NCBI GenBank assembly: GCA_030141605.1
Contig: JAQGDQ010000019.1
Location: 1,054,001-1,118,000 of the forward strand
Direction of reading: 5' to 3'
Length of the DNA: 64,000 nt
DNA from: Tubiluchus corallicola
Lineage: Eukaryota > Priapulida > Priapulimorpha > Priapulimorphida > Tubiluchidae
The notes beneath the pieces are model-generated. The model was not told the DNA's origin. It searched no databases and was given only the letters and a program-made list of their open reading frames with translations. Shown here piece after piece: positions 1-64,000 of the stretch. Position numbers and translations under genes: made by a program. The stretch's first letter is position 1, and every line of letters starts with the position of its first letter.

Positions 1-126
1 CGGCACGTACCGTTTTTGCAAATTCTGACATTCTCTTCCCTTTTTTCGTAAATTATTAAAATTCACAAGCGGTATGCATGTAGATGTTATTTTTGCACAG
101 GCCGAAACCGGTGCCAAATACTTACT

Positions 127-3100
127 CAGGTTTGAGTTTAAGTTTAAGTTTATTGCACACGAAATAAAAATGAACAATATGCATTAAACTATATACATAC
201 AACCATATACATCATATCAAAACAAGCAATACACATTAAAATACGTACACGCAGTCATGCACAAAAAGTAGCATAATAATGAGGGGCGGTGGGGGTAACA
301 CGAAGAGCAAACATCTCTTACATGTGTCTATTAAAAACTAAGAAAGCATCTAGATCGACATAATTTAATCGCCGTTTAAAAAGGTTTGTATTTCGAGCTT
401 TTACTAATGGCACATCATTTACAATTCCTGGTACTATTCCAAACCGGAACAACCCATTAAAATGACCAAATATTTTTTAGCAGATCACTTGACATACAGT
501 TTAAGTGAGCTGTTGCTTCTTGTCCGACTAGACGTAGCTAATGCAAAAAATTGTCTCTGTCAATATTTATATCTTTATGTGTGATTTCATAACACAGTAC
601 TAAATCTTTATGTAACCTTCTTTCCTCTATGATCTGAGAGATAAAAATTCAATCGTAACGGCTTACGGATGTGACACCTAAGTAATAGAAGCGTCTGGTA
701 AAATACCTTTGAAGTGATTCAATTTTATCAACATTAGTCAACAACATGGGCTCCACACAGATGATCAATGTTTTATTATTGTTGTGGGCTATACTCACCT
801 GCCCAGTCACATTTGCACTTAAAGCCTATACGGAATATACAGCTAACGCGTGTGTTCATGATTTTGCTTTTTGCTTTTTTCTTGCCGTAAAAGATCTTGT
901 GCAGCTAAAATTCGTTAGTAGTTAATATCTGACTCACCGTTGGGGGTCAATGCACACGGGAGGCTACATGAACAGCTGAAACCATTAAAAATTAATAAAA
1001 ATCGTGCTATGTACTCAGAAAAGTTTTCTAATGTTTTATTATTACACTGTACTATAATTTATTACTGCTGGCTACATGTAGAATATGTCCTGCTAAATCA
1101 AGACAAACGCATTGCGACAAGATATTCCAGACACAGGGATACTGTACAGCAAAAATAGGATTTCGTTGGTTGAGTATGTATGAACGCACAGTAGTATAGT
1201 TAAGTAGTTCAGCTAGGCTAACTTATTTGATTTTTATTTAATTTATTCAAAATTCGTGTTTATGTTAGAATTAGGCACAAGACACTAACATAATTTGCTT
1301 TTGGTGTAAGTAAAAATGTTGTAAAAATTTTGCTTTACAACACAACATGTAAATATCCTTGCGTATAATAATTAAGTCCTCTTTGTAAGGATTTACTAGA
1401 GAAGTTCTTATAGTTTGGTTTGTATCACAATGATACATTTTCCGGGAATCGCTAATGAATAATCGCTAACTTAACATTCACCAGTCTCCGTTTTTTCACG
1501 CTTGTTTATACACTGTAGCGATTTGCTCTGAGTGTTTGTAAGAACGTGTGTTCAAGGTGGGTGGGGGGTAAACGCAGCTTGCCATCTATCTATTCTATTA
1601 ACCTTTGCCGCAACTTCTATACAGTATACAGTGAGTGGTCCATTCCAAATTATCTGAGAATGTACACCAAGATCACACATATTTGCGTACAACAGGCAAC
1701 TCATTTTCTGACAACTTATAAATTATGTAAATTCTGAGTTTTCATATCCAATATGCATAACATTACATTTCGGTATTGCAATTGACAATTGCCACATATT
1801 TGGCCATTGAACCAATGCATCTAGAGCACACTGACTATCAGTGTTTTGATTCCGTGAGCAATTTTGATACAAATTTAACGTCATCTGCAAATAATTTAAC
1901 AGTTGTAGAGTCAACTGTTTCTAGCAAATCATTAACAAACATCAAGAACAATAGAGGACCAAACACACTTCTTTGTGGCACTCCAGAAATTACGTTAACA
2001 TAATCAGAACAAACATTACCAATGACTACATTATGCTGTTTTCTAGATGACAAAAAACTGCGAATCCAAAACAACAACTTACCTGTAATTCCCATAGATT
2101 CTAATTTTGAAGAATTTTGAAGTCAATATAGACTATATCTAAGACACTGCTGTTACTTATAGAATACTAAAATCATACAAGCATTCAAGCAAGCAACTGT
2201 GTATTTGTTGACCTGAGTGTTAAAAAACATGCTGTATTTAGGCAATAAGTTGTTACATTTGAGATATTTTAACATTTCATCAGCCGTACGCATTTCCATT
2301 ATTTTGCAAGAAGCACATGTAAGAAACACGGATCTGTAATTGTCCGGATCGACTTAGGCCTGTGTTTTTTAACCATTCTTTTTATAACAACTGACGATAA
2401 ATCAACAAAATTAAGCATCATTTCAGCTGAGACACTGCGAGTAACTACAGGCATGGCACCGTTATCCGAAGTGAAATGAGATTCGAAACATTCATTCAAA
2501 ATCTGTGCTTTTGGTTTGTCATCTATTATGACTGAGCCATTACTGTCCCTGAGGGGGGACATCATTACCATTAGATCTCATTTTAACCACATAATTCAAA
2601 AAATTGTTAGTATCACCATTTTTTGTTATTCTTTTACATTCATTGTTAACACTGTTATATTCATTTTGGAGATACACAGAATCTTGTCTTTTACGACGTT
2701 TATAAAGTTTACGTTTACGAATCATGATTCTTCTTACATGAGAATGACGCCAATCACTCATACTTTTTTTATAATTTGAAAACAATTATAAAGTTACAAT
2801 TTATAAACACATTAACCCTACATTTTAAGGTCGCTGGCCAAACCAGTCCAATCAGCATTATCAAAATCTAGTTTAATAATATTAGGTGTTCGTTCTTTGT
2901 TATGATAGGCCCTTGACATTGAAAAATAATGGCTGAGTGGTGTGTTGTAAAGACAGGTTCACATACATTTACATTGTATACAAAAGCTTGATCCGTACAC
3001 AAAATCAAATCTAGAAAACTTTCGCGGTTTGCAATTTTGTCTACTCTTGTTGGAGACGTGACTAATTGTTCTAAACCTTGTTCAATTACGAAGTCAATAA

Positions 3101-4980
3101 AAGGACTGTAAAGCGAAGATTCTTCTAGGAAACAATGAATGCATGTCACTTAATTTCCGGAAGACTAGTCACCCAGAAGGACAACTGGCCAGTTAACATT
3201 TGACACGTATGACAGACATTCAAAAAGTTTAACTAATAAGTCATAATTTGCTTGCGGTGATCTATAAAGTGCAACAAATGGCATGGACGTTGCCCATAAA
3301 TGTCTATAGCCAAAATTTCTAAATCATTGTAATGTTCGGGTATATTGACAACCGAGAGTTCCATTTGCAATATAACCATAAACATGACTCCCCCGGCTGT
3401 ACTTTTTAGAATCAGATATTACACCAGTAGTAATATTTTCATTAAGCCATGTCTCGGATATCGAAATTACGTCATAATCAGTTTCACTTTCAAAAGCTTT
3501 GAATTCATGAATTTTGTTTCCAAACACTTGACGTTGCAGTAAAAACCGAGAGATTTATAAATGCTAAATTTATGTTTGTTATAATTTTCATTTTTCCTTA
3601 ACTCTTGTAGGCTTGCAGATCGGGTCAACAACAATTTCTCAAGCCAACAGTTTTCATTTTCTTTGCTTTTTAATAAATCATAATCTACAGAGGTCTGAAT
3701 TATCAGCCAATTGAAATCTTCACAATTCGTTTTACATTTTGTTATGAAATGAGCGGAATCTATCGTGGTGCGAAATTTACCAATTAAGTTGTCAATATCG
3801 TTAAAAGGTGTGTAGTCTGAAAATATTAGCGTATTTTTCAACGGTAGTCCACCCACGTTTGAGTTATCATTACTTTTTATTATTATTTGTGAGTCTACTT
3901 TAAAACTACCTGCTATAAAATCTAATGCATCATATATATGTTCTGTGTTCACATGGAAAAGACCTGAGAAATGTTGCTAAAAGAGCACGTTCAACTGAAT
4001 ACTTGCAAACAATTACGTTCGTTTGAAAAGTACAATTTACACCATTCAGTTTTTATAGTAAAAAACCTCTCACTAGGCTTACTGTCATGTAAAACTACAA
4101 TTCTATAAACAGGTAGCCTGTCCCAATTAGTAGGACAGGCAAGACTCGCAGTGTCAAAATTAAAGTTGCTGTCTTGCTCAAAAGAGTCAAACAATAAAGC
4201 CGGAAGCAGTAAAGGCAACGAATTGACATTGTAGGCTAGCAAAAAAGAATCAACAAACTTAATGCAGACCAGAACATAATTTGGAAAACAACAGGTTTTC
4301 TTTCTTCGAGTTGTGCTCCACCAGACCCAAATCTGCTACGCCGAATCATTGTGCGCGTGATGGTTTCCATTGATGGGTTGTCCATTTCGACTTGAACGAT
4401 GCCGTCCTTGCGCGGAAGAAGTCCTTGTTCTTTAATCACCAGCTTATTTTTACCAATGGAGTTCACAAAAGCCTCTAGATATGCGTGTGTCACCCGTTCC
4501 TGTTTGGTTGAATATAGCACATTTTTAAACACGCGCGAATCATTCAGTTTTGATTTGTTTTTCAGTACATCATTCCTTTCTTCTCTGGATTTTAATGATG
4601 CTAAAAAATCCAGTCTTGTTCGGGTTCCTCAATTCTAATCTCTCTGCTGATTTAAGTTCGATATTTTTCAGTTTCAGCTCGTTTTTTATCGAACTGTTTA
4701 CTGTGCAGTACTTTGTTTGCTCCTCTTCTTCATTATTGCGGAGCAAGTTACAAATCACAATTGAACAAGAGGCATCAGCAGACATACCTGTTACTTTTTT
4801 CGACGCCTGTTTGGCTGTTTTGTCTCCTATTTCTGCTAGTTTTTGAGAAATGTCTTTGATTTGACGATTCATCTCGGATTTGTATGTTTCCGTATCAGAC
4901 GCAACCATATTTTTAATTTGCCTTGTTAGTTTTTGTTCTAAAATAAGCATTTGCTTGCTCATTCTTATTTTTGTTGTACA
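127..4980 (-). mobile_element. Decayed non-LTR retrotransposon (CR1/L2-like LINE), minus strand
   Basis: Read on the minus strand, pieces of a two-ORF LINE occur in the expected order. About 4962-4240 is an ORF1-like coiled-coil protein rich in K, E and Q. About 3530-2870 is an APE-type endonuclease piece with the motif ISETWLNENI. About 2785-1740 is reverse transcriptase, with a VPQ-like SGVPQRS and the catalytic FADD near 1855. About 780-470 is the C-terminal tail, with IESLQRYFTRR and EERRLHKDL. The 3' end (about 127-170) has AATAAA followed by CTTAAA repeats, typical of such elements. Stops and frameshifts break every ORF, so it is inactive. A THAP-related repeat interrupts it at about 783-1549. 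The clade (CR1, L2 or a relative) is inferred from domain order, not from a search. Confidence 0.85.
783..1549 (+). mobile_element. THAP-related dispersed repeat, copy 1 (inserted in the LINE)
   Basis: This stretch is closely similar over most of its length to about 44,930-45,805. Both copies share the phrases AATATACAGCTAA, CGTGTGTTCA, GAGGCTACATGAACAGCT and TGTAGAATATGTCCTGCTA. Translation of 940-1050 gives the second half of a THAP-type zinc finger (GRLHEQL, KINKNR, YSEKF). The upstream half seen in copy 2 is largely deleted here. LINE reverse-transcriptase sequence resumes on both sides, so this copy inserted into an older LINE. Terminal inverted repeats were not recognised. It could derive from a P-like transposon, whose transposases carry THAP domains, or from a duplicated THAP gene. 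Confidence 0.6.
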
Positions 4981-5582
4981 TGCTTCATAAAAATTGCTAA
5001 GGCTACGTAATGAGCGATTGATTCACCATTAGATCAGGCTGGCATGTATACTGGGTAACTATAAGCACAATAACGCAGAGTTTTTCTCGACTTCCGCCTC
5101 TATTGGGGTAAGCCCTGAAAATTTCAAAGTGCTACTTCTCCGTTCTTCTCCGGAAACTGAGCGCAGTTTCGACGCTGATGTCTATGCATGCGTCAGGGTG
5201 TAAAGGAGCCCGCATTTCGATTTTTCCTAACGAAGGTTCTCAGATTTGGAAGGAGTTATAATGACCGATGCCTTGCCCGGAAGGATACTTGTTGGTTGAA
5301 TTAAGCAGATTTATCTAAAATTTAAAACCTTCTTCTCTTGCTGGTGTGAAATTACTAGCCGTTTATTTGCCCAAATTTTATAGATGCTGTTCAACAGTCT
5401 TCCACAACTTTAATTCACAGATGAGACTTCTGTCTGATTGGCAGAGGTTTCGTGTATTTCAGCTGCTGCTTTTGTACCAACTGCACTATTTGGACATAAC
5501 AGGGCTAACGGGCACGGCTTGGACCTAGAGTGCTGTACATATACAAAAATAATTTATTATTATTATGCATTGATTTTACTAG

Positions 5583-8500
5583 GACTGCAACAATAGCAGA
5601 CAAACAAGGTGTTGTTAGCATAAACGCGACAGCGGAAGGCAGTAGTGACTATCTACCAGCGTTATATGATTACTATCTTCGCTGCTGGAATATCGATGCT
5701 ATTGTCTGTGAGTTTGATGGAAAAATTGTAAGTAGTGATGAGTAGCTATGTAAGTCTTTAAAGGGGAATGGAAGCATTTTATAAGTTCAAGCTTAGGTAA
5801 TGAAAGTGAATAGCACATCCCTTTTCACTGAACGCAAATCCACCGGGAACGCAAATCCACCGGGAACGCAGCCCGTACAATAGGGATGCGCAATTGTAGC
5901 CTTTATTTATCGTCGTCGTCGTAAGCAGTAATACCTACACCACACAGAACAAAAACAATAAAGACAATTTAATTTAATTCTGTGACCTAACAAATCTTTT
6001 TGATAACGAAGCCACTAAAGATGGAACTTAACTTTCGATAAGTTTGAGACTCATACTTAATTCGCGACATGGATAGGCCTTGATAAATGACATCAGGGTT
6101 TAAATAAAAATTATGCTGCAACCAAATTTTGGACATGCTATGACTATACCAAAGTGTCAAAAAATGTAGGGAACACTCTTTTGAAGAGATGACATTTTAA
6201 GTGCCGTTTGAAAGGCATTAAGTACTGCCCCGCCGATTTAGGATTAAAATTGGCAGCTAAGTTCGCCTCCTGCAACTAAGTAAAAAATAGCGGGTAAAAC
6301 TTAGTAAAAAAAACAAAAACTAGGGACAGAACACCTGCTGTAATACACTATGTTTGAAAATGCAGTGGCTGCCGTTTATTTTATAACACAGTTGCTATGC
6401 TCGCAGCCTCGCTCCGACAGTTACCGGTGCCTAACCCTGGTCACGTACGCTAATTGAAAATCAAGATGGCGCGAAGCAGGTTGCTTTTGTCTCGATGTAG
6501 CAAAAAATTAACCAATTTAATTGCTTCTTCTGGTAAAACAAAGTTTAGGCCACGTTGCGAGACAAGCGATTTTAAACTATGCTACATGTGAATTAATTTA
6601 AAGTTTTAACCATACTTTGCAGTGTGCTTCCATTCCCATTTAATGGCAGTCTAAGCTGCAATACAATTCTAAGCCGTAAAGAAGTATAGTTAGGCCTACT
6701 TTGTTACTTCTTTTACAAGGTATTAAAAACTGCAACACGAGTAGGATATATTCCTCATGAAATTGATAATGAATGATGTAAACTTTCATTCCAGTCATAA
6801 TTGTGACTGACTGATATGCTACTTCTATCCAATTACATACATTGTACCCTGTGCATGTATTGTTTTAGTGTTGGTGAATAAAGAATGCATGTGTGGAATA
6901 CTCCCTTGTCGATGTTATATATCCAAATATAATTGGTATATTTATATTGAAGATACTGAGCTGTTCAAATAGTGACTTATTTAAACAAGAAATTAAAGCA
7001 TGTGAAGCTATACACTAGGTCTGTAATAAATTACAGGACGGAGTCATAAAGTTCTGAGATTTTTTGCATTCACACCACAAAAGTCAAGGACATAAATTTT
7101 TAAGGTCTGTTATTTATACACACAATTTAAACTAAGGACTGTGAACGCTGTTTACAGATCCAAGTTCATGTCAGGTTTTTACCTAAATGTAGATATTGGA
7201 CCAGATTGCGTCCAAACTCGAAAGACAGTGAATTTACCAAATGACAATATAAAATTAATGATATAAACCGCAATTTTTGTAAACACTGCTTGCCAGCCAG
7301 TCTTTTGCTCCCGTGTTTGTTCTGTCTGTCAGTCCACCTGTCTGCCTATCTATTTTTCATTTTTATTCAGATTGGTTTTGCTTTTTATTCCCTTATCGAT
7401 GGTGGAGAAACGCTTGTTCCCCGTGGAGGTCGTCTTGACGTTGACCATCAAGAAAAAGGAGTAGCTGCATTAGTGCGAACGCATTACCTTAAGAAACTCT
7501 TCAAAGAAAAGAGAATATTAAGAGTGAAAGGCAGGGCAAGCATTGCTGTCGTTGATAAAGGACGTAACAAATTAACCAAAAAGTTTCAAAAACACCTGTT
7601 TTGTGAAAGCGTAAGTAGTCATCGACGTTACTGTTGCACAGAGCAAAATTATGTTCTTAAATTTCAGCTCAAATTAAAAAAGTAGTAAAACGGCACTTAA
7701 TTTCTCTTGGGTATACCTGACCCTGCTTACACTCTCAACTATCCTAGCTTGATTGGTTACAATGACGTAACGTGCTTTGGCTCTGGCTTTTCTACTTAGT
7801 TTCTCGCTGCTACCAGCCTACCGCCAATATAATTTGTGAAAATTTATATTCACTATTAATCTGCTCTATTTCGTGCTCGAGCTGCAAAAGTTACAAACAA
7901 ATACGGAAAAAAGCAAAAATTCAATTGTTCTTTTCTTCAGAGCTGTGATTCTCATAATTAGAAGTATATGGCTTCCAAGGAAGGAATTTCAAATACATAT
8001 AGAAACAAATTGGAGAGGAATTTCAGTCAGCACAGTTAACAATGCCGGCTGGGACTTTCAGAACCTCTGCTCTAGCACTAGCAAATTGAGAGTCGCTGCT
8101 ACCAGCGCTGCGGCTGTGTGTATAGACTTTATTCCGTTGTGACGTGAATATATTCATAATTCTTGATTTTTCGTTTGCAGTTTATTATTTATTCGACATC
8201 CAACAGAGCATCTGAGATCTTAAAGTGCTTCCAACATGGTGAATTGCCATATCCTGACTTCAGCAGACTGATTCAACTAAGCGCCACCCAGACTCGTTCT
8301 CTTTTGCTATCGCCTGACATTTACCAAAAGCTGTTTTACGGAGAAACAGTCATTATTAACGGGGTACCTTACAAGTGTAAAGCAGAAAACATCCTGGAGG
8401 TAGTAGATAGCGAAAACCTAACGGTTTTTGTTAATGTGCCAAACAGGAGTGAAAACAGCAGTAGTGTAAGCTTTGGTTGCGAAATTTACGTACTTTCAGG

Positions 8501-8807
8501 AAATAACGTTCGTTATGATATACACATCTATGCGAAAGACAAAGATCTGATTAAAGCTCATCTTATTGCTCAAATTTATTCAGCAGCTGTTACACATAAA
8601 ACTTACAATATACGCTTTTCTGTAGTAGTAGAACCCCCGGTAATAAGGCAAAGCATTACTGACATTCTGCATAAGTTCGGAGTAGTAGAAGATACGTCAT
8701 GGCATGCGTTTAACGACATGCAACTGATTGGTATTATGGTTCCTATGAGCGAAGTCGTTAAAAAATATGGTAAATTTTTGAATATGAGGTTGCCTTCGTT
8801 ACTGTAA
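5583..8807 (+). CDS. NAT16: Histidine N-acetyltransferase-like protein (NAT16 family), 3 exons seen, 5' end missing
   Basis: This is a GNAT-fold acetyltransferase. Family members transfer acetyl from acetyl-CoA to the alpha-amino group of histidine, though the substrate here is inferred. Exons are 5583-5727, 7371-7610 and 8181-8807; phases fit at each join (GT-AG). Exon 1 starts in phase 2, so an upstream start exon is missing. Visible parts: an N-terminal GNAT opening (RTATIADKQG), SSDYLPALYDYY, then DGKI joined to IGFAFYSLIDGGET. The acetyl-CoA loop follows as HQEKGVAALV (Q-x-x-G-x-A). A long C-terminal domain includes PYPDFSRL and ends MRLPSLL. About 337 residues are visible, close to the family's 330-370. 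The stop TAA overlaps AATAAA at 8806-8811. No neighbour suggests a pathway. Confidence 0.75.
5831..5870 (+). repeat. 17-bp tandem repeat
   Basis: The unit AACGCAAATCCACCGGG occurs twice in perfect tandem at 5831-5847 and 5848-5864, followed by the first bases of a third copy. It lies in the first visible intron of the NAT16-like gene. Confidence 0.9.
6466..6591 (+). other. Unassigned 41-codon ORF behind a YY1-like AAGATGGCG
   Basis: The context CAAGATGGCGCG resembles a YY1-type initiator that also supplies a start codon. The 41-residue ORF begins MARSRLLLSRCSKKL, which is basic and Ser/Leu-rich like a mitochondrial presequence. A possible splice donor (TCTGGTAAAAC) follows residue 22. It lies inside the NAT16-like intron 5728-7370. 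I found no downstream exon or homology, so it may be chance. The rest of that intron (about 1.6 kb) shows nothing recognisable. Confidence 0.2.
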
Positions 8808-10440
8808 TAAAGTTTACAGCACTGTGAATGATACACGTAACACACTGTTTAAATCCCTCATCCCACCTCCTTCGCAGTCTACAGAGCTTTGTTTAAACCA
8901 TTTTACGGTGATAAGTTTTTAACTTTTTATCAATAAGTATTTTTATCAGGTTTTCCAGTTCAGAAATATATGTGTTTGTACTATAGGTGCAATTGGATTG
9001 TGAGTGATATTATTACAGTGCGTAATTTAACGCCATTATTGATCATTTCTTGTGGCCTAAATATGCCATAAAATTTGGTTTCCAAATTATTAAAGCAAAA
9101 CCAGACCTAATTTTAAACTGCAGGGCAAAACAATCTACTCTTTAAAATATGGAAAGGAAAGATACAATTTTTTTAGAAAATGACATACGTGAAAGAATTA
9201 TTACCACACTGACTCAATATCACGTTCGTGTCACTAGTTCTTCGCTGTTATATGCATTTCGCCATTCGCTAGTTAGACGGGCCCTAATGCCTGCATTTCA
9301 GAAAGCGTTGCACAAAAAACAGGTACTTTACCTCTCAGTTCAGATGTGTTCGTTTGTGACAAACTTCACACGTTCGTCAACTCATGCGTGAGCACCGCGG
9401 TAAATTTGAAATTGGGATTTGTATCTTAAAACTTGCCTGGTTTTAGTACAACACACTGAATGTCTTACAGCAGCACCGTACTTCAATTTTCGCTTTCGCA
9501 AACACGTACTACACGCTCGTGTAAATTTTTTTGCTATTGAAAATAATGTTAGTTTGTAACGGCATCAATAGATAGGCTCGCCCACCGTTAATTAAGATTT
9601 TAACCTATTATTTAATTACCAGAAAAGCTTTTGCAGTAATAATTGTGTTAAAATGTGTACTGTTTATCGGACTTGAAAATGGGGTAGTATATGAAAAATT
9701 ATTTTGTCTTCCTTTAAATACTAAGTCTTTCCTTTGCTGAAAGAAAGCGCACGGGCGAACAAAGAAATGTGTTAGAAATCGTCATGTTTTGCACAGGTAT
9801 GCAATGTTTTAATAATTTCAATAAATTTCCTTCGATCTGAATTTGCCGAAACATTGTTTTGTTTGTTAATTTGTCGTTAACTATAATTAAAAGTGCTGTA
9901 ATAAAACATTTCCCCATGTATCGTCATAATATCTATTATAAAGAAAAGGTGTGGAAAGCGCTGTTAAGTCTGCACAGGTAGAACAATTGCAGTTTTTACG
10001 AATGAAAATTGATCAATGAAAATCTTGTGTGTCTCAGGTATCTCGGGTGAAAATCTAGTATTTTCACACTTTCAAGTTAAGCAGAGCTGAACTTGCTTGT
10101 CGCTCAGAACGGGGAGTTAGATTTGTGACTTCCAGGAGAATTAAACAAATAATAGGAACTACAGACTTCCGTAATCAAACAATAAACAAGCAATGTTGTT
10201 AGCAACTATCAGTCCAGTCAGAAATGTGACTTTCATCCCTGAACACAACATACAATCACATATATTGTAAACGGTCACTGTTTAGTAGTTTTTCTCATTG
10301 TGGCTTTCGAACTCACGAAAATAATAATATTTCATTCTTTCCTTACAACATCTTCAAATATTTTAAAAATTTCATCGTATCACTATCAGGCGGTGGATTC
10401 TTATCTTATATATTATTATTATCACAATAATTACTCACAT

Positions 10441-10851
10441 ATATACTCGCATATAAGCCGAATTTAGAACTATAAAATACAATACTGAAATCAGGGGGTC
10501 GACTTATATGCGCATGAAACAAAATGAACACAAGGACAGACACTAATGCCAATTTTCCAGCCACACATTTTCATCGCTATCTGACTCTTTATTTGGTTGT
10601 GTGTCACCAGTGGTGTATTGGAGGGGGATCGTGGGGGGTCGTGGTAAGCATTTTACATCTTTATAGTAAAAAATTTCAATGAACCAAAAATACCCAATTA
10701 ACAAAAAGGGATCAATTTTATTGATTGGGTATGGAGTAAAATTAGACAAGTTGATGGTCGGCTTATGTACGGGTTTTTGCAAAAACTGGCCATTTTAAAG
10801 CAGTTTTAGGGGGTCGGCTTATATGCGATGTATGCTTATATGCGAGTATAT
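10441..10851. mobile_element. Non-autonomous DNA transposon with 18-bp perfect TIR
   Basis: ATATACTCGCATATAAGC at 10441-10458 is repeated as its exact reverse complement at 10834-10851. Just inside each end lies the phrase GGGGGTCGRCTTATATGCG, in the same orientation. The element is about 411 bp and has no intact transposase ORF. Superfamily and target-site duplication were not resolved. Confidence 0.65.
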
Positions 10852-11523
10852 ACGGGTATTTCTCATATGTCCTGTCCCATACCAAAGGCAAGGATCCATT
10901 ACTACGACTGGTAATGTTGTAGATTTTGCTCAAATATAATTTATTAACAGTTCTGCAATTACTATTACTTTTGCTTTAACAAGCTGTGTCAAATGAAAAT
11001 AAAAAAAACAAATTTTGGCTGGTAATACTGATAAAATTCATAAAACTAATTACACATACAATCTGAATCTCATCAGGTCAAAACTGTTAAACAATTCAAA
11101 ATTTAAAGAGTCCTAACATTACGACTATTAACAATATCAGAAGGAAATGCACTCCATATTTATATAGAGAAGTATATATATTTATTATATATAATATATA
11201 ACATATATGCTTAATATATTACATGTATAATACATATACATATATATATATTTACAAATCGAGTTTCAAAGACTTTTTAAAAACTACTAATCTGCAGAAA
11301 ACATGTATGTGTACAGTTGTTTTGGTTACGCAGTACAATAAATTTCAAATGTACAAAAAAGTTTTAGCGATCTGCCTATGATAACTTCTCTAACATAAAT
11401 CTATGCGTAGAAAATTAAAACTATTGACATGATACAGGGCATTAAAAGTGTACTATAATGCCATTTAATTTATACAATATCAGAAAACTCACAGCTGCTC
11501 ATAAATATGAATATGAATACATC

Positions 11524-11572
11524 TGTGTACGTGCGTGCGTGCGCGCGCGTGTGTGTGTGTGCGTGTGTGTGT
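11524..11572. repeat. GT/GC dinucleotide microsatellite
   Basis: An alternating GT/GC tract of about 49 bp lies between the NAT16-like gene and MED29. It could form Z-DNA because it alternates purine and pyrimidine throughout. Confidence 0.9.
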
Positions 11573-11629
11573 AATATTACTATATATATCTTTTGATGCA
11601 TGCACATTGTCTACTCATATCGCCTTTGA

Positions 11630-12090
11630 GAAGACCATCACTTACGCGTATTTTGTGATTCGAAAATCTCTAAAACTGAGTTCAAATCAACTCGGATTCG
11701 AAAATGCTAAAATTTGGCTTGATTTAATAGAGAGTATATCAGCATCGAATGTTCGAGTTTTCAATTTGAGCGAGTTTTTAATCCAAATTCAAATGGAACT
11801 TGAATAATTCACCACTTCAATTACAAAAGTTCTTTATCAATAAAACTTTTGAAACAGCTTTTAATCAGCACAGTTTAGCTGCACCATTATTAAACAAGTT
11901 ATTGATATTTATACTGTAGAACAAAACCAAGTAATATGCTTGATCTTTGCGATGCTGCATTTTATTGATCTTTAAAACCGAATTCGATTCAGATTCGAAA
12001 TCTAGTTAATTCGATTTGATTCAAGTTCAAAAGTCAAAACTTCGATTCGAATTCAATTTCTGATAGAAAATGCTCACACTCATCACTGTC
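11630..12090. repeat. Dispersed TTCGAATC-rich repeat, copy 1
   Basis: Similar in order and wording to about 41,670-42,025. Both copies contain ATTCGAA-type motifs, AATCAGCA(C/T)A(G/A)TTTAGCTGC, AGAACAAA(A/G)(C/T)CAAGTAA and an end like GCTCACAC/GTTCACCCC. It is probably a decayed non-autonomous DNA transposon. The ends are not sharp enough to call a target-site duplication. Confidence 0.5.
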
Positions 12091-12217
12091 GCGGCAAATG
12101 GCAAAAATGTTTATTCGGAAGAGATGCTTACGATTATTTATTATCTATGGTCCTGACGATCGGAACAACAGCTGTGCTGCCGCACAGTGCCGGCTCTAAT
12201 ATAATTTTTATTTTAGT

Positions 12218-15200
12218 ATGGCGACTCCCATTCCTAACCAAACTGTTTTGCAGCAAAGACTTGAAAGGACAGGGAATTTTGCACAGTATGGAGCTCAGTT
12301 ACAATCTCCTGTACCTAGCCATCCGGCACAGCACCTGCTACAGCAGCAGCAGATTGATCACAAATCAGATCCGATATTTAGAGTTAAACAAAACGTTAAA
12401 TCCCTGAAGGATGCACTTTCTGTAAGTAGGCGTTTTAATTTCTACATATTCATCCTTCTAGCTCAGTTAGCTCTAAAGCACGTAAGGCCACGAGCCGAGA
12501 AAATGGAAAAAATGTTTTTCTCTGAAGAGAGATTTACGATTACAATCATAGCTCGAAATTGCTGAGTAAAGTGAGCACTGCTTAATTTGTTTTGTTGCAT
12601 AAAAACTGTTAGGCTATTGATACATCAGGTTCACTTAATGATTACAGACGGTTTAGTCTAGTTGTAACGCGTCCGCTTTCCGTCTACCTTAGAATGTTTT
12701 GGCAAAGTAAAAACTTCTAGCGAGATATTGCATATATATGTCAGACGTCACATATCCTAAATTGAGGCCTTATACTAGCTGTAGACCAGAACTCTTGTGG
12801 CCCAGTGCTTATCCAGCCTACTTTTGAATGTATTTATATAGGTGCAGTTGCCACTTAATTTGTCAGACTATTCCAGGTGTTAACGATCCTGCTTGAAAAG
12901 CTGTCAAGATGTACCAATTTATTTACTCTAATCTTATATAACTTCAGATGATGTCCTCTTGTTAAACTTGTAGCATCCTCTGTCCTGAGATGTAGCTTGG
13001 TACTGTAGTAGTGTCATACTTTTGTAGGAGCTTATATTAATTGCTTATCCAAAAGCCGACTTTAAATAAAGATTATTATTATTATTATTATTATTACAGG
13101 TACTTTCTGTTACATTGCATATTGACAAGTTCTCGTACATGTCACTTGTGAAACATTTTGCATATTAGAGTCATTTATCTTTTTAATTTGTTACAACTTT
13201 TTTGCTCTTATTTTAAGCTCATACCTTTACCATGCACTAAGTGATTTAAACTACAAATGTTTTGTAGGCCTGCAATTTAATTGATCAGCTGACTTTTAAT
13301 TGCATGCCTGCACAGTCTTATAATTAGTTTACTACTTTTTATAAGCTTTGAATTCATTGCATACCTGAGTCCAACATCAATGCCTTGTGACCGGGCCCAA
13401 CAGAGTTTGGCTCGTTATCAGGAATTATAGATTCATAGTATCCCTCTAAGGTGAGCCACTGAGCAGAATATTTGTATATCTTACCTCTACCAGTATAGTG
13501 ACTAAAACCACCCCAAGCAAGTACAGAGCCGAGGCGGACACGAGTCTTTAACGGAAGTATTCATGCTATACCAGTTAGCTAGAAACCTGCCAACTAAAAA
13601 TCAGCCTATTGCAAATTGCATGTTTATGTAGGGAATATTACCTGAGACAAGCACAAAAACACAGTTTTGGAAATTTTGTCATATAAGAAGTGGTAGCTGT
13701 ATAGACAAGAAGGATGCTTTTACAATATTATGGTCAATCAAGGAGTATGCTGATTGCTTTGAGCTGTCTGTCATTGCACATATTGACATCCTTTTGAATT
13801 GCACTGTGAAAAATAGCAATAAGGTTGCCATTTAATGCAAGTTGTGCAGCAGCAGTTCATTGCATCACAAGTACAACTGAAAGTTATTTTTTTACATTTC
13901 ATAAACAATGTTACATAAATTTAAGGAACTTATCACCAATACAACATTTGAATTATGTGTGTTATCATCCATTACTGAATTTTGTCATTGAAACACACTG
14001 CAAAGAATGTATTTCTTTTGGATATCTACCTTCACTCAGCGACACTTAACACGGAGTATTGCTGCTACACATGAGTGTCGTAAGGCGAGAACTTACTGCA
14101 ATGTGAAAAAATATTGAAAAGTTTAAATCACCAGTTTGCATTAGTCTGTATGTAATTATTACCCACATGACTGCTTACATAACTGTGTAGTTTAAAGGAC
14201 GGTCTGTATGAAAAATATGCAGCAGTTTAGTATAAAATTATTAGCGGTTTTACGTAAGCTCGATATGAACCATATGAAAGCATGCTCCCAAATATATTTA
14301 ATCGTGGGTGACCACTGAATGTACATGATCTGCATTTGGAGCTGGGGCAGACAATAAAATGTGAAAGACTTTTATGCTGAATCGGTATTTTTGTTACCTG
14401 GGCATCGGGGAAAATTGTTTTTAACATATCACTTAATGTCACTAGTTTTTGAATTTGAAACGATTAGTTAGAATCACTGTACTAGAGCTGATATATTTTT
14501 AATGATAAAGGTGGTGGAGCATTAACGTTACACGATAATGCTGTAGTTTTTATCAAGGAGGGTAACTCACACTATTCATTTTTAAAAAATAATATTCGTA
14601 ATTGCATAAAATAATTCGAAATGAATAGGCTTTTGCCATGAGGCTTTTATCGCCGACTGAAACTAACAAACTACACTTATATAACAAAGATCATTTTTTT
14701 CTCACTTTTACCTTTAATAACTTGCACCAGGCAGGGCAACAGCAGTTACCATTTTTAAAGTTTTTGGTCTGGCCGTCCGCAGTATCGAACTCACGACATC
14801 CCGCAATGGAAAGCAGACGCATTACCTATTACAACATACTGTCATTAAAGATGTTCTTTTTTCAGAATGTGTTGTTACTTGCCAGCAAATTTATCTACTA
14901 CAACTCTGTAATTGATAGTGGCATGTAAGTAGATCAAAATAGCCAGCAATCATAATTAGCAAATGCGTCTTTTTATATAAAATTTATTGTGACTCACCAT
15001 GTTGACTTTTTGCAAGTGTAGTCTTTATAATTAAAAGAAAGTGATCTGCTGACTTTTGAAAAATATGGTTATTGTTCATCATAAAATTGTTATGCAATCT
15101 CTAAAGTTGAAACAAAGAGAGCCTGGTCTTTCTGGCTATCAATCATACCAGACATTTTGTATTATATTTCCAGCCTATGGCAAACCAAATGTAGTAGTGC

Positions 15201-18200
15201 TCAAATTTAGGATACTACAGGGCATACGGTGTATATATTATTCAAAAAATAAATGAAAATGTATGACTAGTTTCACATAACATATAACAACAAAAGTATT
15301 AAATACAAATAAAACACACATTAGCATTTAGGTATAGCGATCAAAATTTCTAACATTGTTGCACGATGTTTAACAATGAAACGTTACTGCATCAATGTAT
15401 GTCAGTATTTATTAATTATTATCATTATGTAGAGAAATATGTTTGAATTTTGCACTAGGCCGGGTAGGCCTACAAAAATTCTAAAAGTTGCTTCAGCAGT
15501 TTCAAGTGCAGAAAATCAAAGAGAGGCGGAGTCCTCAGAGCAATTTCAGGCACTGACCCAAAGTTTAGTGGGGAAATGGGTAAGTCAAAAGTGAAATGAC
15601 AAAATGCAGTGAGGAAACGGCTACAACTTAATAAGAAAATGAAAATATGTGACAGTAATCAGTTGCTTACAGAAATTACCAATGAGTTATTATTACTTAG
15701 AATAGATTTAGAGATTTTTTTAGATTTAGATAACAAACTTTTGTTATTGTTGACAAAAAATGCAACAGAAATGAGCAATTAAACAAATTTAACAAGTGAA
15801 AGACTGTCTTAGGAGTACTCCCAAATTGCTCCAAAATGCCCACAAATACAGTACCGGGTTGCCGGGTTCTGCACTGTACAATATGTCTTGTTAAAATTTA
15901 TAATTTGAGCACTGAGCAGTAAAGGTAGTTTATTGACTATGCACACTCAGAATATAGAACGAAATGAACAGAGTGAGACACTGCCTAAATCATAAATCCA
16001 CACTAACAGAAATTAAATAGACAAAAAGAAAAACAAATAGATGTAAAAAGGATACAAAAAGATGAAGAAAGGGAGAGGAGCAGTACCTGCGAGACAAACT
16101 AAGCATCATGATTTTCCCATACTAGAGATATAAGTTCCTAACATATATTAACGTGTGTTCAGAATTTTTGTTTTTCTCTAGTAGTTTTCCCAGCATGACT
16201 TTCACCTCTGGAATAAACAGATTCAAACTTACACTTTCTATGGTCTTGTGTAATACTTGTATATTGCAATAACAAATGATGCTGCGACGGGGACATCTTC
16301 TGCAGTGGCGCAGCAAGTGCTTGTGGCGTCCGGGGGCAAAAAAACTTCTGGCGCCTTACCCTGTTAAAGTTTTGATCATTTGTTTCGTTGGTGAACCCAG
16401 AAATTGTGCGCGTTTTTTGCGTCCCTGAGCCCGACTTTGCTTTTTCAACTTGATGGGATAAAGATAAACAAATTTTTTCTAAGAATCGCCCTGAATTTGA
16501 TTTGCGGTACTTCACCAGAATAACTCTTTTCTATGCATAAGTTGCTCATAACACTACATTTCTTAAACATTAAGCTCCAGCATTAAAACATGCAAAGATA
16601 TGAAAAATGTAGATCACTACAGGTTTTCACAATAATACCATCGGCATTTAGAGAAACACGACTGTTTTTCCCAAAATTATCATTCTGCTAAGCCACACGA
16701 CATCCTGCATTTAAGTAACAACGTTAGCCTTTTTTCTAGGCTGTATGTAGTAACTAAGTTTACAATGATCTCTGACTAGGCAGTTTTGTTGTAGTTTGAA
16801 AACTTCTGTTAACTGTTTTGTTAATGTCGGATTAGTAATTAATAATTTAATAGTCATTGAACTCCAGAAGAATTTTGTGCCTTCTCACCCTTGCACCCTG
16901 GGGCGATTGCTATGCTTCTGATCTTCTGCTGTGTAAAATCCATGCACAGACAGTGAAGTGTTTCAACTAAGGTAAGTTGCTCTTTTTGTTGATTCTGATG
17001 TGCACATTGCTCCTCGAGGATAAGTGACAAACAAGTCTAGGTCCCTCAAGTATCTGCCCACAGAAGTTATTCTAAATTTGTCACAATTTATACAGAACGT
17101 TTTCTGATGGGTCTGATTGATTGAGCTTCCTCAAAAAATTTCTCTGTCAAGTTTAATTTCAGCCTTTTATGTTGCTATCCTGGTTGCAACTTGAACGTCG
17201 ATGCAGATTTGCTGCAGAACTCCTAGCATTTCCTTGATAGACTGCAGCTACATAGCGCAAGAAAAATTGTTTGTACGCCATATAGCACAACCATGAAAAA
17301 TTGCACTGGGCACAGCACTTTGCCACAGTTCAGGCTTATTTCACTGCATGGGGAAAAAACTACTATGTGCTTGCCTCTGTCTTTTTCACCTCCCTGCCCC
17401 AGAGGTTTAAACTAGGCTGTCTTATCTACTAGACAGCTTGGTGCATACTATGTGAATAAGACTCTTCATGAAAACTTTTTAGCATAATATTATATAAGAT
17501 AAAAAATGAAAGAGCCAATGAATCATTCACTTGTCTATTTCCACTGGCTTATGTTTTTGTGTATAAAGTGAACGTTTTTGATTAGCCAAATTAATATGAA
17601 ATGAAGCGAAAGGTTTTTTTCAAGGATACCATAAGCAAACTTCCATTGTGAACTACATAATTGTGTATGGATATTATGCACTAAACTAATGGGAAATTAT
17701 TATAAATTCCTACTAAATCCTGCAAGAAGAATTTTGCGCATTAACCCACTGCAACTCATACCACACAACCCATGCTCCACAACCCACAGCAAACCACTCC
17801 ACCCACACTATGCAACCCACAGCCACAGCAACAGCATCACACAACAACAACCAACAGCAACAATAACAACAGACAACTACAGTCAACTTTAGGCTTAAAT
17901 TAAAATCAGTGCTGTCGGTAATGCATGAGGATTCCACTTAGTGTCTTGTTTAATTTTTAACAATATTATGATGATTATGATTTTAAGCTAGCAAAGATCT
18001 CTGAATTCCTAATTAATACAGGTCTTTGTGTAAATATGTTAGAACAGTGAGTGATGACAATGCCCTGAATCGCATACTCGAGGCATTTTATAAGATGTTA
18101 CAAAATATGTTAATGTGTTACTGAAATTAGCATGTTCTACAATGCTTGTTCATTCCATATCGAGGAAATGCTATCCACATCAACTGACGCTGATTTTGAT

Positions 18201-19413
18201 GTTATACCTGGCTGAGATTTTGAGATCTAATTCACTCGTAGAGTTTGGGGTATGGCTAGGTCACTTAAATTTCCTAGAGATTTTCTAGCTCTTTTGCATG
18301 TCCTAGGCACTAATCCTACTCCTATCCCAGTAAACACAACTCTTACTTTTCAGTATTGTCACAATAAGTGTCATTGGCATACATTCCATTTAAAAGTTGT
18401 GTGCAAAAACTTTAATCAATTACTTTTAAAAATGACTGTGTAAAACAAATTTATTTTCTAGTAAACCACAGGAACTCTCACAACAAAGATTTGACAAAGC
18501 ACTTGAAGAATTCTATGCTGTATGTGATCAAATAGAATCAAACTTGGTAAGTTGCTTTTAGTGTTTGTCATTAGCAATAATCAACTTATTTTATTATCTT
18601 ATATAAAATAATGCTTAGGCTGCTTTTGTAAATGAGCTTAACCTGTTAAACTTCTCTTTATTTTCCTGCTTCTTTTTGTTGTTTAATTTTAACCATTTCT
18701 TGATGGTTAAATATTTCTACCGAATTCAGATTCAACTCTGAATCAAACTTGGTAAGTTGCTTTTAGTGTTTGTTATTAGCAATAATCAACTTATTTTATT
18801 ATCTTATATAAAATAATGCTTAGGCTGCTTTTGTAAATGAGCTTAACCTGTTAAGCTTCTCTTTATTTTCCTGCTTCTTTTTGTTGTTTAATTTTAACCA
18901 TTTCTTGATGGTTAAATATTTCTACCGAATTCAGATTCAACTCTGAATTTTATAGTTTACTATAATATGAGTTCTCTTTGCAAATACATAGATTAATATC
19001 CAAGTTACCAAATGAGAGCCTTTGGACAATAGATTTTACTAAGTTCTGATTGGATCACTGATGTCGCTGAGCAGTTGTTAACAATGAATTTTAGAGTTTA
19101 CTGGTATATGTTGCACACGTCAACATGTTATGTGGTTCAGTCAGTAAACTGAAAAAAGTCTGTACAAGCATAAACAGTTTTCCTTTTACAAGATAATGTA
19201 TTTTATTTTCAGCGTTTAGCAGCTGAATGTCAAAATCAAGTGATAGACAGTAATCGACATACATCACTTTTGGCAACCGCGGCAAAGACTGATCAGACTA
19301 GTCAGTATGTACAGTATCTGTCAACTGTCAGATCTCAGATCCATTATGCTAAAGAAGTGCATGATGTACTTCTTGAATGTGTGACACGAAGTAACACGAA
19401 AACTGAATCGTGA
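12218..19413 (+). CDS. MED29: Mediator complex subunit 29 (Intersex homologue), 4 exons
   Basis: MED29 is a tail-module subunit of Mediator, which links activators to RNA polymerase II in the nucleus. Exons are 12218-12421, 14866-14924, 18462-18546 and 19213-19413; phases 0, 2 and 0 match at the joins. The product is 182 residues; vertebrate MED29 is about 200. The N-terminus is Gln-rich (HLLQQQQIDH). DPIFRVKQNVKSLKDALS follows, then the short exon 2 (NVLLLASKFIYYNSVIDSG). Exon 3 has the family signature QRFDKALEEFYAVCDQIE. Exon 4 runs from RLAAECQNQ to SQIHYAKEVHDVLLECV. The ATG follows a stretch resembling a 3' splice site (ATTTTTATTTTAG), so a 5'UTR intron is possible. A likely poly(A) signal is AATAAA at 19715-19720. 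The exon 3 donor is duplicated downstream. Identity is firm; exon 2 rests on phase and weak similarity. Confidence 0.9.
12643..13096 (+). mobile_element. tRNA-derived SINE, copy 1
   Basis: The head reads CAGACGGTTTAGTCTAG then GCGTCCGCTTTCCGTC, close to the tRNA-like head of the copy at 46651. The 3' end, TTATCCAAAAGCCGACTTTA followed by AAATAAAG and (ATT)n, matches that copy as well. The middle (about 12760-13020) is not shared with it and may be a second insertion. It lies in MED29 intron 1. Confidence 0.65.
14701..14830 (-). mobile_element. tRNA-derived SINE, partial copy 2
   Basis: On the minus strand it reads AATGCGTCTGCTTTCC, then GTGAGTTCGATACTGCGG, an RNA polymerase III B-box. A body with CTGCTGTTGCCCTGCCTGG follows. 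The same order occurs at 46,680-46,790. The 3' tail is missing. It ends about 35 bp before MED29 exon 2. Confidence 0.6.
16303..16920. mobile_element. hAT-type MITE with perfect 8-bp target duplication
   Basis: The ends CAGTGGCGCAGCAA and, inverted, CAGAAGCATAGCAA form decayed terminal repeats of hAT type. ATCTTCTG flanks it exactly on both sides (16295-16302 and 16921-16928), the 8-bp duplication expected of hAT elements. It is 618 bp and has no complete transposase. It sits in MED29 intron 2. Confidence 0.75.
17745..17880. repeat. Low-complexity CA/ACC-rich tract
   Basis: About 135 bp dominated by ACCCACA, CAACAG and CAACAA units with almost no G on the plus strand. It lies in MED29 intron 2. 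The rest of that intron outside the hAT element shows nothing I recognise. Confidence 0.7.
18535..18949 (+). repeat. 205-bp tandem duplication spanning the MED29 exon 3 donor
   Basis: Two nearly identical copies (about 18535-18739 and 18740-18949) lie head to tail. Each begins GAATCAAACTTGGTAAGTTG, the last 12 bases of exon 3 plus its splice donor, and runs into intron 3. The copies differ at only a few positions, so the event is recent. The second copy carries an intact spare donor at 18752. Confidence 0.95.
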
Positions 19414-21470
19414 TGCTTGTTGTAAAATTTGTGTTGTGATGCATTTTTCGTACTTTTTGTCTTGCATGGAATTGATCTAACAGCGAACAAGAGCGGGACA
19501 GTGTTTGGTTATTTTGCAAATGGATTTGTGAAATTGAAGATGCTGTACTTAGTTGTCTATATGATTATTAATGAATTATTCTTTTATCGAGTATGCAGGT
19601 TTTTGTGCTTTCTCAGTTTACTTAAAGTGTGTTTTCCACCAGTTATTGCGAATTTAATAGTTAAAAGATGTAAAACGTAAACTGGATTCCTTATTAGTTA
19701 TCTAAGGGTTGAAAAATAAACATTTGCTTTATTAGTACAAATACATTATTACTTTTATTCACTAAATTTATGAAATTGTATATAGGTAGATCTGCAAAAA
19801 TGTATATTGTTGAGAGAGAAACGAATAAAATGCGTATTCGTGGAATTTTACAGCATTACATATGCTGTTGTCATTCAGCCATGAGCCTGCAATGGTGAAA
19901 GTTTGGAAACTTTCTCAGTTGTTGACAAATAAAATGGTTAAAATGAAAAGTTGTTTGAAGTATTAGTCTGCAACAGTGCATCATTTTATTACACATTTTT
20001 TATTTAGTGACATTATATTTCATCACTTAACTATCTGCTGATCATTTGATTTTGGCAAATATGTTGTGTAATACCAGTGATTCAAATCATGTAGAGATAC
20101 ACTGGTCAGTGGCCACACAAACGTGTACTAGCATTTTTTACGTGATTGTTTGAGTGACAGTCACCATGTTTGAAAGCAGTTAGCAATTTTAACAATTTTA
20201 ACTCTTTTTTTAATTTAACAGATTCGACTTATTTACTTCTGAATATAATATTGTTTTTGTAAATGCTATGTTACTGGAAAACCTCATTTGAGGTGTAATT
20301 AGATCTGTAATTATGTGAATATCATAATTAATGAACAAATATTAAATGAATTAAAGCTGCATGTTAAAATGTTGAGATTTGCTTGAAGATAAATGAGTTT
20401 TGTAAAACTAATATGTGCAAATTAGTGAGTTTTGAAGTAAAACATTACCTGCTGAACATGCATTTTGAAAAGACTTGGAATACACAAAGGCCTATGCTGT
20501 GATTCAATCTAACTGTATGATAGTAATCTTCACCAAATATGAAGTTGTCATTTTCTTAGTCATTTCAGTTGCATTGGTGATAGTGACATACATGTACATG
20601 TCAAGCAAATTCTTGTCAGTTTACTATAATCTCGTTGAAGATTATTATTTTTTGACATACATTTAAAAAAATGAAAAGGGATAAAAATTGCCATTATCTT
20701 CCTGTCTTCTACCATTTTACAAAAATTATAAATCCCTTTTGTAGAGATCAGGACCATTTCAGGCAGACTAAGTATGGTTTGTATTTCTGAAAATTACACT
20801 CTGTGTAGAGGTATAATAAACATACCACTCTTTCATGAGGCCAGGCACTGGGTTTCGTAGGTGAGTTCCACAATGGAAATTTCGTGCGAAATTTGTAGAA
20901 AAGGCTTTCTCGAGAATTTACTTTCCAGAGAAATATAAGCATACCCTCGTGCTAAGACAAAGAAAAACCAAGTTCGAGTGGTGAAGTTCAGCTTCCTTTT
21001 TTAAATGATTTTTTGCTGCAAATTGTTAATATGTTTCTCTTGTTCTAGCCACCTTCAAATGTTGGAGTACAAATTAATGCATCCTGAAGTTTGTAGAACT
21101 GTCTCCAGTATCTTGAAACATGAGATGGTTATCTTTTGTCATCCTAGGTGTTAGTACAGTTACAGTGTATTTGTAGCTTCTTACACAATGCAGCTTTTGT
21201 ATAACTTCAATTAGAAAGCTACCCCTGTTGCTAACAAGAAAACTAGACAGATGTAACAGGATATCTACTGGCCAGAATATTGTCTAAAGCTTCTCTAGTC
21301 TGACAACAAGTGTGAAAACATGTAAACGAACTTACATTTAGTTTCAATGTTCATCAATTCGTGGGCATGGAAGATAAACTTCGTGCAAATTTTTTGCCTG
21401 ATTGGGTATTTTTTGTGCACTAAATGAAATTGAATGCTCAGTAATTATGTTAATAATTTTGCCTGACGTG

Positions 21471-21583
21471 TAGAAAGTGTTGGCCAAATTAAACAGGAGG
21501 TTCAGTAAAACTCTATTGTTTTGGTTGTAGAAAGTGTGGCCAAATTAAACAGTAGGTTCAGTAAAACTCTATTGTTTTGGTTG
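21471..21583. repeat. 57-bp tandem duplication
   Basis: TAGAAAGTGT(T)GGCCAAATT through TTGTTTTGGTTG occurs twice in a row (21471-21527 and 21528-21583). The copies differ by a missing T and one substitution. It ends about 45 bp from the tRNA-Thr gene. Confidence 0.95.
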
Positions 21584-21627
21584 TTGCATGAAACGTAGAA
21601 ACTAACCCTTGTGAAAAGTAAAAGTCT

Positions 21628-21700
21628 AGCCCCCAGTGAGGATTGAACTCACGACCCCTGGTTTACAAGACCAGTGCTCTAGCCACTGAGCTATGGAGGC
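21628..21700 (-). tRNA. tRNA-Thr (anticodon TGT)
   Basis: The minus strand folds into a full 73-nt cloverleaf. The acceptor stem pairs GCCTCCA with TGGGGGC (one G-U). The D arm is GCTCAGTGGCTAGAGC. The anticodon stem CTGGT/ACCAG encloses CTTGTAA, giving anticodon TGT, which reads ACA codons. The T arm is GTGAGTTCAATCCTCAC. Internal A and B boxes are intact and there is no intron. No CCA is encoded, as usual in eukaryotes. It stands alone between MED29 and ACSS1. Confidence 0.95.
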
Positions 21701-22027
21701 TTCTCTGAAATAAATTTGTAAAAACACATGAAGAAATTCTAGTATTCTAGAATAAATTTCTTTTATGGTTTCTATATTAAAAGTAATAAAAGCTTTTCTT
21801 ACAAACATTTCTGTGCTTTGTAATATATATAAATATACTGCGAACACTAAAAAAAACCGGATAATGTTTTACGCCTTTGTTTTTTTACTGTTATGAACTT
21901 CAGAATTGTGCTCAAAGAGGGCACTGCGTAATGTTTACTACCATTTGTGCACCAATAGTTATCCCGTGGTTTTTTTTTATTATCCATGCTATTTAGTTGA
22001 GTATCTTAGAACTAAGAAAGTTGTAAG

Positions 22028-33734
<11,707 letters not shown>

Positions 33735-35828
33735 AATAATATTGTTAATTTGCTCAAGATTTTATGGATGATTATCTTTGATTGATAGTCTGTGGTGCAG
33801 GATTTCAGAACCAAGATACATAGATTTTACTTTTGTGGTAAGTGAATAAAGCAAGCAATACAAACTTTTGTTCTCTGAGCCAAAATAAAAATTGTTTCGT
33901 GGTTGTCATTTATTAGCTAATTTTGTCATCCAATGCCAGTTGTAAATGTGTCATAAGTAGCCAAATTTTGTCAGCTGATTTTTTTCTGCTTAGTGTTTGG
34001 AATGTAAATAGACTCTTCTATAGAGAATATGAAGCAATTGTTCTGGGTCCGTAGGTGAAGTTATGAGGGTGTTACGGCCATGTCAACAAAAATTTGAGCC
34101 AATTTGAAAATATTGCAAAAAAAATTTGCTGCACTTTGTTTTTTATTCTTGTTGCACCCTAAGTGCATTGGTCTCCTAGTGCTAGTATAATCAACCGGGA
34201 TAATCTTTACGGTGCATAAATATGGTCGAAAAGCAAAAGGCAGGTAATTTTTTCAACTCTAATTAAATTATGAATATTTATTTTGCTTTTTGGTATCAAT
34301 GTCAAATTTCTGGGGTAAGTGAAAAAGACCAGAAGCATTTGGTATCTAGACAATTTTCCTCATAGTTTCTGTACTTGGATAAATATAGTTTAGTTTATCA
34401 GAAAGTAAAGGAAATGGGCTGTTATGTGCCCCCAAAGCTGCTTAATTGTTGGCAGCTTTTAGGCATTCTGTCACCATTACAGTTACCATCGAAGGATACA
34501 GGTTAAGGATAGAGGCTGTCCATTGTAATATAATTTTGTTTTGAAAATACTAATTACCAGAATTACACGTCTATTCAGGAACTCTCTGTGGGTTTGGAGA
34601 CATACTTTCATTATGTCAAAAAATGATACTGGCCTTATCCCAAGAAAGATTTATCGGTGCCTTGAATTTTTCACATTACTGTCAAAACTGTACTGTCTCT
34701 CATACATAAATTATGTGTTTATATACTTATTGTGTTGTATGTAGCACTGCTCAGTGCATTCTAAAAGACAAAAGTGTAATTATTATCTGTTAGTTTTTAG
34801 TTGAAGATAATTTATTATTAGAGGAATAAAGGAAGCAAATATTTTAAAGTGACTTTAACTATAGCATTTGCATGTTACATAATACGTAATATATAGGCCC
34901 AAGTGATTTGATAAATAGAATATGTGAAGATTATTTCCAAAGGAGGATTGCTCCAAAGAATAAAATTATGTTATAGCCTTGAATTGACTAATTAAAGATG
35001 CGGGGACTAAACCAATAATAGTAAAGTTCAAAGGATTAAATTTATTCTTGTAACTATAAGTTTATATTTCTTATATAGTTACTATTTAAAATTGTTGTTA
35101 ACTTCCGATTTCCGTCCAGACATTGGTGGATAAGCTGCAAAATTAGCATCAATGTCGATTTTTTTTACAACTTTGATCAAGTATAAGAATTAATGTTGTT
35201 GGTAGTCTGAAATATTAATTTTACAGGTTTGCTTCTATTGAGAACTTGCAAATATCTATGTTTTACATTTGTGATTTTTGTAAATTAGTGTTTAACAATT
35301 TATAGATTTATGACGTAATTTGTTGGTATATTTAGCATATTTTTATAAAAATATTGGAGCACTAGATAGTTATAAGTGAGTATTATAAAATTTCTATAAA
35401 AGTATAAATATATACATTATATGAAATAAATATGATCAACTGTAGATATAGATTGTTTTATAAGTCACATAATTATATAGTTATTAAACATTTACTGTAG
35501 CTAACATTATGACTTTTAATATCTTGTATTTTTTGTGCATTTTTGTATTCGTCTCCAATACTCTCCATATACAGTATCTTTGAGAGGTCTACATAAACTG
35601 GACATTTTGATCACTTTTTACATTTTTGTTACAAATTGTTTTACATATTTTATTTAAAAAATGGGGACTTATTTGTTGATTAAATTATGGAAATGATTGT
35701 TGGTTCTGTTTGGTTTGTAGTGTCACTATAAATTTTGCTTTGTGAAAATAACTAAATACAATATTGGGTCTTTTAAAAAGGATGAAATTCTGTGAGATTG
35801 CATGGTAAGGTCTATAATGACTAATTAT

Positions 35829-35883
35829 GGTAGTGTCAAGGACTACTATACAACTATAGTGTATAGTAGTCCTTGGGTAGTGT
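35829..35883. mobile_element. 39-bp palindromic insertion with 8-bp target duplication (copy A)
   Basis: The left arm CAAGGACTACTATAC (35837-35851) is exactly complementary to the right arm (35861-35875), around a 9-nt loop. GGTAGTGT abuts the palindrome on both sides (35829-35836 and 35876-35883). An 8-bp direct repeat immediately outside a perfect palindrome is what a transposon insertion leaves. The ends CAAGG fit the loose hAT terminal consensus (YARNG). No internal sequence is left beyond the arms and loop. Confidence 0.75.
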
Positions 35884-36399
35884 GTAATTAATTTTGTTTG
35901 CTATAATAAATTTCTGATGGTTATTGCATAGCAGTTTATTTTGTATGTTTTTAGCTTTCTTTTTATATTCATCCCTTTTGATTCTGTACATCAGATAACC
36001 ATAGAGTGATTACATCAAATTGTTGGTTGTGTCAAATTAACTGTTCCCTGATTGCTGTTTGAAATTCTGGTAACGAATTACAGAAACAGCAAGTAATTTT
36101 GTGTGTGAAATTTATTTGATTCTTTTTGTACTGCCACAATGTCTAAAAGGTTAATGGTCATACATTTTGGTATTTAAAATTTTATATAACTCAAGCTACC
36201 TTATTTGCAAAAATTGTGTTACGCAACTAGAGAAGAGTGGTGTTTTTTCAGAGCTATACTTCATATGGTCAGCAGTTCATTGAAGTGACATCCTGCTCTT
36301 ACTCATTGTGTCATAACAGCTGCTCTTAAACTTGCTGCAGTCACGTTATATGAAATTTTTTGGTCTATGCGGGATCCGAAATTCTTCGGCATTTCCTAA

Positions 36400-37525
36400 G
36401 TCATTGCAGTGCTTGAAGTGCCTCAACTTTTCCTACATTTACAGATGTTAAACTCTCAAAATCTGTGTCAGCATTTCCGAGCCTATGCAACAGATGGGCC
36501 AGAAAGATTTTCTTAGAATACATAATTGTGACCACTTCATAAATATATGAAATATACGAGCTGTTGCTGAATTTTTCAAGTTTAAACAACACTTTAAGAG
36601 TTTTCCAAGTCTACACTGCACCTGAACTGCTTTAGGAATTTTCCGAATCTATACTGGACGTGAACAGCCTTATAATTATTCCTAGTGTACACAATACCTG
36701 AACAGCCTCATAATTGTTCTGAACTTGCACAACACTTGACATTTAAGACTTTCAAAGTCTACATCTTGTGACTTAAATTGCTTTTAAATTTTGTTTGAAG
36801 TCTGTGTGATGCGAAATATTCACTGTAACGTAATGCCTGACTCCTGAAATGCTTCAGCATTTTCCAAATCTATTCTGTGCAATGCATTAACATTTTTTAA
36901 ATCTGCACAACACGTACAAATTGCTCAGTATTTGCAAGCTCAAGACTTGAGCTGAATGAATATAGTTAAAGTCCATACAGCATTCAAATTACTATTATTG
37001 AAGTCTACAAACATCTGAACTGCCTTTGCAGTTGCCATCTACATAATACATCAGCATGCCACAGCCTACATAACATTGAAGCTGCCTCAGCATCTTCCAA
37101 GCCAGACTGATTGGCCCTGATATCTAAGGCGGAGCTACCTTAGTATTTTCCAAGCCTGACATTTGAGTTGCCTCAGGGTTTTCCAAACTTGCTTGATGCG
37201 AGTTGCCTCGGCATTTTGCAAGCCTGCCTGACGTTAGCACTGCCTCGGCATTTTCTAAGCCTGACTGACACATGAGTTGCCTCAACATTTTCCGAGCCTG
37301 CCTGACACCTGAGTTGCCTCAACATTTTCCGAGCCTGCCTGACATCAGCGCTGCCTCAGCGTTTTCCAAGCCTGACTGACACTTGAGTTGCCTCAACACT
37401 TTCCGAGCCTGCCTGACATCTGAGTTGCCTCAGCATTTTCCGAGCCTGCCTGACATCAGAGCTGCCTCGCATTGTCTAAGCCTGCCTGACATCTGAGCTG
37501 TTTCTGCATTTTCCAAGCCTGCCAA
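36400..37525. repeat. Degenerate minisatellite, about 37-bp unit
   Basis: From about 37,080 to 37,525 the unit resembles GAGTTGCCTCAACATTTTCC plus GAGCCTGCCTGACATCT and recurs about every 37 bp. Upstream to about 36,400 the same phrases (TTTTCCAAGTCTACA, CTGAACTGC) recur with much greater decay. The array is more uniform towards its 3' end. It lies just before NDUFB2. Confidence 0.85.
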
Positions 37526-37749
37526 GTTTATCCAATTCTGGCGCTCCTCAATTGACAAGTATAAGTTATTGTCCAAAATATGCAATCGGGATGCAAAGTA
37601 TATGCAAAAGCTTAGTAGCAGTAGAGTAAACAAAGCTTGCTCGTGAGCAAGACGAGAATTATGCAACTGTAAAGTGTGAGCTACTAATCTAATAGTGCAT
37701 TTACGAGTATGAAGTGTTCATACATTCATACATTGCAGACAGTGTACAA

Positions 37750-40700
37750 ATGTGGCGAGGTTTTACAACGTAAGTGTTATTACGAATCATTTACTACTGT
37801 TGAATTTTCTGCATTCTTTGCTCAGGTATTTATTTTCCCCTAGGTATGTGCTAGTTGTAAAATTTTATTTTGTGAAAGTAGTGTTAAGCTACTTTGTTAG
37901 AGTGATTATTGTCTTTGTAGGTGGAGCAAAATCTATCAAAGTTAAGTTCAATTAACATCTAAAGTAGGATTATTTGTTGATCATAGTTATCATTCCAAAA
38001 CTATCTAGGCTGACAAAAATTGATTGAATATTTGTTATACTTGCCTCCTATAGGTGGCGCACAAATAGAAAACTGTGAATGTTGGACGCCGAGTAATCCA
38101 CTACCCGAAGTAGGACAATTGGCGTACATGGGCTAGCCCAAGTATGACGCGTCGTACATGGGCTAGCCCAAGTAGGACACTAGAGACAGGTCGCGAATTG
38201 AGTCGTTAAGCGTACTGGCACCTTCCGTTGTCCTTGTTTATGCAATAATAATAATTAAACACATCAATACACGTTGAATAATTTATTATACATTTGATAA
38301 AATATACGAATTTTATTCTAAGTTCGTATAATTTTGCCAACATTAATCTTCTCTGAAGTGAAATAAGCGCACTTTTTAGGCGAAACCAACATTTGCTTAA
38401 GGTATATCATTTTTTATTTTGCCTTGCTTCACAGACAGGTGCTTCTTTTCACTCCCTCTTGGACAAATAATTATTTTCTACTAAGTAAACGGGTTAGTGA
38501 ATTATGTGCAAGTAACGAGCTACGTAGTTTCTCTCTTTAAAGCATTAGATATACTTAGTTTAATCTTATGATGATAATTATTAATCGTGCTAATAATAAT
38601 GATGACATTGTTGTAAAAAGTAGGTTGTCAAGGACTATCCATCTTTATTATAAAGTTAGTTTTTTTCTAAAACAAATTTAGTTTTATGTTTTATTATGTC
38701 ATAAATCTCGATTCTCGACAGAAATCGCTAGCGTCCTGCTTGGGCTGCCCATGTACGACACTCAAATTTAGCACATGCGTTTTACCGGAAATGTCCTACT
38801 TCGGCTAGTGGATTACTCGGCGCCCTACAGTGAAAATAGTAACGGTGATAAGTGATCGTAGATTTCTAGAGCTCTGTGCAGATTGACCTCAGTATAAACG
38901 TTGAAGTTTGTGGCTGTTTACCAGAATCATGACATAAATTTTAACATTGTTAAAGTTTTTTCGTTAATAAAGCGTGGTCAGTGACTTAGTGATGCTTCTT
39001 TCTAGGTGTAGAACAGTTATTTGCAGCATTGGAAGATGCACTAGATCACCTAGTCGGGCGTTTGCGACAACACCTGGCCGATATCACGTGTATGCAGCAC
39101 TATCTATGTTTAGCAAGGACATTATAAATATGTATTTATAATGTCCTTGATGTTTAGAGTAGTTGCCTGTATATGGGGCCTGTACTAGGTAGTTTAACTC
39201 TCTAAGAGAAGTCTTTTTAGCGCCTCCTCAACGGTCAACCCCTTTCCTCACAGTCCCCACTATACCCCAAATTTGATTTTTCTTGCATAATATTAATTAT
39301 AACAAAGTGTAACGGTACCTGTGTGTTAGCCTTATATATGTACCATAGTACACGTACTAATTAAATGTAGTTAATTTACTGTCGACAGCTTACGTTGATT
39401 GAATTTGAAATGGAATTTATGACTCCTTCGTACATCCTGGGTCTTCAGGGGCAATTAAATTTACCTCAATTTGTGCTACTCTTGACTAGATTTTCCTTCA
39501 GCTTTTTCATCAGAAATTTTTTTTTAAATCCTAGCTTCTGATTTTCACATGTACATCTGTAAAGTCACTAGCAGGAAACACTAGAGCTGCACAGGTTTAG
39601 CTAAAATAAACTATTTAATTGGAAACAGTAAAGAAGTTTCACAGCAACAGACTCGTCAGCTTAAGGTGGTAACGTTATAACTGACTACAACAGGGAAGTC
39701 AGATTAGGCGGAGGCTAATAGTAGATAGTAATGCATCCACTACTAGGATGTAACCAATGTGACAGAGAGGAATGTTGGTACAATTGAAGCCATAGTGCTG
39801 TTACACATCTATTTCGTGCACTTCATTATTTTCACAGCTATAGCAATGGACTGTTTATGAAGTTCTAAAGAAAACGTGCTACTAGAGGCAATGACAACGA
39901 TGAATTCCTATTTCTGAAATGTTTGCTTCCTAATATTAAAAAGATTCCAGAGTGGAGTTAGCTAATTTCCCAAGTAAAAATTCAGGAAGTGGTGGAACAA
40001 TTTGCTTATTCCAAAGGCACGTGCATGCTTAATATTACTATCCGACCATGCCCGACACAGTTCAGATCTTTCCCTTTACAACTACAGATGAGCCATTACT
40101 GCAGAAATCATTTTACTGGATGACAAATTACAGAGTAAACTCTACATCAGTTTCACTTAGCCCCTATAGTTGCTTTACTACATCCATATGATTTTTTATT
40201 AGTTGTTAATTACTGCAAGTAAAATAATACTTTTTTGTTATTTAATTTGTTAAAACCTGACACACCTTGAACAAAGATGGTTAAGATGTTCTAGTCTTTA
40301 GATAGCTATGTACTACTTCGCTAAGAACGTAATTAAATGCATTCTAGCTCCATCCTCACATAATGGAAGAATCTTCTCTTGTCCTGCTTTACCTGGAGAA
40401 ATAAGTGATTATACTCCCCATATTCACGTCTCTTGCAGTTAAATTTCATGTATCGCTAGTTCTTTTCTGTAATGTGTTGTCTAATAACAAATTATCTAAA
40501 AGAAAATTTTCTTCTTCAACACATATCATTTGTCATATGCAATGCAAAACAAAGGAATCAGCTTTCTGGTTCCCACGTCTGTTGCGTGCATCAACCAGCG
40601 TGAACCAGTGTTGATAATAAGTGCAATTTTATAAGTTTTCGTTGTGTTTGAACCCTAATGCAGTACTGTTAAGTCACAAACTGCAGATATTTGACATTTC

Positions 40701-42639
40701 TCTGTTTTCTGTATTTACCCTTTCATTGTGTATGCGTGTGCACTGCTGCTTTATAATGGCTACCGGTCACACCTTGCATTAAGCATGTTGAGAAATGCTG
40801 TAGGGACTGGAAATCTATTAATGTCAACTTGCGCAACTTATAATATTGCTACTTCTATTCGTATTATCTTTCCGTTTCTACAAAGTTTGATAGGCGACTC
40901 CTCTGTTTATAGCAGAACTCTGTGTCCATAACAAGTTGAGATTCCAAGATCCTGCTGTTGTTGACTTTATTATTTGCTTCATAACATTTTTTTCATAGAT
41001 TCTAACAAAAAAAACCACTGTGATAGTTTTCGATATCGGTATCCAAAATTTTGTAAATTTTTATCTGTGATTAGGAAACAACATCAATTGGTTTTTTGTT
41101 TACGGTTACATTAGTAAACAGTTTTACAACTAAAAAATAATCAAAACAAGATAGTCTACCTTAATAATTTTTCTGAGCTTTGCTATAATAATAGGGAAAT
41201 AGGAAGTGCATATAAAAATTGTCAGCTATCAAAGTAGGAAGAATGTTTGATGGAGGTTTCGGGTACACATACCCCAAAACTTGAGAACTTTGTGTTTCAA
41301 CTTACATGCAGTATTATAAGTAAAATCTATGTATCAATTTGGCTTTTCAAAGAAATATCATGTTTTTCGGTATTCCAGATGGCATTATCGTGAACCCCAT
41401 CCAGGCCATCCTAAATCACTACATTTTATGGCAAATGCTTTGGGTGTGTTTTTGTGGTACTGGATACTCTTTCATTGCTGGTATGATTATGAGCATTTAG
41501 TGGTAAGTAGCTCACTGTATTTCAATTGTTTGTTTACATTTTAGATTTGGAATTTCTTGCAAGCATTCAACACGAAATCAGACTTTATTTTCGTGTAAAT
41601 GATAAGTCAAACAAGACTGCTAAAACAGAAAATACTGATTAAAAAAGAAAATTCTTGGGACCTCTTAGCATCAAACGTTGGGATTCAACCGTTCAAATTT
41701 GATTCGAACATAAAGTTATAGATTCGAATAATTCAGCACTTGAACTACATACGTTCTTTGTAATTAAAATGCTTTAAATATCATGCAATCAGCATAATTT
41801 AGCTGCGATTTCTGTGCACAATTTTTAAACGAATTATTTGTGTTTTTATTGCAGAACAAAGTCAAGTAACTTGCATGTTCTTTGTGTGATGCTTTTTAGT
41901 ATTGATTTGAAAATTTATTCGAAGATGCTGAAATTTGGTTTCATTCCAGTTCAAAAAAGTTCATTCCAGTCTCAAATTCGGCTCGATTTGAATTCACTTT
42001 CTGGTAGAGATTGTTCACCCCTAATATATATATATATATTTCATTTTTATTCGTACTCGTGGTACAATCACATCAAATATACAAACTGATCAACAAGTAA
42101 AATAACATTAATTAACAAGATTAGTGAGCTATGTGAATATATACAATTAAATGGGAGTGAGATATGTTAGTATTCCTGTCAAAAAAATCAAAACACTACG
42201 TTCTAGAGCTCATACAACTTCTTCAATGAAATTAAATTCTTCAGTAATGTTTTAAGACCCCTCGAGAGCATAGATGTCAAGTAACACAGTGAATATTCTT
42301 TTCAAATGACATGCATTCATATACATACATTTTCATTCTTTTTCATATGGCTAAGTAATTAAGTATGATATGAAAAGTGACAAATAATTTTTAGGGATGC
42401 AGTTTTATTTATTTACTTTGTCTGACACTAGTAAATTAAATTTTGTATGCAGTATATGTATGATGTAAACTTGTGTCCATGAAGTATAAGATGTATAACA
42501 CTGTATATCAATTATAAGATTATGACTTTTCATATTCGTTTAATGTTGCTAATATTTGCAGGGTCACTTCAGTTACCCAAATCCAGATAACTGGACAGAT
42601 GAAGAGTTGGGAATACCTCCAGATGACGAGGAATTATAG
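37750..42639 (+). CDS. NDUFB2: Complex I subunit NDUFB2 (AGGG), 4 exons
   Basis: An accessory subunit of NADH:ubiquinone oxidoreductase in the mitochondrial inner membrane. Exons are 37750-37769, 39006-39089, 41379-41502 and 42562-42639; phases 2, 2 and 0 agree. The product is 101 residues; human is 105. Exons 1-2 give MWRGFTTCRTVICSIGRC and then SPSRAFATTPGRYH, a basic, acid-free presequence. Exon 3 holds WHYREPHPGH and one membrane helix (ANALGVFLWYWILFHCW). Exon 4 is the family hallmark: GHFSYPNPDNWTDEELGIPP followed by acidic DDEEL. Exon 4 and most of exon 3 are certain from homology. Exons 1 and 2 are inferred from splice sites, phase and composition; exon 1 codes only 20 nt. A poly(A) signal candidate is at 43484-43489. 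Confidence 0.88.
38087..38824. mobile_element. Non-autonomous element with long imperfect TIRs
   Basis: The left end CGCCGAGTAATCCACTA, then GAAGTAGGACA and TACATGGGCTAGCCCAAG, is matched inverted at the right end. There CTTGGGCTGCCCATGTACG, TGTCCTACTTCGG and TAGTGGATTACTCGGCG occur in mirror order. The phrase CGTACATGGGCTAGCCCAAG is tandemly doubled at the left. About 740 bp with no transposase. It sits in NDUFB2 intron 1. No clear target duplication was found. Confidence 0.75.
39106..39157. mobile_element. 36-bp palindromic insertion with 8-bp target duplication (copy B)
   Basis: The palindrome 39114-39149 has 17-bp perfect arms (CAAGGACATTATAAATA and its complement) around a TG centre. 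ATGTTTAG flanks it exactly (39106-39113 and 39150-39157). Like copy A it opens CAAGGAC and closes GTCCTTG. It lies 16 bp after the proposed donor of NDUFB2 exon 2. Confidence 0.75.
41670..42025. repeat. Dispersed TTCGAATC-rich repeat, copy 2
   Basis: Similar to 11630-12090, sharing CAGCATAATTTAGCTGC, CAGAACAAAGTCAAGTAA and ATTTGAATTCACTTTCTGG. It ends GTTCACCCC before a TA run. It lies in NDUFB2 intron 3. Probably a decayed DNA transposon. Confidence 0.5.
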
Positions 42640-44430
42640 TCAGCAAAAACAATATAGAATTTTTAAAAATTTTACACTGAATCAGAACATGTGTTCCTAG
42701 CTTGATGTACATATGTAGTTTACAAAACTATTACATTGGTATTCTATCATTAACAGTTTACTACATTGTACATTGGGAAACAGGCTGCCTAATCAAGTAT
42801 ACAAATATTGCGAAGTAGCATTTGATATCCCAGTGATTTCCGTTACTATTAACAATAGCATATTGCAATATTTTTTGAAGATGTCTTAAGCCATAACAGA
42901 TAAAATAATCCGCTTTGGATATGCAGTGCTTTGATTTTATATTTTTGTCTCACTTCTTCAGTTATGTAATGTACATCTCCTTTGTAAAAGAAATGTGCTA
43001 ATTGTTGGAGTTTGTTATTTGGCGCTTTGAGAATAATGTGAAGAATACTTAAATATTTTCATTTTCTAACTTGCAAAATTATAATTTTAAGATCGTTCTT
43101 GGATTCATTTGGACTTACAAGTGAGCTTACAGTGAACTTTTTCATAAATATATAATGGAACTTTGTGTTAGGTTACTGTTGAGTGTTAGTTAAATTCTAC
43201 ATCTTTGTTGATAACATAAGTTTATGTAGCAATTCTTTTGCGACTTCTAAACCTAGTATTGAGCAATGATCTCTGTGTGTGCGCACATTAAATTATGTCA
43301 GGTGTTAGTAAATGTTCAAACATTTTTTGTTAAGATAGCAACAATAGAAACCAAGTAACGTCAAATATATTGTCAAATTTATTTTTGTTTTTAAGTACTA
43401 ACTTGATTTTATTATGTAGCATGATAATTGTAAATTACATTAATATCTCACAAGCCACTATGAGCACTGCTTAATTAACTAAAAATAAATGGTAATGTTT
43501 TATAATTAGGGGTGGCTGCCAAGTGACTGACCATGGTTTTTTGCCATCCTATCTCAATACAATTATAGCGAATTGTGGCATGATCAAATATTGCATATTT
43601 ATTTGAAATGGGACAAATGAATTAATCTAGTCTTAATCTAGTCAAACCTACTAGCTGATTGTAATTACCCAGTACATGTGCATAGAATTTCGTTAGAGAA
43701 TCTTAAAACATTCGAAAACGACAAGTGTCATTCATTATCCATTGCAGTACACTTATTTGACCGTTTTGTGATTAATCTAAGACAAAATTTAAGACACCTC
43801 ATTATAACTCCAATTTTTTCCCAAGCCCAAAGTGGGCAGTATAAAAAAGTTTAACTGTGTTATCATTATCATTGAATTGTCACAGCTAAATGTCTCCAGA
43901 AAACAAAGTTTTATCCATTATCATTACTATTATGGCTGTAAAGCAAATGCATAATTGACGTTGATTCGCCATGGCTAAATGAAAACTTTCATAGTAGACG
44001 ATGTAATGCTACAATCCCATAACGAATTAAATTTTGATATCAAATTTGAAAGACAGGAGATTGAAAAAGCTGGAATGCATCTTATTTGTACAGGACACTT
44101 CTAAATCCACCACTGAGTGTTTATTGGATCTATAATTATTATTGCAGACATTGAGCAGTGAGTGACGGATAGTAGATACAGACATAGACATCTTTATTGA
44201 TCATAACTACTCCACATTATGTGAAATTTGTCGTTTATGCTTTGCACAGATTAGTAATAGATTTTAATAGTAATAGATTTTAATAGATTTATTTCGCATT
44301 AAACATATGCATATACATCACATTACATTACATGTGCATCAGGTTTTGTTAATACAAAAATATGATAAAATTCATGTATACTGCGCTAGAGACCTAGGAA
44401 GCTAGCTTATGGTAGGCCACTAGAATTACG
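42640..44430. other. Downstream of NDUFB2: 3'UTR and intergenic
   Basis: AT-rich sequence with the NDUFB2 poly(A) candidate (43484-43489). A 19-bp tandem repeat (TAGTAATAGATTTTAATAG, about 44250-44289) is present. Phrases at 44,205-44,350 (TTTATTGATCATAAC, TTTATTTCGCATTAAAC) resemble minus-strand LINE 3' ends. I see no gene. Confidence 0.4.
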
Positions 44431-44440
44431 AAAAAAATTG

Positions 44441-44505
44441 CAATATATACAACATTACAATATACAACATTACAATATACAACATTACAATATACAACAT
44501 TACAT
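44441..44505. repeat. 15-bp tandem repeat
   Basis: CAATATACAACATTA repeats four to five times with small edge variants. Confidence 0.95.
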
Positions 44506-44831
44506 ATACAAATATAAATACGGGTGGGAAGTATTAAAAATTTTATTTTACTATACAGTTTTTGAAAAAGAAAACAACAAATCATGATTGAGTCATCAGT
44601 TATATGTTTCGAGTAAGTTTAATTTATATATTTTTGGTATATATATATATACTAAAAAGCAATTAACGTAACAAATTCGCAACTGTAAATTACATTCAAC
44701 TATGCATATAAATCTAAATGGTACAATTGAAATAAAGCTTAGAAGAGAAAAAATACATTGATCGCAGAACGTCAGTCAACCAGCGGGGGTCCACCTCGTA
44801 ATGACCAATGAGGAGCTTTTATTTAGCGCCT

Positions 44832-45805
44832 ACTGTTCTTCGATTGTTGGGGCGTGGGATTGCTGGGGGCTTTACTCGCATGCCCTGCCTCATTTGCACT
44901 TGACTGTTCTTCGATTGTTGAGGCGTGGGATTGCTGGGGGCTTTACTCGCATGCCCTGCCTCATTTGCAATTGAAGCCAATACGAAATATACAGCTAAAG
45001 CGTGTGTTCAGGATTATTTTTGCTTTTTTCTTGCCATAAAAAACCTTGTACACCTAAAATTTGTTAATAGTAGTGAAGAATGGTGAAGCGTTGTGCTTGG
45101 GGCACGTGTAATGTGTATGTTCGCCATCCAGAAAGATTAGGAGTTCGACTCATAAGTTTCCCCAACCCCCAAAAAGACTTAGACAAGTGTCACCGTTGGG
45201 AGGCTACATGAACAGCTCAAACTATTAAAAATTAATAAAAATCGCACTGTCTGCTCAGAGAAGTTTTATAATGTTTTATTATTATACTGCACTATAATTT
45301 ATTACTGCTGGCTACATGTAGAATATGTCCTGCTAAATCATGACTTAATGCATTCCGACAAGATATTCCAGATACTGTACAGCAAAAATAGGATTTCGTT
45401 GGTTGAGTATGACTGTCTGAACGTACAGTAGTATAGTTAAGTAGTTCAGCTAGGCTAACTTATTTGATTTTTATTTAATTTATTCAGTTTTCGTGTTTAT
45501 GTTAGAATTAGGTACAAGATACTAAAATAATTTGTTTTTGGTGTAAATAAAACTGTTATAAAATGTTGCTTTAACTTCCCAATATCTCTTGATATAGTGC
45601 ACATATCCTTGCGTATAATAAGTAAGTAGAGGTTGTAAGGATTTACTAGAGAAGTTCTTATAGTTTGGTTTGTATCACAATGACGCATTTTCAGGAATCG
45701 TCGATAAGTCACTTAAAATTCACCCATTCTTCGTGTTTTTCATGCTTTTTCATACACTGTAGCGACTTGCAGCGAGTGAGTGTTTGTGAGAACGTGTGTT
45801 AAAGG
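44832..45805 (+). mobile_element. THAP-related dispersed repeat, copy 2, with a 71-bp tandem duplication
   Basis: From about 44,930 this matches copy 1 at 783-1549. At its left end a 71-bp unit starting ACTGTTCTTCGATTGTTG is duplicated (44832-44902 and 44903-44974). An ATG at 45080 opens a 43-codon ORF starting MVKRCAWGTCN, with the first Cys pair of a THAP (C2CH) finger, and ending KDLDKCHRW. The domain then shifts frame and loses a few residues before GRLHEQLK, KINKNR and VCSEKF. The final His of the C2CH set is Lys here. It is a broken relic. The family may be a P-like transposon or a duplicated THAP gene. Confidence 0.6.
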
Positions 45806-46650
45806 ACAAGAAAAGGGGCACCTGAAGTAGGTTTCAGAAAAGTCACTTAAAAATCATACTACTTCACAGCAACTTTATGACATATCGTATTCACGTTGAA
45901 AGGAATTTTCGTTTATTTTCATTTTAAAACTGCTGCAATACTGTTCCGCAGGCGCCATTACGTGACATCACTACACCACGTAAATCAGGGGAAGAAAAAG
46001 CAATGTTAAATTATGACCCAAAAAACTTTTCATGCAAATCTATATTACTTAGCATTTCACTTACCTACTGGAAAGACTTATGTAACTAGAAATAATAATT
46101 TAAAATGTTCGTGCCAATTGGTAAAATGTCGCTGGATCACCCTCCATGCAGGGTGTGCCAAAAACGTATTTTTAATCTTATTGCCAAGATACAGTAATTA
46201 AATTTTTTTATTTAATTAGCAACATGTATGCTACGAATGCTCTGATTATTTTTTCAAATGGGGTACTTAATGTTATGAAAACTTGTTTCAAATGACCTAC
46301 CATTAAAATGGCCGCGACTTACAGTCATCGTGGGAGCTTAAATTTGCACGTTTTATGCAGCGTTACGGCCGATGCAAGCCATGCATACGAAAAGGTAGTA
46401 TGTAAGTGGTATAAAATTTCGAGACCAAAATTTCAAGCTTCATGTAAGTGGAGGGTTTTTTGTGCTTTAAGTGATCAAGATGGGCGGGCCTAAACGCCGC
46501 TTGTGATCTATCTATTTAAAGGTGTTTAGAGTATAGCTACTGTCGAAAGCTTTGATTGAGACACTCGCGTACTGATACAAAACAGCAGTTAAAAGAAAAA
46601 AGATTCTGGTTTCTAAATTTCTGGGCATGGACAGCGGCATAGTTTTAAAT
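45806..46650. other. Region between the THAP relic and the SINE
   Basis: A 61-codon ORF at 46308-46493, starting MAATYSHRGSLNLHV behind AAAATGGCCGCG, is unassigned and probably chance. I see no gene or named repeat here. Confidence 0.35.
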
Positions 46651-46910
46651 AAGACCAGACGGTTGAGTCTAGTGAAAATGCGACCGCTTTCCGTCTGGGA
46701 CGTCGTTAGTTCGATACAGTGGTCGGGTTATAACAAAAACTAAAAATAGTACCTGCTGTTGCTGTACCTGGCGCACAATATTTAAGGCAAAAGTGGGGTA
46801 ATAATAACCTCTGTTATGTTGTTTGTTATTTACAGTAGCCTAAATGCTCTTTGAGCTTATGTTAATTATTTATCCAAAAAGCCAGCTTTAAACAAAGATC
46901 GTTATTATTT
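46651..46910 (+). mobile_element. tRNA-derived SINE, copy 3 (most complete)
   Basis: The tRNA-like head shows GACGGTTGAGTCTAGTG (A-box-like), then GCGACCGCTTTCCGTCTGG and GTTAGTTCGATACAGTGG (B-box). A body with CTGCTGTTGCTGTACCTGG follows. The 3' end is TTATCCAAAAAGCCAGCTTT, then AAACAAAG and TTATTATTT, shared with copy 1. It ends about 120 bp before the eIF4A3 start codon. Confidence 0.75.
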
Positions 46911-46987
46911 ACGCGTGCACGGGCAGCACTCATATCCAGAAACTCAGTGAAATGTACGCGGAAAAAGGCAGAGATTGCATTTTCCGT

Positions 46988-46998
46988 GAGTCACGTGA
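46988..46998. promoter_or_regulatory. GTCACGTGAT E-box upstream of eIF4A3
   Basis: GAGTCACGTGATTC lies about 40 bp before the eIF4A3 ATG. TCACGTGA is the canonical palindromic E-box bound by USF/MITF-type bHLH-zip factors. Binding is not shown by sequence; the position suits a core promoter or first-exon site. Confidence 0.4.
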
Positions 46999-47033
46999 TT
47001 CATAGGTTCGCAGAATACGACAGAATTTCCAAA

Positions 47034-50000
47034 ATGGCATCGCAAGCGCAAAGTCGTCGTGTAGTTCAGCAAGATTTGTCTAACGTAGAATTTGAAACGA
47101 GCGAAGATGTTAATATCACACCCACATTTGATTCAATGGGGCTTCGAGAAGATCTCTTACGAGGAATTTATGCTTATGGTAAATTGTCAATTCAATTTAT
47201 TGCGCAAATCTGCAATTAACAAACATAAATTTTGGCTCAAATCCGTAATTACGAAACTTGGATTATTGCCCTATTCTTAATCAGCAAATCATGGAGAGCA
47301 TTTGGTGCGAATGTCATGTCTGTACCAGTTACCAGTTGTTGTTCTCTTCCACAGGCTTCTGCCTGTTGAAGATATAGTTGCTTTTAAGCTGAGATATCGT
47401 TGTCTGTAGTTGAGGAGACGAGTTATTTGTGAAAACAAAATTATTGAGAAATTTTAGTTTCGCAGTTCAAGAACAAATTTACAAAAATTTGCATAGCTAC
47501 CATGATAGGTCATAGGTATCTTTAGCTGTAAGGTTCTATATACTACCTAGTGCCTACCAGTCTAAATTCTTTTTGGTAAAATCATTACATGGTTATGGTG
47601 AACTTACTTTGTACAAATTATTGGCACCTAATTAGTTTAAAACTTACCTGGGTGACTTTATTCAAAGGTGAGTTATTGCAACATTAAATATCCAAAAGTT
47701 ACTTCTATATGAGTGTTTCTTCTCTGTTAAGTGAACTAGCTGTTGGTTGTTTTTGGTAGTTTATATAGTTGTTTTTTTACTGATTTCTCATACTACGAAT
47801 TTTAAGTACTATCCTTTGATTATACCATCTAGGTCATGTTGGCATTGGGTGACTATATGAATGTGCAATGTCACTCATGCATTGGAGGCACAAATATCGA
47901 GGAAGACGTACATAAACTAGATTAGGGCAAGTTCCTGATACAATAGGTGTCTATTCAACTCGCGGTTAATAGATATAAATAAATCTATTATTTATTTATA
48001 AGTTAATAAATATATTAGACTCGCTGTTAATAGAATTAGTCGCCTAGTTGACTCAAAATCGCCTGCTACTAGCCGCTCCTATTCAAATGTATATGAAAAC
48101 TGTCGAATAACTCCGCATAATTGACTCAATGTTTTTGCTTCGTGTACTTAGAATTTAAGACATTTGTGTGTGACCAAAGTGCTTTTACTACTTTTATGTC
48201 ATCGTTACTTCGTTTCATGCAGTATAATATATGTAGAAACAGTCATAAATGTATTTTTAGGGTTTACAATTCACTCAAGTAAGTTTAATTTCCATTCGAC
48301 TTTAAATGCATCAGTTAATATTTCTAGAGAGATCATTCACTAGCTAACCTCGCCATCAGCGAAACTATATTAATACAAGATGGTAATGGCATGGCATTTG
48401 GTCTGCTTTAATCAGGGGCTCTTGTTATTGTTTGTTGGATTATGGATCTAAATCAGTTAAGCATCTGGTCACCTTGTACTGCGCTTATGAAGATTAAGGA
48501 TTGAGTCATGAAATCATGTTTCTCGGAAAAAACTACTATCATATTTGGGATCAGTGACATATCCATTACCATGTAGCATGCCTCTCCTAACTGTTTTCCA
48601 AAATTTAAAGTTCAAATTCTAACAAGAAGGGTCTAATTGGAATTAAAAATTCATTTTAATTTTTATTTATAATACTTTCCTACAACTTACGTACTATTTA
48701 TTTAAAAAACTATTTTCGTTTAGGTTTTGAGAAACCATCAGCAATTCAACAAAGAGCAATCAAACCCGTTATCAAGGGACGTGACGTAATTGCACAGTAT
48801 GTGGATATAAATTTGTTTTTCGAAGTCTACTAATAGATAACAAAATTTAATACAACTCATGTTATTTAAAGTATTTAGGCCAAGCGTACTTGTTTGTTGG
48901 ATGTGCACTTGATTTTTTTTACACAAAAACTATTGTATGTTAAGACTGCAGTGAAACTTTTATACCGAATACTTATAGGGCACAGTCTGGTACAGGAAAA
49001 ACAGCCACTTTTTCTATTGGAGTTTTGCAATCATTGGATCTCCAAACAAGGGAAACCCAAGCTCTTGTTTTGTCTCCAACAAGAGAGCTTGCTGTACAAA
49101 TCCAAAAGGTAACAGCGATTGTATGCTAGCTATTCCTGACTTTTTGTTTCTGTTTTTCACTCTCTGTCCACATGTATGATTACATGGTTTATTTAGTGCA
49201 GAAAAACATACTTACAAATGATTGGTAAAATCATACATAATTATGTAATTAAGGCTGAACTGATGATATATATAGCTCACTGACTTAACGTGATCTCGCC
49301 TTTTCATCTGACACTGTTAGATTAAGACTTCATATATTGCTTCACCTGAATTTAGTCTCTTGCAGATTTAATTTCCTTAGTGTGTTTTTTGAATATTACA
49401 TTCTTATGTGTTTCTTATGTATATGTAAGTTTTGTACATTGGCATACAGATACTGTAGAACAAAATCAAGTTAAGATTAAAAATTAAAATTTTTTATCAT
49501 TTTTTAAAATGTGGTTAATACTAATAGGTAATGGGTGTGCTATTTGTATTTAGTTTGGATCAGCTATTTTAATTTAATCAGAGAGACCTCAGTCCTCTGT
49601 AGCTTTCTGAGATGCTTTTCATTTTAATGATACATAATAAGTTAAGTAAGCAGTTATAAACAGTTAGTTACATTGTACAACTAATTTACCATACGTAACG
49701 CTTCATTCAGATGACAAGGCTAGCATTGTTAGATTTATATTTGATGCTCAAAGGTCTGCGATAGTGCCTAAATTTTAGCTTATATGCATGGCATGCATAA
49801 GACTTAACTGACTAGCTGTTGATTGGTTTAGATAGTTTATATAGTTGTTTTTTTACTGATTTCTCATGCTGCAAATTTTAAGTACTATTCTGTGATTATA
49901 CATACCATCTAGGTCATGTTGGCATTGGGTGACTATATGAATGTGCAATGTCACTCATGCATTGGAGGCACAAATATCGGGGAAGACATACGTAAACTAG

Positions 50001-53000
50001 ATTATGGACAGCATGTTGTGTCTGGCACACCTGGAAGAGTTTTTGGTAGGCCTCAACTCCACCAATATTGTAAAATATAAAGGAAAAATTTTAATAATAG
50101 TAAATAAGCATTTTCAATCAGGGTTGTTCCGGTAAATCGGTTGCCAATATCGGCGAAAAAAGTATGATCGGTTATGATCGGTTTTAAGGATAATGAATAA
50201 TAGGTATTGTATCGGTTATTGGTTTACAAGAAAAATAATAATCAGGTATCGGATCGGCACCGATAATAAATTACTCTAAAAACCAATCACGTTTTTACTG
50301 CAGTAAATTAAAATTATAAAGGAAAGTTATCGTACAAACCTTTATATTACCATCATCATCATAATGCCCATTATGTCTAATGCAGATATTGGGCAGGCAG
50401 AACATTAAAATAAAAGAAGTCTGCCCTCAAGATTGGTAAACACAGCTGTAAATCCAGCAAAAAGCGTAATGATAAACAAGCCATTCTGTGAAAGTTGTTG
50501 AGCAAGACCTGAAATTTTTTGCAAACAGTTTGTATTCGAGAAAGATCGTAGCGGCTGCGAGTAAAACTCGCAATTGAAATGAAAAACGTGCGAGTTAACA
50601 CTAGACATGAAATGGAACAAACGCGCAAACACGTTGAATTCACAAGTATACAGATTTCAACACCAACTGCGAAGGTCTCCCATTGCATAATTGCTCGATA
50701 ATGTAATAATATAAGAAGCTATTCGTGCTTTCAGCATTAACAGCAAGAAGTTTAGACATGTAAGCATCTCCGGTTTTGAAAGATACTTCCAATTTGCCAA
50801 TTGGGATCACTAGTGTTAATTTGCATTTATAGCTGATTTAAACAATGATTGATGATCAGTTGATCGTTATTGGTTTTGAGGAAAATCAATAATTAGTATG
50901 GGATCGAATCAGTTTTTTCATGATCTCAACAACACTGTTCTCATTTTCATCTTTAATGTAGCACATTGTGTTTTGTGAAAAGATAACTGGTGATTTAAGT
51001 GATAATAGTTTTCATCTGAGTGCCCTAAATTTGGCTAATAATTTTATTGTAGATGTTCATAACATGACTTCACAATAGTTAAGATTTTGCATAACAGATG
51101 ATTGTGTTTTGGAAAGATTACATTCTAGATATGCTATATCATACGTGTTTATCAGTTATAAATGTATTTATTACATAATTTTCAGACATGATTCGGAGGC
51201 GAAATCTACGCACTCGCTCAATAAAGATGTTGGTACTTGATGAGGCTGATGAAATGCTAAATAAGGGCAAGTGTGATAAACATTGCGTGGATTTTGTTAA
51301 ACTAATTTTCAAAAGCCATTAACATATTTAAAATTACATTCAAAATTTAGCTCGAAAACTTTTTAGCTTTTGAGTTGTGGATATATAAAATAGGCATTTT
51401 GTAAGTCACTGTAAAGTCTGTAATTAACTTGCATGATTACCCCCGATCTCTTATGGCCATTATTTTATTAAAGTAAAACTTGATACACTGATGATCAGTA
51501 TTCCCACACAATATTGAATATTGTAATTTTTGCCATTTGACTGAATATTTTTTAACTATACATTACTAGAAATACGTTAGTATATATAATATAACATTAT
51601 TAAAACGAAGGCATGTTTTCGTCACTCGTTACACAATTTTTGTAGTTTTGGCAAACTTATTGCATTGACATAAGTTTCATATTATTGTTCAAACAACTAT
51701 CAGTTACTTCATGACACTGATTATATCATAGTACTTTTGTAATAGGTTTCAAAGAGCAAATATATGATGTTTATCGGTATTTGCCGCCAGCTACACAGGT
51801 TGTGTTGTGTTCGGCTACGCTTCCGCATGAAGTCTTGGAAATGACCTGTAAATTTATGACAGAACCAATTCGAATCTTGGTGAAACGGTAAGATTATGTA
51901 TCCTTTTTACCGCCAAAAATTAAATTCAAATTTCATATCAAAATTTACTTCTAATGATTTTAAAAGATTTGGTGTTAACTTTGAGTTACAGTAGGTGCCA
52001 CTTAATAGACTCACAGTTAATAGACTCACTCGCTTAATTGACTCAAAAACGCTTGGTGTGGGCTGCTTCTATTCAAATGTACATAAAAACTGTCGGTAAT
52101 TGACTCAAATAACTCTGCAGAATTGACTCAATATTTTTGTTTCACATGTTTCAGTAAGACGGTTTTGTATGACTAATGAGCTTTTATGACTTTTATATTA
52201 TCTTAATTCACTTTTGTCCTATAATACACATAGAAACAATCATGTAAAGTACTGTTTTGTTTGTAAATAGGAATGTTTATTATACACTAATATGCTAACC
52301 TAATGGTTTGCTTTGACCAGCTCGTCCACTGCAGTTAACCTTAGTCCCAAGAATTCCTGGAAGCTAAATATTTAATCACTTGCTTAACTGCTTGCTTCTG
52401 AAGCACTGGCTGCCTTTACCAGAAAGTTTAATCTGTTAGATGTTGCTGTTATGCCAGGGACGCAGGTACATCATGAGAACTTTGCGAGCCAACTTCTTCG
52501 CGATAAAATGAAGCAGCCGACTTTGAAGGATTTTTTGTAATTTTTGCTAATAAACAGACTTGTGTGATTTAGAAAAGTATACTTTTTAATTTATTGATAA
52601 TTCACTTATATAAATTCATATTTTAAAATATTTTTTCTAATTTTTAACTGCACAAAGGAATTTAGGCATTACTTCGTTTCTAAAATTCATTAAAAATATT
52701 TGCTATGCATACTAAGCTGACGACTCATACATACCAGTAGGTTCACTAGGTTAATTGGGTCAAAACACTTCGGTCCCAAAGTGAGTCTATTAAGTGGCGC
52801 CTACTGTATATAATATAACTATGATATAACTTTGAGTTATGTTTTTGACAATTTCCATTATTTTATTAATTGGTTGAATTCTGTTGTATGAATAATGTAC
52901 ATCTAGTCTACAGTGTAATGCCTGTAGGATTTTGTAAATACATTTTTTAGGTTCAGACATTTTGAGCAAATTGCTATTGTGCTCAAATTCTATATGTAGA

Positions 53001-55901
53001 GAAAACTACCATTGAAATATTTAAAGAAACCACGACCCAATTTTACCAAAGTGACCAAATTGGTACAAAATGATCTAATGTACAAAATATTGAAAACAAA
53101 ACTATTATTTTTTACAAACGAGTTTGAATATTATTACTGTGGAAGGCTAATTTGACTTTTGTGTGACTAGTTTTTCGCTGTTGGACGCATTTATGGACAT
53201 CAGCACCTGCATCACGAAAATGCATTGCACTAAAAATAGGCTTTATAACGGATCATAAGAACACATTTCACATGTGACATTGCACAGTTTTGTGCATACT
53301 CATGTTACACAGTTGCAATCTTAGAATTTATATTTCTTTTACTTTAAAATTTGCTGAGTTGGGGTGAATCATAGTCACTGTTGTATAGTAACACACCAGC
53401 ACCAAAGCGCATTGAAGGGAAAGTGGCAAAAGTTGCCTTTTGTTGTCTTTTATTTTGCCACTCCTCTAGCGTTGAGTACTGCTATGAACACGTATGATGC
53501 AACAATGGTGAAAATACTCAAAAAGTCAAATGTACTTAGATCTGCCTATAATTTAGAGTTAAAGACAGCTCTTTGTACATTTCCTCTGTGTCTGTACTGC
53601 TTTGCTAGCTGCTCTTTCGCCAACTGCTGGGTTAGTTCCTGTGGTTTTTATACATTGCTAGCACTGTTTTTCACTTTTTGCTTTTGCAAACTTGTGCAAA
53701 AGTATCAATTGTCATTAATTCTTTTACATTAAGTCTGGTTATGCAGAGATCTTGACCAATTTGTTCGTTTTTGTAGTGATGAACTGACACTTGAAGGAAT
53801 CAAACAGTTTTTTGTTGCTGTGGAAAGAGAAGAATGGAAATTTGACACACTTTGCGATCTCTATGACACACTCACTATTACACAAGCTGTTATATTCTGT
53901 AACACAAAGCGTAAGGTAATGAAATTGTGTTTCGTTTTCGGTTAAATAACAATATTTCCTTCATAAATGTTATTCTCTGTTAATCTTTACTGCACTTGAT
54001 GAACGAGCAAGGAATGAAGCAAGAAAAGCAGGAGGAATTAGAAGAGAGAAGATGGGTAACGTGTGAGGAGCAGAACGAAGATGAGAGGAAGAGAAGGAGT
54101 TAGGAAGCTTATAAGATTGGAAAAGTAAGATATGGAAGAAGGAGAGACAAGGTGCTAACAAGAGTGAAGAATCCTAAGACTTCCCTGTATTTTTCAGATT
54201 CCCTAATTTGTTTTTCATGTAAACCCATATGTGTGGAACCCAAGTATTAAGTTGATAGAGTGTTGAAATTTTTTTATCAAACTTTGCTAATGTATATTGC
54301 AGGTTGACTGGTTAACTGAAAAAATGAGAGAAGCAAATTTCACAGTGTCATCGATGCACGGAGATATGCCACAGAAAGAGCGAGATGCTATTATGAAAGA
54401 ATTTCGATCTGGAGCAACGTAAGTTTTTTTATTCTTTTAAACTAGCAGGCAACTTTATGCCATCTTAATCATGAATTAAGTTGTGATTTATTCAATTTAT
54501 TGTAGCTTGCGTGTTACGTATTGTAATTATATATATGAAGTGATAATAGATGCTTTTGCATCCTTGATCTACAACTTTCTTTGGTCAAATTGATCGTTAC
54601 AGTTACATTTTAAAACATGTTTCTGCATTTGCAGTCGTGTTCTGATAACCACAGATGTGTGGGCACGTGGTATTGATGTCCAGCAGGTATCACTAGTTAT
54701 CAATTATGACTTGCCAAACAACAGAGAATTGTATATACACAGGTATGTCTTTAGTACAATCTGATACACGCGTAATAACATATTGCCCTTATTGGTGTTG
54801 TGGAGAGGATTGGTACGATTTAATGCATGAGTTTTGTTTAACTGATACATTGTAGCAATGAGTTGTGGTGCAGAATTTAGAAACAAAATATACAAATTGG
54901 CCACTTGGCACTTACCTCACACAAACATCTTACATTCTTCTTTGCTAAAAACATGTGAGCATTTACAAACACCTAAAAGCTGCTTTGTGTTTGAAATCAC
55001 TAAGATCATGAAATTGGAAATGTTGTATTTATGACTTAACTTACCATGATATTATTGTTAAGGCATTTTTTGTTTTTGTGTTCCTTTTTGGAGTGAATTT
55101 TCAAGTTATTGTTATACTTCTGAAGTTGAAGTGCTGTTTGGTATTTAAGTGAAACTAGTACTTAATTTTTGCGGTATTTTTCAGAATTGGCAGGTCGGGT
55201 CGTTTCGGTCGGAAAGGTGTGGCAATCAACTTTGTGAAGAATGATGACATACGAATTCTTCGTGACATTGAGCAGTACTATTCCACACAGATTGATGAAA
55301 TGCCAATGAATGGTAAGATTATTGAAGAATTTTAGAGTTGTTTCCTTATTGTTAAAGATTTTAAAATTATGAGGTTTCAAGAATTGAACTCTCGTGTTTA
55401 ATTTTTGATATCTGCTGGTCATTGTTATGGAAACTCTTAATATTTAGTTATAGATACCAAGCTTCAAACTGAACAAAGTCAATAAACCTACTTTTATAAT
55501 AAACATTTAAGCCAAAGCTTGTCCTCGTAACTGCGCTAACAAAAGAGAAAACGCATGTGCTCTTGACTAGCAAAAAATTTTTAGCCAGAAATTACATAAA
55601 TGATTAAATTTGCATGCTCATCATGTGGGTCGCTAGTTTTTTAGAAGAACAAGTCAGTTACACTATTACAGTTTAAACTGGTAAATAACAGTATATTACT
55701 TCCTCACCTATCAAAGATGCGATGTGAATTTGGATAGCGAGAGTGTAATCTCACTACCGCTTCCAACTTTTTACACTAAATTAAGCTAAAGCTAAAATAA
55801 AATATGTATTTCGTGAAACACCTAATTCTCTTGAAAATATGCAGAACTTCACTTGTGTTTAACGAACTGTCTTATATTTTACAGTTGCGGATTTGATATG
55901 A
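47034..55901 (+). CDS. EIF4A3: Eukaryotic initiation factor 4A-III (exon junction complex helicase), 11 exons
   Basis: A nuclear DEAD-box ATPase that clamps spliced mRNA as the core of the exon junction complex. Exons: 47034-47178, 48724-48796, 48979-49108, 49913-50045, 51186-51266, 51746-51887, 53777-53915, 54303-54418, 54635-54742, 55185-55312 and 55885-55901. All phases fit; the product is 403 residues (human 411). In order: F motif and Q motif ([13 protein letters not shown]), motif [10 protein letters not shown], Ia PTRELA, GG, Ib TPGRV, II DEAD, III SAT, IV VIFCNT, V ARGID and [15 protein letters not shown]. The last five residues, VADLI, come from a 17-nt final exon. Intron 5 begins GC (AATAAGG|GCAAGT), not GT. 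A poly(A) signal is at 56577-56582. A pseudo copy of exon 4 lies in intron 1. Confidence 0.98.
47735..47924 (+). pseudogene. Duplicated pseudo-exon 4 of eIF4A3 inside intron 1
   Basis: This is a near-identical copy of intron 3 plus the start of exon 4 (source about 49,811-50,004). It carries the same polypyrimidine tract and CCATCTAG acceptor, and then GTCATGTTGGCATTGGG. The coding part from 47833 matches the first about 92 of 133 exon bases. Changes turn NIGEDIRK into NIEEDVHK, and a TAG follows KLD at 47923-47925. It is out of order (between exons 1 and 2) and out of phase with exon 1. A Tigger-like fragment starts 17 bp later. Confidence 0.95.
47941..48280 (+). mobile_element. Partial Tigger-like element in eIF4A3 intron 1
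   Basis: It starts CAATAGGTGTCTATT after TA. It shares its order of phrases (GTTAATAGA, TAGTTGACTCAAAA, CTATTCAAATGTA, ATTGACTCAATGTTTTTG) with the left half of the complete element at 51989. Its right end was not found; similarity may fade out near 48,420. Confidence 0.65.
50119..50937. mobile_element. hAT-like non-autonomous element in eIF4A3 intron 4
   Basis: The left end CAGGGTTGTTCC and, inverted, the right end CAGTGTTGTTGAG form short TIRs. Flanking octamers TTTTCAAT and TTCTCATT match at 6 of 8 positions, a decayed hAT-type target duplication. Both subterminal regions are rich in ATCGGT / GATCG motifs. There is no intact transposase. Confidence 0.6.
51989..52806 (+). mobile_element. 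Tigger/pogo-like element with 26-bp TIRs and TA duplication
   Basis: The left end CAGTAGGTGCCACTTAATAG (26 bp to GACTCAC) is matched inverted at the right end with one mismatch. TA flanks both sides, as in Tc1/mariner-class insertions. Inside, about 52,500 encodes [13 protein letters not shown] followed by a stop, resembling the PCNA-binding tail of Tigger/pogo transposases. The rest of the transposase is deleted, leaving 818 bp. It lies in eIF4A3 intron 6. Confidence 0.8.
53995..54172. repeat. Purine-rich tract in eIF4A3 intron 7
   Basis: About 180 bp of the plus strand is dominated by GAAG, GAGA and AGGA units with few pyrimidines. No coding function recognised. Confidence 0.6.
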
Positions 55902-57900
55902 ACAATTATGGAAAGTTTGCGGATAACTTCAGTCTCTTTAGCTGTCCATGAGTCATGGAGTTATTTTCTGTTCTCGTGATTGCGTGAAACAAGAAATTGT
56001 CTTTGCTGCATTGAAATTATTGTAATTACGTCTTGAAATGTTTCCATTTTTTAATAATTTCGACATGTTTGGTCTGCTGAAAAACAGTTTATTTTAAAAA
56101 AATTTGTTAAATTTAAAGTGTTTGATATACCATAACTAAATTAGACATTAATATATGCACTATTCTCATGTTGCTCCGCCATTTGCTAAAAAGTACAGTA
56201 ATCACAGTAAATTTGGAATATTCATCTTGCTGTGCATCGTATTCATAGTGTATCTTCACACATTGCAGGTTGAGTGTTTCCCGATAAACAATGTTTCTAT
56301 TTTATGTAGCACGCTTATATGAAAATGAAGTCTATTATGCCACACAATGCTTATTACAACTTTATCACTGAGGCTAACCTCCAATAGCTGATCATGATCA
56401 AAATGTAATTACTTTCTGATGAGAAAAAGTGTAAACTTGTGGTGGCTGGTAGTAGTGCCGCAGGTATTAGGCCGATGTCCATTTTATTTCTAAATGTAAA
56501 GAACTTGGAATATTTATGTCTTGCATCTCATTGAACTTTTCTTGTATTATAGGAGTGTATTGTACAAATTTGTAACAATAAATACGTCAGCCCCTTTATT
56601 CCAATACATTGTCATTTGTTATTATGACACTTTGTGAGAAACAATCAACTTATGGAAGTTGAACATATATGGCAGTACTGCGGTTATGTTTATTTATAAC
56701 ATTTAAATCCTTTTTACAAAATCCTTAAGTATTTTTACCCCAATGCTCAATGTACGTAGAAATCTGCATTTTGTCGGTTTTATGGTTAGATGATAGTTAA
56801 ATCCCAGTTTACAGTTTCTATACATTTTTCTGCAAATATGCATGTCAAAATTACTAACTAAACCATTGGAAAAACATAATAAATCAAAAGGTGGACATTT
56901 TTGCGAGTGCACTATGAAGTACCCAGTTAAGTATTTAAACATAGATATTATGTTTTTCTGTTTTTTTAAAATTTAATTAGTTTCTGTTTTTAACTAAAGT
57001 ACTTAATTTTCGTACAAATAACAAGTGTAAAGTTGGCTAAAATAAATTTAACCAAATTTACTACAAAAATACAAATGGCACAAAATAAGGCAGTGGCACA
57101 AGTTTTCAAAATGCACTAGCTTTTAATTAAAGAAATTAATTAAGATTTCATTTAAATAAAGTAGTAGTTACAATAAAGTCAGAAGTTTGTCCTACCAGTT
57201 GGTGGCATATTTTCCACAGTTGCAACCACTGACGTTCCATGTTACGTACACATGCCACTAATTGCAGCCGATTTTGAGAAATTATTTACCACACAAGACA
57301 AAATTAAGCAGAGACATTGAAATCAAATTCGTTGAATCATATTTTTGAATTTTGTTATACATACGACGATAAATTTGTATTTTGATGCTGTTTAAAATGA
57401 TTACTTTAGCATGCACTGCTGACAGGATCACTTCAATGTACAGTATTTATAGTGTGGGATAATAGAAGTTGGGCATCGCTGCAATGCAAAAAGAACAAGA
57501 TTAATGCTAATTACAGACCATGTGAATATTGTTATGGAAGGGGAAATAACATTTATTTTCGATCCCTTTACAATGTGATGGTCTTCACGTACGAAACCAT
57601 TATATAGTGACGTTGAATACCTTGATGAAATCATCGCTGCAGAATAGCCTTGTTGGTTCGATGGTCTGATGGGCAAGTGCATATTCCACCTCAGCAAATG
57701 TTCCATAAAGACAATCAGCTTGGAGCACAATGGTTTACATATGTAGCGAGTTACTTAAATCTAGAACTTCACATTGTTATACACATTTAGATGTTTTCTG
57801 CTTAATTATGCTATGACAGTAAATCAGCACCATCTGGTTTCGTAACAATATTTTTGCATCATTAACATCATCTCAAACACATTTATATTAACAAACATTA
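55902..57900. other. eIF4A3 3'UTR and the gap to convergent L2HGDH
   Basis: The eIF4A3 3'UTR probably runs to just past AATAAA at 56577-56582. From there to about 57,900 the sequence is AT-rich and I see no gene. Two overlapping minus-strand AATAAA signals (plus TTTATT at 57910-57919) lie about 100 bp after the L2HGDH stop. Confidence 0.55.
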
Positions 57901-58016
57901 ACATTGATATTTATTTATTTGATAATAAAATAGTTTTTTGCTGCTCTACTTACCACTCACTTTAAATATAAAAAAAGAAATGACAACACTACCTTAAAAC
58001 TACGTGCAAGTACTAT

Positions 58017-61000
58017 TTACAGCTTAAAATCGTGTTGTGCTTTATCAACAACCATATTAGCTATTGAGAGTGAGGATGTAGCAGCTGGGGAAGGAGCATT
58101 TCGTACATGTAGAATCCTGCTCCCTAGTTCCCCCTTTCCTGAATCGAAGACAAAGTCATCCACAAGAGAACCGTCCATTCCAAGTGCTTGAGCTCTAACA
58201 CCAGCTGGGCCCCTTCATAAAAAATGAAAGTAAATCAAACTAATAATAATGATTATTTTATTAGTGATCAGCATTTTTGTTGTTCGGTATATAAGACGCA
58301 GACATGAATGATTAGCGTACTTGTGAGCTGCACAATCAAGTAAAAGCGCATACTTATGAAACAAAGACTTAACTACTTGTATATTCATAAAACTCACTTT
58401 TTGATTATTATCTCGGGTGGCCAATGGCCTTATTTAGGATCAATGTATAAAAATAATTGATCAGCGAGTTTTTGCATTGATTATTTATATTAATTTGTTA
58501 ATCACTGCTCTTTCCTTTGATACCTCTCCATGTAACCCTGCAAAAAATTACTAATTAAGTGGGTACTGATACTGTTATAAAAAGAAACCTACCGTGAAAA
58601 AAAAGAATTCTTAAAAACAGATAATTTTCATGCAGTTTTGAATATCAATTATCTCAAACAAATCTTGATGTTATGTTGCACGAAAAAATGGGTTCTTGTA
58701 TTCAAAATAGGGACAAGGTTACTTCGTACGCTTTTAAAGAAGACAAAGCTCTATAGTAGGACAATTTCCTAAATATGCTCGAACAGTCCTAGGGTTATGT
58801 TTTAGACAAAACGAGATTTTGAGATTTTCCCACCACACAGTTTTTTCAACTACAAACAAATATCGTAACTGAAAACTTGTGAGCAGATCACTATGCTGAT
58901 TTTTTATAAACCGAAAAAATGCTAAGCACAAATTTGTGTAATATGATGTAAAAGTAACAGTAAATGTATGGTACCAATGTACACATAATTACAAACAGCT
59001 TTCCATTTCTTCAGAATAATTCAAAAGGTGCAGTTGTTTAAGTAAACTTACCTAATACAGTCTTCTGGCTTCAAACTTGGCACAAACCGCTGCAGTTGTT
59101 TCACCTGTGCATTCATGTTGATTCCCCGATATATTTCTCCAAATCCAGTCCACAGGTGTTTCATTATTAACTTCTGTAAACCTCTAACAATGGAATAAAT
59201 GCAAGCCACACAGTGAAATTCATTTTCTAACCAGTGAAATTATCATTCTAAATGGCTGGACTGCATTATGGTAAGCTGTATAAAAATAATATGAATACAG
59301 CAGATGTACTGCTCACTATGACAAAGGTTTGTGTGCACAATTTTGTTATTTATATTGTCATCACAACTTTTAAAATACCATCATGAAACACCGCAAAAAT
59401 ATAGACTCAGTGGATCACACTTAAAACCACTCTTTGCAGTACTATCAGATGCCTAAATGGAGCAACTAGTGCCACTATAATAGAACGTATGCAAGCTTGG
59501 TCTTCCAGCTCTTTTATTTGCAGGCTGATTACAATGAAAATGCCTTTATTCAGTCTATCTATTCAAATAAATTTATGTATCTATCTGTAGACGCACAGTT
59601 AAAAAAATGCCTCATTAACCAATACCTATGCAAATTGCAAAGGTTCCATACCTGTATTGTAAAGATTCTAAAAGTTCTGGTATATGGATATCAGTATATG
59701 TGTACCCCTCTCGACGGTATGCCAGTACAGCATTTGGACCCAACCACACATCACCATTCATCCTTGGTGTAAAATGAACTCCTAAAAATGGAAGTTTTGG
59801 ATCTGGTACCTGAAAGTCCAATAAATTACCTATGAGTTACTGAAGCACCAATAGTAAATTTTTTTCCTGTTTTATAGTGATTAAGTGGCTTGCTGGCTAG
59901 TACTGGCATACAACACTGGTGAAACACAGAAGGCCGGATTGAATGGCCTTACAATAATGCTAATTGAAGTTTACTCATTTTTTGCTCATTATGTTCTTGC
60001 TGAAACTGCCAACAATTATCTTGGTTATTCCATCTATTATCTAACAACAAAACAGGGAAACGTTTTTTGGTCAAATGTCGATAATGCTTATAAAATTACA
60101 ATACATTTTATTAAAAGAATCTCATTACCAAGCCAACGGTGATCAAAACCAGACTTCTCTGACAGTTTGTCCAATTATAAACCACCATATGGAATCACAA
60201 ATTATGATTTAAAAACTATGACGACAACAGTGAGCGGTGAACTGACAATGATGACAACAAACTGCAAATGAGATCAAGTTGGCACTTTGTTTTAAATTGA
60301 TGGCTCTCAAGTTTTAACAGTCTTAAACTAAACGAACTAATGAATCATTTCCATCATATTGCATTTTCACAAATTAATTATCTGATATTGTAATCTGAAC
60401 CCATAATTTGACATCATAAAAAACAAGTATTTTAATAAAACAGTAAATTTCACTCGCTGTGGTACTAAGCACAGTTTGGCTTTTCCTAGGGAAAAGGATG
60501 CAAATTACGTATTTTCACAAAATTGCTTGTTGCTTATACCATCAAGGCAAATTTCGATTTTGTTATTGAAATTACCAACTTACCGGGTAAATATTAGTTC
60601 TGACTAGATCTTCCTTCCCAGGTTTGAGCAAGAGATATTCACCACGAAATGGCACAATTCTAGGTGTACGATCACAACCAGATTTTTCTGCTAATTTGTC
60701 TGAGTATAGGCCACCACATGTAATCACATATCGTGATTTAAAGAGCTGCAAAGTAAACTGGCAAATGTAGCCAAATCATGAATGTAATGATCTTTATTTT
60801 AGGATGCTTAAACTTTAATAACCCTTAATAGACCTTACACGGTTAATATATGACTCTGGCTTCTAAGATAATGTTTACTAAGCACCTACATTTCCATTTT
60901 TAAAAATTAGCGTAACAGGATATTTATGCTCCGGGTTTCCAGGTGTTCCTTCAGCACCAATCACAAAATCTTTTACTTCATGTTCCAAAAAAATCTCCCC

Positions 61001-63280
61001 GCCTTTTTCTTCAAAGTTTTTCCCATATGATTTTGTAACTGCGCCAAAATCTATGATGCCTGTATGAGGTGACCAAAGTGCTTTTAAACCCTGTAAATGT
61101 AAAGGTTAAGATGGTATTAGATCTAAACCACTATGCATGTGAAAATTGACTAGTGCTGAGAAAACGAGAATAACCAATGAGCAGAAACATGTGCACTGCT
61201 TGGTGCTCGAACTTCTCTTTTTTATTCATCTCAAAAACAAAATTTTGAAAATACTTCCACTCCTTTAAAAAATGTTTCCGAAATATTACTTCCGAGAATA
61301 TAATCATTTTATGTAGAATTTAAAGCAATAAACATGTTATAACTTTTATTTTGCATCATTATAGAATACTAGGCATGTTGTTTCACAGAAGTATACCAAA
61401 ACAACTTAGAGAATGAGGTATTTCTCATAGGAAAATATACCTCTGAAGAAATATCTCCTCAAACTAGTACATGCCAATGTATATAAAAACTAATCCAACC
61501 AAAACAGATAGGCAACAAAAATTTGTTGTTGCTACCAGGCCAACATGACTTGGTATTAAGGATACTCGATATGTAGGATAGAATGCATAGGATCAATTTT
61601 AGATGTGCCAGGCAAGTGCCACTAACACGTTGATACTATGTGCAGACCAAACAAAAGACACTTGGCTTCATTTTATTTAAGTAAATATGAAAGGTACCTT
61701 GCAGTTAGGCTCAAAGTCACTAATGTGGTCACCGTCTACAACAGTTAAATCAGGTACACCATTTTTTATTCCTCTATCATAGAGGTCATCTAACCGTGGA
61801 ATCTCATGCGGTTCCACAGCAACAATAAGCTGAAAAAATATACATATGCACAAAATCTCAAACAAGCAATAAGATTTCAATTTTGTAGTTTTCACAAACT
61901 TGGTAAGAATTAATAGACTTAATATCCAAAAAGCCTGTAATGTCAGTTGGCAATCAAAGTTATAAATATATTCATTAATAACTGTTTAACATCGAAATAG
62001 CATATATGCAGGTGAAGAGAAAGCACAAAAATTGGTAAAAAAAATCATAATCTTTCTAGAAAAGATCTTTTTTCAGGCCTTTTATCTACCTTGCCAACTT
62101 TCTTGTAAGGAATTGCATGCTCATCGCAGTATTTATAAATGAGTTTCATGCCCTCCACACAAAGTTTTGCTTTTAGAGAACCTGGCGTATAATATATACC
62201 AGCATGAATCACTCCACTGTTGTGGCCACTTTGATGAGCAGCTGAAAAACAATGTTACACATGTTTTTATGGATTATCTCAAATAATGATACAATGGACT
62301 AGTGGGTAAATCAAAATCTTTCTCCATCAGGTGGTAGCTTTCAACAAAAAGAGCTGACATTTTTACCAATCCTTGCCCATGGCCAATTTGCTCTTATTGA
62401 CTATGATTTCCTACAAGGTTCAGTGTTATTACTATAGCAAACTCAAGTAACATGCATGGCTTTACCACAAATTACCTAAGGTTTGACAACTGCTCAAATA
62501 TATTAATGCAACATAGTGGCCTGCATATACTGTAATTACTTTGCAAGGACATGGTTGCTCATTTGGCTAACCAATGTTACAAACACACCTACAACAGTTT
62601 ATTAATGACTATTTGACAATCAGTCATCCTAGTATTAGCTGCATACTTTTTTCCAAAGGTAAAGCTTGCTCACTTTAAAATATCAAAGCTCTGAAACACA
62701 CCCACAACAACTTACTACTGCTGGACAGTAGCATGAGTACTGACTACATAATTATATAAAAGTCACCTTATCATGAATGTGACCTTATCAGAATCATCAA
62801 ACACACTAACTACTGCTTTGTAATGTTATTGGACATTGGATACTTAATTACTCTCCAAATGTAAAAGTTGTTCTCATAGTTGATCTCACAAAGTTTCTTG
62901 GTAAGTTTCAATGTTGCTGATTTGGCAATATAATAGTTAACTATTGTACCATAAGCACAAAAGAAATCCTTTGTTTTAAGCATCAAATTGCTTAGCAGAG
63001 TAAAACCTTCTAACCACAATCTTACCAACATTCTTCTCTTTGTCAACCACTGCAAGCTTGAGGTTCCCATGTCTTGAGATTAATTCTTGAGCAGTTGCCA
63101 AGCCAATAATTCCTGCACCAACAATGACAACATCAAACTGCTTATAAGGTGATGTAGCATGACTTGTCTGGGTACTGCAATATGTAATAACAATTATAGT
63201 GTTCATTACGACACTTAACAATCAATATTACCTTTTGCTTTTTGAATATCTATGAATAGTTTGTTTTTCAGGGAAGAGAG
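58017..63280 (-). CDS. L2HGDH: L-2-hydroxyglutarate dehydrogenase, 9 exons seen, start exon missing
   Basis: A mitochondrial FAD enzyme that oxidises L-2-hydroxyglutarate to 2-oxoglutarate. Exons in transcript order (plus coordinates): 63232-63280, 63026-63174, 62090-62241, 61698-61829, 60890-61090, 60584-60745, 59652-59809, 59052-59183 and 58017-58212; phases fit throughout. About 443 residues are visible (human 463). Seen: the FAD dinucleotide motif [82 protein letters not shown] and [13 protein letters not shown]. The 49-nt first visible exon (63232-63280) is inferred from splice sites and phase; an ATG exon must lie upstream but was not found. Alternatively translation starts at the ATG at 63206. 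A degenerate copy of the 60584-60745 exon lies in the next intron. Confidence 0.93.
60141..60217 (-). pseudogene. Degenerate partial copy of an L2HGDH exon in the following intron
   Basis: About 77 bp here align with 60670-60746, the 5' half of exon 60584-60745, in the same orientation. By eye roughly three quarters of bases match (for example ACCAGAYTTYTCTG, ATTATGATTTAAA). Its minus-strand reading resembles FKS..FVI..GGL and [10 protein letters not shown] with stops, so it is non-functional. The acceptor AG is not clearly kept. Confidence 0.75.
62242..63025. other. Largest visible L2HGDH intron
   Basis: A 784-bp intron between exons 63026-63174 and 62090-62241. It contains loosely repeated CACACCYACAACA phrases near 62,585 and 62,700, and nothing else that I recognise. 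Confidence 0.5.
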
Positions 63281-63627
63281 CTAAAACAAAAAGTTAAAAC
63301 AATAACAGCAAAACAACAAATTATTGTATTGTGTGTAATGCAGTAATTGAAAATCAGTATTGAACTTAGCCTCATTCTTCTGTACAATGAATCAGAACAG
63401 TGTGGGGCAGCCAGATGCAAGCTGGAAACCCAATGAACAAGTCAGCTATGACAAGAAAGTGTTGTAAGCTGTCCCATAAATCCAAATTTTTCGGTATTCT
63501 CAACTTATTTAACTCAAAAATAATCAAAATAAAAAACTGATCTAATTAGTTAGAATCACCCAAGTGTAAACGATCTAACATGGCTTGCCAGGGATAAGCG
63601 GTGGACTTTGGACAGCCTTGACCACTG

Positions 63628-63706
63628 GGAGATGTGGTGGTCTGGTGGTTAAACTGTTTGCAATGTAAGCAGAATGCATCTCGTTCAAATCCAGGTTGCA
63701 TCCCAA
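63628..63706 (+). repeat. tRNA-like relic or SINE head
   Basis: TGGTCTGGTGGTTAA fits an RNA polymerase III A box and GTTCAAATCC a B box, at normal tRNA spacing. GGGAGATG and CATCCC could pair as a damaged acceptor stem, and TGTTT/AAGCA as an anticodon stem. The cloverleaf is imperfect, so it is more likely a tRNA pseudogene or a SINE head than a working tRNA. The rest of 63,281-64,000 shows no gene. Confidence 0.45.
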
Positions 63707-64000
63707 AATTTTTCACATTTCCTTTCTTTCAAATTTGCTATTAAAATTTAATTAATTGTAGGTTTATAACATCATTGAACAAAATATCAAATATTTATAA
63801 CATAAACTAGCACACAATTTTAGAAATTGAGGACATTTGTGCCAAAATACAGAACATAATACTTCAGCTTCAGACAATATGGTATTTCATGTTTGAACAT
63901 TATAAAGATCTGTATGTAATATGTAACTGTAAAACTAATGTCAGTAAATTTCATTTAGCACCAACAATTCTATTCTAGCTTATCTGGTTAAGTAAAATTT

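Follow-up and report, generated by a model that had tools for sequence, protein, structure and literature searches.

We found that the two tiny palindromes, copies A and B, in the stretch of DNA analyzed here (64,000 nucleotides; the window) are very probably excision footprints of transposons of the P-element superfamily. Copy A has parental elements with P-type transposase domains in the same assembly, and the tips of those elements that remain in its genomic relatives share a common stopping point. Insertion would have duplicated 8 bp of the target. At excision, the transposase would have cut one strand at the end of the element and the other strand about 17 to 18 nt into the terminal inverted repeat, which would have left 17 to 18 nt of each terminal repeat at the donor site. 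End joining, either blunt or with a short AT-rich filler, would then have united the two tips as a near-perfect palindrome flanked by the duplications. On this model, the arms would be perfect because they are two tips of one inverted repeat that stop at a fixed place, and the centers would differ because each junction is repaired separately. The strand-specific, staggered internal cut and the repair pathway are what the footprints appear to imply.

The preliminary description of this DNA presented copy B as a 36-bp palindrome with a perfect 8-bp duplication, 16 bp from a splice donor. Our analysis confirmed these three details. Positions 39114-39149 read CAAGGACATTATAAATA-TG-TATTTATAATGTCCTTG, with perfect 17-bp arms and a TG center, and ATGTTTAG flanks them at 39106-39113 and 39150-39157. 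By eye, exon 2 of the host gene, which we take to be NDUFB2 from a peptide resemblance, ends at 39089; GTATGC follows from 39090, and the duplication starts 16 bp into the intron. From its CAAGGAC start, copy B can be read as 18+18 or as 17+2+17 nt, and together with both duplications it makes up 52 bp of the intron. The features are as follows (positions in the window).

35829 to 35836, no strand: left target-site duplication of copy A, GGTAGTGT, seen in the sequence
35837 to 35875, plus strand: copy A, putative P-element footprint of an 18-nt tip, TATA filler, and a 17-nt tip, set against parental ends
35876 to 35883, no strand: right target-site duplication of copy A, GGTAGTGT, seen in the sequence
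39006 to 39089, plus strand: exon 2 of the host gene, boundaries by eye from the printed reading frames
39106 to 39113, no strand: left copy of the 8-bp target-site duplication of copy B, ATGTTTAG, seen in the sequence
39114 to 39131, plus strand: left tip of copy B, 18 nt, CAAGGACATTATAAATAT (alternative: 17 nt plus filler T), seen in the sequence
39132 to 39149, minus strand: right tip of copy B, 18 nt, minus-strand reading CAAGGACATTATAAATAC, seen in the sequence
39150 to 39157, no strand: right copy of the 8-bp target-site duplication of copy B, ATGTTTAG, seen in the sequence

Copy A lies 3.3 kb from copy B. Both derive from insertions, as originally suggested, and both have genuine 8-bp duplications; the octamers differ (GGTAGTGT versus ATGTTTAG). 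Perfect arms of at least 7 nt together with a perfect 8-bp repeat (18-1200 bp) occur at four places in the window: copies A and B and two others, both of which fall within a 205-bp tandem duplication (18535-18948, 99% match). The window contains two palindromes with a center of at most 10 and arms of 14 or more; since 100 first-order Markov surrogates held only two between them, such palindromes rarely arise by chance. The computed RNA fold of copy B is a hairpin of -28.2 kcal/mol (z, -4.56), a stability expected of any such palindrome.

The window carries other repeats as well. Just downstream of copy B, positions 39176-39260 are a dispersed repeat that recurs at 21 further genomic sites with 76-85% identity. 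Intron 1 contains an element of about 740 bp (approximately 38083-38826) with long inverted ends (GCCGAGTAATCCACTA...), in which the palindrome GTACATGGGCTAGCCCAAGTA appears twice in near-identical form at 38120-38179; by eye, we found no clear target duplication for it. Upstream of the host gene there is a 37-bp tandem array of about 10 copies (GCCTGACATCTGAGCTGCC..., 37154-37523), and an (AG)96 run occupies 29359-29550.

Family-A parents and their probable scars

The 15-mer CAAGGACTACTATAC occurs 100+90 times in the genome versus 1/0 for its reversed control. Among the 100 places listed (up to contig C1677), at least eight form inverted pairs 3246-3347 bp long, and there are also deletion derivatives ranging in length from a few hundred base pairs to 2.9 kb. 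The parental ends read CAAGGACTACTATACAAC followed by AGGACGTGC, or a variant one base shorter, within a 66-bp inverted repeat; beyond the 15-mer the sequence continues as ATACAAC, ATACTAC, or ATACAC, each followed by AGGACGTGC, with a few other variants. This extended terminal motif was found 56+50 times versus 0/0 for the control. The full copy L084 is 3308 bp long with the 8-bp duplication GTATTAAC on each side, terminal inverted repeats that match at 62 of 66 bases, and the CA...TG ends of the P superfamily.

We found 26 matches to the TNP-like RNase-H domain (PF21787) in the genome, all 26 above the curated cut-off; for 21, the surrounding open frame is 300-881 amino acids long. The match in L084 scores 26.3 bits against a cut-off of 24.6; that in L065, where the domain runs off the end of the locus, scores 22.2 bits and is below it. 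Thirteen matches lie on contigs covered among the CAAGGACTACTATAC places listed, of which 10 are flanked on both sides by exact termini, 1 is flanked on one side, and 2 have none there; for one of these two, on C275, the extended-motif search gave a near-exact terminus. The THAP domain (PF05485) is present in one parent copy at 26.0 bits (cut-off, 23.9); in the frames of L084 it is slightly below the cut-off, a frame-broken copy scoring 23.2 bits. The C-terminal half of the transposase had no Pfam family above the cut-off (one unrelated match was subthreshold) and no match to any solved structure. By domain content, ends, and duplication, these parents of about 3.3 kb are members of the P-element superfamily. 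L091 (G000:C266:227600-232600) represents a separate lineage of P-type transposase that scores better, at 85.7 bits, and has one in-frame stop; on reading the locus, we recognized no termini for this lineage at C266:230213.

The genome-wide census used the pattern CAAGGACN{10,40}GTCCTTG over the 343.5-Mb assembly. CAAGGAC...GTCCTTG alone is not enriched genome-wide: it occurs at 41 places and its reversed control at 52, which speaks against a simple reading. The distinctive features are instead the specific arms together with the target duplications. Read by eye, the 41 places fall into 27 that resemble copy A, copy B itself, 4 with CAAGGACCTCTATA (family C), and 9 remaining ones. No target duplication was seen in the six of these nine that were examined (C1874, C1943, and C2303 were left out). 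The analysis of tips covered 26 of the 27 copy-A-type places, since L033, with an 11-nt arm, is outside its pattern; two are second assembly copies, which leaves 24 distinct loci. A decayed relative of copy A is found at L073.

The 8-bp duplication is perfect at 19 of the 24 loci, has one mismatch at 4, and is a shifted 7-bp repeat at 1 (L026); L037 and L038 lie within AT repeats, where the duplication says little. At the center of the palindromes are blunt joins, one-base overlaps, or fillers, mostly AT rich, of up to 18 nt. The 24 loci carry 21 distinct sequences, 19 of them unique.

The preliminary description took the palindromes for a tiny mobile hairpin family with about 7 conserved base pairs. 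The analysis does not support that reading: the family-A copies read as excision scars of P-type elements of about 3.3 kb and, by extension, so does copy B. A rival explanation is that ultra-short nonautonomous transposons, MITE-like and mobilized by P or hAT, move as palindromes of 35-62 bp. This would fit the good duplications, and it would fit the repeated sequences, one of 35 bp (a blunt join) at three loci and one of 36 bp at two, since the duplication is not the same at any two of these sites. It would also fit the decayed scar L097, described below. However, the sequences differ mainly at the center, the repeated ones are near-blunt tip joins that excision predicts to be common, and the tiny copies lack the inner AGGACGTG motif of the parents, because they stop short of it. 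MITEs would be many near-identical copies at different sites, and neither the single copy B nor the 21 sequences of family A have this form. We consider such transposons unlikely, although MITE-style movement may apply to copy B alone.

The search for the parent of copy B

The exact 17-nt tip of copy B is found nowhere else in the genome, and with up to two mismatches its occurrence is at the control level (132/119 versus 152/134 for the control). No parent was found among the 18 other places within one mismatch or by narrower searches. At L090, AGGCCGT follows 18 nt, but the surrounding 3.5 kb contain neither an inverted partner nor anything like a parent element, and L090 was rejected both as the parent of copy B and as a P element. 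At L087, a copy-B-like tip (one mismatch) is followed directly by ATGTTTAG, the octamer of the duplication of copy B, which is probably a coincidence. The genome may have lost this parent, or the parent may be polymorphic or missing from the assembly.

The locus L097 is 62 bp long, with CAAGGAAATTATAAATAT at its left and an inverted CAAGAACATTACAAATAA at its right. Against the tip of copy B it has 1/18 mismatches at the left and, at the right, 3/18, versus at least 7 for the other 17 near matches. The flanking octamers, AATGTATG and CGTGTATG, are alike at 6 of 8 positions, which composition alone yields in 0.7%. L097 is likely an older, decayed scar of the copy-B family. Directly after the 18-nt tip, it has AGGACGT, as do the family-A parents; these bases may have remained from the parent, or the tip may have served as template for filler. 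A pattern search built on this AGGACGT gave 1+1 occurrences versus 1+2 for the control. A weak second candidate relative is L086, a weak palindrome (7 of 300 shuffles were as good) with unmatched flanks.

Because copy B has the anatomy of family A and its parent was not found, we infer its footprint status from this anatomy, from L097, and from copy A 3.3 kb away, which together point to a related family not found intact. The decayed scar fits a tiny mobile unit too and so does not raise the odds for copy B. As the parent of copy B was not found, a hAT element or another transposon with 8-bp duplications could also be proposed. Duplications of 8 bp are common to hAT elements, but hAT footprints retain only a few bases, whereas copy B has CAAGGAC and the 18+18 layout of P footprints. 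We judge a parent of this kind to be slightly less probable still than ultra-short transposons. A hAT micro-MITE, considered from the 8-bp duplication and the CAAGG start, was dropped on the 17- to 18-nt tips and the P transposase.

Tip lengths and the position of the proposed cut

We measured 48 tips at the 24 distinct family-A loci against real parental ends. Thirty-two stop exactly at the boundary between AC and AGGAC, which corresponds to 18 nt for the longer parental end types and 17 nt for the shorter one. Eight tips are shorter by 1-6 nt and eight are longer by 1-3 nt (overall range, 12-20 nt), with an ambiguity of a base or two where filler mimics the parental end. The search admitted tips of up to about 40 nt, and deeply trimmed tips, as in Drosophila, are invisible to the pattern.

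Random internal deletions of long elements, by abortive gap repair or cruciform loss, could leave short tips by chance, and the derivatives from a few hundred base pairs to 2.9 kb show that shortened elements exist. However, uniform deletion endpoints within the searched size predict about 5% of tips at any one given offset, against the 32 of 48 seen, and 16% of copies with both tips of at most 20 nt, which we observed at 24 of 24 loci. No tip keeps more than 20 nt of the 66-bp end repeat, and fillers are present. Random deletion is improbable, slightly more so than a hAT parent. Hairpin-templated repair, which would keep arms complementary while the inner sequence drifts, is the least credible of the alternatives: copies A and B do have perfect arms that differ from each other, yet the family-A arms are the parents' own tips, and arms are mismatched or decayed in L105, L107, L110, L073, and L097. 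Perfect arms are therefore not universal. Of the two origins originally offered for different perfect arms, many related masters stood up for copy A and hairpin copying did not; the family-A sequences vary mainly at the center.

In two half-footprints, one tip ends as in the full scars and part of the other element end is retained: L079 (301-414), with a tip of 18 nt and about 96 nt of the other end, and L083 (301-536), with a tip of 17 nt and about 195 nt. Their form suggests one-sided gap repair. Among the loci compared, no site had an element in one copy and a footprint in another; there were only repeats of the same locus.

As first described, CAAGGAC is common to families with different inner arms. 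The sequence CAAGGACCTCTATAAC, which marks the P-like ends of family C, occurs 16+12 times versus 0/0 for the control, and we examined all 28 ends, 27 of them distinct (L123 repeats L119). Nine ends run into an inner motif (eight by script, L109 by eye), with junctions of CTAAAG or CTAAA followed by TGGACGTGACAC, or slight variations on these. Two tips lie close together at nine loci: L016, L021, L027, L105, L107, L110, L113 (by eye), L114, and L117. A 7-bp duplication is perfect at L021, L027, L107, and L114 and has one mismatch at L105, L110, L117, and L113 (by eye); the irregular locus L016 has none. Tips of about 21 nt are present on both sides at L021, L107, L110, L117, and nearly so at L113, some with mismatches; L027 (20 and about 15 nt), L105, and L114 fit this length less neatly. 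A 1279-bp family-C copy contains a short THAP-like stretch (ASSICSLHFVEDDF), recognized by eye. The family-C tip at L116 leads directly into a tandem array of CTATAA, perhaps filler expanded by slippage.

The best tips of families A and C alike stop a single base outside GGACGTG, at 17 or 18 nt in family A and about 20-21 nt in family C, an indication that this motif sets the position of the cut. The 17-nt tip of Drosophila P is followed by AGG. We offer only tentatively, and lean slightly against, the broader proposal that the P-type internal cut here is set by a ruler from the internal GGACGTG rather than from the element end, that copy B and L097 are fossil traces of a third family, one not found in intact form, and that footprints alone could reveal lost families and their cutting geometry.

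Comparison with known P elements

This one genome contains about 35 probable natural excision scars, most with a parent family in the same assembly. Because the parents are mostly present, the cut geometry can be read from such scars without an assay, as can repair style and target duplication, and these can be compared across the 8-bp and 7-bp families. Scars elsewhere in this genome suggest at what depth within its own ends a P-like element is cut. The long staggered cut of the P transposase, a GTP-dependent cleavage, is known mainly from Drosophila biochemistry. In the open-licence literature, as judged by titles and the openings of abstracts, we found no survey of natural P footprints across a whole genome. 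For other transposons, a study of excisions in rice is reportedly a parallel.

In all likelihood, copies A and B are a further instance of the P-type excision footprints already known. The P{wa} junctions from spn-A flies, as given in Table 1 of PMC2895639, are like the scars here, with the 8-bp duplication and about 16-17 nt of each terminal repeat. That source likewise lists junctions with microhomology, a blunt join, or AT-rich filler in an inverted arrangement, as here. By our own count of its Table 1, 30 of 66 isolates keep at least 15 nt on both sides, and in 20 of 66, joined at long microhomologies, the greater part of each tip is gone. A passage of PMC7776569 places the 5' cut of the P element 17 bp inside the terminal repeat. 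The P{wa} junctions, however, come from a different element and host and were recovered from a cross, whereas the scars here are in a reference assembly; the tips here are CAAGGAC... of 18 or 17 nt, and those of Drosophila P are CATGATG... of 17 nt.

Zebrafish Pdre2/THAP9 and Drosophila P resemble the family-A parents in their THAP domain, TNP-like RNase-H, length of about 3 kb, CA...TG ends, and 8-bp duplication. The end repeat differs, with 66 bp and GGACGTG inside it in family A versus 13 bp in Pdre2 and 31 bp in Drosophila P. The sister family C, unlike Pdre2/THAP9 and Drosophila P with their 8-bp duplications, has 7-bp duplications. Galileo and 1360, also of the P superfamily, make 7-bp duplications, as does family C; Galileo has long, repetitive ends.

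Annotators should be aware that a short perfect palindrome between duplications may represent a scar rather than a MITE or a hairpin RNA. MITEs are likewise short, palindromic, and flanked by duplications, but the scars here are not a repeated mobile unit, and their centers differ at nearly every locus.
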